From Rhizobium anhuiense (GTDB taxonomy: Bacteria > Pseudomonadota > Alphaproteobacteria > Rhizobiales > Rhizobiaceae): a DNA stretch of 64,000 bases. The stretch is taken from positions 496,001 to 560,000 of the forward strand of contig NZ_ML133521.1 in NCBI RefSeq assembly GCF_003985145.1. Reading direction: 5' to 3'. The stretch's first letter is position 1. Each line of letters starts with the position of its first letter. Under the pieces are notes generated by a model that saw nothing but the letters and a program-made list of their open reading frames with translations, was not told the origin of the DNA and ran no database searches. The translations under genes were made by a program, and so were the position numbers. Shown here piece after piece: positions 1 to 64,000 of this stretch.

Positions 1-156
1 CTTTCAGACAGCGAGGCCCACGACGCTTGGTTTCGCACCAAGGTACTTGAAGCTCTGAACGATATTCGACCGGACGTCTCAGATGATGAAGTCGAGGCGC
101 ATTTCGCTGAACGTCGAGCGGCAGCCCGCCTTAACGCGGGTGCGCGCAAATCGTGA
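1..156 (+). CDS. C-terminal part of a RelB/PaaA2-like stability determinant (antitoxin), start outside window
   Basis: Frame 1 is open from the first base to TGA at 154-156 and gives about 51 residues containing DAWFRTKVLEALND, then an acidic helix and a basic tail. The AWFRxKVxEAL pattern is typical of the small antitoxin-like 'stability determinant' proteins paired with RelE/ParE toxins in alphaproteobacteria. The start and any partner toxin lie outside the window. The reading frame ends exactly where similarity to Kup begins, so the last residues may have been created by a DNA junction. Family assignment rests on motif memory only. Confidence 0.5.
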   Translation, partial: LSDSEAHDAWFRTKVLEALNDIRPDVSDDEVEAHFAERRAAARLNAGARKS

Positions 157-157
157 A

Positions 158-1084
158 GCTTACCTGGTCTGCCTGCTGCCACGGCTTCAGATCCTACACA
201 CGTCGGAAACGCATTCCGGTCAGATCTTCATGCCGCAAGTGAATTCCTTCCTCTTCATCTTCGTCGTCGCGCTCGTTCTATACTTCCGCAATTCCAGCGG
301 CCTGTCCGCCGCATACGGCATCGCCGTCACCGGCGAGATGGTGATCACTTCCGTGCTTCTCTTCGCCGTCATGCTGCGTGGCTGGAACTGGAAGCCCGTT
401 GTCGCAGCGGCTGTGATTGCACCGCTCTTTATCATCGACGTCGGCTTTTTCGCCGCAAACGTCGCCAAATTCGCGGACGGCGGTTGGGTGCCCGTCGCAG
501 TCGCCTGCACGATGGGACTTATCATGCAGACCTGGATGGCTGGGCGTCGCCTGCTTGCGGCCCGCACCAAGATGGACGAGGTTCGGTTGGCGGCGGTCAT
601 CGACAAGCTCGCCCAGAAGAGACCGCCGACAGTCCCAGGAACGGCGATCTTCCTCACCAGCGACGTCGAGGGGGCGCCAACCGCGCTGCTGCATAGCCTC
701 AAGCATTATAAGGTGCTGCATGAGCAAAACGTCATTCTCAGCGTCGTGACCGCGACGAAACCCTTCGTCCCGGACAATGAGAAGATCTTTCTGGAAAGCT
801 TCAATCCGCTGTTCAGCCGGCTGATTATCACCTTCGGTTACATGGAAACACCGAACATCCCCCGTGCTCTCGTTCTCGTCCGCAAGCTCGGGCTCAAGTT
901 CGACATCATGTCGACGTCCTTCTTCCTTTCACGCCGTACGATCCTGCCTTCCAAAAAAGGCGGCCTGCCTTTCTGGCAGGACAGGTTGTTTATCACGCTG
1001 GCTCAGAACGCCGGCAATGCAACGGACTATTTTGGGCTTCCGACCGGCCGGGTCGTGGAACTCGGACTTCAAACGACGATCTAA
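158..1084 (+). pseudogene. kup: kup C-terminal remnant (potassium uptake protein)
   Basis: About 308 residues match the C-terminal half of the Kup/KUP potassium transporter, which is normally about 630 residues. The segment around LLPRLQILHTSETHSGQ, the last membrane helices, and the cytosolic domain with PGTAIFLTSD, FDIMSTSFFLSRRT and the terminal GRVVELG are all recognisable. The N-terminal ten or so transmembrane segments are absent. The open frame extends upstream to 83, but that part is out-of-frame translation of the antitoxin gene. A fragment without the pore-forming half cannot transport, so I call it a 5'-truncated pseudogene. Confidence 0.85.
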
Positions 1085-1207
1085 TGCGTCTCGAGCGCCC
1101 GATATGGACCATTTCCTCGAGGCAATCCTTAGCCGTCGGAAATCGGCAGAGCGGGACTTGAAGCGTGACGCAGCCCTGCGGTAGACGCCCCGCCCGAGGA
1201 TTGGGAG

Positions 1208-1324
1208 ATGACAGACCGGGATCGCCTTCGCTTCTATCTTGCGATCGCCGCGCTTGCGGTGATCGCCATAGTCCAGTTTGCGGTTATCGGCCTTGGCATG
1301 GCTGGATGGTTTTCCCATCACTGA
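1208..1324 (+). CDS. possible 38-residue single-pass membrane peptide
   Basis: An ATG preceded by GAGGATTGGGAG opens a 38-codon frame. It has a short charged N-terminus (MTDRDRLRF) followed by one long hydrophobic segment rich in Ala, Val and Ile, ending WFSHH. This is the layout of a small inner-membrane peptide. I do not recognise a family. It follows the kup remnant by about 120 bases. Support is only the ribosome-binding-like sequence and the hydrophobic segment. Confidence 0.3.
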   Translation: MTDRDRLRFYLAIAALAVIAIVQFAVIGLGMAGWFSHH

Positions 1325-1335
1325 TATCTCGCGGT

Positions 1336-1548
1336 TCAATGAAGCGTCGCTGTGGTTGGAGCGTTGACCTTCGTCGCATCCAGTCCGACATATGTCCCGA
1401 TCAGCATCGTCGCGATATCACCTTCGGAACGATAGCCTTCATTGAAGAGCGCGATCGCCGCGTTGCAAAGCACGTCCGAGGCACCATCGTCGTGCTCTAG
1501 TTCATAGTAGCGGTACCAGCGCTCGACCGCTCGCGAGAGCATCTTCAC
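1336..1548 (-). CDS. hypothetical protein, 70 aa, downstream of hipA
   Basis: The frame begins at a GTG eight bases after the hipA stop codon, with a second possible start at the in-frame ATG two codons later, so it reads as the third gene of the hipBA transcript. The protein is acidic and helical (RWYRYYELEHDDGAS, then ALFNEGYRSEGDIATMLIGTY) with a Val-Asn-Ala-Pro tail. I recall similar short proteins on rhizobial plasmids but know no function. No signal peptide, membrane segment or catalytic motif is visible. The start is uncertain because an in-frame stop lies six codons upstream of the GTG. Confidence 0.5.
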   Translation of the reverse strand: MKMLSRAVERWYRYYELEHDDGASDVLCNAAIALFNEGYRSEGDIATMLIGTYVGLDATKVNAPTTATLH

Positions 1549-1555
1549 TTTCTCG

Positions 1556-2803
1556 TCATAGGGCTAGCGCTCGCTGCAAATCATCGTGCTCGAACGCACT
1601 GGCCATACGGTTGATCTCTGCCGACCGCGCACCGACTGCTTTTGCGGTCTCGCGCCACGTCGCGGTGGAGGTCGCGACTTCCTTGATGATAGCGCGTGCC
1701 TGTGCGAGGGTGAGCGCGAAGAATCCGGCAGCTTCTTCCAGCAGATCAAGCGAGCAGGTGCCGTCATCAAGGTCGATGTTAGTCGTCAGGATGCGTGCTT
1801 TGACGTCTGTAGGCACCGGGTTGAGGTCATAGGCAGGGGACAACGACCAGCCGCCTTTGCCAAGCCACAGAAAGCCGTGATTTCGCAGGTGGTCGTCGAC
1901 GTTGGAAATCAGCACATTGAAGGCGACGCGGCGATAGAGCGCTTGGGCATCGGTTTTTCCCTGTGCGCCGTGCTCGGCCAGGGCGTCCACGATCTCCGGG
2001 TAGCTGCCACGCTCGCCGTCCATTGCGCCCATCATCGCCATCGCGGAAAGGAATGGAAGGCGGATACCAAAATCGCGGTCGAAGCGACGCGAGAGCATGA
2101 CCTTCTTTCCGCCGACGTCAATGAGTTCGTGTAGGGGAGTGACTATGCCGGCTTGTTCAGCCAGTCGCATAGCAATCTCCTCCCATGTCTCTATGCTGTA
2201 ATCGTCGGTTTCCTTAGGAAACTTGGCGATCGAGAGATGGCCATGTTGATCGATGACAGAAGCCTTCGGCCGCGCTCCACCAAGCGACGAGCCAGGTGCG
2301 AAGATAAGTTGGAGGTCTTCGTCGGTTTCCTCATCGCGCAGGATGCGTTCGGTGATCTGCAGCAGGCGGCCGAGCTCGATGAGGGCGGGGACGCCGGCGC
2401 GGGCCGGCGCTTGGAATTGCTCCTCGCCAGCCCAGCGAAAGCGGAGCGCGCCGAGCCGTGTCTCGTCCGCGACGCCAAGCAGATAGTCGCTTTCGGCCAG
2501 TGTGCGAACGGCCCGGCCATCACGCTCAGCCGTACGCCGCTCCGAGCGTTGCATGAGGCGCCGACCCCAGGTATCGGGCGCAGAGTCGCCAATGGAGCCA
2601 AAGGTTGCAAGGCCGGCAGGTGGCGCGAAAGCGCCCCGGGTCAGGGCTAGCGCGGGCTCAAGCGAGAAGCGGTCAGTGTCCTCAAGCCAGGCTCGGTCAT
2701 ACTCGAACATGATCGTCTCGGCACCACGCACGCGATTACTCCGCGCCAGCCCGATCGGACGGGTGCGGCCGTGTAAGTCGAGATGAACTTCGAAATCAGC
2801 CAT
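1556..2803 (-). CDS. hipA: HipA family serine/threonine kinase toxin
   Basis: A 415-residue HipA-like kinase, the toxin of a type II toxin-antitoxin pair; the E. coli archetype phosphorylates glutamyl-tRNA synthetase. The N-terminal domain has the family pattern FEYDRAWLED...GSIGDSAPDTWGRRLM. The phosphate-binding segment SLGGARPKASV, the catalytic region FNVLISNVDDHLRNHGFLW and the metal-binding LSPAYDLNPVP of the C-terminal lobe all appear in order, and length is normal. I chose MADFEVHLD as the start because it overlaps the end of hipB by eight bases, the usual translational coupling; an upstream in-frame start would lie inside hipB. All catalytic segments look intact, so the toxin is probably functional. 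Confidence 0.9.
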   Translation of the reverse strand: MADFEVHLDLHGRTRPIGLARSNRVRGAETIMFEYDRAWLEDTDRFSLEPALALTRGAFAPPAGLATFGSIGDSAPDTWGRRLMQRSERRTAERDGRAVRTLAESDYLLGVADETRLGALRFRWAGEEQFQAPARAGVPALIELGRLLQITERILRDEETDEDLQLIFAPGSSLGGARPKASVIDQHGHLSIAKFPKETDDYSIETWEEIAMRLAEQAGIVTPLHELIDVGGKKVMLSRRFDRDFGIRLPFLSAMAMMGAMDGERGSYPEIVDALAEHGAQGKTDAQALYRRVAFNVLISNVDDHLRNHGFLWLGKGGWSLSPAYDLNPVPTDVKARILTTNIDLDDGTCSLDLLEEAAGFFALTLAQARAIIKEVATSTATWRETAKAVGARSAEINRMASAFEHDDLQRALAL

Positions 2804-3131
2804 CACGCGACGATCCCGGCGATCGCTTCGAGTGGGCGTGTTTAGGGAGTTGCGCACTGGCGAGCGACTGACCGACGCTGTCGTTACTGATGTCGGCGAC
2901 TTGGCTCAGTCCCTCTAGCAAGCCGAGTGCCTGTAGAACGCCTGCGTAGATGCCGATGCTGACATTGGTGTCCCCGGCTTCGATCTTTTGAAGCGTTGAG
3001 CGTGAGGTAAAGGCACGCTCGGCCACAACAGCCATAGGCAGGCGGCGACGCCGGCGAGCGTCATGTATGTCTGCACCCAGTTTGCGCAGCGCGCGCCGCA
3101 CAGCGGCCGGAGGATTATGAGGTGTTGGCAT
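2796..3131 (-). CDS. hipB: HipB-like XRE family antitoxin/repressor
   Basis: A 111-residue protein with an XRE helix-turn-helix: RKLGADIHDARRRRRL, AVVAERAFTSRSTLQKIEAG and YAGVLQALGLLEGL. It would neutralise HipA and repress the operon. The ATG at 3131 (MPTPHNPP) follows AAGGTGG and is preferred to a GTG at 3158, because the latter falls inside a palindrome that looks like the operator. The C-terminal tail is basic and probably disordered. hipA follows with an eight-base overlap. No conflicting signals were seen. Confidence 0.85.
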   Translation of the reverse strand: MPTPHNPPAAVRRALRKLGADIHDARRRRRLPMAVVAERAFTSRSTLQKIEAGDTNVSIGIYAGVLQALGLLEGLSQVADISNDSVGQSLASAQLPKHAHSKRSPGSSRDG

Positions 3132-3145
3132 TTGCCACCTTCGCA

Positions 3146-3169
3146 CTACATATCGCACTAGGTATGTAG
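3146..3169. promoter_or_regulatory. putative HipB operator palindrome
   Basis: CTACATA and TATGTAG form a perfect inverted repeat with a ten-base spacer, 15 bases upstream of the hipB start. Position and symmetry fit an autoregulatory operator for a dimeric XRE repressor. Binding is inferred, not shown. Confidence 0.55.
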
Positions 3170-3433
3170 CACGAAGCTTACAATTGTTCCAGAGGAAGTT
3201 CAGGGCACGATCAGATCGCTTCGTCGTGCCTACGCCAAGTTGCGCGTTGAGCCCATCCTGGTCCCATTAATGCGGAACCAGAAGCAGCTAATGTTACCTA
3301 ATAGCGGCTTATGCCACAGAGTTTCAAGCAAATCAGCGCCTTAGGCCAAGTAGGCTTGGGTTCGAAGGTTCTGATCTCATCAAGGCGTGGGATCGAAACT
3401 GCTCCGGTCCCCAGGAGCAGTCTATTTGGGCAT
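3170..3433. other. intergenic region without recognisable gene
   Basis: Between the hipB promoter and the vapC remnant I see only short overlapping frames on both strands and no family similarity. Confidence 0.4.
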
Positions 3434-3615
3434 TCAGTTGGGCCTGTTGACAAAAATGTATAGCCAAGCGCCCGCCTTTTCGGCCGCTGCCCTCAGGCGC
3501 TTGTCTCTTGTCCATAGGGCCGCGCGCCGGTCGCGAAGTACTGATGCCAGCAAGTGTGGCGATCGATCATTGTCATTGGCACGCCGTACGTCGCGGCGTA
3601 TGCAATTGCCGAAAC
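3434..3615 (-). pseudogene. vapC remnant (PIN-domain toxin)
   Basis: One minus-strand frame reads HLLASVLRDRRAALWTRDKR followed by LRAAAEKAGAWLY before a stop at 3434-3436. This is the C-terminal PIN signature of VapC RNase toxins. The preceding frame contains MTMIDRH, which in VapC proteins lies only about 15 residues upstream, so a short deletion with frameshift separates the two parts. No intact N-terminal VDTS motif and no VapB gene is nearby. The gene is dead. Coordinates of the 5' limit are approximate. Confidence 0.6.
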
Positions 3616-3894
3616 AGCGGTTCGTATTCTTCGCGTCCTCCATGGCGCGCAGTAATGGCCAGACACTTTGCCAACGCTCCAGGCTGTGTTCTCGATGCTG
3701 GGTATCAACGGGTCGGCACTTTTCAACGCGAAGGCATTTTGCCTGCGATCTCGCGTTCGGACGGCGTCATACGGATTTGCGACCCTTATATTATTCTAAC
3801 TGTTGTTAGTGGTGTTTAGCGAATATGGTCGCGGTGCATTGGCGGTCGCGACCGTCTCGATTTCTTCAAAATGCGTTTTATTGACGGGGCGTAA

Positions 3895-4968
3895 ATGTCG
3901 ATTTCCGATCACCAGCAACACGAGGCCCAGGCCCAGCTCCGTTTGCGACAGCTGGAGGCCGACATAGAAGCTGCGCAGCACGGACATAATGCTGCAGCTT
4001 TCCTCGCAGCGATCGTCGAATCCTCCGACGACGCGATCGTTAGCAAGAGCCTCAGCGGAGTCATCACGACTTGGAACAAGGGCGCTGAGCGTCTTTTCGG
4101 TTATATGGCAGACGAGGCTGTCGGCAGCCCGATCACGATCGTCATTCCACCCGATCGCCTCGACGAGGAACCCGCCATTCTCGCCCGCATCCAAGCCGGC
4201 GAGCGCGTCGACCACTTCGAGACGATACGACGACGTAAAGACGGTACCCTGATCGATATTTCTCTTACCATCTCGCCTATTCGGGATGGCAACGGAAAGA
4301 TCATCGGCGCATCGAAAATTGCCCGCGATATATCGGAGCGTAAGCGCGCCGCCGAGCGTCAGGAACTTCTAATGCGCGAGATGCATCACCGGGTAAAAAA
4401 CCTGTTTGCCATTACCGGCAGCATCATCACCCTTGCTGCAAGGACGGCAAAGACGACTGCCGATCTCGCTGCGGGGATGAAGGACAGGTTGATGGCCCTC
4501 TCTCGGGCGCATGAGATGACATTGCCGAGTTTGAACGGTGAAGAGGCGACCGGCGCTCCGGAGACCACCCTCTTTCAGCTTCTGTCGAATATTCTCGCGC
4601 CCTATGAGCGGGACGGTGCCAATCGTTGGCAGCTGATCGGAGATGACATCGACATCAGCGGCACCAAAATTACAAACTTCGCGCTGCTGTTCCATGAATT
4701 CGCGACTAACGCCGCGAAATATGGAGCGCTGTCCGTCGAAGAGGGAAAGCTGGAGATAGCAGCGGCGGTGAAGGGCGAGACCCTCGAGATCGTCTGGCTG
4801 GAGAGCAGTGGTCCTCTACAGCCTACGTCAGAGCCACGTTCGATCGGTTTTGGAAGCCGGCTTGAGCAGATAATCGGAAAGAGCGTCGGGGTCGATATCT
4901 CGCGCGAGTGGATGCCTGATGGACTCTCGATTCGACTGTCCATCCCCCGCCGCGTTATCAGCGACTAA
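3895..4968 (+). CDS. PAS domain HWE-family sensor histidine kinase
   Basis: A 357-residue soluble sensor kinase. An N-terminal heptad-rich stretch (residues 1-30) precedes a PAS domain (about 36-148: SSDDAIVSKSLSGVITTWN, GYMADEAVGSP, a PAC motif ending KIARDISERKRA). The dimerisation/phosphoacceptor block REMHHRVKNLFAI has its His near residue 165 and is of the HWE/HisKA_2 type common in rhizobia. The ATPase domain follows, with LFHEFATNAAKYGAL as the N-box and FGSRL in place of a classic G-box. No membrane segment is visible, so the signal is cytoplasmic or redox/light through PAS. No response regulator lies beside it. Confidence 0.88.
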   Translation: MSISDHQQHEAQAQLRLRQLEADIEAAQHGHNAAAFLAAIVESSDDAIVSKSLSGVITTWNKGAERLFGYMADEAVGSPITIVIPPDRLDEEPAILARIQAGERVDHFETIRRRKDGTLIDISLTISPIRDGNGKIIGASKIARDISERKRAAERQELLMREMHHRVKNLFAITGSIITLAARTAKTTADLAAGMKDRLMALSRAHEMTLPSLNGEEATGAPETTLFQLLSNILAPYERDGANRWQLIGDDIDISGTKITNFALLFHEFATNAAKYGALSVEEGKLEIAAAVKGETLEIVWLESSGPLQPTSEPRSIGFGSRLEQIIGKSVGVDISREWMPDGLSIRLSIPRRVISD

Positions 4969-5462
4969 ACGAGGCAGCGCAGCCAGCCTCGTGTCAAAAC
5001 CGGCCGGACCGAGTTGCAGGACGTTGGCGCCGATCGCGTCGACGCGTTCAAGGCGGGATGGTAGGATCCTGACATGGGTCTTCATCGAACCACGCCCGAC
5101 CTCCACCGCCAACTGATGGTTGGGTGCAGCTGCGGCAGGGGCTTTCCGTCCTTCCAGGCAATCGAGCCCGTCAAGTTGGTCCCCTCAAGATTTTTCGTAG
5201 CTCTTCGGCTTGTATTCACGGGCTCCGACGGCGTCACAGGAACAAAGGGATGAAATGGGCGTTCGCAGACAGTCATTCCGCACGCAATTCGCGAGGAGGC
5301 GTTGCTGGGCGCTGATCTTGGCATTTGATGGACACCCGATCGATCGAAAAGGCGCTTCTTGGGGGATACGACTGAGCGGCCGATCCGGGTTCGCCGGACA
5401 AGAGGCGTGCGACTGGTGCCAAGTCTTGCTCGCCGCGCGGCGGCATCGGCTGCTGCTGCTTG
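4969..5462. other. region without supported gene
   Basis: Both strands contain overlapping frames up to about 230 codons, but none has a ribosome-binding site with a recognisable family. The stretch probably belongs to the decayed DNA that also holds the ligD-like remnant immediately downstream. Confidence 0.35.
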
Positions 5463-5620
5463 CGGCTTCGTCGCGGCCACGTCTTCGCCCAGCCGATGCT
5501 GATTGTCGAGATCGAATTCCGGGGCTGGACCGACGACGGCGAATGCGTCACGCATCCTAAAACACCTTGCGCGAAGTTCAGGATAATGCAGTCGTTTATG
5601 AGTTGGATCGAGCTGGTGGC
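5463..5620 (+). pseudogene. ligD-like ATP-dependent DNA ligase remnant
   Basis: The plus strand reads VFAQPMLIVEIEFRGWTDDG, then after a one-base shift MRHAS, a stop codon, and NTLREVQDNAVVYELD. The combined pattern (pairing of EIEFRGWTxDGKxRHxSYKGLRE) is the C-terminal OB-fold end of the LigD ligase domain used in bacterial non-homologous end joining. A frameshift and an in-frame stop make it non-functional, and no polymerase or nuclease domain is visible upstream. It ends just before the promoter of the heat-shock gene. Confidence 0.6.
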
Positions 5621-5657
5621 AGAAGCCGAAAACGAGCAATTTTTTTCTGCCGCCACT

Positions 5658-5686
5658 CTTGAATCCGAAATTCTCAAAAACCAAAT
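5658..5686 (+). promoter_or_regulatory. candidate RpoH (sigma-32) promoter for the hsp20 gene
   Basis: CTTGAA (5658-5663) and CCAAAT (5681-5686) are separated by 17 bases, resembling alphaproteobacterial RpoH promoters (CTTGA...CYTAT). It would give a leader of about 80 bases, the right length for the thermometer downstream. Confidence 0.45.
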
Positions 5687-5724
5687 CGATTGCCGCCAGC
5701 TGCTGAATCAGGGCTGGCCTCGCT

Positions 5725-5776
5725 GGGAGCGCCGCTTTCGGCGCTTCCATATCCATGTTGCTCAAGGAGGATATGG
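5725..5776 (+). promoter_or_regulatory. ROSE-like RNA thermometer in the hsp20 leader
   Basis: Two adjacent hairpins occupy the leader. The first pairs AGCGCCG with CGGCGCT around a CTTT loop. The second pairs CCATGTT-(G)-CT with AGGATATGG around loop CAAGG, leaving one G unpaired, and it buries both the AAGGAGG ribosome-binding site and the start codon. A UUGCU strand facing the Shine-Dalgarno with a bulged G is the hallmark of rhizobial ROSE elements, which melt at heat-shock temperature. Pairing was worked out by hand. Confidence 0.65.
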
Positions 5777-6255
5777 CTATGGCAACATCTTACGACTATG
5801 CACCGCTCTACCGTTCGAGCGTCGGCTTCGACCGAGTTTTCAATCTTCTGGAAAACGCCCAGCGCGCCCGGTCGATCAGCGACTGGCCGCCCTATGACAT
5901 TGTCAAGACCGGCGACGACACCTACCGGATTTCGATCGCGGTGGCAGGCTTCGCCCGGGACGATCTCGACATCACCTTCCAGTCCAACCTTCTGACCGTG
6001 ACCGGCAAGAAGCAGGAGGCGGCTGCCGAGGGCTACCTGCATCGCGGTATTGCCGCCCGGCCGTTCGAGCACCGGTTCGAACTCGCCGACCATGTCAGGG
6101 TCAACGGAGCGGATCTGAACAATGGTCTCCTGTCGATCGATCTGGTTCGCGAGATCCCGGAGGCGTTGAAGCCGCGAAAGATCTCCATCCAGACCGAGCC
6201 TGCTCTGGTGCCTTCGGCCGCCCCGGCGCAGATCGAGGCGCAGAAGGCAGCTTGA
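5773..6255 (+). CDS. Hsp20/IbpA family small heat-shock protein
   Basis: A 160-residue small heat-shock chaperone of the IbpA type. After MATSYDYAPLYRSSVGFDRVF comes an alpha-crystallin domain: YDIVKTGDDTYRISIAVAGF, LTVTGKKQE, then YLHRGIAARPFEHRFELAD and NGLLSIDLVREIPE. The conserved I-x-I/V tail appears as ISIQTEPALV. It binds unfolded proteins during heat stress. The ATG at 5773 follows AAGGAGG and sits inside a thermometer hairpin; the earlier in-frame start at 5755 would lack this site. Two small genes follow in the same direction and probably the same transcript. Confidence 0.93.
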   Translation: MAMATSYDYAPLYRSSVGFDRVFNLLENAQRARSISDWPPYDIVKTGDDTYRISIAVAGFARDDLDITFQSNLLTVTGKKQEAAAEGYLHRGIAARPFEHRFELADHVRVNGADLNNGLLSIDLVREIPEALKPRKISIQTEPALVPSAAPAQIEAQKAA

Positions 6256-6330
6256 CCCGCATTGACCGCAGAACGAGGGCGCCGCCACGTCGGCGCCCCA
6301 TCAACATTCCGGGTTGGGAAGGAGAGAGCG

Positions 6331-6630
6331 ATGAAACCCGATATGTTTAGACGGCCTGTTTCCATTCTCGTTGGCCTTGGCTACCCAGCGGAGGTTCGCA
6401 ACGTCATGGATGCCTACCGGCATCTTTCCGAGTGGCCGACGTCACTCAGGGACAGCGCGCATGCGATTGCCCTCAAAGCCTGCAGTGCGGCACTGTGTGG
6501 CGAGATTGAAGCAGAAACCGCGCGTGGCCTGTTTTTGGCCTTCGCCGAGAAACACGATCTGCTGGCCCCGGACACCAATATGTTCGCGGCCTCACGCTTG
6601 CGGCGTGACCGGGATCCACACGTACAGTGA
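6331..6630 (+). CDS. DUF982 domain protein
   Basis: A 99-residue protein with ATG at 6331 behind AAGGAGAG. It contains the DUF982 pattern: VSILVGLGYPAEVRNVMDAY, then SEWP, an Ala-rich helix around ALKACSAALCGEIEAETARG and FLAFAEKHDLLAPD. DUF982 proteins are small, unexplained and nearly confined to Rhizobiales, often in multiple copies and next to small heat-shock genes. It lies 75 bases after hsp20 and nine bases before the next gene, suggesting one heat-inducible operon. No function is known. Confidence 0.8.
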   Translation: MKPDMFRRPVSILVGLGYPAEVRNVMDAYRHLSEWPTSLRDSAHAIALKACSAALCGEIEAETARGLFLAFAEKHDLLAPDTNMFAASRLRRDRDPHVQ

Positions 6631-6639
6631 GGCGGTCCG

Positions 6640-6918
6640 ATGACGTACGACATGTTGCAGCAGGCGGCCAGCAACGCGATGGCGATGGGACCCGCGGTCT
6701 TGCTTCAGGGTATGCAGCTTCAGCGGCCAATCGATGTGGTGAGAGAGCCGGCTCTTTCCGTCGATGATAAGCGGGCGATCCTCGCGGCCTGGGCCTCCGA
6801 CTTTTACGCTATCGACTCGAAGCCGGCCCTGCGGCAGGTGCCGGGAACGCCAGAGCCGATTTCGATCGATGAGGTACAGTTCGCGCTGAAAGAACTCGAT
6901 CGGCGCTATGGTGTCTGA
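6640..6918 (+). CDS. conserved hypothetical protein downstream of hsp20/DUF982
   Basis: A 92-residue protein with a helical N-terminus (MLQQAASNAMAMGPAVLLQG) and a conserved-looking body, VDDKRAILAAWASDFYAID, then LRQVPGTPEPISIDEVQFAL. I recall homologues in rhizobial heat-shock operons, but no function is assigned. It starts nine bases after the DUF982 stop, so it is almost certainly co-transcribed with hsp20. No metal site, nuclease motif or membrane segment is visible. Confidence 0.7.
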   Translation: MTYDMLQQAASNAMAMGPAVLLQGMQLQRPIDVVREPALSVDDKRAILAAWASDFYAIDSKPALRQVPGTPEPISIDEVQFALKELDRRYGV

Positions 6919-7311
6919 CGGACTGCGCGTTCAAGCGGCCTGCTTCTTGGCGAGCCGCTTGATCGCCTGTTCGAGGGAACGCCCTGCCGACCGAAATAAT
7001 CCTGCCAGGCGCTCGCCGCACCTCCCCCGCGGCAGGCTTTTTCGTTTTCGGCGCCTTGGTCCTGTTAAGTTTGAGATCGAGTTGCGGGCTCCCCTCGGTC
7101 CCGGCGCTGGACTGCTCGTCGGTCAGCGACGAGAGCGAGACGCCGAGCAAGTACACGGACAGCTTGAAGTGCGTAGGTGTGTTGTCCCCGCGCCGCTGAA
7201 CACCGCTTTCAGGCCGCGCTCGGCCAGTATCAATACCCGAACGGACAGCCTTCTCCTAGAAGCCGCATGTTCCGCCCATCGCATTTCACCGCGTCGCCGT
7301 CGACGACGGGT
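6919..7311. other. intergenic region with a possible dinB tail remnant
   Basis: A minus-strand frame around 7050-7160 reads VYLLGVSLSSLTDE and then PQLDLKLN, which vaguely resembles the C-terminal end of Y-family DNA polymerase IV (RLLGVxxSSL...QLDLF). Upstream of this the similarity is lost. It is too weak to call a gene or a firm pseudogene. Confidence 0.25.
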
Positions 7312-8217
7312 TCACCCGGCTGCCGGTCGCGAGAGTTCACGAGCTAATTCCAAGAACGCTCTGACTCCGGCCGAGAGGTTTCGGCGCCCGGGATAATACA
7401 GGCAAAGCCCTGGATACGGGGGCGTCCAATCTTCCAGAATACGGATGACGCGCCCCGCCTCGATTTCCGGAAGAATGTCTTGTTCAAAAATATAGCCGAC
7501 GCCGGCACCTTCAAGCACCGCAGTCCTTGTCAGGCTGGCTTCATCAAGCGCAAGCGGTCCCCGCACATCAATCTGCACTTGCTCGCCGTCCTTCTCAAAA
7601 CGCCATCTAAACAAGGAGCCGTCCGGCAACCGAACACGAATGCATCTGTGATTGAGAAGATCAGGAGGAACCACGGGCTTGCGATGCTGCTCGAAATACT
7701 CAGGAGAACCAACCACGGCGTGTCGTTGAGGGCGGCCGAGCGAAACGGAGATCATGTCGCTGGGAACGAGGCCTGCAACCCTGACACCCAGATCGAAACC
7801 GTCCTTGACGATATCGACCATTTTTCCTTCGGTGACGATATCGATATTCATGTCGGGATAGCGGCGCAGGAACTCAAGCACGAGCGGTGAGATGATGGCG
7901 CGCGCGGCAAACGGGGCGGCGTTGATCCTTATCGTTCCGGAAGGTGTCTCGCGTTGCGAGCGTACCAGATCCAGAGCGGCATGGAGGTCCTGGAGCGATG
8001 GCGCGACCTGCTGCACAAAGATCCTGCCGGCATCTGTCAGCGACACGCTGCGCGTAGTGCGGTTGAACAATCGCACACCCAGTCCCGCCTCAAGCCTGCC
8101 TATCGTGTGGCTCAGCGCGGTCGTGGACATGCCGAGATCGATGGCGGCTGCGCGGAATGTCCCGCGCCGCGCGATCGCGGCGGCCGCTTCGAGTTCCTTC
8201 AGGCTGGCCTGTTCCAT
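7312..8217 (-). CDS. LysR family transcriptional regulator
   Basis: A 301-residue LysR-type regulator. The winged HTH occupies residues 1-60 ([20 protein letters not shown], then [31 protein letters not shown]). The substrate-binding domain follows, with [13 protein letters not shown], a hinge, and [20 protein letters not shown] near the end. It is divergently oriented from the NTF2-like/SDR gene pair starting at 8314, the usual arrangement for a LysR regulator and its target. The effector cannot be predicted. A close relative would be the PgrR/DmlR-like class with an LTDAG motif. Confidence 0.9.
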
Positions 8218-8313
8218 TGTCCCGATCTGTTCAATATCGCATGCCGGTTTATCCCACTTATTCGTGCAATGGTCGAGCGCTAACTATCGGGTCAGATCAT
8301 GAGGAGAAACAGG

Positions 8314-8637
8314 ATGGATATGCCCGATATTGTGAACAATTACTTTGACGCAGACAGCCGCAGCGACGTGGATACGCTGTTGAACACCTTTGCAATTGAA
8401 GCGGTGGTCGAGGACGAAAATGCGCGTCATCATGGCATTGTTGCAATCCGTGGATGGTGGGTGGCTGCGAAGAAGGCCACCCAATACCGTGCAGAACCCG
8501 TGGAATTCATGGTTGAAGGCGACAAGGCACTCGTCCGGGCGAGGGTGAGCGGCCACTTTCCCGGTAGCCCGGTGATGCTCACCCACGACTTCACCATCAA
8601 GGACGACAGGATCGTCAGGCTGGAGATCCGTTCATGA
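8314..8637 (+). CDS. SnoaL/NTF2-like small protein
   Basis: A 107-residue protein with the NTF2-like fold: [40 protein letters not shown], and a closing strand [15 protein letters not shown]. Such proteins are small hydrolases, isomerases or binding proteins acting beside oxidoreductases. The ATG at 8314 follows AGGAG at good distance and is preferred over the one at 8299, which precedes that site. Its stop overlaps the SDR start (ATGA), so the two are translationally coupled and likely act on the same compound. Confidence 0.75.
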
Positions 8638-9413
8638 CCGACTTTCTCAACCTGAGGGGCAAACGTGCCCTCATTACGGCTGGAACCAAGGGTACAGGCG
8701 CCGCGACCGTCAGACTGTTTCGGGAACTCGGCGCGCAGGTGCTGACGACAGCGCGGGCCCGCCCGAAAAACCTGCCGGAAGAATTGTTCGTCGAGGCCGA
8801 CCTGACCACCGAAGAGGGATGTGCAATCGTCGCAGAGGCCACGCGGCGGCGCCATGGCGGCGTCGACGTCATCGTCCATATGCTGGGTGGCTCTTCTGCA
8901 GCCGGAGGCGGATTTTCTGCATTGTCGGAAGACGACTGGCATAAGGAGCTGTCGCTCAACCTCTTTCCGGCCGTTCGCCTGGATCGGCAACTGGTTCCGG
9001 ACATGGTCGCTCGGGGAAACGGTGTGGTGGTGCATGTGACATCCATCCAGAGGGTTCTGCCGCTTCCGGAATCGACGACTGCCTACGCTGCAGCCAAGGC
9101 AGCACTTTCCACCTACAGCAAGGCAATGTCGAAGGAAGTGTCGCCAAAAGGTGTTCGCGTCGTTCGGGTGTCGCCAGGCTGGATCGAAACGGAAGCTTCG
9201 GTCCATCTTGCCGAGCGCCTGGCGAAGCAGGCGGGAACTGACCTTGAGGGAGGCAAAAAGATGATCATGGACGGGCTGGGCGGCATTCCGCTGGGGCGGC
9301 CGGCAAAGCCGGAAGAGGTCGCAAACCTCATTGCCTTCCTCGCCTCCGACCGCGCTGCGTCGATCACTGGTACCGAATATACAATCGATGGAGGGACAGT
9401 GCCAACAGCCTAG
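8634..9413 (+). CDS. short-chain dehydrogenase/reductase (SDR)
   Basis: A 259-residue classical SDR. The Rossmann glycine motif is atypical, [12 protein letters not shown]. The active-site Ser lies in VVVHVTSIQ and the YxxxK appears as [15 protein letters not shown], and the C-terminal [22 protein letters not shown], are classic family features. It probably reduces or oxidises a carbonyl/alcohol with NAD(P). It overlaps the NTF2-like gene by four bases and is divergent from a LysR gene that may control both. Substrate unknown. Confidence 0.88.
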
Positions 9414-9433
9414 GCGCCGACATGCACGGCAAA

Positions 9434-9901
9434 TCAGGTCGGCGCATCCCACCCGCCGATCTGGGAGTAGATCGCGTTGCGCAGATAACGCACGTCGCGG
9501 TTCAGAGCGGCCAAGTCCTGCGGTGTCTGGGTCGAGGCAGCAAGCAAGGTATCGCTGAGACAGCCAGCCTTGTGCTGCAATGCCCGGCCTTCGTCGGTCA
9601 AAGCAATCAACACCTGGCGCTCGTTGCTCAGGTTTCTCGTCCTGCGCAACAGGCCGGATATCTCAAGGCGCTTTAGAAGCGGCGTCAGCGTGCTGGATTC
9701 CAGGGCAAGGGCGTTGGCAATGGCACCCACCGTCTGCCCATCTTCGCTCCACAACACATTGAGCACGAGGTACTGCGGGTACGTCAGGCCCAACTCGTCG
9801 AGAAGAGGTTTGTAGGCGCGCTGGATTGCAATTCCGGCAGTGTAAATCGCGTAGCACAGTTGGTCGTGCAGGGGGGGTGGGTCGTTATGGCGTTCGGTCA
9901 T
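9434..9901 (-). CDS. MarR/OhrR family transcriptional regulator
   Basis: A 155-residue MarR-type winged-helix repressor: LCYAIYTAGIAIQRAYKPLL, LTYPQYLVLNVLWSEDGQTV, recognition helix SSTLTPLLKRLEISGLL and wing RRTRNLSNERQVLIALTDEG. The LCYAIY block with an early Cys resembles the peroxide-sensing Cys of OhrR, but that role is inferred. The start is MTERHNDPP at 9901; an upstream in-frame start would put translation in the operator region. It is divergent from a secreted hydrolase gene across two copies of a palindromic site. Confidence 0.88.
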   Translation of the reverse strand: MTERHNDPPPLHDQLCYAIYTAGIAIQRAYKPLLDELGLTYPQYLVLNVLWSEDGQTVGAIANALALESSTLTPLLKRLEISGLLRRTRNLSNERQVLIALTDEGRALQHKAGCLSDTLLAASTQTPQDLAALNRDVRYLRNAIYSQIGGWDAPT

Positions 9902-9950
9902 TCTGAGCTCCTGTGGATCTCTATATAACCTATGCAACAGCAAAATTAAA

Positions 9951-10023
9951 TATCGCGATAAGAATTATCTTGACGCGCCATCTAAAGTCTGGCAGCTTAT
10001 GTATATCGCGATAACAGTTATCG
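9951..10023. promoter_or_regulatory. twin palindromic operators between MarR gene and hydrolase gene
   Basis: Two near-identical sites, TATCGCGATAAGAATTATC (9951-9969) and TATCGCGATAACAGTTATCG (10004-10023), start 53 bases apart, about five helical turns. Each contains GATAA-N3-TTATC. They flank the probable hydrolase promoter and suggest cooperative binding by the MarR regulator. Confidence 0.65.
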
Positions 10024-10043
10024 CAATTAACGAGGAGACAGCC

Positions 10044-10838
10044 ATGACACGCATGACCACGACCACCGTAGCCGCAATTGCTGCTGCAGCCTCACTGTCC
10101 GCAGCCGCATTGCCGGCGAACGCCGGCGACACCATTCCTCAAGACCAGTCCGTGAAAAACGTTGTGCTCGTCCACGGCGCCTTCGCCGACGGCTCTGGCT
10201 GGAAGGGTGTTTACGACATTCTCACCAAGCGTGGATATCGCGTCAGCATTGTTCAGAACCCCCTGACATCTCTCGAAGACGATGTCGCGGCTACCAAACG
10301 TGTGCTGGAACGGCAGGATGGTCCGGTCATTCTCGTTGGTCATTCCTGGGGCGGCACGGTCATCACGGAAGCTGGAATTGATGCAAAGGTTGCAGGCCTC
10401 GTTTACGTCTCGGCTCTCTCTCCTGATGCAGGCGAGACAACGGCTCAACAATACCAAGGATTTGCTCCCGCATCGGAATTCGTCATCGAGACCACGAAGG
10501 ATGGCTTTGGATATGTCAGTCCGCAAAAGTTCAAGGCTGGTTTCGCTCATGACGTCAGCGATGCGGATGTTGCGTTCATGAGGGATGCGCAAGTCCCGAT
10601 CAACATGTCAGCGTTCGGCACGAAGCTCGAACATGCTGCCTGGCACACCAAGCCCAGCTGGGCTGTGATTGCTACCGAGGATAAGGCATTCGATCAGGCC
10701 ATGCTGATCCACATGGCGGAACGCATCAAGGCGAAGATCACCAAGGTGTCAGCGAGCCACGCCCTGTTCATGACGCAGCCGACGGTGGTCGCGGATACCA
10801 TTGCTCAGGCAGCCACGGCTGTCTCAGCGAAGAAGTAA
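10044..10838 (+). CDS. secreted alpha/beta hydrolase (esterase-like)
   Basis: A 264-residue alpha/beta hydrolase with a Sec signal peptide (TTTTVAAIAAAASLSAAALP, cleavage after ANA). VVLVHGAFADGSGW forms the oxyanion region and GHSWGG carries the nucleophile Ser; SASHALFM near the end supplies the His. The pattern matches the RsbQ/salicylate-esterase-like group of small-ester hydrolases, expected in the periplasm. I used ATG 10044 (MTRMTTTT) after an AACGAGGAG site; the upstream frame would read through an operator. MarR-controlled expression is likely. A terminator-like hairpin follows. Confidence 0.85.
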   Translation: MTRMTTTTVAAIAAAASLSAAALPANAGDTIPQDQSVKNVVLVHGAFADGSGWKGVYDILTKRGYRVSIVQNPLTSLEDDVAATKRVLERQDGPVILVGHSWGGTVITEAGIDAKVAGLVYVSALSPDAGETTAQQYQGFAPASEFVIETTKDGFGYVSPQKFKAGFAHDVSDADVAFMRDAQVPINMSAFGTKLEHAAWHTKPSWAVIATEDKAFDQAMLIHMAERIKAKITKVSASHALFMTQPTVVADTIAQAATAVSAKK

Positions 10839-10853
10839 TGACAGACGCAGTTT

Positions 10854-10881
10854 CATCGGGACAGCCCGCACTGTCCCGATG
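10854..10881 (+). terminator. hairpin after the hydrolase gene
   Basis: CATCGGGACAG and CTGTCCCGATG form a perfect 11-bp stem with a six-base loop, 15 bases after the stop. No U-run follows, so it may be an attenuating or RNA-stabilising hairpin ahead of the GMC gene. Confidence 0.45.
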
Positions 10882-11021
10882 ACGACGAGCAAGGGCTGTC
10901 GAACCGAGCGGGGTCGGGCAAAGCGAGCACATAAAAGGCCGCACGATCTCGGACAAGGATCCATTGCCCGATTCCCCAACACTTTTGCAATTTTCCTCAA
11001 TCCATTCACGGAGGTAACCAC

Positions 11022-12644
11022 GTGAAGCCGAATAGTCATGACAAGAAGGCACCCGAAAATCCGCCCATTCCTCAGAGCGAGGTCGATGTTGTTTTCGACT
11101 TCATCGTCTGCGGCGCCGGGTCCAGCGGCTCCGTTGTTGCCGCACGACTGGCAGAGAATGAAAACGCAAGTGTCCTGCTGCTGGAGGCAGGCGGGGACGA
11201 TGCGGCCGAGACCGTTACAAACCCTGCGCAGTGGCCGCTCAATCTCGGCTCGGTCCGGGACTGGGGTTTTGTCGGACAACCGGCACCTGGCCTGGACGGT
11301 CGACGTCTTCCTCTCAGCATGGGCAAAGGGCTCGGTGGCGGTTCGAGCATCAATGTCATGGTGTGGGCCAGAGGACACAAGGGAGATTGGGACTACTTTG
11401 CCGCTGAAGCCGGCGATGACGCGTGGGGCTATCAGTCCATCCTCGGCTACTATCGCCGGATCGAAGATTGGCAGGGCGCTCCGGACCCAGCGCGTCGCGG
11501 CGTGGGAGGACCGGCCTACGTAGCGCAGCCGCAGGCGCCCCAACCGATCGCGGGGGCCTTGTTGAGTGCGGCATCCACTATCGGCATTCCCGTCTACGAT
11601 AGCCCGAACGGTGAAATGATGGAGGGCCCGGGCGGCGCATCTATCGCTGAGCTGCGGATCCGGGATGGCAAGCGGGAGTCTGTCTTTGGATCCTATGTCC
11701 GCCCGCTCATGTCGCGCCCAAACCTGACTGTGCTGACCGACGTACTGGTCACGCGCCTCATTTTCGATGGCAAGCGCGTGACGGGGGTCGAGGTTCTCAT
11801 CGATGCTCAGCGGCATCAATTCACGGCGCGTTGCGAAACGGTACTGTCGCTAGGCGCGATCAACACTCCGAAATTGTTGATGCAGTCCGGCATAGGTCCG
11901 GAAGATGAGCTGCAAGCCCACGGCATTCCCGTGGTTCAACACTTACCTGGCGTTGGGCGCAATCATCAGGATCATCTCGCATTCGGGTGCACGTGGGCAT
12001 ATCGAAAACCAGAAGCCGTCGGTGGTAGCGGCTGCGAAGCAAAACTCTACTGGAAAACCGACTCGCGGCTTGCGCAGCCGGACATTCTTCAGTGCCAGTT
12101 GGAGTTCGCTGTGCCGTCCCCGATCGAGACGGGCCTCGAAACACCGCAACATGGCTGGACGATGTTTAGCGGTCTCGCCCAGCCAAAAAGCCGTGGTCGA
12201 CTGCGGCTCTCCGGCCCCAATATAAATGACCCTATCCTGATCGAACCGAATTCTCTCAGCGCGCCGGAAGACATGGCGGCTGCCTTGGCTGCGGTGGAAT
12301 TGTGTCGCGAACTCGGAAACAGTGATGCCTTCTCGCCACTGGTGACAGACGAGGCGGCTCCGGGCGGGCGCGACCGATCGGGGATGATCGACTTTATCCG
12401 GCGTTCGGCCGTGACCTATTGGCATCAATCCTGCACAGCCAAAATGGGACGCGACAGCATGTCGGTGGTCGACAGCGAGCTCAAGGTCTACGGCATCGAT
12501 GGCCTGCGCATCGCAGACTCCTCGATCATGCCGCGGATCACAACTGGAAATACGATGGCACCTTGCGTTGTCATCGGAGAGCGGGCGGCTGATCTCATTC
12601 GGGCGACGCATAGCCTTCCGAACTTGAGCGGAGGACTGGCTTAG
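11022..12644 (+). CDS. GMC family FAD-dependent oxidoreductase
   Basis: A 540-residue glucose-methanol-choline oxidoreductase. The FAD-binding fold appears as DFIVCGAGSSGSVVAARL followed by VLLLEAGGDD. GKGLGGGSSINVMVWARG is the first GMC signature, LSLGAINTPKLLMQSGIG the second. The C-terminal catalytic block carries VTYWHQSC (active-site His) and GNTMAPCVVIGERAADLI. It oxidises an alcohol, perhaps a choline- or long-chain-alcohol-like substrate. The start is GTG at 11022 behind GGAGG. It follows the secreted hydrolase by about 180 bases and may use its product. Confidence 0.9.
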   Translation: MKPNSHDKKAPENPPIPQSEVDVVFDFIVCGAGSSGSVVAARLAENENASVLLLEAGGDDAAETVTNPAQWPLNLGSVRDWGFVGQPAPGLDGRRLPLSMGKGLGGGSSINVMVWARGHKGDWDYFAAEAGDDAWGYQSILGYYRRIEDWQGAPDPARRGVGGPAYVAQPQAPQPIAGALLSAASTIGIPVYDSPNGEMMEGPGGASIAELRIRDGKRESVFGSYVRPLMSRPNLTVLTDVLVTRLIFDGKRVTGVEVLIDAQRHQFTARCETVLSLGAINTPKLLMQSGIGPEDELQAHGIPVVQHLPGVGRNHQDHLAFGCTWAYRKPEAVGGSGCEAKLYWKTDSRLAQPDILQCQLEFAVPSPIETGLETPQHGWTMFSGLAQPKSRGRLRLSGPNINDPILIEPNSLSAPEDMAAALAAVELCRELGNSDAFSPLVTDEAAPGGRDRSGMIDFIRRSAVTYWHQSCTAKMGRDSMSVVDSELKVYGIDGLRIADSSIMPRITTGNTMAPCVVIGERAADLIRATHSLPNLSGGLA

Positions 12645-12673
12645 TCCATCATGAAGAGATTCATGTGAAGCTC

Positions 12674-12699
12674 GGCGGCCAGCCTAAGCGGGCCGCCGG
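12674..12699. terminator. GC-rich hairpin after GMC oxidoreductase
   Basis: CGGCGGCC and GGCCGCCG pair around a ten-base loop, about 30 bases after the stop. There is no U-tract, so termination is only a possibility. Confidence 0.3.
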
Positions 12700-12864
12700 C
12701 GTTTGCGTTAAACGGGCGACGGATCGTAATGGCTCAAGAGCTGAAACCCGCCCAGTGCGAAAACGGTTATGGCAGTCCGCCGCTTTCATCGCGTTCAATG
12801 CCCTTGCCGACGACCCTGACAGGCTGCTGCGGCTTGTGAACAGTTACTCTGTTTGTGGGATGGT

Positions 12865-13701
12865 TCAGATGTCCCGATAGCTTCCGGTGATCCACTCAGA
12901 GATGAGCTTCCCATAGGTCTCAGCTGCATCTTCCCAGACGAAGTGACCGGCCTCGATCACTTCGGCGCGGCAATGCGGCATGCGATGATTTAGAAACTGC
13001 CCGTTCGATGGCGGAACGTACGGGTCGTCCTTTCCTGAAACCACCAATGTCGGTGTCGCTATCGTCGGCAACAACTCCGCCAATCGGGGAAGGTCGCGAC
13101 GATAGGCGCGCACAAAATCCGCGACCTCGTTCCAGCGCTGCCCTTTGGAAGACGCCCGGTAATCCTCCAGAATGACCTCCGGGATGGGGCCCCGCGCCAT
13201 GGTCTTGGCCAGCTGATAGACCTGTTCGCCGCCATCCGAGCCGGCAAAGTCGTCCCTTGATGATCCTACAATTTGCCGCAACGGTTCGCCCAGAAGCTCC
13301 AGACTGATGCCACCGCTGCCGCCGACGATGCTTTCAAAGCGCTCCGGATTGCTGCTCGCAGCGAAGAGCGCCGCCAGCGTACCGACATCCGGCGCAACGA
13401 CATGCGCGCGTTCGATGCCAAGCTCATCCATCGTCCGGATGAGGAACTGACCCATCGTCTCGGGCGACATCAGATCCGGCCTGCTCTCGGACATGCCGAA
13501 GCCTGGAAGATCGACCGCCGTGACGGGACCCAAGGCGCAGATCCGAGGCCAGACGAGATTGAAGGCATAGATACTCTCGGGCCATGGCGCTGTGATCAGT
13601 ACCGGCAGACCTGTGTCCGAAGGCGACCGGACCAATCGGATCTTAAGGCCGTCGATGTCAACAAAGGAGGCAGTTCTCGGCATCAGCAATTCAGTCGTCA
13701 T
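12865..13701 (-). CDS. alpha/beta hydrolase with Asp nucleophile (dehalogenase/epoxide-hydrolase type)
   Basis: A 278-residue alpha/beta hydrolase. The nucleophile elbow reads HVVAPDVGTLAA, putting Asp where esterases have Ser. VTAVDLPGFGMSE, LVVSGKDDPYVPP (acid region) and IEAGHFVWEDAAE (catalytic His) complete the fold. Asp nucleophiles are characteristic of haloalkane dehalogenases and epoxide hydrolases, which form an alkyl-enzyme ester. It is the last gene of a minus-strand operon and its start overlaps the preceding frame (ATGA). Substrate unknown. Confidence 0.82.
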   Translation of the reverse strand: MTTELLMPRTASFVDIDGLKIRLVRSPSDTGLPVLITAPWPESIYAFNLVWPRICALGPVTAVDLPGFGMSESRPDLMSPETMGQFLIRTMDELGIERAHVVAPDVGTLAALFAASSNPERFESIVGGSGGISLELLGEPLRQIVGSSRDDFAGSDGGEQVYQLAKTMARGPIPEVILEDYRASSKGQRWNEVADFVRAYRRDLPRLAELLPTIATPTLVVSGKDDPYVPPSNGQFLNHRMPHCRAEVIEAGHFVWEDAAETYGKLISEWITGSYRDI

Positions 13702-14210
13702 AACGGAGATCCTTTTCGATGCGCTAACCCCATCCGGTCGCCTTCGTCATTGCGGACAAACAACCGTTGTGATTGCGGCCAGTGTCTGGTGGTCACGTTT
13801 TTCCTTGCTCGAGGACAGTTGCTTCGAGCAATGAGCGCGTCCTGTTCCCCGGAGCCGCCACTCACACCGACCGCTCCTGCGACGTGCCCTTCCAGTTCGA
13901 TCGGAAGGCCGCCGGGAAGGATGACATATTTGCCGGCGCAGGCATTCCCGACGGTAAAGAGACCCGCGCCCGGCTGGATCATCGGGACGAATGCGGCAGA
14001 GGACGCATGAAACGATCGAGCCGTCTCAGCCTTGCCAAAGGCCAGATCGAACGCCCCCGGCCAGGCGCCGTCCATACGCGCCATGGCGATCTGCTCTCCG
14101 CCGCGATCAAGCACGACGATGGCCACCCGGACGCCGATCTCGGTCGCCTTGGTCTCTGCGGCCATGATCGCTGCCATGGCGACGGCCAGACTGACTTCAG
14201 GAACATACAT
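13698..14210 (-). CDS. GlcG/HbpS family protein (DUF336) with odd C-terminus
   Basis: A protein of the GlcG/HbpS haem-degrading family: LAVAMAAIMAAETKATEIGV, AIVVLDRGGEQIAMARMDGA, ETARSFHAS, and the terminal GAVGVSGGSGEQDALIAR. Homologues stop about ten residues later. Here the frame continues for about 44 residues of unrelated sequence, ending RMGLAHRKGSPL. One base shift after IAR would give ATVLEQGKT and a stop, a normal end, so a one-base insertion probably extended the protein. The start MYVPEVSLA (14210) follows AAGGAAAAC. The extended frame overlaps the next start as ATGA. Confidence 0.75.
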   Translation of the reverse strand: MYVPEVSLAVAMAAIMAAETKATEIGVRVAIVVLDRGGEQIAMARMDGAWPGAFDLAFGKAETARSFHASSAAFVPMIQPGAGLFTVGNACAGKYVILPGGLPIELEGHVAGAVGVSGGSGEQDALIARSNCPRARKNVTTRHWPQSQRLFVRNDEGDRMGLAHRKGSPL

Positions 14211-14256
14211 CACGTTTTCCTTAGGGGCGGGCAGCATTGCTATCGCCGACTGGCGT

Positions 14257-14976
14257 TCAGCGCAGCGTTATGTCGGAAAGGTCGATCGACACGACGAGAG
14301 GTTCCGGAAGCGATGTCCCGTCGGCCTGACGCGGAAAAATGCGCCGTTCGGTTGGGAATTTGATCCCCGATACCGTCGTGTAGCCGTCGATGTAATGGGC
14401 ACCCGGCGTGTTGCCGGCGATTTCCACGTCGTAGTCGTGCCGTTTCAGCAGACCGTCCGCATCCACGTAAAGCGTCTGGACGGTGCTGTGGGTTGCGATT
14501 CCCTTCGGGAACGTCACCTTGAGACGCTGCCAAGTCTCCTCGTTCTCGCTCCAGTCGGAGAGCTGTTCGCTAACGACGCCAGGAGCGGCCAGAAGGAACG
14601 GCATATTGAGATAAGTCCACATGGCAATCCCGACAAAGTAGGCTAGCTGCGGGTCCGTCCACGGCGTCTCGAGCGTGTGGCCGGCGAATGAGGCGCGGGG
14701 GGCTTCCAGTTCCTCAAGCACCCGACCCGAGCTGTCCTTGATCTCAACCTTCTCGGGCCGGAACAGAGTAACCTTGCCATCGGCTCCGAACGGATGGTGG
14801 GACGCCCATTCATCGCCCAACCAGACCGTGACATTGGTCTCGCCGAGTTTGCCGCCATGGCCCTTGAGGTCCCAGAGCGCACCGCCCTGCTTCAGATGCG
14901 CAGTGAGGCCGGTGAATGTCTTCCAGGTGTCGAGGCCGCCATGGGCATCGATGATCTTCTGCGCAAGCGTGTTCAT
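14257..14976 (-). CDS. conserved hypothetical protein
   Basis: A 239-residue protein starting MNTLAQKIIDAHGGLDTW, with VTVWLGDEWASHHPFGADG, PRASFAGHTLETPWTDPQLA, AMWTYLNMPFLLA and a beta-rich second half (YVDADGLLKRHDYDVEIA, then TERRIFPRQADG). I recall close homologues across soil proteobacteria, with a LolA-like beta-sheet look but no assigned role. No signal peptide is present. It lies 33 bases after the upstream hydrolase and 46 bases before the GlcG-like gene, in the middle of a single operon. Confidence 0.75.
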   Translation of the reverse strand: MNTLAQKIIDAHGGLDTWKTFTGLTAHLKQGGALWDLKGHGGKLGETNVTVWLGDEWASHHPFGADGKVTLFRPEKVEIKDSSGRVLEELEAPRASFAGHTLETPWTDPQLAYFVGIAMWTYLNMPFLLAAPGVVSEQLSDWSENEETWQRLKVTFPKGIATHSTVQTLYVDADGLLKRHDYDVEIAGNTPGAHYIDGYTTVSGIKFPTERRIFPRQADGTSLPEPLVVSIDLSDITLR

Positions 14977-15009
14977 GAGAAGGCCCTTCGAATGGATGCG
15001 GATGAGCGT

Positions 15010-15840
15010 TCAGGCGTTAAGGAAGGTCTGGACGTGCGCGACGAAGGTGTCGGCGTATTGGAAGAGAGCGCCGTGGCCGGAGTCTGGATAGATGATCAAT
15101 GTTCCGCTGCTCATGTGCTTGAACATCTCGTAGGCGTTGACTGCCGGAAACATCGTGTCGTCGCTGCCATGCACGATAAGGGTGGGCTGGCGGATGGCCT
15201 TCAAGGCTGCGTGGTCGGCATCTTTGTTTGCACACCACGCGATGATCGCGGCCGCCTGCGGGTTGCTCACGGCATCACCGCTTTCGGGGTCGCGGCCTTG
15301 GCTGCGGGCGGCCGCGCGGTCGACAAAGGCGGAACCTGCGGCTTGGCTCGCCTTGCTCGGCGTAAAGAAGAGGGGAAGGCGCACGTCCCGGGCGTTTTTC
15401 GAAAATGCTTCTTGAACCACCTGCAGGAGATGTTCCTCACCGCCTCCGGGGGCGGAACCTGCGACAACGAGCTTCCGAACCTTGACCGCCGAACCGGCAG
15501 CGATCACCTGGGCGAGGAAGCCGCCGAGCGAGAACCCAAGAAGGTCGACTTCGGTCAGGCCAAGCGCCGCCATGAAGCTTTCGGCATCGGCAGACATCTG
15601 CTCGACGGTGTCGGGAACGTTGCCGGTGGATGTCCCCACGCCTGCATTGTTGAACACGATGACAGGCCGGTCGGCGGCAAGCGCATTGACCACGCGCGGA
15701 TCCCAGGCATCCATGGTTCCGGTAAAATGCTGCAAGAAGACAAGCGGAACGCCACTTTCTGCTCCAAGCTTGCGGTAGGCGAAGCGGATGCCGCCAGCTT
15801 GAACGTGGAGTGTCGGGGCCGTCTCGAGGGTCGTGCTCAT
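15010..15840 (-). CDS. alpha/beta hydrolase (Ser nucleophile)
   Basis: A 276-residue alpha/beta hydrolase: VPLVFLQHFTGTMDAWDP as the oxyanion region, VIVFNNAGVGTSTG, LLGFSLGGFLAQ with the nucleophile Ser, LIVHGSDDTMFP, and YPDSGHGALFQY with the catalytic His. The family includes hydrolases of ring-cleavage and peroxidase-like type. I chose MSTTLETAP (15840) as the start; the frame extends further upstream without a binding site. A damaged paralogue lies at 17552-18069 in the same operon. Substrate unknown. Confidence 0.85.
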   Translation of the reverse strand: MSTTLETAPTLHVQAGGIRFAYRKLGAESGVPLVFLQHFTGTMDAWDPRVVNALAADRPVIVFNNAGVGTSTGNVPDTVEQMSADAESFMAALGLTEVDLLGFSLGGFLAQVIAAGSAVKVRKLVVAGSAPGGGEEHLLQVVQEAFSKNARDVRLPLFFTPSKASQAAGSAFVDRAAARSQGRDPESGDAVSNPQAAAIIAWCANKDADHAALKAIRQPTLIVHGSDDTMFPAVNAYEMFKHMSSGTLIIYPDSGHGALFQYADTFVAHVQTFLNA

Positions 15841-15984
15841 GATCAGTTCCTTTGCGTCATCCGTTGCTGGATGTGTGTTCGTAGAGGATAGGTTTTGGCA
15901 GGCCTGTTCAGAATGACGTAAAGACTGCAATTCAGGACGTGCCTGGCGATACGGCCGCCAGCACATCGAGAAGCACGAAAGTCG

Positions 15985-16140
15985 TCACTTGTGCATCGCC
16001 TGCAGGGCCGAGGTGTTGAGGCTGCCGACGGCGGCATAGGGGTTGGGAACCATGCCGATGGACTTGCGGGTCGCGGCAAAGACATCGGCTGTTTCGCCGG
16101 TCGCAGCGGTGGCGGCCGGAGTGTCGATACGAGGGGTCAT
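15985..16140 (-). pseudogene. truncated AhpD/carboxymuconolactone-decarboxylase-like gene
   Basis: The frame starts MTPRIDTPAATAATG and runs through FAATRKSIGMVPNPYAAVGS to a stop after 51 codons. This is the N-terminal third of the alkylhydroperoxidase-like CMD family; the part with the catalytic CxxC (usually near residue 80) is missing. Downstream bases show no continuation in other frames that I can follow. The start lies after GGAGCAATCCT. Called a 3'-truncated pseudogene. Confidence 0.6.
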
Positions 16141-16252
16141 AGGATTGCTCCTTTCGAGCTGTTTCCGTGGCGAAATGATCGCCGGTGGGCGAGGGGATGA
16201 GGATGTGGCGATTGCTGTGACAGGAGGAAAGCGTCCGATCTGTCGATCGCAG

Positions 16253-16580
16253 TCATCGCTTGCTGACGAAGACGGCATTCACTGCGAAGGCGACGAGTTC
16301 CGCCGGGGCCGCCAGTAGGCCGATATCCCAGATGACGCCCATGCCTAGGACGGCTGCGCCAAGCCCGATTCCCACGGAGAACCAAAATACATAGTTGACG
16401 TGTTGAACGCCAATGGGCTACCGCCGGTACGGCCATGCGGAAGTCCTCGGCCATGACCGGCAAGAGCGGCGCGATCATGAAACCCTCGGTGCCGATGGCG
16501 AAGCTCCCGAGCGCAAGGAATCCCGCGCGAACAAATCCATCGTGGGAGGTGTGGGCGAGCGACGCAGACATGGCTTTCAA
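16253..16580 (-). pseudogene. MFS transporter gene with large internal deletion
   Basis: The first 35 codons encode the start of a DHA1-type major facilitator (FLALGSFAIGTEGFMIAPLL, then PVMAEDF). After about 50 disturbed codons, another frame gives the last membrane segment, YVFWFSVGIGLGAAVLGMGV and an ending VNAVFVSKR with a stop at 16253-16255. About 300 residues of transporter in between are gone. Both ends being recognisable indicates a deletion within a once complete gene, presumably the exporter of this operon. Confidence 0.7.
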
Positions 16581-16637
16581 GCTCCTTGACGTCAGAGCCC
16601 GCCGTCTGCGGGCTCTGGCACTGACGGGATGGAGATC

Positions 16638-17396
16638 TCAGAAGGGGATCGGGTTTGCGGCGATCTCGGCGTTAAAGCCATTGACCAGCGCGTGTTCGTT
16701 CAGACCGGGATTGTCACGCAGCGCGCGGATTCCCTCGACGAAAACCTCCGGCGCATCGGTCGCAAGACCCTTCATGGTTTCCACGATGAAGGCATTCAGC
16801 GGCATGGCGCGAGGATCGCCGCTCTTCTTGATGAGATCGGTATCGACCCACGGCGGCGCGATTTCCTGCACGGTGACACTCGTATCTCTCAGCATGAAGC
16901 GCTGCGACAGAGAGTAGGAATGCAGCGCGGCCTTCGCGGCCGAATAGACGGCGTTGGTCGCAATTGGCACATAGGCAAGGACGGAGGTGTTGTGGATGAT
17001 CGTCGCGCGCGGCTGGGCCTTCAGATGCTCGATCAGCGCGGACGTCAAGCGTATCGGGCCAAGCAGGTTGGTGTCGAGAATCCGGCGCGACACGCTGTCA
17101 TCGATGGTCGCGGAAGGATCGTCGAACGGCATGATGCCAGCATTGTTGATCAAGACATTCAGTGTGGGATAGTCGTGGACCAGCTGTGCTGCGATACGGT
17201 CGATGTCGGCCGCGTCCGAGATGTCGAGCTCCACACCATCGATGCCGGGGTTGGCAGAAGCCACTTGATCAAGCAGAGCCTTGCGCCGGCCGGCGATGAT
17301 GACCTTGTTGCCAAGCACATGGAATGCCTCGGCGAGCGCCCGGCCAATACCGGAGGTTCCGCCGGTGATGAAGATTGTGTTGCCGGTCATCTGCAT
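16638..17396 (-). CDS. short-chain dehydrogenase (DltE-like SDR)
   Basis: A 252-residue SDR: TIFITGGTSGIGRALAEAF gives the cofactor glycines, GVELDISDAADIDR the adenine-binding Asp, NVLINNAGIM the NNAG motif, NTSVLAYVP the Ser and YSAAKAALHSYS the YxxxK. It resembles the DltE/YdfG-like class of unknown substrate. The start MQMTGNTIF (17396) is preferred to one 12 codons upstream. It sits between the hydrolase remnant and the MFS remnant in the operon. Confidence 0.88.
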   Translation of the reverse strand: MQMTGNTIFITGGTSGIGRALAEAFHVLGNKVIIAGRRKALLDQVASANPGIDGVELDISDAADIDRIAAQLVHDYPTLNVLINNAGIMPFDDPSATIDDSVSRRILDTNLLGPIRLTSALIEHLKAQPRATIIHNTSVLAYVPIATNAVYSAAKAALHSYSLSQRFMLRDTSVTVQEIAPPWVDTDLIKKSGDPRAMPLNAFIVETMKGLATDAPEVFVEGIRALRDNPGLNEHALVNGFNAEIAANPIPF

Positions 17397-17523
17397 GGAA
17401 TCGTCCTTCTCTTTCAAATCTCGTGCCGCCATGGCGCCGTCGATGGGTTCACTATGCGTGCTGACTGTCGCGGCTCAAATGACATAAAAACGGCAAATCA
17501 GGACATGGGCCTTTTGACGACAT

Positions 17524-17546
17524 AAAAGCCCGGCACGGGGCCGGGT
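17524..17546 (-). terminator. Rho-independent terminator after the hydrolase pseudogene
   Basis: Read on the minus strand, CCCGGC-CCCGT-GCCGGG is followed by CTTTTAT, a GC stem with a T-run, right after the hydrolase remnant. It would limit read-through from the regulator end into the SDR gene. Confidence 0.6.
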
Positions 17547-17551
17547 ATTGC

Positions 17552-18069
17552 CTAGAACGGCTGTGACGTTGCGGCCTCAGGCGAGGAGAGATAGATCTTT
17601 ACGGCAAAATCCTCGATCTCCTGAAACAGGAATGCGTGACCCGCATCAGGATAGAGGATCAGCCTGGCGTCCGGCGCCTGCTGTGAGTGAACGAAGGAGA
17701 GGCATCACGTCATGGGCGCCTGGCGACCAGGATCGGCATGCGCGGATCCTTCGCCTTGGGAAAGAACGCGCTGCCAAGTGCAGATTGCTCTGGGTGAGGA
17801 GAGCTTCTGTGGTTAACCACGGTCGTCCTGGACGGGCATGCGCCGCAATCCTTGCAATCGACGCCTTGCCACAGAACACCCCAGCCGGATAAAAATTCGT
17901 CGCGTCGTTGACCCCGCGTGTCATGACCTGATGCTGAAGCGACAAGCCGGACGATTACCTCAGTCGCGACAGCTGCTATTCCGGCAATCGTTTCGGGGGC
18001 GCGCCCTTCGGATCGGCCCACGCCTGCGCTATCAAAGTGGATGACTCGTCGATCGGCGGAGAACGGCAA
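17552..18069 (-). pseudogene. frameshifted alpha/beta hydrolase
   Basis: Different minus-strand frames give consecutive pieces of an alpha/beta hydrolase: RRVIHFDSAGVGRSEGRAPE near the start, MPILVARRPGAHDVMPL in the middle, and LILYPDAGHAFLFQEIEDFA (catalytic His) ending at 17552. At least two frameshifts separate them and I find no GxSxGG nucleophile. Its order of motifs parallels the intact hydrolase at 15010-15840, so it looks like a decayed paralogue. Confidence 0.65.
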
Positions 18070-18075
18070 ATCCGG

Positions 18076-19026
18076 TCATGCCGCCGCGCTGTCTTCCATC
18101 AGTTTGAGGCTGCGCTTCAGGCTGGCGGGCGGCTGCCCGTAGCTGCGCAGGAAGGCACGGCGCATGCGGTCGCGGTCGGCAAAGCCGGTATCACGGGCCA
18201 CGATGTCCATCGGATGCCGGCCCTCTTCAAGCATAACGCGCGCAGCTTCCAGGCGCAGCATCTCGACGGCCTTGGCCGGTGACTGACCGGTTTCCTCACG
18301 GAAAATCCGGCTGAACTGACGGGGCGACAGGCTGGCTGCTTCTGCAAGTTCCTCGACCGAGAGAGGATTGCGCAAGTTCTCCCGGGCATAGGTCAGGGCA
18401 CGCTGCACCCGGTCGGATCGTGGCTCCAGTTCCAGAAGCGCCGAGAATTGAGATTGGCCGCCGGGGCGCCGATGATAGACGACGAGTTTGCGGGCAATCG
18501 CTCGCGAAAGGGTCGATCCATGATCGTCCTCGATCAGCGCCAGCGTCAGGTCGATGGCCGAGGACATTCCGGCTGAGGTCCAGATATTGCCGTCGCGGAT
18601 GAAAATTCGGTCCTCGTCTACGGTAACTTTAGGAAATCGGAATCTGAGGTTGGGTGCATGCGCCCAGTGGGTGGTGGCGGTGCGGCCGTCCAGCAGACCG
18701 GCCTCAGCCAGCACGAAAGCACCGGTGCAGACGCCGGCAACCCTGCGTGCCTCCTTGCCGGCGCGCGCCAGATAGCCACGCAGCCCTGAGGAGATGGGAG
18801 AGGGAACGAGTTCGCCCGCCACCATCAGCGTGTCGGGCATGACGCCCAGCGCCACGGTCTCGATGCCCGTGTTCATCGAAGACCTGACAGTGCCGCCGTG
18901 TTCCGATAAGACGGTCAACTGATAACCTTCTTCGCCGAGTTCGGCATTAGCGAGTTCGAAGGCAGCAAGGGCCGCCAGCCCCATAAGCTGAAACCCGTCT
19001 TCAAGGATCAGGCCAATCCGTCGCAT
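18076..19026 (-). CDS. GlxA family AraC-type transcriptional regulator
   Basis: A 316-residue regulator with an N-terminal DJ-1/PfpI-like domain (RRIGLILEDGFQLMGLAALA, VAGVCTGAFVLAEAGLLDGR, ATTHWAHA) and a C-terminal AraC DNA-binding domain (RNPLSVEELAEAASLSPRQF, SRIFREETGQSPAKAVEMLR, FADRDRMRRAFLRSYGQPP). This GlxA/FtrA architecture regulates many catabolic operons. The start MRRIGLILED (19026) follows AAAGGAATT. It heads the minus-strand operon that runs to 12865. Confidence 0.9.
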   Translation of the reverse strand: MRRIGLILEDGFQLMGLAALAAFELANAELGEEGYQLTVLSEHGGTVRSSMNTGIETVALGVMPDTLMVAGELVPSPISSGLRGYLARAGKEARRVAGVCTGAFVLAEAGLLDGRTATTHWAHAPNLRFRFPKVTVDEDRIFIRDGNIWTSAGMSSAIDLTLALIEDDHGSTLSRAIARKLVVYHRRPGGQSQFSALLELEPRSDRVQRALTYARENLRNPLSVEELAEAASLSPRQFSRIFREETGQSPAKAVEMLRLEAARVMLEEGRHPMDIVARDTGFADRDRMRRAFLRSYGQPPASLKRSLKLMEDSAAA

Positions 19027-19332
19027 AGAATTCCTTTCCACATGGCAAAATGACGATAGCCAAGTCATTTACGTCAATCAACACGACCGGGTCGGTGTTG
19101 ATATCGAGCAACGACCATATTGTGGCTACTAAAGAGTAGATTTTTAATAGTTGAGCCGAGCAACGGTTCGTATTGGCTCTGGAGCGGCAATTCACCAGGC
19201 AACTTTCAGTCCGAGGTGGGCAATGTGGCGGCCGGTCCGCGCACGAGCGCCTGGGTGCGTGTTTCCAGCAGACAAAGCCTCGCGATGCGATGGCAGTGTC
19301 GTGATAACGCGGCAACAAGGCAGTGCTATTGC
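19027..19332. other. intergenic region upstream of the GlxA-type regulator
   Basis: About 300 bases, AT-richer next to the regulator start, with TGAC/GTCA half-sites around 19047-19075 that could serve a regulator. A short direct repeat of TTGCCTAAT occurs near 19329-19345. No gene seen. Confidence 0.35.
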
Positions 19333-19539
19333 CTAATGTTGCCTAATCGCGGCAAGCCGAACTAACGCGTACCCCGCGCCGCCAACTTGATTCAAAAGGT
19401 CTGCTCTCATTTCCCTGTCGGTGACGACCTTGATTTTGGTCCATTTGTCTATCTTGGTATCGAGCGGTAGAGGCAGGCCCTCTCGCAGCAAGAGGGTAAG
19501 CTCAGGGGCTCTTTCCGACTTATAGATGCAAATCCTCAT
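19333..19539 (-). CDS. small hypothetical protein, 68 aa
   Basis: The frame from MRICIYKSERAPE (19539) encodes LREGLPLPLDTKIDKWTKIK, then VVTDREMRADLLNQVGGAGY and ALVRLAAIRQH. It is basic, with no signal peptide or membrane segment. I recall similar short proteins in rhizobia but cannot name a family. It is isolated, 300 bases from the regulator. Codon usage looks ordinary. Confidence 0.5.
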   Translation of the reverse strand: MRICIYKSERAPELTLLLREGLPLPLDTKIDKWTKIKVVTDREMRADLLNQVGGAGYALVRLAAIRQH

Positions 19540-20086
19540 CACACGGCACCCCAACTGCACAGATTTGTAACAGTTATATTGCAGTGCGTTATCAGCTATT
19601 GCAATGCCGCAAAATACTTCTCCGCAAATGTGCCGAGGTATGTTTCCGTTCCGCTGTACATACGCCGCCGCTTCGTCCAGTTATGAGCCTGACATAATGG
19701 TAGAACACTCAGCTTTCAGCACTTCGCAAGCTGGTATCGTACACTACTCGCCGTCAACGCATCTGGCGCTGGTATTGCGTCTGCAAGGCAATCACGCAGA
19801 TCGTCCCGTATCGCGATGCGCTTGTCGCCGAACTCAAGCTTATCCCGACGGACAAGGTCACCACAGGACAAGCGGGCATCATAAGGCATGCCACGTGGTC
19901 AACGCGTTTTTGGAAGCCAATCCAATTGAGGTGTTAACCAATGGCTGCTTAATACGCCCACGATTCCAACTTTGAGCCAGCATATCAATCGGGAGCTGGC
20001 GGTACTTTCTAACACAAGGCCAAAAAGAACGGAGTGCCGATGGCGGCACCCCCAATCAGAACTCACATGCAAACTAATTCGATTTG
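19540..20086. other. intergenic region without recognisable gene
   Basis: About 550 bases with only short frames. One plus-strand stretch near 19815-19895 (PYRDALVAELKLIPTDKV) has protein-like composition but no start, no stop-free length and no family I know; it may be a decayed gene. Confidence 0.3.
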
Positions 20087-20863
20087 TTACGCCGCTCTCT
20101 CTTCTGCGGCGTTCGGTCTCCACTTGATGAGCCGGCCTTCCAGAACATCGAGAATTCGATCGATGATGAGCACGAACATGGCCAGGATGATGATGCCGGC
20201 AAACACCCCCACCGCGTCGAAGTTGCCTTCCGCCTGCGCGATCAGGTAGCCCAGTCCTGCAGAGGAGCCAAGATACTCGCCAATGATGGCGCCGACGACC
20301 GCGAAACCGACGGAGGTACGAAGCGACGACAGGATCCAGCTTGCTGCTGCGGGGAAATAGACATGCCGCAATAGATCGGAAGGTTTGGCTCCGAGGATCC
20401 TTGCATTCGCGAGGACCACCGGGTTGACTTCGCGGACGCCCTGCATGGCGTTGAAGAAGGTAATGAAGAAAACAAGTGTTACGGCAAGCGCCACCTTCGA
20501 CCAAAGGCCGAGCCCGAGCCAAAGAACGAAAATCGGGGCAAGCACCACGCGCGGAACGGCGTTGAGCCCCTTGATGAACGGGTCGAGGATCCGGGCGGCG
20601 CTCCGGCTGAGACCGAGCCATACACCAGCGGCGACACCAAGGCCCGTGCCAATGATGTAACCGAGCACTGTTTCCGTCAGGGTTATCGAGACGTGCTTGT
20701 AAAAGCCCGGGTCAACGATCCAGCTGACAATCTGATTGAAGATATCGAGTGGCGCCGGGAAAAAGAAGACATCAATGAAGCCGGCGGTCACGCCGAGCTG
20801 CCAGCCACCGAGGATAAAAACCAGCATACCGAGCTGGATAGTGCGTTCAGTCCCGACGTTCAT
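20087..20863 (-). CDS. ABC transporter permease (taurine/nitrate/sulfonate type)
   Basis: A 258-residue SsuC/TauC-type permease with about six membrane segments. The cytoplasmic EAA loop reads AMQGVREVNPVVLANARILG, then AKPSDLLRHVYFP. The end carries GVFAGIIILAMFVLIIDRIL. It would form the homodimeric channel of an importer with the ATPase and binding protein upstream. The ATG at 20863 overlaps the ATPase gene by 17 bases. It is the last gene of the transport operon. Confidence 0.9.
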   Translation of the reverse strand: MNVGTERTIQLGMLVFILGGWQLGVTAGFIDVFFFPAPLDIFNQIVSWIVDPGFYKHVSITLTETVLGYIIGTGLGVAAGVWLGLSRSAARILDPFIKGLNAVPRVVLAPIFVLWLGLGLWSKVALAVTLVFFITFFNAMQGVREVNPVVLANARILGAKPSDLLRHVYFPAAASWILSSLRTSVGFAVVGAIIGEYLGSSAGLGYLIAQAEGNFDAVGVFAGIIILAMFVLIIDRILDVLEGRLIKWRPNAAEERAA

Positions 20864-21677
20864 AGCTTTTCTCCACTTCGCCACGTAGGGAAGCCCAGAT
20901 ATTGCGATACAGATCCATAAAGCGTGGATCGAGTTTGATCTCTGCCACATCCCGTGGCCGCTCGAGATCGACCGGGAAACTTTCGATGACCCGCGATCGA
21001 GGGCCGGCGGCCAGAATGGCGACGCGGTCTCCCAGCGCGATGGCCTCTTCAAGGTCGTGCGTAATCATGACCACGGCGCGGCGTTCTTCCTGCCAAAGGC
21101 GCAGCAGTTCATTCTGCATAAGGTGCCGCGTGTGGATGTCGAGCGCGGAGAAGGGCTCGTCCATCAGGATCACCTTCGGACCGGCAATGAGGGCCTGCGC
21201 CATCTGGACACGTTTACGCTGGCCGCCGGAGAGTTGGTGCGGATAGCGGTGTTCGAACCCCTTCAGCCCGACCTTGGCAAGCCAGCTCATCGAACGCTCA
21301 CGGCGCTCAGTGGCTCCAACACCCCTGAACATCAGGCCGAGCTCGACATTCTCGATGGATGTCTTCCACGGAAGCAGCGCGTCCTGCTGGAAGAGATAGC
21401 CAATGTCATTCTGCACGCCCTTTACCGGCGTGCCGTCGATCGTCACCGTACCGCTCGCGGGTTTCAGAAGACCTGCGATCGCGTTCAAAATAGTGCTCTT
21501 GCCGCAACCGGTCGGGCCGACGATGGCGAGAAACTCGCCATCGGCAACCGTGAGGTTGACGTCCTGCACCGCGACATAGGAACCAAATGACATTGTCACG
21601 GCGTCGATCGATACCATCGACTTTGCATTTTGCTGTCCCGTCGGGATAGGCATGGGGTTTACGACAGCCAAAGACAT
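20847..21677 (-). CDS. ABC transporter ATP-binding protein (SsuB/TauB type)
   Basis: A 276-residue ATPase: Walker A GPTGCGKST, Q-loop LFQQDALLPW, signature LSGGQRKRVQMAQAL, Walker B VILMDEPFSALD and switch His in MITHDLEEAI. The DALLPW Q-loop is typical of nitrate/sulfonate/thiamine-precursor importers. It overlaps the permease and follows the binding-protein gene by 15 bases, giving one operon. The energised substrate is not evident from the ATPase. Confidence 0.92.
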   Translation of the reverse strand: MSLAVVNPMPIPTGQQNAKSMVSIDAVTMSFGSYVAVQDVNLTVADGEFLAIVGPTGCGKSTILNAIAGLLKPASGTVTIDGTPVKGVQNDIGYLFQQDALLPWKTSIENVELGLMFRGVGATERRERSMSWLAKVGLKGFEHRYPHQLSGGQRKRVQMAQALIAGPKVILMDEPFSALDIHTRHLMQNELLRLWQEERRAVVMITHDLEEAIALGDRVAILAAGPRSRVIESFPVDLERPRDVAEIKLDPRFMDLYRNIWASLRGEVEKSYERRD

Positions 21678-21692
21678 GGCCTCCTCCTAGGA

Positions 21693-22694
21693 TCAATTGG
21701 TGGTCTTATCCGTTACCTTGTCCACGAAAGCGTTCGTGTAGGTTTTGGAAAGATCGATTGTTGCGGCAGCAACCTTTTCGTTGAAGCTCTTGAGGACGGC
21801 CAACGGCGTCTGCGTGTCGGTCTCGCTGAACTTGCCGTCCACCGAGAAAATCGGCTTGGCATTCTGGACGGCCTTCACATAGGTGTCCCGGTCGCCGGAG
21901 ATGAATTCTTCCGGCAGTTTTTCGACAATCTCTTCCGCGCTATGTGTGTTCATCCATGCCAGTGCCTTGACGGTCGCGTTCGTGACCTTCTGGATGGTTT
22001 CCGGGTTCTCATCGATATAGGCCTCTGTCGCATAGAGGACGGCGGTCGGATAAATTCCGCCATAGATCTCCTTGGCTCCCTCGTCGCTGCGGGCGTCGAT
22101 CAAAATCTTGCCGACACCCTTTGCCTCGATAAAGGTCGCGGCGGGATCGTAGTTGACCAGAAGATCCACTTTACCTTGCTCGAGGGCCGCGACTGCGGCC
22201 GCGCCGGAACCGACGCCGATCAGCGAGATGTCGTCGGCCGAAAGATTGTTGCGCTGCAGGTAGTAGCGCACGAAGAAGTCGGAAGATGATCCCGGTGCGG
22301 TGATGCCGATCTTCGCGCCCTTGATCGTTTCCGGCTTGGTCGGATCGAAGGATGAGTTTTTCCCGCCGGCCAGAACCAGGCCAGAATTGCGCGCAAGCTG
22401 GACAAAGCCGACCACCGCCTTGTTCTGCGACTGCATCTGGATCGTATGGTCGTAGAAGCCGACAGCGATATCCGTGGAGCCGGCAACAAGCGCCTGCAGC
22501 GTCTTGGAGCCGCCAGATGCGAAGTTTTCGACGGTCACCTCAAGACCTTCCTTCTCGTAAAGACCTAGGCCAGCTGCGACCGGGAAGGGCAGGTTGTTGA
22601 GGTTGTAGGACCCGACGCTGATGCGCACAGGTTCCGCAAAAGCCGAACCGGCAAAAGCGACCGTTGCCGCAAGGGCGAGTATAAGTTTGCGCAT
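21693..22694 (-). CDS. ABC transporter substrate-binding protein (NMT1/SsuA-like)
   Basis: A 333-residue periplasmic binding protein. The signal peptide MRKLILALAATVAFAGSAFA is cleaved before EPVRI. The NMT1-like fold shows LGLYEKEGLEVTVENFASGG, QALVAGSTDIAVGFYDH, GAKIGITAPGSSSDFFVRYY and LEQGKVDLLVNYDPAATFIE. It feeds the adjacent permease and ATPase. The neighbouring PrpF-type tautomerase suggests an organic acid, perhaps of aromatic origin, rather than a sulfonate; this is inference. Confidence 0.9.
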   Translation of the reverse strand: MRKLILALAATVAFAGSAFAEPVRISVGSYNLNNLPFPVAAGLGLYEKEGLEVTVENFASGGSKTLQALVAGSTDIAVGFYDHTIQMQSQNKAVVGFVQLARNSGLVLAGGKNSSFDPTKPETIKGAKIGITAPGSSSDFFVRYYLQRNNLSADDISLIGVGSGAAAVAALEQGKVDLLVNYDPAATFIEAKGVGKILIDARSDEGAKEIYGGIYPTAVLYATEAYIDENPETIQKVTNATVKALAWMNTHSAEEIVEKLPEEFISGDRDTYVKAVQNAKPIFSVDGKFSETDTQTPLAVLKSFNEKVAAATIDLSKTYTNAFVDKVTDKTTN

Positions 22695-22741
22695 GTGTAT
22701 TCCTCCCTGATGCGTGGCGCCCTCCCGGCAACCACTTCCGA

Positions 22742-23824
22742 TTATGCAGCGCAAACCACTTGCGCGATAGGTTTTGCAAAGACCCGGCCCTCGAAGAGGC
22801 GTCGGGCCGTCCGCAGGATTCCGGCAACTGTCTTGCCGTCGCGGGTATCCAGTTTTACTTCCAAACGACCGCTTGGATGTTCGAGAACGAGGATGACCGG
22901 CGGCTTGCGATTGCCGATCAGTTGCGCAGCGACGGTTCCGTCGCTGATGCAGGCCGTGGCAATCCCAACCGCGCCGGTTGTTGCAAGAGACGGGTGGCAT
23001 TGGTGCGGCATGAAATAGCGCACGCCGAGATCTCCGCCCTTGTTGGGAGTGGAGATCAACACCGGTTTGGGCGTGACCTGGTTGCTGACATCGCCCATGC
23101 CCATACGACGGCCAGCCTCAAGCCGTAGCGTTTCGAGTCGGTGCAGCATTGCGCCGTTGGCGTTAAGCTCGGCTGCAGGTTCGTTTCCCGTCACACGGAG
23201 GGCGGCGGCTTCGAGCAGCATCATCGGCATGGCGCAATCGATGCAGGTCACATCGATGCCATCAATCGTGTCGCACGGGTTGCCGGTCGGGAAAAGTTTG
23301 CCTGTGCGTGCCCCGGCCGCATCCATGAAGGTCAGCGCGATCGGTGCCGCATTGCCCGGCACGCCGTCGATCGAGGCATCTCCCATGTAGGCAACGCGGG
23401 CATCGGGGGTCGGAACCTCCGCTTCGATGAGTTTGCCGGTATTGACGTTGTGAATGCGCACGCGGGTTACGCCCGTCGCCGCCTTGACCAGTCCGGCCTC
23501 GATCGCGAACGGCCCGACGGCCGCAAGCATGTTTCCACAGTTGGGCGAGATATCCACGAACTGCTGATCGATGCGGACTTGGGCGAACAGATAATCGACA
23601 TCAGCATCGGACACAGTTGACGGGCCGACGATGGCAACCTTGCTGGTGACGGGGTTGCCGCCGCCAATACCGTCAATCTGCAGAGGGTGACCCGAACCCA
23701 TGACTGAAAGCAGGATCTGATCGCGTTGCCGCGAATCCGATGGAAGATCGGATGCGAGAAAGAACGGTCCTTTGGAGGTGCCGCCTCGCATCAGAACGCA
23801 GGGAATGGAAATCAGGTCGTTCAT
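22742..23824 (-). CDS. PrpF family isomerase, 4-oxalomesaconate tautomerase-like
   Basis: A 360-residue PrpF/DUF453 protein. CVLMRGGTSKGPFFLASDLP is the family signature, with MGSGHPLQIDGIGGGNPVTS, SPNCGNMLAAVGPFAIEAGL and GNPCDTIDGIDVTCIDCAMP supplying the catalytic Cys/Lys regions. Members include GalD, which converts 4-oxalomesaconate keto to enol in gallate/protocatechuate 4,5-cleavage, and PrpF in methylcitrate metabolism; the length and wording here are closest to GalD. It starts the minus-strand operon with the ABC importer and is divergent from a LysR gene. Confidence 0.82.
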   Translation of the reverse strand: MNDLISIPCVLMRGGTSKGPFFLASDLPSDSRQRDQILLSVMGSGHPLQIDGIGGGNPVTSKVAIVGPSTVSDADVDYLFAQVRIDQQFVDISPNCGNMLAAVGPFAIEAGLVKAATGVTRVRIHNVNTGKLIEAEVPTPDARVAYMGDASIDGVPGNAAPIALTFMDAAGARTGKLFPTGNPCDTIDGIDVTCIDCAMPMMLLEAAALRVTGNEPAAELNANGAMLHRLETLRLEAGRRMGMGDVSNQVTPKPVLISTPNKGGDLGVRYFMPHQCHPSLATTGAVGIATACISDGTVAAQLIGNRKPPVILVLEHPSGRLEVKLDTRDGKTVAGILRTARRLFEGRVFAKPIAQVVCAA

Positions 23825-23853
23825 GGTTGTACCCGCATACTGATGTGATTTAT

Positions 23854-23900
23854 ATATCAATCAGCTTCTTTGTTGCAGTAAGCGGCAAAATGATTGATAT
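23854..23900. promoter_or_regulatory. perfect 10-bp inverted repeat between tautomerase and LysR genes
   Basis: ATATCAATCA (23854-23863) and TGATTGATAT (23891-23900) are exact inverted copies separated by 27 bases in the divergent promoter region. This is a strong candidate for LysR-type binding, possibly as two half-sites of a loop or as recognition plus activation sites. Confidence 0.6.
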
Positions 23901-23933
23901 GGGAAATGCGAATATCAGAGGGAATGATGCGTT

Positions 23934-24836
23934 ATGAGCATCAATTGCGAGATACTGGATCTGCGCGCGTTTCTGTCGGTCGTCGAACTGGAAAACTTCC
24001 ACCGCTCTGCCGAAGCGCTCAATCTGTCCCAGCCGGCGCTCAGTCGTCGAATTCAGAAGCTCGAGCTGGCAATCGGGGCGCCTTTGCTCGAGCGCACCAC
24101 GCGTCATGTCTCGACAACCGCCCTTGGCGCGGAACTGATACCTTTGGTGCGACGAATGCTTGAGGAGTTCGACACGTCGCTGTTTGCGGTGCGCGATGTC
24201 GGATCTCAGCGCAGCGGCCTCGTGACAATCGCATGTCTGCCGACGGCTGCTTTCTATTTTTTGCCGACCGTCATCAAGCAATTCAGCGCCGAGTATCCGA
24301 ACATTCGTTTTCGCATTCTCGATCTCCCGGCCACCGACGGACTGCAGGCAGTCGCCCGTGGGGAAGTCGAGTTCGGCATTAATATCATGGGCTTTTCAGA
24401 TCCCGACCTCATCTTCGAGAGGCTCATCGAAGATCCATTCGTGCTGGCGGCACGCAAGGATCATCCGCTGGCAGCGAAGAGCGAACTCGAATGGGACGAT
24501 CTGGCGCCCTATCAACTGATCACAGTTCACCGGTCCAGCGGCAACCGTACGCTTCTTGACGCCGCGCTGGCGAAGTCGAACCTGAAACTGCGCTGGTCCT
24601 ATGAAGTCACACATCTTTCGACATCGCTTGGTTTGGTGGAAGCGGGGCTTGGAATTTCGGTTCTGCCTAAACTCGCCACACCACAGGAAGAGCACCCGTT
24701 CCTCGTCACGAGACCTATTGGCAATCCTCAAATCTCACGAACGATCGGCATTGTGCGTCGTCGCGGTGGGACGCTTTCGCCCGCGGCCGAGCGCTTCATG
24801 ACAATGTTGATTGGGACGTGGGCCGAAGGAAACTGA
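23934..24836 (+). CDS. LysR family transcriptional regulator
   Basis: A 300-residue LysR regulator. DLRAFLSVVELENFHRSAEA, NLSQPALSRRIQKLELAIGA and RHVSTTALG form the DNA-binding part; ACLPTAAFYFLPTVIKQFSA begins the effector domain, and VEAGLGISVLPKLATPQEE is the family tail. It faces the tautomerase/ABC operon and probably activates it in response to the transported acid. The ATG at 23934 is followed by MSINCEIL; an A-rich GGGAATGATGCG precedes it. Confidence 0.9.
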   Translation: MSINCEILDLRAFLSVVELENFHRSAEALNLSQPALSRRIQKLELAIGAPLLERTTRHVSTTALGAELIPLVRRMLEEFDTSLFAVRDVGSQRSGLVTIACLPTAAFYFLPTVIKQFSAEYPNIRFRILDLPATDGLQAVARGEVEFGINIMGFSDPDLIFERLIEDPFVLAARKDHPLAAKSELEWDDLAPYQLITVHRSSGNRTLLDAALAKSNLKLRWSYEVTHLSTSLGLVEAGLGISVLPKLATPQEEHPFLVTRPIGNPQISRTIGIVRRRGGTLSPAAERFMTMLIGTWAEGN

Positions 24837-24895
24837 GCAACTGAAAGGAATCCGGGATGGTTACCCGACTACTTTTGAGTCAAATGCTCGTGTAT

Positions 24896-25252
24896 GCGGT
24901 TGCCAGCTCAAAAAGATCGCCATAGCGGACGAGCACCCTCTAGTTTCTGGTGCCTTCGCTGGGCTGCTAGGTGCCTTCGGGTACAGCCGGACTCCACCAT
25001 GTCATTACGCTTGTGGCTGGAAACGCGGGTGCTGACCGTCGCCTCGCCACCTATCTGGCGGCGAAGGGCCGGACCGGCGCCGACGGCCGCTATTGGTTTC
25101 GAGCGGTGAAGCCAAAGTACTACCCGATCGCAGACGATGGACCCGTTGGCAAGCTGCTGGGTGCGCTCTATGGGCGAAAAGGCGCAGCTTGCTCCCGAGA
25201 CGGTCGAAGGTGTTCCATAATAGCGGATTATGTCGTAAATCACTGTAGGGGG
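24896..25252 (+). pseudogene. chimeric remnant: glyoxalase-like start fused to intradiol dioxygenase piece
   Basis: A single open frame from about 24971 reads GTAGLHHVITLVAGNAG, resembling the start of a VOC/glyoxalase-fold ring-cleavage enzyme, and then at 25069 changes to RTGADGRYWFRAVKPKYYPI and DDGPVGKLLGAL, the core of a hydroxyquinol dioxygenase. The next expected motif (RPAHLHF) is absent. The dioxygenase part is 93 of 100 bases identical to 63670-63769. Just upstream (24900-24960) a frame reads KIAIADEHPLVSGAFAGLLG, like the start of a response regulator. The whole stretch is a patchwork of gene ends. Confidence 0.6.
25069..25168 (+). repeat. 100-bp partial duplicate of hydroxyquinol dioxygenase gene (63670-63769)
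   Basis: Aligned by eye, the two segments differ at seven positions out of 100, with no gaps, and similarity stops abruptly at both ends. Confidence 0.85.
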
Positions 25253-26371
25253 GTGGGTTCAAGGATGAAGTGCGACTTGCGAAAGATGCCAATCGGTTAT
25301 CGCTCGCAAGGAAAGCGCAATGAGACACACCTACTCCCATATCGACCTGGATGAACGCCGCAAGATCGCTCGCTGGCGGACGGCCGGCATCAGCGTTGAC
25401 GTGATCGCCGAGAAGCTGCACCGACATCGCTCAACGATCTTTCGTGAGCTCAAGCGCAACACGTTCGTCGACAAGCTGATACCGGATCTCAACGGCTATT
25501 ACTGCGTGACGGCCCATGACATGGCGCGAGAACGGCGTACCAAGCTGCGCAAACTTGCCCGGTTCTCGCAGCTGCGCCAATCGGTGATCGAGCGCATCAT
25601 GCATGGCTGGTCGCCACAACAGATCGCTGGCCGATTGCAGCTTGAGCGCCATCCGATCTCCGTCAGCCATGAGACGATCTATAAGTTCGCCTATTCCTCG
25701 GACGGTCATGCGATCAAGCTGTGGCGGCACCTGCCGGAACACCGGGCCAGGCGCCGGCCGCGGCATGCTCGACGTCGACACGGTCAGCGCTTCAGCCCGG
25801 AATTGAACATCCTGCGCCGCCCGGACGTCGTTGCCGATCGCAAGCAGTTCGGGCACTGGGAATGCGACCTGATCCAGTTCCGCAAGAAATTCGGCAAGGC
25901 CAACGTGACATCGCTCGTCGAACGGGTCAGCCGCTTTGCGATCTTCCTTCGCAACAACGATCGGCAATCCCGGCCTGTCATGGACGGGCTGATCCGCGCG
26001 CTGCAATCCCTGCCCCATCTTGCCCGCCGCTCGATCACATTCGATCGCGGCACCGAGTTCACCGACTGGCCGTATCTGCAAGCAAACATCGGCACCCAGA
26101 CCTGGTTCTGCGATCCGCAATCGCCTTGGCAGAAAGGCACCGTCGAAAACACCAATGGGCGAGTTCGCAAATGGCTTTCGAGAGAGGTCGATCCCTTGTC
26201 GGTGACGGACGCAGACCTTCCTGCGGTCTGCAACCGGCTGAACTCAACACCGCGGAAATGCCTCGGCTACCGAACACCGGCAGAGGTCTTTCGAAAGAAA
26301 TTGCTCGCCCAGATGAGACATGCCGGATAGCTTGAAGTGCTCCGCAAGTCGCGGTTCGCCATGAACTCACA
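25253..26371 (+). mobile_element. IS30-family insertion sequence
   Basis: The element carries one transposase gene and imperfect terminal inverted repeats: GCGACTTGCG (25272-25281) matches the complement at 26343-26352, and the similarity extends outward through GTTCA-GG-GAA. Outer ends are placed at about 25253 and 26371 from this alignment. I could not identify the short target duplication with confidence. Confidence 0.7.
25320..26330 (+). CDS. IS30 family transposase
   Basis: A 336-residue transposase. The N-terminal HTH motif (YSHIDLDERRKIARWRTAGI, then LHRHRSTIFRELKRN) is diagnostic for IS30. The DDE catalytic residues sit in HWECDLIQF, ITFDRGTEFTDW and SPWQKGTVENTNGRVRKW. The frame is intact from ATG to TAG, so the element may still move. 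Terminal repeats bracket it. Confidence 0.93.
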   Translation: MRHTYSHIDLDERRKIARWRTAGISVDVIAEKLHRHRSTIFRELKRNTFVDKLIPDLNGYYCVTAHDMARERRTKLRKLARFSQLRQSVIERIMHGWSPQQIAGRLQLERHPISVSHETIYKFAYSSDGHAIKLWRHLPEHRARRRPRHARRRHGQRFSPELNILRRPDVVADRKQFGHWECDLIQFRKKFGKANVTSLVERVSRFAIFLRNNDRQSRPVMDGLIRALQSLPHLARRSITFDRGTEFTDWPYLQANIGTQTWFCDPQSPWQKGTVENTNGRVRKWLSREVDPLSVTDADLPAVCNRLNSTPRKCLGYRTPAEVFRKKLLAQMRHAG

Positions 26372-26526
26372 GGGCTATTTAGTAATGCGACAGTTGGGCC
26401 AGTTAGAGATGCGACAGTCTCGCCTCTCGATGCGCTGGTCAATGCCAACGTTGGGAGCAAGGATGACGACCTTCAGCCTGGTCGAGACCATGAGCGGTCG
26501 GAGTCGTCATGTCCTGTTTGATCACC

Positions 26527-27006
26527 ATGTCGCAGAAAGAATTGCATCGCCTCGAAGTTATTCAAAAGATCCGTGATCAGCGCCTGAGCGTGGTCCAGGC
26601 CGCTGAGCTGCTTGGGCTCAGCCGAAGTCAGGTGCACAGGCTGCTGCAGGCCTATGACCGTTCCGGTGCAGCCGGGTTGGTTTCGAAGAAGCGATCACGG
26701 CCAAGCAATCGGCGCCACAGCGAGGAGTTTCGCAATGCGGCGCTAGACCTGATCCGCGAACGCTATCTCGATTTTGGCCCGACGCTGGCGCGCGAGAAGT
26801 TGATCGAACTGCATCACATCTCGCTCGCCAAGGAGACGTTACGACAATGGATGACAGAGGCCGGCATATGGGTCTCGCGACGCGAGCGTAAGAAGCGGGT
26901 TTTCCAGCCGCGTGGCCGGCGCGATTGCTTTGGTGAGCTCGTGCAGATCGATGGCTCGCATCACTGGTGGTTGTCTAATCGCATTCCATCCGTCAAGCTG
27001 ATTTGA
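26527..27006 (+). pseudogene. ISNCY-family transposase, 5' half (interrupted)
   Basis: The frame from MSQKELHRLEVIQKI encodes an HTH (AAELLGLSRSQVHRLLQAYD), a second DNA-binding part (FGPTLAREKLIELHHISLAK, LRQWMTEAGIW) and the first catalytic Asp in GELVQIDGSHHWW. From 26971 the sequence becomes unrelated and stops after 12 codons. The expected continuation, FENRGPKCALLDYIDDATGK, is found at 28456. The gene was split by the IS110-family element between. Confidence 0.85.
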
Positions 27007-27302
27007 GCATTCCTCGACGTTGCCGTCTTGCGGGATGGGAAAGACGGCTAGACTGTTTGGATGGATCTGCCCTCATCGGCCGTACCGGCAGAGCTGTCCA
27101 TTGCTGGGCGCAGGGTTGTCTCCGCGGTCGACAGATGTCGCCGCACAATGGTCTTCGCAGGTGGGATCTTCCTAATGTTCGAGGCGCAGTCTCAACGAGC
27201 TGCAGCCACTAGAAGCGGAATGATCCTGCCCACGTCCGCAGCAGGGACGCTCAGCGCCTCTAGTTAGATGACGCGCTGAGGGATGAAGGCTGAGCGCATC
27301 GC
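26971..27302 (-). other. 332-bp non-coding end of the IS110-family element, possible guide RNA region
   Basis: The stretch downstream of the transposase gene holds only overlapping short frames without family similarity. In IS110-group elements a guide (bridge/seek) RNA is encoded in a non-coding end; in the IS1111 subgroup it lies after the gene. Length and place fit, but I did not derive a structure. Confidence 0.4.
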
Positions 27303-28334
27303 CTATACAGCGGCACCAGCCGATGCGTTGAACACTTCTCCTGTTCTGAGCATGCTGTGCATGATGACCGCAAGCTTTCGGGCAACCGCCACGGCGGCGC
27401 GCTTGAAGCCAAGTCGCTCGCGCAGCTTAAGTCCCCAGCTCTTGAGACTGCTCTCGGCCCTGGCGCTGGTTCTCGTCAAAAGCACTGTCGCCGCTTCATA
27501 AAGCAGCCCACGTAAACGATTGTCCCCCCTTCGCGAGATATGGGCGTCATAGTCGACCTCACCTGACTGATAACGTCGCGTTGTCAGCCCAAGCCAGGCG
27601 CCGACCGAGCGTGACGTTCGAAAGTTTTCTGGATTTTCAATTGCCGTAACGTAGGACACCGCTGTGACTGCGCCGATTCCCGGGATTGTCATCAATAGCT
27701 TCGTGGCTTCGCTTTGACGGGCCACTATAAGCAACTGGCGACCAAGATCGGCGGCGCGCTTGCGGATATCGTGCCACGCGTCCAAAAGAGGCAAGATGAT
27801 CTTCGCAAGCTCGTTGTTCCCGTCCAAAAGCTTCCGCACATCGCCATCAAACACTCGACCCTTCGCTTTCGGGATGATCAGACCGAAGGTCTTCATCAGG
27901 CCGCGGATTTGATTGCCGAGTTGCGTTGAGATGTACAGGAGTTGTTCGCGGGCAGCCACCAATGAGCGGGTCATCATAGCGTCAAACGACTTGACGCGAA
28001 CCGCTTTGTAAAAACCGGCTTCAGCGAGTTGAGCTAAACCATCCGCATCATTGGCATCGGTTTTGTTGAGCGTCTCGTTCAATACCTTTTGCGCGTGCCG
28101 CGCTTCTATACAGATCGCCGGCACTCCCTCGCTCGTCAGCACGTGATAGAACCACGTCGACAACGGTCCCGTCTCGAATACGACGCGCCGAGCGTAAGGG
28201 GCATGCTTGCGGATCATCTCCGCCAGAAGTTTTGGATCCGAAGGACATTTCCCCCGCCAGATCCGCTTCCCGTCTTCGCGGATCGAAATTGCCGTATCTT
28301 TCAATGAAACATCAAGGCCAATATATTGGTTCAT
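27303..28334 (-). CDS. IS110 family transposase
   Basis: A 343-residue DEDD transposase. MNQYIGLDVSLKDTAISI gives the first Asp, RRVVFETGPLSTWF the Glu and KTDANDADGLAQLAEAGFYK the Asp pair. The C-terminal transposase_20 domain has LLMTIPGIGAVTAVSYVTAI, VGAWLGLTTRRYQSGE and ISRRGDNRLRGLLYEAATVL. It is complete. The ATG at 28334 with upstream GGAGG is preferred to an earlier in-frame start. Orientation is opposite to the interrupted ISNCY gene. Confidence 0.92.
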   Translation of the reverse strand: MNQYIGLDVSLKDTAISIREDGKRIWRGKCPSDPKLLAEMIRKHAPYARRVVFETGPLSTWFYHVLTSEGVPAICIEARHAQKVLNETLNKTDANDADGLAQLAEAGFYKAVRVKSFDAMMTRSLVAAREQLLYISTQLGNQIRGLMKTFGLIIPKAKGRVFDGDVRKLLDGNNELAKIILPLLDAWHDIRKRAADLGRQLLIVARQSEATKLLMTIPGIGAVTAVSYVTAIENPENFRTSRSVGAWLGLTTRRYQSGEVDYDAHISRRGDNRLRGLLYEAATVLLTRTSARAESSLKSWGLKLRERLGFKRAAVAVARKLAVIMHSMLRTGEVFNASAGAAV

Positions 28335-28455
28335 GGTTGCCTCCATCCGATGTTTGGGCCCGGTTCCAATCGAGAGCCCGTTTTTCCATCTTATCGGGGG
28401 CAACCACCCTCGCCAGACCAAAAGCCGCAGACGATCGCGCCGCGATTACTCCATG

Positions 28456-29020
28456 TTCGAGAACCGCGGCCCCAAATGCGCCCTACTCGACTATATCGAT
28501 GACGCCACCGGCAAGCTGCTACATCTACGGTTTGCCGGATCGGAGAATACATTCGACTATCTGCACGCGACCAAGGCCTATCTGCAGCAATGGGGCAAGC
28601 CGCTGGCGTTCTACAGCGACAAGCATGGCGTTTTCCGCAGTACGCATGCTTCTGAGAAAGACCGGACGAGCGGCCTGACACAGTTCGGTCGGGCGCTTTA
28701 TGAGCTGAACATCGACATTATCTGCGCCAACACCCCGCAAGCCAAAGGCCGTGTGGAGCGCGCCAACCAGACGCTGCAGGATCGGCTGGTCAAGGAGTTG
28801 CGGCTTCGCGGCATCGATACGATTGAGGCAGCCAACGCTTATGCGCCGGAATTCATGGCAGATTTCAATTCCCGGTTCGGCAAGCAGCCGCGTAATCCTA
28901 AGGATATGCACCGGCCGCTGGCCGATCATGAGAACCTGGATCCATGTGTAGGAAAGAAGCTCGCACGCTGTCGCAATCCCTGACGCTACGCTACGACAAC
29001 GTGAGGCGCCGCCGGTTTGA
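28456..29020 (+). pseudogene. ISNCY-family transposase, 3' half (interrupted, frameshifted, truncated)
   Basis: The continuation of the split transposase: FENRGPKCALLDYIDDATGK, ATKAYLQQWGKPLAFYSDKH (catalytic Asp), ANTPQAKGRVERANQTLQDR (catalytic Glu). Around 28940 a frameshift moves the remaining family motif, RTLSQSLTLRYDNV, into the +1 frame, and similarity ends near 29010. The copy was therefore damaged beyond the IS110 insertion alone. Confidence 0.8.
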
Positions 29021-29072
29021 CTCCCTTCAAGGCGAAAGCTAGCATCCTATCTTGTGACCTACCCTCTCGACC

Positions 29073-29101
29073 GTTATACTGTTTTTGAAGAACAGTATAA
29101 C
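29073..29101. promoter_or_regulatory. perfect 11-bp palindrome upstream of nucleotidyltransferase gene
   Basis: GTTATACTGTT and AACAGTATAAC are exact inverted copies around the seven-base centre TTTGAAG, 15 bases before the start codon at 29117. It could be an operator, or a leader hairpin that controls translation. Confidence 0.65.
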
Positions 29102-29116
29102 ACCGGAGTCGAGCTT

Positions 29117-30211
29117 ATGAAGTCCATCGACCTCATGTATCAGACCATGCTCGCCGAGCTGGGTCAGCGCTCGCTCGACGCCGCTTGGACGGCCGATTTC
29201 CCTCCTGAGGGTCGGTTCACCCCGGCAAACATCAAGGGGCGCAAGTACTGGTACTTCGACATCCCAGATGGACATGGTGGTACCAAACGGCGTTACGTCG
29301 GTTCTGCTGATGATCCCGATATCGCGCAACGCGTAGCTGATCATAAGCGGGACAAGGACGATCTACGCGCTCGAAGGCGCTTGGTAAATAGCCTGACCCG
29401 CGAAGGCGGGATGATCGCCCCTGACGCCATGTCGGGCGACATCGTCGAGGCTCTTGCCGATGGCGGTCTCTTTCGGCTCCGGGGTGTTCTCATCGGCACG
29501 GTGGCCTTTCAATGCTACTCAGGACTGCTGGGCGTCCGCCTTCCCATGGCTGCGATCCTGACCGGCGATGCGGATATCGCCCAGGACTATGCCATCAGTC
29601 GGGAGGTTGAAGACAGTCTGCCTCCGATCGTTGAGCTGCTGCAGGGCGTCGACGCCAGCTTCCGGCCAGTTCCACACCGATCCGGATCCGCGGCCTCGTC
29701 GGCGTTTCAGAATGCCGACGGCTACAGGGTTGAATTCCTGACGTCGAACCGTGGTTCGGATGATTACATCGACCAGCCGGCGAAGATGCCTGCCCTTGGT
29801 GGCGCCGGCGCGGATCCACTACGCTTTCTCGACTTCCTCATAAGGGAGCCCGTCAGGACAATGCTGCTCCACCGAAGCGGTGTCCCAGTCGTCGTCCCTG
29901 ATCCGTCCCGGTATGCGGTCCATAAGCTCATAGTCGCCAGCCGCCGACACACTGACGGGCAGGGGCCGGCGAAGCGAGAGAAGGATGTTCATCAAGCTGC
30001 GCTGCTCGTTGAAGCCCTGCAGCAGACAAGGCGATCTGCCGACTTGGCGCTCGTCTACAACGAAGCATGGGAGCGCGGGCCTGCGTGGCAAGAAGGTATT
30101 CGAACCGGGGCGGGAATGCTGCCGGCACAAGATGCCGAGCGGCTCAACACGGTGCTAATGGAGGGGGCAAAAAGAAACCGCGAAGAAATTGAACTTCCGT
30201 TTGGAGAGTAG
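29117..30211 (+). CDS. GSU2403-type nucleotidyltransferase fold protein (NTP_transf_8)
   Basis: A 364-residue protein of the GSU2403/NTP_transf_8 group. After a helical N-terminus comes KGRKYWYFDIPDGHGGTKRR, then the nucleotidyltransferase core FRLRGVLIGTVAFQCYSGLL and TGDADIAQDYAIS, where the Asp pair would bind metal. PVVVPDPSRYAVHKLIVASR resembles the downstream helical part of this family. MKSIDLMYQ (29117) is the start because GGAG precedes it and the palindrome fills the upstream in-frame extension. Relatives are thought to be toxin-like nucleotidyltransferases, but no partner is adjacent. Confidence 0.78.
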   Translation: MKSIDLMYQTMLAELGQRSLDAAWTADFPPEGRFTPANIKGRKYWYFDIPDGHGGTKRRYVGSADDPDIAQRVADHKRDKDDLRARRRLVNSLTREGGMIAPDAMSGDIVEALADGGLFRLRGVLIGTVAFQCYSGLLGVRLPMAAILTGDADIAQDYAISREVEDSLPPIVELLQGVDASFRPVPHRSGSAASSAFQNADGYRVEFLTSNRGSDDYIDQPAKMPALGGAGADPLRFLDFLIREPVRTMLLHRSGVPVVVPDPSRYAVHKLIVASRRHTDGQGPAKREKDVHQAALLVEALQQTRRSADLALVYNEAWERGPAWQEGIRTGAGMLPAQDAERLNTVLMEGAKRNREEIELPFGE

Positions 30212-30657
30212 CCTGTCTTCCGCTTCGAAAGCCAAGCAAACGGCACCGTGAAACTCTACCCATCTCCGGCCATGATGATGTCGTGGAAAGCCACTTGAAG
30301 GCGGCATGGATGACCTCCAGTCATCCCAGGCGCGGCCGCGGAGAAGCATTGTAGGCGTGGAGTCTTCATTGATATTAGTTCTGAAAAACGGGCCGTTGGT
30401 CCCGATCCCTTCAAGAGCAGGACATTTTGTTGGCGGCTGCCGGCCCGAAGCAGATTGATTCTGTCCCCAATTGGCCCAAAAAATCTCCCCATGAACCGCC
30501 AACCGCGCCGGCCATCCAGAATTGACGCATTTTGGCTCGCAAACCTCATGAGGCTTCGGATAGAGAGGCCTAAGATAGAAAATTCGATTAAGCTATTGGA
30601 TGGCTGAAGCCTGTAAAGCTTAAGCGAGATGCACGCGTATTCTGTCAATGTATCCTA
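30212..30657. other. intergenic region without recognisable gene
   Basis: About 450 bases. A 130-codon minus-strand frame exists but has no binding site or family similarity. Confidence 0.35.
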
Positions 30658-30849
30658 CTAGTAACATAATGTACGCATCATTCCCTCAATATTTGGTTTA
30701 ATGCCGCATCCTTGTCTTTCCGAGAATTTTTTAGCAGGAGAATTACTGTGAGATGCAACAGATATCGCGCTAGATCCGTTGTAGGTCGAGCATGCCGAGA
30801 AGATAATAGAAGTTATCGATATTATGACGATTTTCTGCATAGCGTTCAT
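30658..30849 (-). CDS. small putative lipoprotein, 63 aa
   Basis: The ATG at 30849 follows GGAGG at six bases. MNAMQKIVIISITSIIFSAC is a signal sequence with a lipobox (IFSAC), so the mature protein would start at Cys20 and be lipid-anchored. The rest (STYNGSSAISVASHSNSPAK and CGIKPNIEGMMRTLCY) is short with two more Cys residues. No family recognised. A weak TGATCC-like sequence lies about 110 bases upstream. AT-rich relative to neighbours. Confidence 0.5.
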   Translation of the reverse strand: MNAMQKIVIISITSIIFSACSTYNGSSAISVASHSNSPAKKFSERQGCGIKPNIEGMMRTLCY

Positions 30850-31304
30850 CTGCGTCCTCCATCTCATTGCGAAGTCTCGGTCTCAGCGTTTGTATCCTCC
30901 ACATTGCCTCCTCAATGCGATCAAGGGCTGGCGATGATCAAAATATGTTGTAGTGACTACGTGGATTCGAAGCTTTGGATCAAAAGCTTTTCGTTTTCTC
31001 GTGTACCGGCGTTTTGATCTGCTTTGACCAGCCGCCCGTAATATTGCTTATTCAAAACAGGGCCGCATGCCGCGAAAGTATCCAAGTTGGAAACGGATCT
31101 TTCGGTTGCTGCGAAGCTGCGATCGTCGACAATTGCGATTTTGTTGTGCGCGTTAACGATTGCCGGTCCGTCGGGGAGGGTGGCGCCGCACCGACGTGGC
31201 CGCAGTCTGCAATACCGGCCGACCGGCGCTCTCGATGGTTGGAGAGCGCTCGTGGCGTGAAAGGCCAGCGGTTGCGTCGGCCTCGTTGGTTCGTGCGGGA
31301 CGAA
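30850..31304. other. intergenic region without recognisable gene
   Basis: The plus-strand frame into the following ORF and minus-strand frames of over 100 codons cross this stretch, but none shows protein-like conservation or a good start. Confidence 0.3.
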
Positions 31305-31580
31305 ATGAGGTTCATGGAACTCAAGACGAAACTTGATCCGGCGCTGGACGACCTTTGCGACGACTGTACCGCAGAGTTTGCGATGTTTGCCGCTGAGACC
31401 AAAAAGATGTTCAAGGCCATACCACGCAGTCACCACGACCGGTTCGATATCGAGCTTCAGTCCAAGTTGTCCGAGAGTTATGTCGTGCCGAGCTCCGGAT
31501 TGATGGCGATCGGTTATGCACTTGAAGAGGTGTCGAAATCCGGGGATGAAAATTATCCTCGCAGGTTAGACCACCAGTGA
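31305..31580 (+). CDS. hypothetical protein, 91 aa
   Basis: From MRFMELKTKLDPALDDL the frame encodes CDDCTAEFAMFAAETKKMFK, AIPRSHHDRFDIELQSKLSE and SSGLMAIGYALEEVSKSG. It is helical and charged, with a CxxC pair near residue 19. The frame is open further upstream, but composition there is poor. No family recognised; it is convergent with trpB. Confidence 0.35.
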   Translation: MRFMELKTKLDPALDDLCDDCTAEFAMFAAETKKMFKAIPRSHHDRFDIELQSKLSESYVVPSSGLMAIGYALEEVSKSGDENYPRRLDHQ

Positions 31581-31751
31581 TGGGGCGGTCATTCCTTCAA
31601 TGTCGAGCGAATGCTGATCGGCCATTATATCGCGGAAGGCCGCCTACGAAGACTGACGGCCTCCCGCACTCAAGGACCCTATCGAGCATCAAGTGGCCGA
31701 AGACGAAGCGCATGATCTCGGCATTTGTTAACATGGGTGCCTCCGCAATTG

Positions 31752-32957
31752 TCACTCTCGTTTCAACAGGTTGGACACCGTGAAAATGTCCTTGTCGCCG
31801 CGGCCGCAGAGATTGACGATAATGATCTTGTCTGGCGCCATGAGCTTTGCTGTCTTCATGACCTCGGCAATGGCATGCGATGGCTCCAGCGCCGGAATGA
31901 TGCCTTCCACCGTCGATAAGAAGTGGAACGCCTCCAGAGCTTCTGCGTCCGTGGCCGACGCATAGCTCACGCGTCCGCTTTCCTTCAGCCAGGCATGCTC
32001 CGGTCCTACACCCGGATAGTCGAGGCCTGCAGAAATCGTGTGTCCCCCGTTGATCTGTCCGTCACCGTCCTGCAGAAGATAGGTGCGGTTTCCGTGGAGG
32101 ACGCCGGGCTTCCCTTTGGTCAAGGATGCGCAGTGCTCCGATGTATCGAGCCCTTTCCCGGCGGGCTCAACGCCAATCATGGAGACGCGACTATCGGCGA
32201 GAAACGGGTGAAACAGGCCGATCGCGTTCGAACCACCACCGATAGCTGCGACCAGAAGGTCAGGCAGGCGGCCCTCATACCCAATTATCTGCTCACGCGC
32301 TTCCCTGCCGATCACCGACTGCAAGGTCCTGACCATCTCTGGATAGGGATGGGGACCGGCTGCCGTTCCGATCAAATAGTAGGTATCCTCGACGTTCGAG
32401 ACCCAGTCGCGAAGCGCCTCGTTCATGGCATCCTTGAGAGTGCCGTTTCCCGAGGTCACGGCGCGCACCTCCGCTCCAAGCAGCTTCATCCGGAAGACGT
32501 TAGGAGCCTGCCGCTCAATGTCTGTCGCCCCCATGTAGATGACACAATCGAGCCCGAACCGCGCCGCCATCGTAGCGGTTGCGACACCGTGCTGACCTGC
32601 GCCCGTCTCCGCGATGATGCGCTGTTTCCCCATCCGCCGGGCGATAAGGATCTGACCGAGGCAATTGTTGATCTTGTGTGAGCCGGTATTGTTCAATTCA
32701 TCCCGTTTCAGGTAGATGCGCGCGCCGCCGAGCCTGGCGGTGAATCTTTCGGCAAAATAAAGCGGACTGGGCCTACCAACATAATTTCGGGACAACTCGT
32801 CCAGCTCGTCCCAGAATGATTGGTCGGTCTTGGCCGCTTGCCACTCCTCGGTCACCGCCATGAGCAGCGGCATAAGCGTCTCCGCGACAAAGCGGCCTCC
32901 AAACTTTCCGAAGAAGCCGTTGTCGTCGGGTAGCGCATTTGATGACATCTGTTGCAT
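31752..32957 (-). CDS. trpB: tryptophan synthase beta subunit (orphan copy)
   Basis: A 401-residue Trp[33 protein letters not shown] (PLP Lys), [35 protein letters not shown] (phosphate-binding loop) and [16 protein letters not shown] are all intact. It condenses indole or indole from TrpA with serine. No trpA or trpF is nearby; it lies downstream of folE and an SDR in the putative ChrR/sigma regulon. The start at 32957 follows AGGAG. An orphan TrpB may salvage indole or act as a stand-alone enzyme; this is inference. Confidence 0.93.
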
Positions 32958-33243
32958 TTTCCAACTCCTATCTTTGTTCGATACGGAACTGGTGAAATTC
33001 GGATGGTCTGGAGGCCGATATATTACACCCGCGCCAAAGCCGTTTGGATGATAAAGGCTCTTGCCTTGTCCAGTGTCTATGTTGAGCGATGCTTACAGCC
33101 GAGGAACCGGAGGCAGAGACCACGCACCGGAGAGCTTTTCCGCAAACGCTGCGGATATTTTGCCACGGCGCATTATCGTCACTTGAGCGTCGCTGCGCGA
33201 ATACCTACGGACCGTGGCGTTGAGATTGTCGGACCAAATGCGG

Positions 33244-33951
33244 CTACCAAGGAATGGTTGTTCCATCATATGCGAAGAAGCCGCCCGTATGGTGTGGTGT
33301 CAAATCGTCCAGCATCCGCAAGATGCGCTTGGCGGCTTCATCAGGCTTTGAACGCCGGTGGCCCGATGAAAATGGATCGGACAATCGAGTTATGACGGTC
33401 CCGGGATGCACGGTTACAAGCAGGGACAGAGGGTTCGCCCTGGCCACTTCTATTGCGGCTGTGTGAACGATCTGGTTAAGCGCGGCCTTCGACGAGCGAT
33501 ATGAAATCCAGCCTCCCAGCGCATTGTCGCCGATCGATCCCACCCGCGCCGATAGAAGGGCAAGAATTACCCGCTTCTTTTTTGCGAGCAGCGGGACGAA
33601 GTGCTTCACGACGAGGGCGGGTCCAACGGCGTTGACGGCAAACTGGGCCATCATGGCATTTTGCGAAATCTGGCGTATCGACTTCTCCGGTCCCATGCCG
33701 CCAATGGTCAAAGCACCCGTGGCACAGATGATGAGATCAAACTCATTCGACTTGAGCATGTCCGCCGCGCGCTGCACGGAATTCTCGTCCGTAAGGTCGA
33801 ACCCGTTCTCTTGACGAGAAAGTCGGGCAATCTTGGCGCAGTTGTTGTCCCTTTCCATCTGCCTCGAAATAGCATCTCCGATTCCTCCGCTGGCTCCAAT
33901 GACCAAGGCAGAATACCCCGCATCTAATGATCGCATCAGCGTTTCGGTCAT
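33244..33951 (-). CDS. C-factor-like short-chain dehydrogenase
   Basis: A 235-residue SDR: SALVIGASGGIGDAISRQME binds cofactor, FDLTDENSVQRAADML, FDLIICATGALTI, LLSARVGSIGDNALGGWISY with YRSSKAALNQ as YxxxK. The end, PDEAAKRILRMLDDLTPHHT and GGFFAYDGTTIPW, is typical of the CsgA/C-factor-like SDRs found in ChrR-sigma operons with photolyase and cfa genes. It starts 44 bases after folE. GGAGAA precedes the ATG. Substrate unknown. Confidence 0.87.
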   Translation of the reverse strand: MTETLMRSLDAGYSALVIGASGGIGDAISRQMERDNNCAKIARLSRQENGFDLTDENSVQRAADMLKSNEFDLIICATGALTIGGMGPEKSIRQISQNAMMAQFAVNAVGPALVVKHFVPLLAKKKRVILALLSARVGSIGDNALGGWISYRSSKAALNQIVHTAAIEVARANPLSLLVTVHPGTVITRLSDPFSSGHRRSKPDEAAKRILRMLDDLTPHHTGGFFAYDGTTIPW

Positions 33952-33995
33952 CCGGTGTTCTCCAGATTGCGTTCATTTTCGTCAGGAGGCCGGTT

Positions 33996-34604
33996 TCAAC
34001 CGCGGGCCAGCATTATGAAACGCGCCTGATCCGATGCAGAAGCTTCGAACTGTCCCGCGAACGCGGTCGTGAGCGTCTTGGCTCCCTGCTTCCGGAGGCC
34101 GCGCATCGCCATGCACATGTGCTCCGCCTCGATCATGACGGCGACGCCTTTCGGGCGTAGGCTTTCTTCAAGAGCCTTCGCGATCTGAGCAGTCATGGTT
34201 TCCTGGGTCTGCAGCCTGCGGGCATAGAGATCGACAAGCCTTGCCATTTTTGAAAGACCGAGCACGCCCTGCTCGGGAATGTATGCGATATGAGCAATCC
34301 CATGGAACGGCACCATGTGGTGCTCGCAATGGGAATGAAACTCGATGTCTCTGACGAGCACCATCTCGTTGTAGCCACCGACTTCGGAAAAAGTCTTCGA
34401 AAGCACATCCTCAGGCTCCGTTGCGTATCCGGAGAAGAGTTCGCGATAAGCCTTTGCCACCCGCTTCGGAGTATCAAGCAGACCTTCGCGTGATGGATCG
34501 TCTCCGGCCCAGCGTATTAGCGTACGCACCGCCTCCTCAGCCTGATGTTGAGTTGGACGTTCCGAGGCAGCCACCGGGCATGCATTGGTGACAATAGCAT
34601 CCAT
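33996..34604 (-). CDS. folE: GTP cyclohydrolase I
   Basis: A 202-residue GTP cyclohydrolase I, which opens GTP to dihydroneopterin triphosphate. [40 protein letters not shown] (zinc Cys and His), [20 protein letters not shown] and [20 protein letters not shown] (second zinc Cys) are all present. The ATG at 34604 follows GGAGAG. A TGATCC-type promoter lies 30-58 bases upstream. Reduced pterins serve folate and the antenna cofactor of photolyases, which fits an oxidative/light stress regulon. Confidence 0.95.
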
Positions 34605-34632
34605 AAATCTCTCCGGAATTAATATGCGACTT

Positions 34633-34662
34633 GGCTTACGTCCCATGCCGGGTTGCGGATCA
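34633..34662 (-). promoter_or_regulatory. ECF (ChrR-partner sigma) promoter upstream of folE
   Basis: On the minus strand TGATCC (34662-34657) and TAAGCC (34638-34633) are 18 bases apart, the -35/-10 arrangement reported for ChrR-controlled sigma factors. It shares TTTTGATCCGC and CGTAA with the sequence before the sigma gene. Confidence 0.7.
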
Positions 34663-34838
34663 AAACTGCCGATCTGCAAAGTAGCGCAACTGTCAGATCG
34701 TTCTGGATACGCTGGTGGTCTGGATTTGGTGAAGAGGTCGTGATTGCGACAGTCGATTTAGCGCGGACCCTGTTGACTTGTTCCGTCGCCTGCAACCAGT
34801 GCTCAGGCCACCTGTCGGATATATTTTGGTATGGCGTT

Positions 34839-35306
34839 TCAGCCGTTCAGCCAAATCAAAGACGCGTTCAGGACGGAAGCAAATCCCACCCATAGCGCAT
34901 AGGGAAAGAAGCAAAGACGCGCGACTCTATCTCTTGCTATCGCAATAAAACCAACGATGAAAATCAGTAGGCAGAGGATAATCGCCAGGCCCAAAGACAT
35001 CGCATGCGCTCCAAAGAACAGTGGTGTCCAAAGCCAGTTCAGGACCATCTGCCCTCCCCAGACCGTCATGGTCCGGCCCTTGGCACCCTCGGTAAGCCAC
35101 GTGCGCCAGCCCGCGAATGCAATCAGGATATAGAGCACGGTCCATGCCGGACCGAAAATCCAATTCGGCGGATTGAAAAACGGCTTGTTCAACGAGGCAT
35201 ACCAAGCCCCTGGTTGAATGGTTAGGCCGATCGCCAGCCCGACCCCGATGACGACAAGGAGAAACAGGCACAGCATCATTGCGCTGGTGGTGCGGTTTGA
35301 GGTCAT
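34839..35306 (-). CDS. tspO: TspO/MBR family protein
   Basis: A 155-residue integral membrane protein with five hydrophobic segments. WYASLNKPFFNPPNWIFGPA, WTVLYILIAFAGWRTWL, QMVLNWLWTPLFFGAH and FFPYALWVGFASVLNASLIW are the aromatic-rich TspO signatures. TspO binds porphyrins and related compounds and modulates photooxidative responses in Rhodobacter. The start is MTSNRTTSA (35306). It lies 61 bases after the lipocalin gene and probably belongs to that transcript. Confidence 0.92.
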   Translation of the reverse strand: MTSNRTTSAMMLCLFLLVVIGVGLAIGLTIQPGAWYASLNKPFFNPPNWIFGPAWTVLYILIAFAGWRTWLTEGAKGRTMTVWGGQMVLNWLWTPLFFGAHAMSLGLAIILCLLIFIVGFIAIARDRVARLCFFPYALWVGFASVLNASLIWLNG

Positions 35307-35367
35307 AGCGCTGTTTTCTCCTGAACATCCGCGCGCGATCGGATATGCGACCGGTCTGTTTCTTTCG

Positions 35368-35898
35368 TCACTGCGGCGGAAACTCAAGCTTGCGAACGTC
35401 ATAGCCGAGTTCGCTCGCCTTCTTTATCATGCCGTGCAACTTGTTTTTCGAGGGAACGTTCCTGGAGTAAATCCACAGGTTCGTCATCGACGGGTTGGCG
35501 CTGATAAACCAGGATTTGTCAGGAGATTTATACAAAACCCAATAGTTGAAAGTGATCAGCCAGGGGTATCGGACCTGCATCTTCGCATTTGTTGTCCCGA
35601 AATCCTGGATGGTCCCGGTGCCGCGGACGGTCTTCAGTCGACCTTGGGGCGTGTCGACTTTACAACCGTCCTCGATGATTATTTCATCTGGCGATTTGCC
35701 TTGTCGGTAGCTCGAATAGCCCGCAACGCAGCCGTCGGTCAGGAACATCGGTGTCCGGCCGACCTCCAGCCATGTCCCGCGATAGTGATCCAGTCCCACT
35801 TTAATCACGTTGGGTGTGGCGTACGCAGCGGCGGCTTCGCCAAGGATGAAGAGCACCGCCAGCAGAAGCCGACCCGCACGATTGAGACAATGTTTCAT
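35368..35898 (-). CDS. lipocalin family protein
   Basis: A 176-residue lipocalin with a Sec signal peptide (LNRAGRLLLAVLFILGEAAA, cleaved near AYA). YRGTWLEVGRTPMF is the GxW motif; GTGTIQDFGTTNAKMQVRYP, YWVLYKSPDKSWFISANPSM and LWIYSRNVPSKNKLHGMI form the barrel. Bacterial lipocalins store or transport lipids at the envelope and are often induced with cfa genes by oxidative stress. It overlaps the upstream membrane-protein stop by four bases. Confidence 0.88.
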   Translation of the reverse strand: MKHCLNRAGRLLLAVLFILGEAAAAYATPNVIKVGLDHYRGTWLEVGRTPMFLTDGCVAGYSSYRQGKSPDEIIIEDGCKVDTPQGRLKTVRGTGTIQDFGTTNAKMQVRYPWLITFNYWVLYKSPDKSWFISANPSMTNLWIYSRNVPSKNKLHGMIKKASELGYDVRKLEFPPQ

Positions 35899-36473
35899 GA
35901 ATACCTCCCCGGTGTAGGGTGCTCAGGCACCGCTGAATAAAGCCTCGACTGGCGTGAAGTTCCCGCATACCGCAGCGTTACGAAGGCCATCAGACTAGCC
36001 ACGGCGAACGCGTTCAAGTTGAGGAGCATCGCAAGGTCTGTTTGCGTCCAAACGTGCAGCGGCGCGCCGATGAAACCCCGCGAAAACACGAAGGCGGCGA
36101 AAATGAGGACAGCCATTCCACGTTGCCACCAATGTTCGTCTTCTCGAAATGAGACTGCAACGAGCATTAAGCAGGCCGCCAGAAACAACTCAGTACCAGA
36201 GGATTGTCCAAAGAGCTTCGTTTCGAACAGAGTGTCAAACGTACCGACCAGCGGAAGCGCGATCCTTGCCGATAGCGGCGAACGCCGGGCTATAAAAGGG
36301 ATCGCCAGAAAGAGCGGCGCTGCGGTTAATGTGCCAAGCGAAGCTGCCACGCCATCACCCACCAAATACCAAATGTATAGCGGGTAAAACGGCTTGTTCA
36401 GGAGGATGACCCAAACGACCGTCACGGAAGCCTTTGTCAATGGATCAAGATTTGCAGGTGCAACTGCCATCAT
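35895..36473 (-). CDS. hypothetical membrane protein in the ChrR regulon
   Basis: A 192-residue protein with about six hydrophobic segments (ASVTVVWVILLNKPFYPLYI, FLAACLMLVAVSF, AVLIFAAFVFSRGFI, LNLNAFAVASLMAFVTLRYA). I do not recognise the family with certainty; position suggests the unknown membrane protein that often accompanies cfa/DUF1295 genes. Start at 36473 (MMAVAPANL) overlaps the methyltransferase stop. It is followed by lipocalin with overlap. Confidence 0.7.
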   Translation of the reverse strand: MMAVAPANLDPLTKASVTVVWVILLNKPFYPLYIWYLVGDGVAASLGTLTAAPLFLAIPFIARRSPLSARIALPLVGTFDTLFETKLFGQSSGTELFLAACLMLVAVSFREDEHWWQRGMAVLIFAAFVFSRGFIGAPLHVWTQTDLAMLLNLNAFAVASLMAFVTLRYAGTSRQSRLYSAVPEHPTPGRYS

Positions 36474-37498
36474 GGTGTTCGCCCCAGAAGGTAGTGGCCG
36501 ACACCCCAGATGTCTCCCCTGTGATGGCCGAACATGCCAGCTGTCGAAAGAAAGAACAGTCTCCAACGGCGCTGCCATAGAGACGCGTCCCGGCCATAGA
36601 TCTGCCTTAAGATTGGCTGGATGCGATCGATGTGCCGATCGAAATTGGCAAGCCAGTCAAGAGAAGTGCGGCGATAATGTATGCCCGACCAGCGCCATTC
36701 CATTTCCACTTGGAACAGATCGCCGAAACGGTGCGGCAGATCATGGGCCGGCATGATGCCGCCGGTGAAGAAGTGCTGGGCGATCCAATCGGCAGGGTCA
36801 GCGCGGTCGAAACGATATGATCGGTCTTTGTGCGTGAAGATGTGCAGGAACAGCTTGCCGTCAGGCTCGATCCAGCGGTGCACCCGCTCTAAAAGCGCCC
36901 GCCAGTTCGACATGTGCTCGAACATTTCCACAGCGACGACGCGGTCATAACGCTGGTCGGCGTCAAAGTTGTTCATGTCGGCGGTGATGACGCTCAGGTT
37001 GGTCAATCCGCGTGCTTCGGCGCGGGCAATGATATGCGCTCGCTGAGAGGCGGAGTTTGATACGGAGGTGACGCGCGAATTCGGGAAATGCGTGGCGAGA
37101 TAGAGCGACAGCGAGCCCCAGCCGCAGCCGAGCTCAAGAATACTCATGCCATCGTCGATGGCGGCGTGGTTCACGGTCTCGGCAAGAGCAAAGGTTTCGG
37201 CCTCGTCAAGCGTCGTGGTATCTGTCGGGTATAGACAGCATGAGTATTTTTTCTGCGCCCCGAGCGCCAGCGCGAAAAACGCGGATGGCACTTCATAATG
37301 TTGGCGGTTGGCCTCGTCAGTATGCGTGGCGACCGGAAAATGCCCCATCGCGTCGACAAAGATCCTCTCGCCCTCAGCTGACGTCGCCGCCAGTCTGCGC
37401 TTGGTGCGGTTGCAGAGGAGCTCGATGCCTGCGAGCGTTATGCTGTCGCTGAGCGGGGCTCGCTCAGCAGTCTTGATAGCGAAAGCCATCACATTCAT
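36470..37498 (-). CDS. cyclopropane-fatty-acyl-phospholipid synthase-like SAM methyltransferase
   Basis: A 342-residue methyltransferase. The SAM-binding motif ILELGCGWGSLSLYLAT, VTSVSNSASQRAHI, YDRVVAVEMFEHMSNWRALL and LFLHIFTHKDRSYRFD follow the Cfa family, but with no N-terminal lipid-binding part and a shorter C-terminus than canonical Cfa (about 400). It would methylate or cyclopropanate membrane lipid acyl chains. It overlaps DUF1295 by four bases and the next gene too. The paralogous full cfa gene exists only as a scar at 38560-38666. Confidence 0.87.
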   Translation of the reverse strand: MNVMAFAIKTAERAPLSDSITLAGIELLCNRTKRRLAATSAEGERIFVDAMGHFPVATHTDEANRQHYEVPSAFFALALGAQKKYSCCLYPTDTTTLDEAETFALAETVNHAAIDDGMSILELGCGWGSLSLYLATHFPNSRVTSVSNSASQRAHIIARAEARGLTNLSVITADMNNFDADQRYDRVVAVEMFEHMSNWRALLERVHRWIEPDGKLFLHIFTHKDRSYRFDRADPADWIAQHFFTGGIMPAHDLPHRFGDLFQVEMEWRWSGIHYRRTSLDWLANFDRHIDRIQPILRQIYGRDASLWQRRWRLFFLSTAGMFGHHRGDIWGVGHYLLGRTP

Positions 37499-38295
37499 CG
37501 CTCATCTCCTTGTGGGCGCTGTCTTCGAGGTGCTGGGAAAAAGGCGTTGACGCGGGTCTGTAGGTCGCGGAACTTTTCGCCGCGCGAGCGCAGCATGTGC
37601 TCTTCGAGTGGGGGGATGCCGGAGACATGAACGAGCAGCCAATACATCAGCAGTGGTGCGAGGATCGACAGCCAGCTCGAGATTGGCGCCGCAATCGCGA
37701 AAAGTGGCCAGCAACACCAGAAGAGCCATTCGAAGAAATAGTTGGGGTGGCGCGAATAGCGCCATAGGCCTGCTTCGCAGACCTCTGTCTTCGCCTGTGG
37801 TGTTTTCCGGAAGCGCGCCAGCTGCACGTCGGCGATCGCCTCGCCAACCAGCGCTACAGCAGCGATCAAGGCTGCGATCCCATCAGCGAAACCTGGGAAC
37901 GCCATCCCATTGTTCGCTGCGAGATAGACCGCCAGCACGAGCACGAATGCCGCTAGCGCCTGGATCTGGAGAAAGAGGAATAGTCGCCACGCACCGCTAT
38001 CACCCCACTCTGCTATAAGTCTTGCATAACGGGGGTCTTCGCTACCGCCTCTGGTACGTGAACCGATATGGCCGCCGAGCCTCAGTGCCCATGCGGCGAT
38101 GATAGTCATGAGGGCGATGCGACGATCAAGGTCCCCATTCGAAAAAAGCGCTGCGGTCATACCGCCGACGCCTACCGCGGCGGACCAGATCGTGTCGATC
38201 CAGCCGCTCAAGCTCGTGACACGCTGAATTGCCCAGGCGATTACCATCGCAAGCGACAATAGGATCGCGATGAGAACTAAAAGAGACAAATCCAT
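37495..38295 (-). CDS. DUF1295 membrane protein (steroid 5-alpha-reductase-like)
   Basis: A 266-residue integral membrane protein of the DUF1295 family: TSLSGWIDTIWSAAVGVGG, HIGSRTRGGSEDPRYARLIA, FRKTPQAKTEVCEAGLWRYS, RHPNYFFEWLFWCCWPLFAI and PPLEEHMLRSRGEKFRDLQ. The RHPNYFxE motif is shared with isoprenylcysteine methyltransferases and 5-alpha reductases. Members accompany cfa genes and may reduce or modify lipid double bonds. MDLSLL (38295) or MEKTM four codons upstream could be the start. First gene of the minus-strand operon. Confidence 0.9.
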   Translation of the reverse strand: MDLSLLVLIAILLSLAMVIAWAIQRVTSLSGWIDTIWSAAVGVGGMTAALFSNGDLDRRIALMTIIAAWALRLGGHIGSRTRGGSEDPRYARLIAEWGDSGAWRLFLFLQIQALAAFVLVLAVYLAANNGMAFPGFADGIAALIAAVALVGEAIADVQLARFRKTPQAKTEVCEAGLWRYSRHPNYFFEWLFWCCWPLFAIAAPISSWLSILAPLLMYWLLVHVSGIPPLEEHMLRSRGEKFRDLQTRVNAFFPAPRRQRPQGDER

Positions 38296-38482
38296 CGTTT
38301 TTTCCATCGGGGTGGATTGCTAACGAGTTTCTCTACGGCCTTGCACACCGATCAGTTTTCCCCCGGGCCGCGAAAATTCTCAAAAAATTGTGCGGCCAGC
38401 AAAACTAACCTGAGTTCCTCCTCGTAGAGGCGGTCTGAAAACCATGCATCAGGGTCGGCAACCGCTCACACCGAGAGGCTAT

Positions 38483-38666
38483 ATGGAATTTGATAGTCGG
38501 AACGCTGGCGGACGGCGCCGGAATATAGCCGTCGTTGGAACCGACATCTCAGGGCTTTCGGCACGAGCGCTTCGAACGGCTCTGGAATTATTACCTTAGT
38601 TACTGCCAGGCTGGTTTTGAGGAAGGAAGCATCGACGTCGGCCTTTACACGATCGAACATGCTTGA
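38483..38666 (+). pseudogene. deletion scar joining amine-oxidase start to cfa end
   Basis: An ATG at 38483 opens a frame with RRRNIAVVGTDISGLS, the start of an FAD-dependent amine oxidase. At about 38558 it is followed, in the +1 frame, by HERFERLWNYYLSYCQAGFE and EGSIDVGLYTIEHA with a stop at 38664-38666, the C-terminus of a full-length cyclopropane-fatty-acid synthase. In related clusters these two genes are separated by DUF1365. The deletion removed nearly both genes and whatever lay between. Confidence 0.75.
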
Positions 38667-38689
38667 ATCGCACCTTGAGGAGAAACGGA

Positions 38690-39061
38690 ATGAACCCGAT
38701 GATGCCGATGGTCGCAGTTTTAGCTATTGGGGCTGCAAGCATGGCGGGGGCTGCTGACATCAGCGGTCAGTGGGCGCGCGGAGACGGAAACGCAAAGGTG
38801 AAGATCGCGCCTTGCGGTTCGGATGTCTGCGCTGTCAACACCTGGATCAAGCCGGGGACGCCGAAGGAGAAGGAAGGCGACAAGCTTGTGATGTCGATAA
38901 AACCAGACGCCGAGGGTAGCTATTCGGGCACTGCTTTCGATCCGCAGCGTAACTTGAGCTACAAGCTGACGGTAACCGTCGACGGCAACAGGATGACCAC
39001 GAAAGGCTGTGTGGTCGCTGGTTTGCTTTGCAAAGCTATGGACTGGACGCGCATTGACTGA
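38690..39061 (+). CDS. DUF2147 family periplasmic protein
   Basis: A 123-residue secreted protein. Signal peptide MMPMVAVLAIGAASMAGAA precedes DISGQWARGDGNAKVKIAPC, GSDVCAVNTWIKPGTPKEKE, YSGTAFDPQRNLSYKLTVTV and CVVAGLLCKAMDWTRI, the DUF2147 pattern. The start MNPMMPM (38690) follows GGAGAAACGG. It lies ahead of DUF2177 and is probably under the same stress sigma. Function unknown. Confidence 0.85.
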   Translation: MNPMMPMVAVLAIGAASMAGAADISGQWARGDGNAKVKIAPCGSDVCAVNTWIKPGTPKEKEGDKLVMSIKPDAEGSYSGTAFDPQRNLSYKLTVTVDGNRMTTKGCVVAGLLCKAMDWTRID

Positions 39062-39088
39062 GGCGCAGGATTTGCAAGGAGAAAAAAT

Positions 39089-39511
39089 GTGAAAACCTAT
39101 ATTGTCGCTTATCTTGCAACGCTGATTGTTTTCGTAGCGATTGATTTCGTATGGCTTGGCAGCATGGCAGATCGCCTTTATCGCCCGACTTTGGGCGAAA
39201 TTCTGGCCCCTGAATTCAGGCTGGCTCCAGCCGTCGCCTTTTACCTCACCTACGCGGCCGGACTGACGTTTCTGGCTGTCAGGGCAGGCTTGATGTCTGG
39301 CTCCGTGGTCACGGCCGCACTATACGGCGCGGCCGTTGGCTTCACAGCGTACGCAACCTACGACTTGACAAACCAATCGACGCTTAAAAATTGGTCGACG
39401 ACTTTAACGATGGCCGATTTGCTTTGGGGTAGCGCCTTATCGGCTGTTTCAGCCGGCGCAGCTTTTTGGATTACGCAGCGAGTTGTGGGAACACTGGATA
39501 AGATGTGGTGA
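39089..39511 (+). CDS. DUF2177 family membrane protein
   Basis: A 140-residue protein with four hydrophobic segments: IVAYLATLIVFVAIDFVWLG, PAVAFYLTYAAGLTFLAVRA, AVGFTAYATYDLTNQSTLKN (the conserved signature) and WGSALSAVSAGAAFWI. DUF2177 genes commonly neighbour ChrR-type sigma operons. GTG at 39089 follows AAGGAG. It starts 27 bases after DUF2147. Function unknown. Confidence 0.88.
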   Translation: MKTYIVAYLATLIVFVAIDFVWLGSMADRLYRPTLGEILAPEFRLAPAVAFYLTYAAGLTFLAVRAGLMSGSVVTAALYGAAVGFTAYATYDLTNQSTLKNWSTTLTMADLLWGSALSAVSAGAAFWITQRVVGTLDKMW

Positions 39512-39582
39512 GGTTCCGTAGGGGATATCTGACTTCGCATCGGCAGATGATCCGTAGCGTGTTTAAATTATTCACGTCGCTT

Positions 39583-39614
39583 TTTTGATCCGCTCAGGTT
39601 CGCACGCGTAATTC
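39583..39614 (+). promoter_or_regulatory. putative autoregulated ECF promoter before the sigma gene
   Basis: TTTTGATCCGC and CGTAA recur here with a 13-base middle, against 14 in the folE promoter. As hexamers this is TGATCC (39586-39591), 17 bases, TAATTC (39609-39614). Confidence 0.6.
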
Positions 39615-39739
39615 AGGTCATGAACATGCAATTACCGCTCCGATCCGGATTACGTCGAGGGAACTGTGCTAAGGCAGTCGCCTGGCGCACGCCGGGTTTG
39701 GAACGAAAGGTCGGCGCCTTGGGGGAAGAGAAGCAAAAA

Positions 39740-40294
39740 TTGGATGCCGCGCGGATCAATTCATTGATGTCGGCCGTGGGAAAGTCGCGCGACATCGACT
39801 CATTCGAAATTCTGTACAGGCACTTTTGCCCGCGCGTCCGCTCTTACATGGTCCGTCTGACGAGAGGCAATCGCATACTCGCTGAGGAACTGACCCAGGA
39901 AACCATGATGCGCGTCTGGAATAAGGCGGCGCTGTTCGATTCATCAAAAGCGCAGGCATCGACCTGGATATTTGCGATTGCGAGAAATCAAATGATCGAT
40001 GCTGCCCGCAAAGGTGCCCATCCGGAATTCGACATTAACGACCCCGCGTTTGTGCCAGATGAGATGGAAGCAGCTGACGTCAAGATACAGCGGCAACAGA
40101 ACGCGCAGGAGCTGCATAATGCAATGCTCACATTGAAACAGAAGTACGTGGAAGTCCTTCGGATGTCGTTCTTCGACGGTCTGACCCACACAATGATAGC
40201 AGAAAAACTAAACCTCCCACTTGGAACGGTAAAATCGAGGATACGGCTTGCATGCGAGAAATTGCGGATGGCGATTCAGGACGATGCCAAATGA
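39740..40294 (+). CDS. ECF sigma factor, ChrR-controlled (RpoE/ECF11 type)
   Basis: An ECF sigma factor. Region 2: FEILYRHFCPRVRSYMVRLT, then AEELTQETMMRVWNKAALFD and ASTWIFAIARNQMIDAAR. Region 4: LTLKQKYVEVLRMSFFDGLT, MIAEKLNLPLGTVKSRIRLA. The start is uncertain: TTG 39740 behind GGGGGAAGAGAAG gives a normal length of 184 residues; ATG 39767 is possible, while the frame extends to ATG 39620 near the predicted transcription start. It overlaps the anti-sigma gene as ATGA. By homology it is activated by singlet oxygen. Confidence 0.9.
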   Translation: MDAARINSLMSAVGKSRDIDSFEILYRHFCPRVRSYMVRLTRGNRILAEELTQETMMRVWNKAALFDSSKAQASTWIFAIARNQMIDAARKGAHPEFDINDPAFVPDEMEAADVKIQRQQNAQELHNAMLTLKQKYVEVLRMSFFDGLTHTMIAEKLNLPLGTVKSRIRLACEKLRMAIQDDAK

Positions 40295-40944
40295 TTGAAC
40301 ACCATCTGGATGACGATATGCTCCTGCACTACTCCGCCGGGACTCTGGCGGAGGGTTGGAGCGTCGCAGTTGCGACCCACCTCGCACTTTGCCCATTATG
40401 CCGCGCAAGTCTTGCGATGCTCGAAAACGTTGGGGGCTACTTTCTCGAATCCGAAGACGCAGGCGAAGACGACGTGACAGCAAGCTGGCAAAGCCTCCGA
40501 GCGACGATTGAAGCTGGTGAGATCGAGAAAGTGGTGCCAATCAAGAAGCACACGGCCGCCAACAACATTTACCCCGAGCCCCTGAGGTCTTACATAGAGC
40601 GAGCTGGCGGGTTGAGGTGGCGCAGACTGGGCCGCGGCGCAGCGCAGATGATTATACCGACCGACGACAATACGACGACCGTTCGATTGCTGAAGATTCC
40701 TGCCGGTCAGCCCGTTCCGGAACATTCCCACGACGGCTCCGAACTGACGCTTGTTCTCGATGGCAGCTTCAGCGATGAAGTCTCGACGTTCGCGCGAGGC
40801 GACGTCGAAATGGCAGATGGCGATCTCATGCATCAGCCACGTGCCAGCGCCGGAAAAGACTGCATTTGTATTGCCGTCACTGACGCGCCTTTGCGCTTCA
40901 AAAGCAGGTTTGTGCGCTGGCTGCAACCTCTGTTGGGCATCTGA
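40291..40944 (+). CDS. chrR: ChrR family zinc anti-sigma factor
   Basis: A 217-residue ChrR. The N-terminal anti-sigma domain holds His5, His30, Cys34 and Cys37, with the spacing of the Rhodobacter zinc ligands (25, 4, 3). The C-terminal cupin has His145, His147, Glu151 and His181 (PVPEHSHDGSELTLVLDGSF), again with the family spacing (2, 4, 30). It sequesters the sigma factor until singlet oxygen triggers its turnover. It overlaps the sigma gene by four bases. All ligands are intact. Confidence 0.95.
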   Translation: MIEHHLDDDMLLHYSAGTLAEGWSVAVATHLALCPLCRASLAMLENVGGYFLESEDAGEDDVTASWQSLRATIEAGEIEKVVPIKKHTAANNIYPEPLRSYIERAGGLRWRRLGRGAAQMIIPTDDNTTTVRLLKIPAGQPVPEHSHDGSELTLVLDGSFSDEVSTFARGDVEMADGDLMHQPRASAGKDCICIAVTDAPLRFKSRFVRWLQPLLGI

Positions 40945-41051
40945 TGGTCAATAGAAATCACGACGCCGAGAAGCGCACAGTAAGGCGCCTTTGAACTGTA
41001 AATATCTGAAATCTCGATCTTGCTTTAAAATACTAGACCAATTTCCGAGAA

Positions 41052-41429
41052 CGCAGCCAACTCCAAGGATCACACGAAACTCGTCGCCGCTGTAAAGGCT
41101 GCGGGTTTGGTTTCAGCGTTTAAAGGCAAAGGACCTTTCACAGTCTTCGCGTGCACCAAGGAAGCGTTCGAAGCGCTCCGAGGGCACGGTGGAAACGCTT
41201 CCAAAGCCGGAGAATGAGGCTCGACTTGTAAAGCTGCTGACCTGCCACGTGATTGGTACCGATGCCATGTCGAGCACGGTCGGCGGCTATGTGTTCAGGG
41301 CCAAGGAAGCATGGGCAAGATCACCCTTACTGACAACCTAGGGGTAGTGCTACTGTGACGGTCGCTGATGTCAAGCAGTCGAATGGCGTCAACCATGTCA
41401 TCGATAAGGTGCGTCTGCCGAAAATGTAG
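41052..41429 (+). pseudogene. fasciclin domain gene, multiply frameshifted
   Basis: Successive frames give the fasciclin/FAS1 pattern: NSKDHTKLVAAVKAAGLVSA, FKGKGPFTVFACTKEAFEAL, GTVETLPKPENEARLVKLLT, CHVIGTDAMSS, then SATVTVADVKQSNGVNHVID and KVRLPKM with a stop at 41427-41429. At least three shifts and a missing signal peptide make it non-functional. Secreted FAS1 proteins often lie next to ChrR-sigma genes. Confidence 0.8.
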
Positions 41430-41468
41430 ATAGGGGACGCTGTGGCGTCCCGGCTTTCTATTGCAAGA

Positions 41469-41666
41469 TCAGTCGATTGACGTGTCTGGCGTTTCTTCAA
41501 TATCTGATTGCCATCCGAGTTCCATGCATAACTTTTCTCCAGCAGTCACCCCTGTCCGGAGGTCTTGAAAGGGGCCTTCAAGAATTGTGGTTTTGCCACG
41601 AAAGATCACAATGACATTTTTAATCACCGGATCGTAGAAAACCGTCATTCCATACTCATAATTCAC
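41469..41666 (-). CDS. small hypothetical protein, 65 aa
   Basis: GTG at 41666 follows AAGGAG. The frame reads MNYEYGMTVFYDPVIKNVIV, IFRGKTTILEGPFQDLRTGV and TAGEKLCMELGWQSDIEETP. It looks like a compact beta/alpha protein, acidic at the end. I recall similar rhizobial proteins but no function. It is isolated between the fasciclin remnant and a long gene-poor stretch. Confidence 0.5.
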   Translation of the reverse strand: MNYEYGMTVFYDPVIKNVIVIFRGKTTILEGPFQDLRTGVTAGEKLCMELGWQSDIEETPDTSID

Positions 41667-41699
41667 GATCTGCTCCTTCCCTGACTTAACAGGGGCCGG

Positions 41700-43133
41700 C
41701 GGATGCCGCGCCGACCCCCTGCAGGCCTCACTCTGGTCCGCATCAGCTCCTGGGGTGCGGAGCCGGTCCGATCGCGGGTAGGACTTCCGCTCGGAACAGA
41801 TGTTTTACGTCAAACAACTCCGGCAGATCAGAACCGTTTCAACTCTGTTGACGATACCAGCAATTTCATTTCTGTGGCGCTCAACGCCGGATTATCTCAT
41901 TGCTTCACTGGCGGATAAAAAGTGTGGAAGCCTGAACAGGTCTTGTCCCACAGACGCTAGCACCAAAAGAACAAAAGAGGAGGAACCCGAGGGCAGTGGC
42001 CGGCACAGGATCGTGGGCTTGGCGCAACAGAGCGTCTTGTCGCCAACATAGCCTAGACCATAGTTCCCTCGTCCTGGCTGGCCATCTACGGTTCAGCGAA
42101 GCTGGTGACCGGGGCGAGTCCGGCGCTTGATGCCAAACCACCGCGTCTAACGCGGAAGCGTTCGCTTGCACACGTTGGTCGTACGGCGAACGGCCGTCCA
42201 TGCGGACAGCGTGTAAGTAGTCACCGAGTTTCCAAAGCGCCTTCTTGCCCCGCCACCAAGCTCACAGGCGTAAAACAAACGTGGTGTGGCATGGTGAAGA
42301 ATTGTGTCGCTGTCCAAACCAAGCGCTTTGAGACCTTCCCTCATCTTTGGGAGCCTCGGACTGGTGCCCTCGCCGAAGCGATTGTTGATACGACGCGAAA
42401 AATGCATTGCCTGCGTTCGCTGGACCGCCCGGCCAAGTTGTCGTCGAAAATCTGACGGACGAAGTGCCCCGAGTCGCAATGGTTAGCAAGGAAATAAGGG
42501 TTAATGAATCCTTAAACCCTAGTGGGCTGGAGATGAGCGCCTTCTGTGCGGCAGCAAGGGCTCTAGGAGCTTCTAAAAAGTTGCGACCTCGCAACTTTTT
42601 CAACGGAAGAAAGAGAGCACCAATCCGCAACGATGATACACCGACAGAAAGTTGCGGTGTAAGCGAAATTCCGCCGGCTTTGACGGACGACATCAAGAGA
42701 GAGCATGTTGCCCTTTGCAAAGTTGCGACCTCGCAACCTTAGTCCTGAAGGAGCCGGGCGACACTGCAAATCCCGTTTTCGGTTTTTTCCAATTTACACA
42801 GTTTCCGGCTCCTAATTCAATGTCGTCCGGGGATGAGAGGCTAGGGAGTTGCAATGGATGCATCGCCTAAATGCGCGTTGTCTAGCAGCATCTGCGTGCG
42901 CTGATCCTCGAACTCGGCAAGGGTTTTTCGTTCGTCGGAAGAAGAGCGGCATAGGACGGTATTTCCAAAGGTGAAATCGGGGTCATGGCGCCCCAACATC
43001 GTCAATCATCAAGCGTTCCATGGTCGGGCGCCGAGATAAAGCACGCCGCCATGAACACCTCTGGCGCCTTGCAGCGGTTCAGGGCATCCTATGATGGCTG
43101 AAAATTGTGTTTATGGCAGTTGGAGGATTGCCG
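41700..43133. other. 1.4-kb gene-poor region with repeated palindromes
   Basis: No frame here has both a credible start and a recognised family. A minus-strand stretch near 42060-42360 (LKALGLDSDTILHHATPRLF, then in another frame LHAVRMDGRSPYDQRVQANA) has protein-like texture with a frameshift and may be a decayed gene of unknown family. Repeated AAAGTTGCG motifs occur at 42577-42740. Confidence 0.35.
42575..42740. repeat. palindromic AAAGTTGCG repeats
   Basis: AAAAAGTTGCGA and TCGCAACTTTTT form a perfect 12-bp inverted repeat (42575-42600). The same core, AAAGTTGCGACCTCGCAAC, returns at 42719-42737, with a half copy AAAGTTGCG near 42649. The first copy, with its T-run, could also terminate transcription. 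Confidence 0.6.
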
Positions 43134-45095
43134 ATGCGCTGCTTCACCGTGCTTGGACCCTCGCAGACCGGAAAATCAACAGTCGTGGAAAAGCTCGGCT
43201 CCCTGGAGGGGGCGCCGAGAAAATCCAGCTCCCCTTATGGATTGAACCTCACAGAATTCACCTTTGGAAACGAGGCGTGGTGTGCGCTGGATGCGCCAGG
43301 ACCCAACGAAGCGTTGGCGCATGCACAGCACGCGCTTCTTGCCAGCGACGCCTGCATCCTGTGCGTTTCATCGGCACCCGAGGAGGCTGTGCTCGCTGCG
43401 CCCTATCTGCGCGTAATCGAGAACTCGGAGACGCCGTGCATCCTCTTCGTCAACCGGATGGACGAACCGAGAGGGCGGCTGAGGGACGTGATCGCCGCGC
43501 TTCAAGACTACGCCAACCACACGCTTTTGCTTCGCCAGATCCCGATCCGCGACGGGGATAGGATCATAGGCAGTTGCGATCTGATTTCGGAACGGGCGTG
43601 GCGCTACCGGGAAGGCCAGACTTCGGCGCTGATCGCAATCCCCGAAAGCGCCGCCGAGCGCGAGCACGAAGCGCGCAGCGAGCTCCTGGAACACCTGTCC
43701 GAATTCGATGACTGGCTTCTCGAGGAACTGATCGAAGATCGCGAGCCGCCCAGCGACGCGCTCTATGCCATTTCATCGCGGGTTCTCAGGGAAAACAGGA
43801 TTATTCCGGTCCTGATCGGTGCCGCAAGTCACGGCAACGGCATGATGAGGCTGATGAAGGCGCTGCGCCACGAGGCGCCGCCGGTGGGGGTTCTTCGACA
43901 GCGCCTGGCTCGCGGGGGCAATGTCGATGAAAACAAGCTGACCGCCGTGAGCTTCCATGCCTATCATCGCCAGAATGTCGGTAAGACAGTGCTCGTGCGC
44001 GCGCTTGGCGAGGGACTGCGGCAGGGCGCATCACTGGGCGGCTCCAACCTCGGCGCCGTACAGCATCTCGCAAACGGGAAGTCCAATTCGGCGGTTGTAC
44101 CTGCGCTGGGGGATGTCTTCGCGACGGTCAAGTCCGACCACTTGCCCGTCCCTTCGCTGTTGACATCAAGCGCGGTGGTCGCCCCGCCTGAGTGGACGGA
44201 GCCGCCCACCCCGATGCTTGAAAGGATCCTAGTCCCGGGCAGCGAGCGCGATGAAAACAAGCTCTCCGAAACGCTGGCAAAACTTTCCGAGACGGATCGC
44301 GGCCTAACGGTCTTGCAGGAAGAGAGCACCGGCGCCCATCTCGTCTGCGTCCAGGGGCCGGTGCATCTGCGCGATCTCTGCCGAACCCTGTCCGACGTGT
44401 TTCATATCGACGTAACCGATCGAACGCCCAGCCCGATCTACCGCGAGACAATTGCGAAACCATCTGAGGTTCATTACCGTCACCGCAAACAGACAGGCGG
44501 TGCCGGACAGTTCGCGGATGTGAAGCTGAACATTCGCCCCAATGAGCGCGGCCGGGGATTCACCTTTAGCGAAACCGTCAAGGGTGGCGTCGTTCCGCGC
44601 AACTACATCCCTGCTGTCGAAGCAGGCGCGCGCGAAGCGATGGAGAAAGGGCCGCTAGGCTTCAAGGTCATCGATGTCGGCGTAACGCTGTACGATGGTC
44701 AGCACCATGCCGTCGACAGTTCGGAACACGCTTTCCGAACTGCGTCGAAAATGGGAGTGCGACAGGCGCTTTCCGAAGGGGCGGCCGTTTTAATGCAACC
44801 GGTCTTCCGCAGCGACATTCACATTCCGTCGATCTATTCCGGCAGCCTTGTCCAGATCGTCTCCGCTCTCAAGGGTCAGGTTCTGGGCTTCGACCGGGAT
44901 GAAACCGCCAAGGGATGGGACATCTTCCGGGCACTCATTCCGGGCGGCGCACTTGACGATCTGGCCCGGGCGTTGCGCTCGGCGACGCAAGGCATTGGTT
45001 ATTTTTCCAAGACCTTCGATCACTTCGAGGAGCTATACGGCAAGGAAGCGAACGCCATCGTGAGGGCACACGAGGAACCAGGCGTCGCACACTGA
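43134..45095 (+). CDS. elongation factor G-like protein (EF-G2 type)
   Basis: A 653-residue translational-GTPase family protein. P-loop GPSQTGKS, G3 as DAPG instead of DTPG, and G4 as NRMD; domain II near residues 270-350; then domain IV/V with PSPIYRETIAKPSEVHYRHR, KQTGGAGQFADVKLNIRPNE, GVVPRNYIPAVEAGAREAME and a C-terminal QIVSALKGQVLGFDRD. These EF-G2 proteins retain the EF-G shape but their role is unclear. ATG 43134 follows TGGAGG. It stands alone, with a variant G3 motif that may lower GTPase activity. Confidence 0.85.
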   Translation: MRCFTVLGPSQTGKSTVVEKLGSLEGAPRKSSSPYGLNLTEFTFGNEAWCALDAPGPNEALAHAQHALLASDACILCVSSAPEEAVLAAPYLRVIENSETPCILFVNRMDEPRGRLRDVIAALQDYANHTLLLRQIPIRDGDRIIGSCDLISERAWRYREGQTSALIAIPESAAEREHEARSELLEHLSEFDDWLLEELIEDREPPSDALYAISSRVLRENRIIPVLIGAASHGNGMMRLMKALRHEAPPVGVLRQRLARGGNVDENKLTAVSFHAYHRQNVGKTVLVRALGEGLRQGASLGGSNLGAVQHLANGKSNSAVVPALGDVFATVKSDHLPVPSLLTSSAVVAPPEWTEPPTPMLERILVPGSERDENKLSETLAKLSETDRGLTVLQEESTGAHLVCVQGPVHLRDLCRTLSDVFHIDVTDRTPSPIYRETIAKPSEVHYRHRKQTGGAGQFADVKLNIRPNERGRGFTFSETVKGGVVPRNYIPAVEAGAREAMEKGPLGFKVIDVGVTLYDGQHHAVDSSEHAFRTASKMGVRQALSEGAAVLMQPVFRSDIHIPSIYSGSLVQIVSALKGQVLGFDRDETAKGWDIFRALIPGGALDDLARALRSATQGIGYFSKTFDHFEELYGKEANAIVRAHEEPGVAH

Positions 45096-45228
45096 AACGT
45101 TCGCGCCACTTCGAAGCCCTGCCAATAGGCTCTTGGGCTGCCGCCCTCCAAAATTTCGGCGGGATCGTCCGCTTGGAACAGATCTTCCTAATATACGTTT
45201 CTGGGAAGCCTGCCCCACGGAGGACGCC

Positions 45229-45468
45229 ATGATCAGCATCTGGGACGCGAACGTCGAATTGAAGATAGATGATCGTGTTCACGTCATCAGGAACGCTAGA
45301 GAGGCGGTCGCATTCTTGAAGAAATACTGGCCCGACAACAGAAGCGCGAGCTATGCGACAGCGTGGAAGGTATGCCTGGACGCGGCGAGTGGCGTTGTTC
45401 CCGATGCGGAAGCGCGATCTGCGTTTGCGGCTGCGGCGAAGGAGGCCGGCATCCTTCGACAAACTTAA
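45229..45468 (+). CDS. DUF982 domain protein
   Basis: A 79-residue DUF982 protein: ANVELKIDDRVHVIRNAREA, VAFLKKYWPDNRSASYATAW, KVCLDAASGVVPDAEARSAF and AAAAKEAGIL. ATG 45229 with GGAGG upstream. It is followed about 100 bases later by a second DUF982 gene. Function unknown; the family is rhizobial. Confidence 0.75.
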   Translation: MISIWDANVELKIDDRVHVIRNAREAVAFLKKYWPDNRSASYATAWKVCLDAASGVVPDAEARSAFAAAAKEAGILRQT

Positions 45469-45569
45469 GGTCGCTTCGTTTGAAGTGAGCCATGGATCAT
45501 GCCCGCCACCCTACCCGGAACGGTTCTTGCACGGTTACTAATATATTTACCGTGGGGAGGCGTAACGTT

Positions 45570-45833
45570 ATGAAGTGGCACACAATCGGAGAGTTTACCC
45601 CTCTGATGCTCGCTGTGAATGGGCCGGAAAAATACAAGCTTGTCGCGAGCCTTTGGGAGGCGGCAAATATGTTGACGGCTTGCTGGCCCATCGACGACGG
45701 GGAGGAATATCTTATCGCGATCAGGGCGTGCCAGGACGCCATCCATGGCGACATTTCGGCTGAGGACGCGCGAGAAGCGCTGATCCGTGCCGCCGATGAA
45801 GCTGGCATTCCGGTGATCACCGTCGTCCACTGA
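45570..45833 (+). CDS. DUF982 domain protein
   Basis: An 87-residue DUF982 protein: KWHTIGEFTPLMLAVNGPEK, LVASLWEAANMLTACWPID, AIRACQDAIHGDISAEDARE and ALIRAADEAGIPVI. ATG 45570 follows GGGAGG. It is the third DUF982 gene of the window and a likely tandem duplicate of the preceding gene, though diverged. Confidence 0.75.
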   Translation: MKWHTIGEFTPLMLAVNGPEKYKLVASLWEAANMLTACWPIDDGEEYLIAIRACQDAIHGDISAEDAREALIRAADEAGIPVITVVH

Positions 45834-46386
45834 GTTGCTCCGGTCCTTGATGCCGCAGCCCTCTCCGCTTTGCATCGAAAGCGGCTGTCCTGAGTTCAAC
45901 GAACGCCTGCATCCATTTGATCTCGGGGATGGCGCACTGGTGACGGAAGACCTGGTGAAGAGGTAATCGGCGTCATACTTCCCAACTGTCGTGTTGATCT
46001 CACCGGCTCAGTGATCTCACTGCAGGGAGTGCAACATCTCAGTCCTCGCACCTTGGCCAGCCCCTGAATTTTCAAGAACGGCCGAAGCGAAGGTGTTGTC
46101 CGGCCTGAAGCCATATACGGTTGATCAGCGGCGCAGGCGCTCTCGAACGAGTGGGTGTTCATTTCTGTTCAGGAGCACTAGCTAAGCGGGCGGGGCCCGG
46201 CTCCGTCGTACCGATTGACAATGATTGCTCCGAGTCTTTCTCGCAACACCTAAGCGGCAACTGCAATCTTGGATGGATTTGGCTGGTCTAGAGCATTTCA
46301 GTTACGGTATCCGTAGGACTGCAAACCGATTTGCACGAGCGGATTGCTAGGGAAAGCAAGTCCGCATCTTCTAAAGCAGGACCTTA
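45834..46386. other. intergenic region without recognisable gene
   Basis: About 550 bases. A minus-strand frame at 45896-46162 has no family match. Around 46290 a CTAGAGCATTTCAG stretch resembles dispersed rhizobial intergenic repeats, but I cannot compare copies here. Confidence 0.3.
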
Positions 46387-46635
46387 ATGAACGCGGACAT
46401 GATAGCCGCCTGGGCGGTGGAAAATGGATTCCATGCAATCGATTCGGGGAATTATCGTCGCCACGACACCGCAGGTGTGATCACGATCGAGATTAAGAGG
46501 ATCTCATTCCTCCTCATCGATGAGAGGCAAGGATTGCGACCGCGCCTTATATCTTGGTTGTTCAAAGACTTATCCCTCACGAGCGGGAGCGGCCGCTTGC
46601 AGGGTCTTCTTCTTGACCGCAATCCCATTCATTGA
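46387..46635 (+). CDS. hypothetical protein, 82 aa
   Basis: The frame MNADMIAAWAVENGFHAIDS, GNYRRHDTAGVITIEIKRIS, FLLIDERQGLRPRLISWLFK, DLSLTSGSGRLQGLLLDR has balanced composition and looks like a small alpha/beta protein. AGGACC precedes the ATG weakly. It is convergent with rsgA. No family recognised. Confidence 0.4.
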   Translation: MNADMIAAWAVENGFHAIDSGNYRRHDTAGVITIEIKRISFLLIDERQGLRPRLISWLFKDLSLTSGSGRLQGLLLDRNPIH

Positions 46636-46721
46636 GCGCTGACGCTATCACCAAAGCCCAGCCAATTCTGGTGGCGGATCGTGGTTGACGACGATGAGCA
46701 CCGTCGCAAACGTCAACACTT

Positions 46722-47744
46722 TCAATATTTCTTCTTGCGAACGATCTTGTTGCCGCGGGGTCCACTCACGACCGGGGTCCGGTCGCGGTTTTCTGCAAGC
46801 AGGTTCCGCCAGCGTTCCAGGCGATCGGCGAGCAGGGCACCGCTTGCGACAGCTGCCTGCACCGCGCACCCCGGTTCATGGGCATGGGTGCAATCGCGAA
46901 AGCGGCAAAGCGGTGCCAGTTCGGTTATCTCAGCAAAGAGGGTGTCTATACCGTCGGCAACATCGCTCACGTAAAGCGTTCTTATTCCCGGCGTATCGAC
47001 AACCCACCCGCCCCCTGAAACTGCATGTAGGGATCGCGCTGTGGTCGTGTGTCGGCCCTGCGCGTCGTATTCCCGGATGGTGCCTGTCTTTTGCTTTGTG
47101 TCAGATTCAGGCCCAGTCATGGTGTTCACCAGCGTTGATTTTCCAACACCAGAGGATCCCACCAGCGCGACCGTCTGGCCAATGCCGCACCAAGGCCTCA
47201 ACAGGGAAACGGCATCCGCGGAGCGCCCATTCAAGGCAATGACAGGCAGGTCGCGCTGCAAAGCCTCGGCTTGCGCCTGGAACATGTCGGCATCGTCCGC
47301 GGTGTCAGCCTTCGTCAGGACAATCACCGGATTGATCCCGGCCTGCGTGGCCATGATCAGGTAACGTTCCAGCCGAGCAAGATTGAAATCGGCGTTGCAC
47401 GAGGTCACGATCAACAGGGTGTCGACGTTGGCGGCAACAAGTTGCTGGCCACGTCCGCCTTCCGGGCGTCTTTGAAGGACGCTTTTTCGGTCGAGACGTC
47501 TGACAAGCATGTCAGTGAGTGAATCGGCAAGAACCCAGTCGCCCACCGCGTAGTCACCAGTATTGGTATTGGATGGAAACGCCAGTCCGACCGGCCCGGT
47601 GACATCGATCGCCTCGATGCGGGCCCGGTGAACTGAAGCGATGCGTCTGGGGATCAAGTCCGCTTCGCTGGGCTGGACCTGGTCTGCGAAGAATTCAGAC
47701 CACCCAAGCCGTTCCAGCGGTGAAGAAAGTTGGGAGCTGGTCAA
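46722..47744 (-). CDS. rsgA: ribosome small subunit-dependent GTPase A
   Basis: A 340-residue RsgA/YjeQ with the circularly permuted GTPase order: OB-fold N-terminus (VGDWVLADSLTDMLVRRLDR), G4 VIVLTKAD, G1 VGSSGVGKSTLVN, G3 VVDTPGIR, and zinc module CRFRDCTHAHEPGCAV. It helps late 30S assembly. C-terminal basic tail KIVRKKKY. Its start overlaps the stop of a 60-residue gene (ATGA), implying coupling. This may be an accessory copy additional to a chromosomal one. Confidence 0.92.
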   Translation of the reverse strand: MTSSQLSSPLERLGWSEFFADQVQPSEADLIPRRIASVHRARIEAIDVTGPVGLAFPSNTNTGDYAVGDWVLADSLTDMLVRRLDRKSVLQRRPEGGRGQQLVAANVDTLLIVTSCNADFNLARLERYLIMATQAGINPVIVLTKADTADDADMFQAQAEALQRDLPVIALNGRSADAVSLLRPWCGIGQTVALVGSSGVGKSTLVNTMTGPESDTKQKTGTIREYDAQGRHTTTARSLHAVSGGGWVVDTPGIRTLYVSDVADGIDTLFAEITELAPLCRFRDCTHAHEPGCAVQAAVASGALLADRLERWRNLLAENRDRTPVVSGPRGNKIVRKKKY

Positions 47745-47923
47745 ATCTTGTTCCGTGGATGATCCCGTTTTGGCAAAGAGGTTGCGTAGGCAGCCGCTTC
47801 GCCGGGATAGGGGAAATCGTCCCCGAGCTGACGGTCGTTATCGTAGACTTTGAACGAAGGCCCTTCAACTTCAACGATCCTGTAGCCATTCACGTATTCG
47901 ATCTTCGGTGTTTTCCAGCCCAT
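47741..47923 (-). CDS. small conserved protein coupled to rsgA, 60 aa
   Basis: ATG 47923 follows GGAGAG. MGWKTPKIEYVNGYRIVEVE, GPSFKVYDNDRQLGDDFPYP and GEAAAYATSLPKRDHPRN has the look of a short beta-rich protein. Its stop overlaps the rsgA start by four bases. I know no family. Translational coupling suggests a regulatory leader or a partner of RsgA. Confidence 0.55.
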   Translation of the reverse strand: MGWKTPKIEYVNGYRIVEVEGPSFKVYDNDRQLGDDFPYPGEAAAYATSLPKRDHPRNKI

Positions 47924-47989
47924 TAAAGCTCTCCGGTCGGTCCGCGGTTCTCTCTGAAGATGGTGCCACCTCATACTCGGCGGTCTATG

Positions 47990-48290
47990 ATCTATCAGGT
48001 GCTTCACGATTAGCCAACGCCGGTTCGATCCCATTCGGCGGGCAAGACGAAGGCCAGGCGACCGCCTTACTTCAGGAACAATGCAGAGTGCACCGTAAAT
48101 GTTGCCCAACTCGAGGCGAGGCCCGTCGGAGAAATGCCGCCCCTGATGGCCGCCTCCCGGGCACGGGCGCGGGCTTCCCCGGTAAAGTCCTGGTATCGGA
48201 TATAGGGAGGATTTCCGATGACGACGTCGAACGCGGGATCAGCCCCGACGGCAAAGAAGTCGGACACTGGGTAGTCGCCGGCGCCCGCGG
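47990..48290 (-). pseudogene. fragment of an N6-adenine DNA methylase (restriction-modification type)
   Basis: A minus-strand frame reads FAVGADPAFDVVIGNPPYIR, YQDFTGEARARAREAAIRGG and ASSWATFTVHSALFLK, then a stop codon, then GGRLAFVLPAEW. NPPY with the FTGEAR block is the catalytic region of Eco57I-like methylases. Neither the SAM-binding FxGxG region nor the target-recognition part is present. It is a small relic of a restriction-modification or phage-defence gene. Confidence 0.65.
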
Positions 48291-48677
48291 ATGGCCGCCT
48301 ACTTCCATCCAGAACTACAGCGCGCTATGGGTTGGGGCAGCCTATCACATTGAAATCAGGCGCTTTACGATCTGCTGGTCGATGTTCGGATGCTTTCAAC
48401 AGCGGACAATTGCCGCTTCTCTGGATCTCACCCAGAGACGCTTTCACCGAAACGAATTTGAGATTTCAACGTCCATCACGATAAGCGGGCGTCGACTAAA
48501 ATCATTTCACAATCCACTCACAAGATTTTTATAGATTACATTACAATCATTCCGTGTCGGCTATTTTCTTGCCGGCAACTTTACCTATCTCGCAAGTGCG
48601 AAATGATCGCGCATGCCAACCCGCCGGGCATGGGTACGCCCCCTGCCTGCCGTCCGGCCCAACACAAGGACTCGACA
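48291..48677. other. intergenic region upstream of carbonic anhydrase
   Basis: AT-richer sequence between 48470 and 48600 probably holds the promoter of the carbonic anhydrase gene. No gene is recognised. Confidence 0.35.
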
Positions 48678-49367
48678 ATGGGTGATTTGCTTAAAGGGAT
48701 CTCCAGCTTTCGCGGTGCCGTCTTTCCCGACCATCAGGCACTTTATCGCAAGCTGGCAGAGGAGGGACAGCAGCCGCAAGCGCTGATGATTTCCTGCGCC
48801 GACAGCAGGGTGATGCCCGAAACAATCACGCAGTCCGGCCCAGGCGAACTCTTCGTCTGCCGCAATGCCGGAAATATCGTTCCTCCCTTTTCCACGGCAA
48901 ATGGCGGTGTATCATCGGCGATAGAATATGCGGTCGTAGCACTCGGCGTGCGTGATATCATCGTGTGCGGGCATTCCGATTGCGGTGCGATGAAAGGGCT
49001 TTGCCATCCCGATCTTCTGAAGCCGATGCCGAACGTCGCTGCCTGGCTGAAGCATAGTCATGCTGCCCATTCGATTGTTTGCGAAGCCTACCCCGTCGAC
49101 CTGTCCGAGCGTCAAAGGGTTCGCGCCATCGCGATGGAAAACGTCGTCGTCCAGCTCGATCACTTGCGCACGCATCCTTCCGTCGCCGCCAAGCTGGCGA
49201 CCAACGACATTACCCTGCACGGGTGGTTCTTCGATATCGAGACGGGGGAGGTACTCGTCTATGACGGTGCGGCCGCTCGCTTCACCGAGATCCTTGAGGA
49301 CAGGCCCTTGCCTGTCGCGGTTAAGGGTCGTGGTCGTCCGCATGTGATTCCGCAAGCCGCGGAGTAG
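48678..49367 (+). CDS. beta-carbonic anhydrase
   Basis: A 229-residue beta-class carbonic anhydrase interconverting CO2 and bicarbonate. Zinc ligands: CADSRV (Cys, with the Asp-Arg dyad) and HSDCGAM (His, Cys). GELFVCRNAGNIVPPF, GVSSAIEYAVVALGVRDIIV and LHGWFFDIETGEVLVYD are family blocks. ATG 48678 (MGDLLKGISSF) is used; the longer frame has no extra family sequence. The SulP gene follows four bases after the stop, so the pair forms one operon for bicarbonate supply. Confidence 0.93.
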   Translation: MGDLLKGISSFRGAVFPDHQALYRKLAEEGQQPQALMISCADSRVMPETITQSGPGELFVCRNAGNIVPPFSTANGGVSSAIEYAVVALGVRDIIVCGHSDCGAMKGLCHPDLLKPMPNVAAWLKHSHAAHSIVCEAYPVDLSERQRVRAIAMENVVVQLDHLRTHPSVAAKLATNDITLHGWFFDIETGEVLVYDGAAARFTEILEDRPLPVAVKGRGRPHVIPQAAE

Positions 49368-49371
49368 CCCG

Positions 49372-50898
49372 ATGATTTCCAGCTCTGTTCTTTCGCGCGA
49401 TCTCGCGTCGTCGCTCGTCGTGTTCCTGGTCGCCATACCGCTTTGCCTCGGGATTGCGGTGGCGTCAGGAGTTCCTGTGGCCATGGGCCTCATATCCGGC
49501 ATAGTCGGCGGCCTCGTTGTCGGCCTTTTGGCCGGATCCCCACTTCAGGTGTCGGGGCCGGCGGCGGGCTTAGCCGTGATCGTCTTCGGCTTCGTCGAGC
49601 AATATGGCGCTGCCATGCTCGGGCCGGTTCTCATCGTGGCGGGATTGCTGCAGGTCCTCGCGGGTTTCCTGCGGATCGGCTCGTGGTTTCGGGCGATTTC
49701 GCCTGCGGTCGTCCACGGCATGCTCGCCGGGATCGGCATCCTCATCATTCTTGGCCAGATCCATGTGCTTATGGGGGCAAGACCCGCTGCCGGAGGCATT
49801 GAGAACGTCACTGCCATGGAGCAGACTTTCGCTCGCGTATGGGGCGCGGGGCTGACGCGTGAAGCGGTCGCCCTCCTCGTGGGGTTGATTTCCTTGCTTG
49901 CCATGATCGCCTGGGAGAAGTTCAGGCCGAAGTCCCTGATGCTGGTACCCGGTGCCCTGGTGGGGGTCGCGGCCGGTACGATATTGACGGTCGGGATGCA
50001 GCTGCCGATCGCAAGAGTGGAGGTGCCGTCCTCTCTCGTCGAAAGCATTACACTGCCGACGCTCGATGGCTTCGCCAGGATGGTCGAGCCCGGTATCATC
50101 GTGGCGACGCTGGTCATCGCGGTGATCGCCAGCGCAGAAACGCTGTTGTCATCCGCCGCCGTTGATCGAATGCATGATGGCGTGCGGACCCGCTTCAACA
50201 AGGAGTTGTTTGCCCAGGGCATCGGCAACGGACTTTGCGGTCTGCTTGGCGCCTTGCCGATTACCGGTGTCATCGTCAGATCGTCCGCCAACATTCAGGC
50301 TGGCGCACGGACGCGGGCGTCGGCCGTTCTGCACGGCGTTTGGATCCTTGGGCTGGTGGCATTTCTGCCGCAGCTGCTCGCGATGGTGCCGCTGACCGCA
50401 CTTGCCGCGGTGCTGCTTGTGACAGGATGGCGGCTGATCAGTCTCCATCACGTCCGGCACCTCTTCGATCATCACGGCTGGGTTCCCGTGGGAATCTGGA
50501 CCGCGACGGTGGCGATGGTGGTGCTTCAGGACCTGCTCGTCGGCGTGGCGCTCGGCCTTGCGCTGTCCATACTGGAAATCCTTCCGCACCTCCGTCGCAA
50601 ACTTGCCATCGACAGGTCGGAGGATGAGGAAACCATCCACCTCGACCTCGTCGGCGCGGCGACTTGCAAGGACGTTCCTGTCCTGCTCGACACGCTGGAA
50701 ACGCTTCCCGAGGGTCGTAAGATCAGGATCGCGGGTGCCCGCCTGCACTATCTTGATCATACCAGCGCCGAGACCCTGCGCGACTGGTTGAAGCGCCAGA
50801 AGAAATCAGGGCGCCTCGTCGAAATAGAGCATCCGCCGGTCGGACGCCATCGGCGGCTGAAACCGATCTTTGAACGGCTATCAGAGGAAGTTGCCTGA
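49372..50898 (+). CDS. SulP family anion transporter with STAS domain
   Basis: A 508-residue SulP transporter. About ten to twelve membrane segments follow a short N-terminus (VFLVAIPLCLGIAVASGVPV, LLAGSPLQVSGPAAGLAVIV, GNGLCGLLGALPITGVIVRS). The C-terminal STAS domain begins near residue 415 (HLDLVGAATCKDVPVLLDTL, ...LHYLDHTSAETLRDWLKRQK). Coupling with carbonic anhydrase indicates bicarbonate rather than sulphate transport, as in BicA-like members; that is inference. It is probably co-transcribed. Confidence 0.9.
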   Translation: MISSSVLSRDLASSLVVFLVAIPLCLGIAVASGVPVAMGLISGIVGGLVVGLLAGSPLQVSGPAAGLAVIVFGFVEQYGAAMLGPVLIVAGLLQVLAGFLRIGSWFRAISPAVVHGMLAGIGILIILGQIHVLMGARPAAGGIENVTAMEQTFARVWGAGLTREAVALLVGLISLLAMIAWEKFRPKSLMLVPGALVGVAAGTILTVGMQLPIARVEVPSSLVESITLPTLDGFARMVEPGIIVATLVIAVIASAETLLSSAAVDRMHDGVRTRFNKELFAQGIGNGLCGLLGALPITGVIVRSSANIQAGARTRASAVLHGVWILGLVAFLPQLLAMVPLTALAAVLLVTGWRLISLHHVRHLFDHHGWVPVGIWTATVAMVVLQDLLVGVALGLALSILEILPHLRRKLAIDRSEDEETIHLDLVGAATCKDVPVLLDTLETLPEGRKIRIAGARLHYLDHTSAETLRDWLKRQKKSGRLVEIEHPPVGRHRRLKPIFERLSEEVA

Positions 50899-51258
50899 TC
50901 GGCGGAGAAAAACCAGCTATCTAGCGACAATGTTCTTGCCCCGCTTGCGGGGCAAGAACAGCAAGAAGCGAAGCGCGAAACGCGAAACAATCCGTCACTT
51001 CCATTGCTGCGGCCATACGAGACGCCATGTCACAGTCACGCCTTGTTGGCACTCGGTCTCTGCACCTCTGGAGGAGCGCGTTTCAACGAACCGATACCTG
51101 GCACGCAAGGTAAGCCAATCTCGGAAACGGAAGTATCGGGTGATCTCGACCAGCTTGGAAAGAACATGCAAATCGGTTCGGTACAGTCCTACGCATGCTA
51201 TTACCGCCATCGATCATGGTCAGAAGTGCGAGGCGATACTTGGACGGTCCCAGATATT
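50899..51258. other. intergenic region with a perfect hairpin
   Basis: Holds the 14-bp palindrome at 50931-50960 and no recognised gene; frames of 70-90 codons on both strands show no family. Confidence 0.35.
50931..50960. terminator. perfect 14-bp inverted repeat after the SulP gene
   Basis: TGTTCTTGCCCCGC and GCGGGGCAAGAACA pair around TT, 32 bases after the stop. No U-run follows on either strand, so it could be a terminator-like stem, or a protein-binding or mobile site. Confidence 0.5.
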
Positions 51259-51560
51259 TCATGCGGATGACCTCGGCACAAACCGCTCCTGGATGACAAC
51301 CATTTCGGCGTCGCGCTTTCCGGTGATCATTTCGACAATGGCGTCGACCATCTCGCTGGCGGGCTGTTGGCAGCTTGTCAGTCCATAGGCGGGGGCGCCG
51401 CCGAGCCCGATATTGTCGAAGCCGACGATCGCCAGCTCTTGCGGAATTCCTAGGCCGAACTCGCTACGGATGACATCCATCGCTCCCAGCGCCAAAATGT
51501 CGTTTTCACGCATCAATACGTCGACGCTGGACTCCAGATTAGTTGAAGCGGCGCGACTTC
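51259..51560 (-). pseudogene. LacI-family regulator, C-terminal remnant
   Basis: The minus-strand frame reads SSVDVLMRENDILALGAMD, EFGLGIPQELAIVGFDNIGL, TSCQQPASEMVDAIVEMI and ERFVPRSSA, the end of a LacI/GalR effector domain. The DNA-binding N-terminus and most of the domain are missing, and a stop occurs just before the IS3 element. No matching N-terminal piece is seen beyond the insertion, so truncation preceded or accompanied it. Confidence 0.75.
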
Positions 51561-51620
51561 AGTCACGTGAACCGCACCGGGTTTGCCGGAGGCTCCAACT
51601 TCTGAGAAAGTGGAGCCGAT

Positions 51621-51947
51621 ATGAGCAAGACAACAAACAAATTTTCACCTGAAGTCCGCGCCCGAGCAGTACGGATGGTTTTGGATCACCAAGGCGAATA
51701 TTCCTCGCGATGGGCAGCGGTTTCCTCGATTGCCGCCAAGATCGGCTGCACCGCGCAGACGCTCAATGAATGGGTGAAGAAGGCGGAAGTGGACGATGGT
51801 TCCCGGCCCGGGCTCCCAAGCGACGTCGCCGAGAAGATGAAGGCTCTGGAGCGGGAGAACCGCGAGCTTCGGCAGGCCAATGAGATACTGCGCAAAGCGT
51901 CCGCTTATTTCGCGATGGCGGAGCTCGACCGCCCATTGAAGCGATGA
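51621..51947 (+). CDS. IS3 family transposase OrfA
   Basis: A 108-residue Orf[41 protein letters not shown] form the HTH; a leucine-zipper-like coil follows ([20 protein letters not shown]). It ends over the OrfB start (ATGA), and a frameshift in the overlap would make the OrfAB fusion. ATG 51621 lies behind GTGGAG. Confidence 0.92.
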
Positions 51948-52849
51948 TCTCCTTCATCGACGAACACCGCTCGGTATTCGGGGTCGAGCCGATCTGCAGA
52001 CTGCTGCCGATTGTCCTATCAACCTACTACGAGAACGTTGCCAAACGTGAGGACGTGGACCGCCTGTCGGTCCGCGCCCGCAGCGACATCGCCTGGAAGA
52101 TCGAGATACGCCGTGTCTTCGAGGCGAACTTCCGCGTCTATGGCGTGCGCAAGGTCTGGCGGCAATTGAAGCGGGAGGGCTTCGATATAGCCCGCTGCAC
52201 CGTTGCTCGGCTTATGAGGTCGATGGGCCTTCGGGGCATCATCCGCGGCAAGCCGGTCAAGACGACGGTCTCCGACAAGACGGCTCCGAGCCCGCTCGAC
52301 CGGGTGAACCGCCAGTTCAAGGCTCCCGCGCCGAACAGGCTGTGGGTTTCGGATTTCACCTATGTCGCCACCTGGCAAGGCTTCGTCTACGTGGCCTTCG
52401 TCATCGACGCCTTCGCCCGCCGCATCGTCGGCTGGCGGGTGAGTCGGACGGCGCATGCCGGGTTCGTCCTCGATGCCCTGGAGCAGGCGCTCCATGAGCG
52501 GCGTCCCGTTCATGGCGACGGCCTGATCCACCACTCGGACAGAGGCGTTCAATACGTGTCGATCAAGTATTCCGAGCGGCTGGCCGAAGCGGGCATCGAA
52601 CCGTCCGTCGGAAGTGTCGGTGACTCTTACGACAATGCACTCGCCGAAACGATCAACGGTCTCTACAAGGCCGAGGTCATTCATCGGCGAGGACCGTGGC
52701 GCAACTTCGAAGCGGTTGAATTCGCCACCCTCGAATGGGTCGATTGGTTCAACCATCGACGGCTTCTGGAGCCCATCGGCAACATCCCGCCAGCCGAAGC
52801 CGAGGAGCAGTACTACGCCATGCTGGACGAACCAGCCATGGCTGCATAA
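51944..52849 (+). CDS. IS3 family transposase OrfB (DDE integrase domain)
   Basis: A 301-residue OrfB with the HTH_21 part ([20 protein letters not shown]) and the rve integrase core: [20 protein letters not shown] (Asp), [20 protein letters not shown] (Asp), [20 protein letters not shown] (Glu). All three catalytic residues are present. Overlaps OrfA by four bases. Confidence 0.93.
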
Positions 52850-52892
52850 CTTAAACCAAACGGCCTCCGGCAAACCCGGTGCGGTTCACACG

Positions 52893-53311
52893 TAAGAGAT
52901 CCAAATTTACCGAACTTTACTCGAGCTTTGCGTCACTTAGCATTCGCGCGGCTATTCTCTTGGCCAGATTGCAAGCGGTATCCGTTTCTGACCCAACGTC
53001 AGGCCAAACCAAAGTGACCGATAAAATGTACCGGCCCTACGTCCCGATTTTGGCAACAGTGCTTGCCATTGCTCTTTTGGTCGGCGCCACCGACCAGCCG
53101 AAGCGCATTGCTCGCTATCCCTGTAACCTCAATTTGGAAGGCCGATGCAACGGGCCAATGTCGCTGATACCAGCGAAAATCTGGCGCGGCGAGCTGGCGA
53201 CTGATATTGCTGGACAAGCGGGACGCTCACCATCCTTGCAAGCCAACCCCTTCCAATTTGATCTCTCTCGCACCAGACGTCCGGGACCGCACTAGCAGAG
53301 ATAGGATCTGT
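52893..53311. other. region without firmly supported gene
   Basis: A plus-strand frame from ATG 53026 (MYRPYVPILATVLAIALLVG) has a hydrophobic start like a signal anchor and runs to 53295, but it has no clear binding site or family. I leave it unassigned. Confidence 0.3.
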
Positions 53312-53598
53312 GCTCTGGAATTCGGAGCAGACGATTACCCGGCAAGCCGTTCAATCCGCGAGAACTTGTAGCGAGGATCAGGGCAGTCCTGCGACGAGCC
53401 GCTAACGCTGAGGACGCTGACACCGACAAGGTCTTCAACTTCGCAGAGTTTGTCGCTGACACAAGTACCCGGCGGGTTTGCAAGTTCCTTGGCCCGGAAA
53501 TCGAGTTGACCGGGGCCGAATTTGACCTTTTGGTGGTCTTTCTTGAGAGACCGGGCCGACAGCCTGCCGAAGTGCCCTGCCTGCGGCCGCGCCTGTAG
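53312..53598 (+). pseudogene. OmpR-family response regulator remnant
   Basis: ALEFGADDY at 53312, then after a one-base slip KPFNPRELVARIRAVLRRAA (end of a receiver domain), and LTGAEFDLLVVFLERPGR (start of the winged helix) before a stop at 53596-53598. Receiver start and DNA-recognition helix are missing. No partner kinase is nearby. Confidence 0.7.
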
Positions 53599-53614
53599 CA
53601 TGCTTGCATATTGT

Positions 53615-54565
53615 TCATGAGCCCCAGACCACTGACTGCTCATGCCGCTTTATCAGGTGCTTGAGGTTATCGAAGCCCGTGCGGATGTGACGGGCGAAGT
53701 GATCGACGGCGGGCGTGCGGGGTGCGTCCGAGCGCTTCAGCAAACCGAGCGCGCGTTCCGGATGGGGGATGGGGACGGGCAGGGCGGTGATGGATTTGTC
53801 GTTGCGCAATGCGAAGACGACGCTGTGCGGCATAATGGTCAGCGCATCAGCCGCCCTCATATAGTGGATGACGCTCATGAGGGAGCCGCCCGAATAGCGG
53901 ATCTTGACTTCGGTTGCGCCGAAAGACAGGAGCATGCTGCGCAAGTCGGCGAGAAGCGGGCTACCCGGCGGCGGCGCGACCCAGGGAAAATCGAGCAGAT
54001 GCGCAGGCTGTGGACGTCGCTTCATGAGCAGCGGATGGGTGACCCGACAGGCAACGACGTTGCGGCCAGGCAGGATGTGCTGGAATTCCAGGCCGGACCC
54101 TTCGTCGAGAATATCGATCGGACAGATGGCCAGATCGATCTGGTCGGCGTGAAGTGCTGCGCGCAGGTCCGGGAAATAGCCGTAGGTCTGATCGATACGC
54201 ACGTCGGAATGCTGGTTCTGGAACTCGGCGATCATGCCGGCGATTAGCGCATCCATGAAGAAGGGCGTGCCGCCGACGCGCACGACGCCGCTCTTGCCGA
54301 CCCGAAAACTCTCGACGACATCGGACGCCTTGCGCGATGCCGAGAGCATGGTCTGACCGTGGTCGGCTAAGGCTCGGCCGAGCGGCGTCGGCTGCAGCGG
54401 ACGGCGGCCCTTGATGAAAAGCGGTTCGCCGATCCGCGCTTCCAGCATGGAAAGCGTGCGCGACACCGCCGGCTGGGAAAGGCCGAGCAGGGCCGCGCCC
54501 TCGGTGACGCCGCCGGTTTTGACGACCGCAGCCAGTTGGACAAGATGTCGTTCATCTATTTTCAT
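53615..54565 (-). CDS. LysR family regulator of the aromatic cluster
   Basis: A 316-residue LysR regulator: HLVQLAAVVKTGGVTEGAAL, LSQPAVSRTLSMLEARIGEP, PTPLGRALADHGQTML; then VVRVGGTPFFMDALIAGMIA, and a long effector domain ending TPAVDHFARHIRTGFDNLKH. It is divergent from the first intradiol dioxygenase gene over 94 AT-rich bases, where ATGAT and ATCAT half-sites can be seen near the start. It probably activates the catabolic operon with an aromatic or muconate-type inducer. Confidence 0.9.
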   Translation of the reverse strand: MKIDERHLVQLAAVVKTGGVTEGAALLGLSQPAVSRTLSMLEARIGEPLFIKGRRPLQPTPLGRALADHGQTMLSASRKASDVVESFRVGKSGVVRVGGTPFFMDALIAGMIAEFQNQHSDVRIDQTYGYFPDLRAALHADQIDLAICPIDILDEGSGLEFQHILPGRNVVACRVTHPLLMKRRPQPAHLLDFPWVAPPPGSPLLADLRSMLLSFGATEVKIRYSGGSLMSVIHYMRAADALTIMPHSVVFALRNDKSITALPVPIPHPERALGLLKRSDAPRTPAVDHFARHIRTGFDNLKHLIKRHEQSVVWGS

Positions 54566-54659
54566 AACGATATGATATATTAAACTGGAATAAAATCATC
54601 ATGGGCAACCTGATCTCGCGCTAATTTATCTCTACCAGCCAATGCCCTGGAGGAGACGC

Positions 54660-55544
54660 ATGACGCCGGGACCGACGGCGCTGCATTTCAGCGAGGCCAC
54701 CTCGCATGACATGTTCGCGCAACGACTTCCGCATTCGAAGGACGACAGTCTGCCGCAGATTCTGGCGGCTGCGGTGACGCATCTTCATGCCCTCATCCGG
54801 GAATTGCGGCCGACCCAGGCGGACTGGCGCAAGGCGATCGAATTTCTGACCGATGTCGGCCATGCCAGCGACGAGCGGCGCCAGGAGTGGGTGCTGCTGT
54901 CGGATCTGCTCGGTGTTTCAGCACTGGTCGAGGAGATCAATTCGCGCCGTCCGAAGGCGGCCACCCCCAACACCGTGCGCGGACCCTTCTTCCGCGCGGA
55001 CGTTCCGCAACTGGCGCTCGGCAGCAATATCTCGCTCGATGGCGTCGGCGAGACGGTCGATGTGTCTGGCCGCGTGCAGGATCTCGATGGCGATCCCATC
55101 GCAAATGCCGAGATCATCACCTGGCAGGCCAATGCTCAAGGCTTTTACGAAAACCAGCAGCCGGACCTGCAGCCGGAGTTCAATCTGCGCGGCAGCTTCC
55201 GCACGGATACGGATGGACATTTCCATTATCGCACCATCAAGCCCTGCGGCTATGGCGTGCCGGACGATGGTCCGGTGGGAAAGCTCCTGCGACAGGCGGG
55301 CTATCCGCTGCGCCGCCCCGCGCATCTTCATTTCATCATCAAAGCGCCGGGCTTCGAGACGATCACCACGCATATCTATGACAGCAGCGATCCGCATCTG
55401 GCCGAAGACGCGATCTTCAGCGTCAAGCCGGATCTGGTGCGAAGCTTTGAGCGCCAGGGCGAGCGGCAAGGCAAGGGCGCAACGACGTGGCGGCTCGACC
55501 TCGCCTTCGTCATGGTCCGCGCCAGACAGGGAGCCGACACATGA
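54660..55544 (+). CDS. intradiol ring-cleavage dioxygenase (hydroxyquinol 1,2-dioxygenase-like)
   Basis: A 294-residue Fe(III) dioxygenase. The N-terminal helical dimerisation domain (WRKAIEFLTDVGHASDERRQ, then WVLLSDLLGVSALVEEIN) precedes the beta-sandwich: Tyr ligand in AQGFYENQQPD, second Tyr in CGYGVPDDGPVGKLL, His pair in RRPAHLHFIIKAPG. It opens hydroxyquinol or a catechol between its hydroxyls; partnership with maleylacetate reductase points to hydroxyquinol. ATG 54660 follows GGAGGAG. Its stop overlaps the next gene. Confidence 0.88.
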   Translation: MTPGPTALHFSEATSHDMFAQRLPHSKDDSLPQILAAAVTHLHALIRELRPTQADWRKAIEFLTDVGHASDERRQEWVLLSDLLGVSALVEEINSRRPKAATPNTVRGPFFRADVPQLALGSNISLDGVGETVDVSGRVQDLDGDPIANAEIITWQANAQGFYENQQPDLQPEFNLRGSFRTDTDGHFHYRTIKPCGYGVPDDGPVGKLLRQAGYPLRRPAHLHFIIKAPGFETITTHIYDSSDPHLAEDAIFSVKPDLVRSFERQGERQGKGATTWRLDLAFVMVRARQGADT

Positions 55545-56599
55545 GCCGCGACTTCATCTATAGCGGCAGCCCCGCCCATATCGTCTTCGGCCAAGGCAAG
55601 AGCGCTGCCGCCTGTGAATGGGTGGAAAAGCTCGGATGCACCGGGGCGCTCGTCCTCTCGACGCCGAATCAGAAGTCGGATGCGGAGGCCCTGGCGGAGC
55701 GGCTGGGCTCGCGCGCCGTCGGCGTCTTTACCGGCGCTGTCATGCACACGCCTGTTGATGTCACCGAAAAGGCGATGGAGGTGGTTCGCGAGACGAAGGC
55801 CGATTGCATCGTCTCGCTCGGCGGCGGCTCGACCACCGGGCTTGGCAAGGCCATCGCCTATCGCACCGATCTGCCGCAGATCGTCATTCCCACGACCTAT
55901 GCCGGATCTGAGGTGACGCCGATCCTCGGCCAGACGGAGGGTGGGCGAAAGACAACCGTGCGCCATGCGAGCATCCTGCCTGAGGTGGTGATCTACGACC
56001 CGGCACTGACGTTTGGCCTGCCGGTCGGCATGAGCGTCACCTCTGGGCTGAATGCCATGGCCCACGCGGTCGAGGCGCTCTATGCTCGGGATCGCAACCC
56101 GATTTCGACGCTGATGGCGGCCGAGGGGCTGCGGGCCTTCAAGACCAGCCTGGCTGACATCATCGCCAGACCTTGGGCTCCCGAGGCCCGCGCCGATGCG
56201 CTCTACGGCGCCTGGCTCTGCGGCACGGTGCTCGGCACGGTCGGCATGGCGCTGCACCACAAGATCTGCCACACGTTGGGTGGCACCTTCGATACGCCGC
56301 ATGCCGATACGCATGCGATCATGCTGCCGCACACCGCCGCCTACAATGCCGCCGCCGTGCCTGAGCTTCTGGCGCCGGTCGCTGATATCTTCGGCGGTTC
56401 GGTCGGCGGCGGGCTTTGGGATTTCGCCAGGCAAATCGGCTCGCCGCTGGCGCTGAAGGATCTGGGTCTGAGCGAAGCCGATCTCGACCGCGCCGCTGAT
56501 ATTGCCACCGAAAATCCCTATTGGAATCCAAGACCGATCGACCGCGAATCCATGCGCGCCCTGCTGCAGGATGCTTGGGAGGGCAAGCGGCCGGCATGA
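55541..56599 (+). CDS. maleylacetate reductase
   Basis: A 352-residue iron-type alcohol-dehydrogenase-fold enzyme. VFGQGKS, VSLGGGSTTGLGKAIAYRTD (nucleotide binding), PTTYAGSEVTPILGQTEGGR, GLNAMAHAVEALYARDRNP and MALHHKICHTLGGTFDTPHA, which are the maleylacetate-reductase variants of the family. It reduces maleylacetate to 3-oxoadipate with NAD(P)H. Start MSRDFIYSG overlaps the dioxygenase by four bases. A binding protein gene follows 54 bases later. Confidence 0.92.
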   Translation: MSRDFIYSGSPAHIVFGQGKSAAACEWVEKLGCTGALVLSTPNQKSDAEALAERLGSRAVGVFTGAVMHTPVDVTEKAMEVVRETKADCIVSLGGGSTTGLGKAIAYRTDLPQIVIPTTYAGSEVTPILGQTEGGRKTTVRHASILPEVVIYDPALTFGLPVGMSVTSGLNAMAHAVEALYARDRNPISTLMAAEGLRAFKTSLADIIARPWAPEARADALYGAWLCGTVLGTVGMALHHKICHTLGGTFDTPHADTHAIMLPHTAAYNAAAVPELLAPVADIFGGSVGGGLWDFARQIGSPLALKDLGLSEADLDRAADIATENPYWNPRPIDRESMRALLQDAWEGKRPA

Positions 56600-56653
56600 G
56601 CTGACGACAGACACCACGCTCTCTGGGAGGAGAGAAAAATGGGAGGAGGAAAC

Positions 56654-57934
56654 ATGTTTACGAGGCGAGATTTTCTGAAGACCACGGCCGCCACCGGGGC
56701 ACTGGCGGCTACATCCGGGCTTACCGCCCCCGCAATCGCACAGGATGCTGCGATCAAGCTCGGCTATGTCAGCCCGCAGACCGGGCCGCTTGCCGCCTTC
56801 GGCGAGGCCGACAAATTTGTCATCGACAGCTTCCTGGCAACCACCAAGTCGATGGGTCTCAACTATGAGATCGTCGTCAAGGACAGCCAGTCCAATCCGA
56901 ACCGGGCAGCCGAAGTCGCCAAGGAACTGATCGTCACCGACGAGGTGAACCTGATCCTCGTCGCCTCGACGCCGGAGACCACCAATCCGGTGGCGACCAC
57001 CTGCGAGGCCGAGGAAATGCCCTGCATTTCGACGGTCGCGCCCTGGCAGCCCTGGTTCATCGGCCAGCAGGGCAATCCCGGTGACCCCACGTCCTGGAAA
57101 CCGTTCAACTATGCCTATCATTTCTTCTGGGGTCTGGAGGACGTCATCTCCGTCTTCACCAATATGTGGGCGCAGATCGAGACCAATAAAAAGGTTGGCG
57201 GCCTGTTCCCCAATGACGGCGACGGCAATGCCTGGGGCGACAAGGTCGTCGGCTTCCCGCCGGTGTTGGAGAGAATGGGCTACGGCCTGATTGACCCCGG
57301 CCGCTACCAGAACATGACGGATGATTTCTCAGCGCAGATCAACGCCTTCAAATCCGGCCAGTGCGAAATCATCACCGGCGTGGTGATCCCGCCTGACTTC
57401 ACCACCTTCTGGAACCAGGCCAAGCAGCAGGGTTTCGCCCCGAAGATCGCCTCGATCGGCAAGGCGCTGCTCTTCCCGCAGACCGTGGAGGCGCTCGGCA
57501 ATGCCGGGCATAATCTGTCGTCGGAAGTCTGGTGGACGCCAAGCCATCCGTTCAAGTCGTCCTTGACTGGGGAAAGTGCGGCTGAGGTGGCAGCGGCCTT
57601 CACCAAGGCGACCAACAGGCCCTGGACACAGCCGATCGGTTTTGCCCATGCGCTGTTCGAGCTGGCGGTGGATGCGATGAAGCGGGCCGGGGACCCCAAG
57701 GATGGTGATGCCGTCGCAGAGGCGATTGCCGCCACCAAGCTCGATACGCTGGTCGGTCCGATCGCCTGGGACGGCAAAGGCCTGCCGCCATTTGCCGCCA
57801 AGAACATTGCCAAGACGCCGCTCGTCGGCGGCCAGTGGCGGTTGAAGGACGGCGGCGGCTACGATCTCGTCATCACCGACAATAAGACGGCGCCGAGCAT
57901 TCCGGCCGGCGGCAAGATGGAAGCGATCGCCTGA
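56654..57934 (+). CDS. ABC importer substrate-binding protein (branched-chain/aromatic type), Tat-exported
   Basis: A 426-residue periplasmic binding protein. RRDFLKTTAATGALAATSGL is a Tat signal with cleavage near AIA. The ligand domain has LGYVSPQTGPLAAFGEADKF, VKDSQSNPNRAAEVAKELIV, TCEAEEMPCISTVAPWQPWF (a Trp-rich pocket), VVIPPDFTTFWNQAKQQGF. Trp- and Phe-rich pocket residues fit an aromatic ligand. Start MFTRRDFLK; permease and ATPase genes follow in the operon. Confidence 0.9.
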   Translation: MFTRRDFLKTTAATGALAATSGLTAPAIAQDAAIKLGYVSPQTGPLAAFGEADKFVIDSFLATTKSMGLNYEIVVKDSQSNPNRAAEVAKELIVTDEVNLILVASTPETTNPVATTCEAEEMPCISTVAPWQPWFIGQQGNPGDPTSWKPFNYAYHFFWGLEDVISVFTNMWAQIETNKKVGGLFPNDGDGNAWGDKVVGFPPVLERMGYGLIDPGRYQNMTDDFSAQINAFKSGQCEIITGVVIPPDFTTFWNQAKQQGFAPKIASIGKALLFPQTVEALGNAGHNLSSEVWWTPSHPFKSSLTGESAAEVAAAFTKATNRPWTQPIGFAHALFELAVDAMKRAGDPKDGDAVAEAIAATKLDTLVGPIAWDGKGLPPFAAKNIAKTPLVGGQWRLKDGGGYDLVITDNKTAPSIPAGGKMEAIA

Positions 57935-57976
57935 TTTTTGGCGCCTGATTTTTGGCGCGGGGCCTGAGGCCCCGCC
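57931..57976 (+). repeat. tandem 13-mer and hairpin between binding-protein and ATPase genes
   Basis: CTGATTTTTGGCG occurs twice in tandem (57931-57956), the first overlapping the TGA stop, followed by GCGGGGCC-TGA-GGCCCCGC (57957-57975). The hairpin likely protects the upstream transcript and lets the binding protein be made in excess. Confidence 0.55.
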
Positions 57977-57989
57977 TGTTCTGGGAGGA

Positions 57990-58715
57990 ATGGGTTTGGC
58001 AATTCTCGAACTCGATGGTGTTTCGAAGAAATTCGGCGCCCTGACCGTCGCCGAGCAGATTTCCTTTGCCGTTGGCGAAGGCGAGGCGCTGGGCATTATC
58101 GGGCCGAATGGGGCCGGCAAGTCGACCCTCTTCAATCTGATCACCGGCAATATCGCCGCCGATAGCGGCAGCATCCGCTTTCTCGGTAGCGATGTGACGC
58201 GCACACCGCCGATGGCGCGCTGCCTGTCGGGCATGGGCCGCACCTTCCAGATCCCGCAGCCGTTCGAGAAGCTGACGGTCTTCGAAAATCTCCTCGTCGC
58301 CGGCGCTTTCGGCTCGCGGCGCCGCGAGGCCGAGGTGTCGGACCGCTGCGCCGAAATCCTGGTGGATACAGGGCTGATCGACAAGGCGAATGTGCTGGCC
58401 GGAAGCCTGTCGCTGCTGCAGCGCAAGCGGCTGGAACTGGCGCGAGCGCTGGCGACGGAACCGAAGCTGCTGCTGCTCGATGAAATCGCCGGCGGATTGA
58501 CCGAGGGCGAATGCCGATCGCTGGTTGCCACCATCCGCGCCATTCACGCGCGCGGCGTTGCCGTCATCTGGATCGAGCATGTGCTGCATGCGCTGAATTC
58601 CGTCGTCGAGCGGCTGCTGGTGCTGCATTTCGGCACGGTCATCGGGATCGGCAAGCCGGAGGACATTATGGCCTCGCGCGATGTGCGTGAAATCTATCTG
58701 GGGATCGAGATCTGA
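57990..58715 (+). CDS. ABC transporter ATP-binding protein (LivG type)
   Basis: A 241-residue ATPase: FGALTVAEQISFAVGEGEAL, Walker A GPNGAGKST, GRTFQIPQPFEKLTVFENLL, signature-like SLSLLQRKRLELARALATEP, Walker B LLLLDEIAGGLTEGE, switch His in IWIEHVLHAL. The signature lacks the usual GxxQ core (LSLLQRKR), a known variant in this subfamily. It ends one base into the LivF-type start. The start is ATG with GGGAGG upstream. Confidence 0.9.
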   Translation: MGLAILELDGVSKKFGALTVAEQISFAVGEGEALGIIGPNGAGKSTLFNLITGNIAADSGSIRFLGSDVTRTPPMARCLSGMGRTFQIPQPFEKLTVFENLLVAGAFGSRRREAEVSDRCAEILVDTGLIDKANVLAGSLSLLQRKRLELARALATEPKLLLLDEIAGGLTEGECRSLVATIRAIHARGVAVIWIEHVLHALNSVVERLLVLHFGTVIGIGKPEDIMASRDVREIYLGIEI

Positions 58716-59434
58716 TGGCGCTGCTTGAAACCAGAGGCTTGACTGCCTCCTACGGTGATTTCCAGGCGCTGTTCGGTGTCGATATTGCGGTCGGCGCCGG
58801 CGAGACCATCGCCATCATCGGCGCCAACGGTGCCGGCAAGACGACGCTGATGCGCTCGATTTCAGGCGTGCTCACCAATGCGCCGGCATCGATCCTTTAT
58901 CGCGACGAACCGATCGGCGCGCTGCCGGCGCCCGACATCCTGGCGCGCGGCATCTCTATGGTGCCGGAGGGGCGAAAACTCTTTCCGTCGCTGAGCGTCG
59001 AGGAGAACCTACTGATCGGCAACTATGGCCGCAAGGTCGACGGGCCGTGGACGCTCGAAAGCGTTTTTTCGCTGTTCCCGATCCTCAAGGAGCGGCGCAA
59101 CAATGCGGCCACAGCACTTTCCGGTGGGCAGCAGCAGATGGTGGCGATCGGCCGCGGGCTGATGTCCAATCCAGCGGTGCTGCTCTTCGACGAGATCAGC
59201 CTTGGACTCGCGCCTGTCGTGGTTCGCGATATCTACGCCGCTTTTCCGCGAATCCGCGAGACCGGCGCTTCGATCGTCATCGTCGAGCAGGACATCGCCC
59301 AGGCGCTGAAGGTGGCCGACCGCGTCTACTGCATGATGGAAGGGCGGGTGACGCTCTCCGGCCGCGCCGCCGATGTTAGCCGCGACGACATCCACAAGGC
59401 CTATTTCGGGACGGATCACCATGAACTGGCTTGA
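58715..59434 (+). CDS. ABC transporter ATP-binding protein (LivF type)
   Basis: A 239-residue ATPase: TASYGDFQALFGVDIAVGAG, Walker A GANGAGKTT, GISMVPEGRKLFPSLSVEEN, signature LSGGQQQMVAIGRGL, Walker B VLLFDEISLGLAPVVV, switch VEQDIAQAL. It pairs with the LivG-type ATPase. It overlaps both neighbours, by one base upstream and 14 bases downstream. Confidence 0.93.
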   Translation: MALLETRGLTASYGDFQALFGVDIAVGAGETIAIIGANGAGKTTLMRSISGVLTNAPASILYRDEPIGALPAPDILARGISMVPEGRKLFPSLSVEENLLIGNYGRKVDGPWTLESVFSLFPILKERRNNAATALSGGQQQMVAIGRGLMSNPAVLLFDEISLGLAPVVVRDIYAAFPRIRETGASIVIVEQDIAQALKVADRVYCMMEGRVTLSGRAADVSRDDIHKAYFGTDHHELA

Positions 59435-60284
59435 TACCATTCTCCAGGGCGTGCTGCTCGGCGGGCTCTATGCGCTGTTTGCGGCGGGGCTCAGCCTCGT
59501 CTTCGGCATCATGCGGCTGGTCAACCTCGCCCATGGCGACCTGATCGTGCTTGCCGCCTTCCTGATCCTGGTGCTGGTGACGACACTCGGGCTCGACCCG
59601 TTCGTTGCCGCGGTGATCGCGATGCCCTTGATGTTCGCCATCGGTTGGGGCCTGCAATATTTCCTGCTCAACCGCACGCTCGGCAAGGACATTCTGCCGC
59701 CGCTGCTCGTCACCTTCGGCCTGTCGATCGTCATCCAGAATGGCCTGCTCGAAGGCTTCTCCGCCGATAGCCGCCGCGTCTTTGCCGGCAGTCTCGAGAG
59801 CGCCTCCGTCAATCTCGGCCCGGCCACTGCCGGCATCATGCCGCTGATGACCTTCTTTTCGGCCGTCGCCGTCATCGTCTGTCTCAACCAGCTGATCTAT
59901 CGTACATCCGTCGGCCGCGCCTTCCGGGCGACCTCGGACGATCCGGTGACCGCGGGGTTGATGGGCATCCGGCCACACCGCATCTTCGCGCTGGCGACGG
60001 GGCTTGCCATGGTCGTGGTGACGATCGCCGCCCTCTATCTCGGGACGCGCGCCAATTTCGATCCGACGTCAGGGCCATCGCGGCTGATCTACGCCTTCGA
60101 GGCGGTGATCATCGGCGGGCTCGGCTCGCTCTGGGGCACGCTTGCCGGCGGCATCATCTTAGGCGTTGCCCAGACGGTGGGTGCAGCAATCAATCCGGAA
60201 TGGCAGATCCTTGCCGGCCATCTGGCATTCCTTGCCGTTCTCCTGTTCAAGCCGCGCGGTCTTTTCCCGCGCGCGGTCGATTGA
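59421..60284 (+). CDS. ABC transporter permease (LivH type)
   Basis: A 287-residue permease with about eight membrane segments: LDTILQGVLLGGLYALFAAG, LSLVFGIMRLVNLAHGDLIV (the LivH signature), GRAFRATSDDPVTAGLMGI (EAA loop) and EAVIIGGLGSLWGTLAGGII. The start MNWLDTIL lies inside the end of the LivF-type gene. Confidence 0.92.
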   Translation: MNWLDTILQGVLLGGLYALFAAGLSLVFGIMRLVNLAHGDLIVLAAFLILVLVTTLGLDPFVAAVIAMPLMFAIGWGLQYFLLNRTLGKDILPPLLVTFGLSIVIQNGLLEGFSADSRRVFAGSLESASVNLGPATAGIMPLMTFFSAVAVIVCLNQLIYRTSVGRAFRATSDDPVTAGLMGIRPHRIFALATGLAMVVVTIAALYLGTRANFDPTSGPSRLIYAFEAVIIGGLGSLWGTLAGGIILGVAQTVGAAINPEWQILAGHLAFLAVLLFKPRGLFPRAVD

Positions 60285-60293
60285 GGTGCATCG

Positions 60294-61379
60294 ATGACCA
60301 TGGCCATTCCATCCTTCATCGTCGAGACACGCACCCGGGCATCGACATTATCCGCCGCAGCAGTGATTGCTCTCTTGCTGCTTGCCTTCGCCGCACCCTT
60401 CATTGTCTCGCGCGGCGTCATCCAGGACCTGTTCTTCATCCTCACCATGCTGGTGCTGGCGCAGAACTGGAACCTGCTTGCCGGTTATGCCGGGCTGATC
60501 TCGGTCGGCCAGCAGGTCTTCGTCGGCTTTGGCGCCTATACCATGTTCGGCTGCGTCATCCTGTTCGGCATCGACCCGGTCGTTGCCATCCTGATTGCCG
60601 GGCTGCTTTCTGTCGCTCTCGCTATTCCGACAGCCTTCTTCACCTTCCGGCTCTACGGCCCCTATTTCGCCATCGGCACCTGGGTCGTGGCCGAGGTTGT
60701 GCGGCTGCTGCTCGCCCAGTGGAAGGCGCTCGGCGGCGGCACCGGCACCTCGCTGCCCCGGGATGCGACCCGCGACATGATGGGCGTCGGCGCAATGCGC
60801 GATCTCTTCGGCATGAAGGCCTCCGAGGCAGGTGACGCGCTGACCTACTGGCTGGCGCTGATCCTCGTCGTCGCGACCATCGGCTTCATCTATGGGCTGC
60901 TGCGCAGCAAGCAGGGCCTTGGGCTTGCTGCCGTCCGTGACAACGAGCAAGCGGCCGGCGCCGTCGGCGTCGATGCGCGGCTGATGAAGACGCTGGTCTA
61001 TCTCGCCACCGCCTTCATCACCGGCATCGCCGGGGCGCTGATCTATGTGCAGAAAGCGCGGATCTCGCCGGATGCCGCCTTCTCGGTCACTGACTGGACG
61101 GCCTATGTCATCTTTATCGTGGTGATCGGCGGCATCGGCACGATCGAGGGACCGATCCTCGGCGTCATCATCTTCTTTCTGCTGCAGAACCTCCTCGCCG
61201 ATTACGGCTCCTGGTACCTGCTGATGCTGGGTCTTCTTGGCATCGCCATCATGCTTTTCGCGCCGCGCGGCCTCTGGGGGCTGTTCTCCGACCGCACCGG
61301 CATCCAGCTTTTCCCGGTCCGCCGCGTCTTGAAGGGCGGGCCGCTCAGTCTCACGCATAAGGGAGGGCCTCATGGCTGA
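60294..61379 (+). CDS. ABC transporter permease (LivM type)
   Basis: A 361-residue permease: ILTMLVLAQNWNLLAGYAGL, ISVGQQVFVGFGAYTMFGC, KQGLGLAAVRDNEQAAGAVG, VDARLMKTLVYLATAFITGI, VIGGIGTIEGPILGVIIFFL are LivM blocks. ATG 60294 is 10 bases after LivH. The C-terminus overlaps the monooxygenase gene by eight bases, so transport and catabolism are in one transcript. Confidence 0.92.
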   Translation: MTMAIPSFIVETRTRASTLSAAAVIALLLLAFAAPFIVSRGVIQDLFFILTMLVLAQNWNLLAGYAGLISVGQQVFVGFGAYTMFGCVILFGIDPVVAILIAGLLSVALAIPTAFFTFRLYGPYFAIGTWVVAEVVRLLLAQWKALGGGTGTSLPRDATRDMMGVGAMRDLFGMKASEAGDALTYWLALILVVATIGFIYGLLRSKQGLGLAAVRDNEQAAGAVGVDARLMKTLVYLATAFITGIAGALIYVQKARISPDAAFSVTDWTAYVIFIVVIGGIGTIEGPILGVIIFFLLQNLLADYGSWYLLMLGLLGIAIMLFAPRGLWGLFSDRTGIQLFPVRRVLKGGPLSLTHKGGPHG

Positions 61380-63126
61380 CATTACCACCGACGTACTCAT
61401 CATCGGCACCGGCCCGGCCGGCTCCGCCACCGCGGCGCTGCTTTCGTCCTACGGGGTCGAGAACCTGGTGATCAACCGTTACCGCTGGCTCGCCAGCACG
61501 CCGCGCGCCCACATCACCAACCAACGCACAATGGAAGTGCTGCGCGATCTCGGCCGCGACGTGGAGGATGAGGCCTATATGTTCGCGGCCGAGCAGGACC
61601 TGATGGGTGAGAACGTCTTCTGCACCTCGCTCACCGGCGAAGAGATCGGCCGGTTGAAGAGCTGGGGCAAACATCCGCTGTCACGCGCCGAGCATCAACT
61701 GTCGTCGCCGACCCATATGAACGACCTGCCGCAGACCTTCATGGAGCCGCTGCTCTTCAAGACGGCCTGTTCGCGCGGCAGCCAGTCGCGCATGTCGACG
61801 GAATATCTGAGCCATGTACAGGATGAAGACGGGGTCACGACCATCTGTCTCGACCGATTGACCGGCAAGGAACTTACCGTCCGCTCGAAATATCTGGTCG
61901 GCGCCGACGGCGGCAATTCCAAGGTTGCGGAACATGCCGGCCTCACCTTCGAAGGCAAGATGGGCGTTGCCGGCTCGATGAACATTCTGTTCAAAGCCGA
62001 TCTGTCGCGCCTGGTCGCCCACCGTCCATCGGTGCTTTACTGGGTGCTGCAGCCGGGTGCGGATGTCGGCGGCATCGGCATGGGGCTGGTGCGGATGGTG
62101 AGACCATGGAACGAATGGCTGATCGTCTGGGGTTACGACATCAACCAGCCGCCGCCTGAGGTGGATGAAGCGCATGCGAAGAAAGTGGTACGCGACCTCG
62201 TCGGCGATCCCGATCTCGAAATGACCATCAAGTCGGTCTCGACCTGGACCGTCAACAATATGTACGCCACGACGATGTCAAATGGCCGCGTCTTCTGCAT
62301 GGGCGACGCCACTCACCGCCATCCGCCCTCGAACGGTCTCGGCTCCAACACCTCGATCCAGGACGCTTTCAATCTCGCCTGGAAGCTTGCCTTCGTCCTG
62401 AAGGGAGCCGCAGGCCCGGTACTTCTCGACAGTTATCAAGCCGAGCGCGCGCCTGTTGCCAAGCAGATCGTCACCCGCGCCAACAAGTCGATTGAGGAGT
62501 TCGGGCCGATCTTCAAGGCGCTCGGACTGCTCGATTCCATCGACCCGGTGAAGATGCAGCAGAACATGGACGCGCGCTGCAACAACACGACGGCTGCCGA
62601 AGAGCAGCGCGCCGCGATCCGCAAGGCGATCGCCGACAAGGTCTACGAATTCGATTGCCACGGCGTCGAGATGAACCACCGCTACCGCTCGGGTGCTGCG
62701 ATTTCAGATGGGCAGGTGGAGCCGGCTTTTACCAAGGATCCGGAACTGCATTGCCAGCAGACGAGCTGGCCCGGTGCGCGGCTGCCGCATGCCTGGGTCT
62801 TCTCCGCCACTGGCGAGAAGGTTTCGACGCTTGACCTCACCGGTCACGGCAAATTTGCCGTGCTGACAGGGATCGGCGGGCAGGGCTGGGTCGAGGCGGC
62901 CCGCAGTCTCGGCAAGGAATTCGGCACTGAGATCGTTGCTCATGTCATCGGCCCCCGCCAGCCGTGGCAGGATTTTACCGGCGACTGGGCCAATATCCGC
63001 GAAATTCGCGACAGCGGCATCCTGCTGGTCCGCCCGGACCACCACGTCGCCTGGCGGCGCGAGGCGATGGCCGACGATCCCGCGACTGAACTGCGCCGCG
63101 TGCTGACAGCAATTCTTGGAAAGTGA
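61372..63126 (+). CDS. FAD-dependent aromatic hydroxylase (TfdB/resorcinol hydroxylase-like)
   Basis: A 584-residue class A flavin monooxygenase. TDVLIIGTGPAGSATAALLS binds FAD; TPRAHITNQRTMEVLRDLGR, YLVGADGGNSKVAEHAGL (DG motif), FCMGDATHRHPPSNGLGSNT, and SIQDAFNLAWKLAFVLKGAA (GD motif) follow, then a thioredoxin-like C-terminal domain (DLTGHGKFAVLTGIGGQGWV). Size and DATHRHPP are close to 2,4-dichlorophenol and resorcinol/phenol hydroxylases. Placed among hydroxyquinol genes, it probably makes hydroxyquinol from a resorcinol-type phenol. Overlaps LivM. Confidence 0.88.
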   Translation: MADITTDVLIIGTGPAGSATAALLSSYGVENLVINRYRWLASTPRAHITNQRTMEVLRDLGRDVEDEAYMFAAEQDLMGENVFCTSLTGEEIGRLKSWGKHPLSRAEHQLSSPTHMNDLPQTFMEPLLFKTACSRGSQSRMSTEYLSHVQDEDGVTTICLDRLTGKELTVRSKYLVGADGGNSKVAEHAGLTFEGKMGVAGSMNILFKADLSRLVAHRPSVLYWVLQPGADVGGIGMGLVRMVRPWNEWLIVWGYDINQPPPEVDEAHAKKVVRDLVGDPDLEMTIKSVSTWTVNNMYATTMSNGRVFCMGDATHRHPPSNGLGSNTSIQDAFNLAWKLAFVLKGAAGPVLLDSYQAERAPVAKQIVTRANKSIEEFGPIFKALGLLDSIDPVKMQQNMDARCNNTTAAEEQRAAIRKAIADKVYEFDCHGVEMNHRYRSGAAISDGQVEPAFTKDPELHCQQTSWPGARLPHAWVFSATGEKVSTLDLTGHGKFAVLTGIGGQGWVEAARSLGKEFGTEIVAHVIGPRQPWQDFTGDWANIREIRDSGILLVRPDHHVAWRREAMADDPATELRRVLTAILGK

Positions 63127-63133
63127 GATCGTG

Positions 63134-64000
63134 ATGGACGCGCATGAGAAAGGCTTCTTCACCGAAGAAAACTCCGTCGAGGTCGTCACCGGCCGGAACA
63201 AGAACGCCAAGGACCAGCGGCTGAAGCAGATCATGGGGGTGGTCACCCGCAAGCTGCACGAGGCAGTGAAGGAGATCGAGCCGAACCAGGACGAATGGAT
63301 GCAGGCGATCCTGTTTCTGACGCGCACCGGCCAGATGTGCAACGAGTGGCGGCAGGAGTTCATCCTGCTGTCGGATGTTCTCGGCGTCTCGATGCTGGTC
63401 GATGCGATCAACAACCGCAAGCCGTCGGGCGCATCCGAAAGCACGGTGCTCGGACCTTTCCATGTCGAGGGTGCGCCGGAACTGGCGATGGGCGCCAATA
63501 TCTGCCTCGATGCCAAGGGCGAGGACATGGTGATCGGCGGGCGGATCCTTGATACGGCGGGACAACCCATCGGCGATGCGGTTATCGATGTCTGGCAGGC
63601 CAATGACGAGGGCTTCTACGACGTGCAGCAGCAGGGGATCCAACCAGACTTCAACCTTCGCGGCGTGTTCCGGACCGGCGCCGACGGCCGCTATTGGTTT
63701 CGAGCGGTGAAGCCAAAATATTACCCGATCCCGGATGATGGACCCGTTGGCAAGCTGCTCGGCGCGCTCGGTCGCCATCCCTACCGGCCCGCCCACCTGC
63801 ACTACATCATCAAGGCCCTCGGCTTCGAGACGCTCACGACACACATCTTCGATCCGGACGACCCGTACATCCAATCTGACGCCGTCTTCGGTGTGAAGGA
63901 GAGCTTGCTTGCCCAATTCCAGCACGTTGAGGATCCGGTACTCGCTAGCGAACTCGGTTTCTCAGGCAAGTTCTGGCAGATAGAGCACGATTTCGTGCTG
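63134..64000 (+). CDS. hydroxyquinol 1,2-dioxygenase, 3' end beyond window
   Basis: The first 289 codons of a second intradiol dioxygenase. N-terminal domain: GFFTEENSVEVVTGRNKNAK, WMQAILFLTRTGQMCNEWRQ. Catalytic domain: Tyr in NDEGFYDVQQQG, Tyr in KYYPIPDDGPVGKLLGALG, His pair in YRPAHLHYIIKALGFETLTT. The FTEENS start and GRNKNAKD are typical of hydroxyquinol 1,2-dioxygenases. It starts eight bases after the monooxygenase. The frame is open to the last base. Confidence 0.92.
   Translation, partial: MDAHEKGFFTEENSVEVVTGRNKNAKDQRLKQIMGVVTRKLHEAVKEIEPNQDEWMQAILFLTRTGQMCNEWRQEFILLSDVLGVSMLVDAINNRKPSGASESTVLGPFHVEGAPELAMGANICLDAKGEDMVIGGRILDTAGQPIGDAVIDVWQANDEGFYDVQQQGIQPDFNLRGVFRTGADGRYWFRAVKPKYYPIPDDGPVGKLLGALGRHPYRPAHLHYIIKALGFETLTTHIFDPDDPYIQSDAVFGVKESLLAQFQHVEDPVLASELGFSGKFWQIEHDFVL

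Follow-up and report, generated by a model that had tools for sequence, protein, structure and literature searches.

Candidate ECF11-type promoters shared by an accessory folE gene and a sigma-chrR pair in Rhizobium anhuiense

The locus and its gene products

The window analyzed here is a 64-kb stretch of the Rhizobium anhuiense genome. It holds an accessory folE gene on one strand and, on the other, a gene pair encoding an ECF11-type sigma factor and its putative anti-sigma factor ChrR (Table 1). The genome's other folE lies on contig C19 and is 67% identical to the accessory copy. The accessory folE and the short-chain dehydrogenase/reductase (SDR) gene that follows it probably form one transcript. 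The two genes also adjoin each other in G103, in G350 and at eight of nine plasmid loci compared, the exception being L232. An assignment of the SDR protein as FolM was unsupported, as its best NCBIfam models are general SDRs and score below cut-off.

The sigma factor carries the Pfam domains Sigma70_r2 and r4_2 (regions 2 and 4) and is closest to RpoE of Rhodobacter sphaeroides (best solved match 2q1z_A, 118.9 bits; runner-up 59.5). An N-terminal extension precedes the part aligned to RpoE. The adjacent gene product scores 205 bits against TIGR02451 (cut-off 124.5), and its best solved match is R. sphaeroides ChrR. It combines a zinc anti-sigma domain with a cupin-like domain, and the metal ligands (listed in PMC6852236) are kept: aligned to 2z2s_B, the protein retains THxxxCxxC, HxHxxxE and a later His.

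Table 1. Genes and candidate promoter elements in the window
Feature	Positions	Strand	Remarks
TGATCC-N15-CGTA site	30958-30982	-	Back-to-back with the next site; no clear downstream gene
TGATCT-N16-CGTA site	31015-31040	+	Before decayed-looking homolog of relatives' "Urease operon accessory protein"
Weak trpB site	32982-33006	-	CCATCC-N15-CGTA, 24 nt before ATG
SDR oxidoreductase gene	33244-33951	-	44 nt after folE
Accessory folE (GTP cyclohydrolase I)	33996-34604	-	ATG with GGAGAGA Shine-Dalgarno
Candidate folE promoter	34636-34665	-	TTTTGATCCGC-N14-CGTAA; -35 TGATCC 34657-34662; -10 CGTAA 34636-34640; CGTA to ATG 32 nt
Element before DUF1295	38334-38359	-	AAAACT-N16-CGTA; class uncertain
Candidate sigma promoter	39583-39611	+	TTTTGATCCGC-N13-CGTAA; -35 TGATCC 39586-39591; -10 CGTAA 39607-39611; TGATC-N16-CGTAA at 39586-39611
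ECF11-type sigma factor gene	39620-40294	+	ATG 9 nt after CGTA; predicted leaderless
chrR (anti-sigma factor; cupin-like domain)	40291-40944	+	Both metal sites conserved
TGATCT-N15-CGTA site	41806-41830	-	139 nt before small ORF 41469-41666

A motif shared with relatives

An earlier note on this DNA had described two promoters on opposite strands, at folE and at the sigma gene, that share both elements. The match was found to be exact, and TTTTGATCCGC-N13/14-CGTAA occurs at these two places and nowhere else in the window. The looser pattern TGATCCG-N14-18-CGTAA has two matches against 0.04 expected from dinucleotide shuffles, and none of 100 shuffles reached two. Both sites also fit the motif TGATC-N16-18-CGTAW published for the Vibrio cholerae sigmaE/ChrR (ECF11) system (PMC5241685). 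An exact-pattern scan of the whole 7.12-Mb genome gave seven TGATCC-N15/16-CGTAA sites, and the pattern read backwards gave none.

The folE site was then compared across rhizobia. The 14 accessory folE copies examined group as a single clade (100/100), and each has TGATC[CT]-N15/16-CGTA ending 32-34 nt before the ATG; none of the 28 other rhizobial copies examined does. A set of 27 control copies consisted of those for which loci had been obtained, three accessory copies apart, plus L002, and is a subset of the folE genes in the 394 genomes. In the tree, the branch of L143, a distant folE, is so long that its position is meaningless. Across 11 folE upstream regions, which include two close pairs (window/L229 and L230/L234) and so represent about nine lineages, 9 of 10 motif columns are invariant compared with 1 of 88 in the flanks. 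The flanks average 34% identity over the same 11 rows. Within the stretch compared, a sigma-chrR pair accompanies 11 of the 14 accessory folE loci. The remaining three (G350, Rhizobium sp. BG4 and Ensifer adhaerens E-60) have the site without the pair in that stretch; G350 has two sigma-chrR pairs on a contig other than that of its accessory folE.

At the sigma gene's own promoter, the motif was found in 56 of 80 ChrR-linked relatives versus none of 22 without ChrR; the strict motif is missing from the other 24 ChrR-linked loci. The sigma ATG lies in frame 8-10 nt past CGTA in 45 of 57 genes. This spacing points to a sigma mRNA that is probably leaderless; the comparison also suggests that these sigma genes begin upstream of where they are annotated to start. 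The comparisons support both regulatory claims of the earlier note. Autoregulation of the sigma gene is consistent with the ChrR-linked distribution of the motif, and membership of folE in the ChrR regulon with its presence at the accessory copies and its fit to the sigmaE motif; that the tie is direct is a prediction.

Candidate readers of the sites

Both sites very probably serve an ECF11-type sigma factor as promoters, and the sigma encoded in the window is the simplest candidate. Scored with a weight matrix built from 34 sigma promoters of relatives, the window being left out, the sigma site reached 22.7 and the folE site 16.4. The simulated expectation per 64 kb on both strands is 0.00 for scores of at least 22.7 and 0.26 for scores of at least 16.4. 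The folE site is also outscored by a site at 29311(+) (18.0), which has an exact core yet lies inside an ORF and was set aside as a non-promoter site. The folE score by itself is just moderately surprising, and it is the conservation tests that carry weight. These scores leave room for a chance resemblance of two strings, a reading that is contradicted by the fixed-distance conservation at every accessory folE copy amid diverged flanks and has next to no probability. Conservation alone cannot separate classes of binding protein, and the box might be bound by a repressor or an activator. Against this stand its two-part form, the 15-16 nt spacing, the fit to the published sigmaE motif, and its set distance from the folE ATG and, mostly, from the sigma ATG, which together make such a box very improbable.

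Which sigma factor reads the sites is a separate question. The genome has five further exact sites, and one of them is 24 nt upstream of its only PF00875 photolyase gene. The nearest solved structure to the product of this gene is a DNA photolyase, 4u63, and a cfa-like gene lies downstream on the same strand. Among 18 photolyase loci, the region up to 320 nt upstream has TGATCC-N-CGTA in 6, a variant in 2 and neither in 10. A second ECF11-like sigma, at C13:127109, is 41% identical to the window sigma and has the segment LPLGTVKSRIRLA in common with it; no ChrR match was found in its 20-kb stretch. Contig C11 encodes an orphan ChrR paralog some 6 kb away from the photolyase gene, with no sigma match found beside this paralog, and TGATCC-N16-CGTA lies upstream of this orphan chrR in six of six genomes compared. 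Given this second sigma and an orphan chrR preceded by the same motif, the motif alone does not tell which sigma reads folE. In G029, of the same genus, the photolyase and orphan-chrR sites are present with no window-type sigma match; its sole sigma match, at 41% identity, is on a different contig from its sole ChrR match. Another sigma may therefore read these sites. It is possible, though doubtful, that folE and the photolyase gene are read mainly by the C13 sigma, perhaps held by the C11 orphan ChrR, and that the window sigma merely overlaps. This reading coincides with the preferred one in treating the sites as ECF11-type promoters. It is countered by the ChrR-linked sigma found at most accessory folE loci and by the lack of such a motif before the sigma gene at all 22 ChrR-less loci.

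If the window sigma is the reader, it would be held by ChrR in resting cells. Singlet oxygen or a similar stress would remove ChrR, as published ECF11 work describes for singlet oxygen, and the free sigma would guide RNA polymerase to TGATCC-N15/16-CGTA promoters. Transcription of its own gene together with chrR would provide positive feedback along with its own brake. The accessory folE and SDR genes would be transcribed as well, and so would the photolyase gene in another part of the genome. Added GTP cyclohydrolase would yield more dihydroneopterin triphosphate and from it folates and pterins. The product likely goes into the methenyltetrahydrofolate antenna of the photolyase expressed alongside, or into another pterin; PhrA of Agrobacterium tumefaciens has been described as carrying MTHF. 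We infer that these genes are transcribed in this way, and likewise what induces them here and what the product is used for; the folE, sigma-regulator and photolyase genes are probably co-induced under light-generated oxidative stress. In a bacterium that is not phototrophic, the supply of folate would thereby be connected to photorepair. The locus is found on pRL12 in Rhizobium johnstonii 3841, a symbiont that is easy to work with, where the prediction of a second folE kept under singlet-oxygen control is sharply testable.

A wider reading is offered tentatively. A plasmid-borne ECF11 module (sigma, ChrR and a dedicated folE-SDR pair) may have plugged into a core network using the same promoter code, composed of the photolyase gene, the ECF11-like sigma that lacks a ChrR, and the orphan ChrR paralog, in which both zinc cysteines have been lost. 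The accessory folE would then be a stress-only GTP cyclohydrolase that furnishes photorepair with an antenna of pterin or folate, and the leaderless sigma mRNA would serve translation under stress. Two sigma/anti-sigma sets with one promoter code offer a natural case in which insulation and crosstalk can be measured.

Similar regulons have been described in other bacteria. The R. sphaeroides RpoE-ChrR (ECF11) regulon has a homologous sigma and ChrR, and the Rhodobacter regulon table includes rpoE, chrR, photolyase, fatty-acid genes, fasciclin and the GTP cyclohydrolase gene folE2 (RSP_1852), with FolE2 called RpoE-dependent (PMC7074977). The folE gene would be a well-preserved new member of an ordinary kind of regulon. 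Unlike FolE2, the cyclohydrolase here is FolE (PF01227), an accessory paralog encoded beside the sigma gene. The predicted leaderless sigma mRNA also differs from R. sphaeroides; a further difference is that the fasciclin gene looks decayed in the window, as do some of the fatty-acid genes. In Pseudomonas, light-inducible phrB, ufaM, folE and cryB form the same functional package, which differs, as far as PMC9758184 describes it, in that its control lies with LOV proteins and regulators of the LitR/CarH type and not with an ECF sigma. The V. cholerae sigmaE-ChrR blue-light response shares the motif and an autoregulated pair, whereas folate, pterin and cyclohydrolase are unmentioned in the main text of PMC5241685.

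Weaker and additional sites in the window

The earlier note had seen no equally good copy before the DUF1295 and trpB genes and had suggested read-through or a weaker site there. No exact copy was found at either gene. A weaker site fits trpB, where one is conserved in all six orthologs compared: five have CCATCC/GCATCT-N15/16-CGTA, and the sixth, from Ensifer (L233), has the full TGATCT-N15-CGTA, also 24 nt before the ATG. Before DUF1295, NAAAC[CT]-N16-CGTA, an element of uncertain class, is conserved in five of five compared (window and L229 being near-identical). The two patterns were chosen after the sequences had been viewed, so that their chance figures (0.0036 for DUF1295 and 0.0016 for trpB per 160 nt) flatter them; two trpB orthologs found later (L231 and L233) fit the trpB pattern too. 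A CTGATCGG string had made DUF1295 a suspected plain ECF11 target, but no CGTA follows at the right spacing. A TGAACC site before fasciclin orthologs is missing in L232, one of four compared.

Beyond the two sites of the earlier note, three near-copies were observed in the window (Table 1). The homolog downstream of the site at 31015 spans about 31044-31655 and is 40% identical to L093 ORF 707-1336. All six "urease accessory" rows compared have a site, that of L236 being at 13924(-). The small ORF near the third near-copy is 85% identical to RL_RS38845, a hypothetical protein of R. johnstonii 3841, where the same site is present.

Predicted promoters of folE and the sigma gene

The earlier note had described matching promoters, TTTTGATCCGC-N13/14-CGTAA, before folE and the sigma gene, and both are found, each exactly once (see table). 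A looser form, TGATCCG-N14-18-CGTAA, has two matches in the 64 kb against 0.04 expected, and none of 100 shuffles reached two. Both sites fit the motif of V. cholerae sigmaE, TGATC-N16-18-CGTAW (PMC5241685). The match is real and, judged by sequence comparison, appears functional; what is new is a further member of a regulon whose kind is already known. The Rhodobacter RpoE regulon already includes a GTP cyclohydrolase, folE2 (PMC7074977). FolE, PhrB and UfaM of Pseudomonas putida are described as light-inducible under LitR-type regulators (PMC9758184), and the ECF sigmas of S. meliloti have been assigned to groups 15, 16, 26, 29, 41 and 42, with FecI unclassified (PMC6180224). No report of folE under ChrR control in Rhizobium was found in the open-licence literature searched.

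Features of the locus and ECF11-type sites in the window
Feature	Position	Strand	Remarks
Divergent partner site	30958-30982	-	paired with 31015-31040
Site	31015-31040	+	before decayed-looking homolog of 'Urease operon accessory protein' gene
SDR oxidoreductase gene	33244-33951	-	directly after folE
folE	33996-34604	-	PF01227; start 34604; Shine-Dalgarno present
folE promoter	34636-34665	-	
Remnant	38474-38663		
Sigma promoter	39583-39611	+	
Sigma gene	39620-40294	+	strand opposite to folE
chrR	40291-40944	+	strand opposite to folE
Fasciclin homolog	41035-41426		after chrR; decayed, split over two overlapping frames
Site	41806-41830	-	ahead of small ORF

Among solved structures, the best relatives of the sigma factor and of ChrR are R. 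sphaeroides RpoE (2q1z) and ChrR (2z2s), and the metal ligands of ChrR are retained. The window's folE is an accessory copy and shares 67% identity with another folE, carried on contig C19 of the same genome. Nine plasmids of the R. leguminosarum complex, among them pRL12 of R. johnstonii 3841, match 31700-41000 with about 94% identity over 83-84% of its length. The remnant joins a stretch resembling residues 47-79 of the FAD oxidoreductase of a related locus, L093 (45%, E 0.003), to one resembling the last 33 residues of that locus's second cfa-like protein (70%); the intervening genes of L093 are absent from the window at this point. The fasciclin gene is intact in L093 and two other loci (L040, L094), there with a TGAACC-N15-CGTA site. 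The regulon table of Rhodobacter RpoE contains a fasciclin gene, RSP_1409 (PMC7074977).

Conservation of the predicted promoters and the sigma start

Accessory folE was found at 79% identity or more in three of 394 family genomes (G103, G175, G350) besides its own, and in Rhizobium sp. AC27/96. Among plasmids, 22 records were listed at 78% or more, of which nine were fetched; a further one, H32, equals the G350 coordinates. In all 14 accessory copies examined, window included, TGATC[CT]-N15/16-CGTA stands upstream with its end 32-34 nt from the ATG, and the copies form one clade (support 100/100). The site was present in none of 27 other folE copies (L002, L063-L088), and a plasmid copy of R. 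rhizogenes is without it. Aligned over 11 folE upstream regions from about nine lineages, the motif is invariant in 9 of its 10 columns and the flanks, with a mean identity of 34%, in 1 of 88. A Hyphomicrobiaceae MAG has a distant folE, divergent from its sigma gene, with TGATCC-N16-CGTT. The sigma-chrR pair lies within the fetched stretch at 11 of the 14 loci and is absent from the stretches fetched for G350 (L090), BG4 (L232) and Ensifer (L233); in G350, two such pairs are located on a contig separate from that of its accessory folE.

For the sigma gene, 102 loci (window excluded) were split by a ChrR match within the locus, and TGATCC-N15/16-CGT[AT] was sought in the 450 nt ending 30 nt inside the conserved part. 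The motif occurs in 56 of 80 loci with ChrR and in 0 of 22 without. These counts are not all independent, since in at least two cases (L045/L100, L055/L105) two loci lie on contigs of equal length and probably come from one genome.

With the window counted, 57 sigma genes bear the motif. In 45 of them an in-frame ATG, open into sigma, follows CGTA by 8-10 nt, and in 33 of these by exactly 9 nt; three others have an out-of-frame ATG at 10-13 nt and nine have none at 5-14 nt. Going by position, transcription would start at the A of this ATG, and the sigma mRNA would be leaderless. The N-terminal peptides look coding, since they are alike among near relatives; the R. johnstonii annotation places the start 33 residues later. 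Start mapping in S. meliloti yielded 171 leaderless mRNAs (PMC3616915), and such mRNAs are therefore known within the family of Rhizobium.

Further sites and the sigma factors that may read folE

A genome scan, proposed in the earlier note, found TGATCC-N15/16-CGTAA at seven sites in 7.12 Mb (44 contigs; window C1:496001-560000) and at none in the control; two are those of sigma and folE, and three overlap ORFs. Of the remaining two, one, also with TTTTGATCCGC, sits 24 nt ahead of the sole PF00875 gene identified, a photolyase. The other is located 154 nt upstream of an ORF whose start looks LacI-like, and a 95-aa ORF overlaps this site. TTTGATC-N16/17-CGTA likewise has seven sites, five of them at folE, sigma, the photolyase and two further window sites. 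Among 18 photolyase loci, six have TGATCC-N-CGTA, one the CGTT form, one the TGAACC form and ten none. The closest solved structure to the photolyase is 4u63 (752 bits; next 319), which we take to be Agrobacterium PhrA. A. tumefaciens PhrA is reported with an MTHF antenna (PMC3204975).

The genome also encodes a second ECF11-like sigma (C13:127109-127615, L059; 41% identity), with no ChrR match nearby; a neighboring ORF is presumably pterin-carbinolamine-dehydratase-like. An orphan ChrR paralog (C11:57341-57955; L219 9204-9959; TIGR02451 145 bits, cut-off 124.5), encoded about 6 kb away from the photolyase, has its two zinc cysteines replaced by K and N, as read by eye, and the ECF11 motif lies upstream of it in 6 of 6 genomes compared. 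In G029, of the same genus (about 1890 contigs), the photolyase and orphan-chrR sites are present and a window-type sigma match is absent. Given the second sigma, the motif at the orphan chrR and the sites in G029, folE could be served by either the window sigma or the C13 sigma.

L093, L230, L231, L234, L236 and L238 each have a site before or at the 'Urease operon accessory protein' gene, and several of them place it back-to-back with the folE site. Back-to-back ECF11-type sites occupy the short interval that separates folE from the site on the opposite strand in L230-L234, L238 and L093. The small ORF has counterparts (64-89% identity) in L093, L094, L229, L236 and L237. Under patterns defined only after inspecting the sequences, [CG]CATC[CT]-N15/16-CGTA precedes trpB in 4 of 4 orthologs and NAAAC[CT]-N16-CGTA precedes DUF1295 in all five cases compared, where the other strand bears a similar element. 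Of two trpB genes examined later, that of Rhizobium sp. C104 (L231) has CCATCC-N15-CGTA and that of Ensifer adhaerens (L233) the full form TGATCT-N15-CGTA, at the same 24 nt from the ATG as the window's site. Accessory trpB adjoins folE in both (L231 14440-15626, in two frames; L233 11532-12728), and trpB thus travels with the module. An ECF11-type site at L093 12982(-) and L094 12971(-) precedes the gene of a response regulator that has a Fis-type HTH (Pfam, L093) and is presumably RegA/PrrA-like; the frame of this gene is short in L094.
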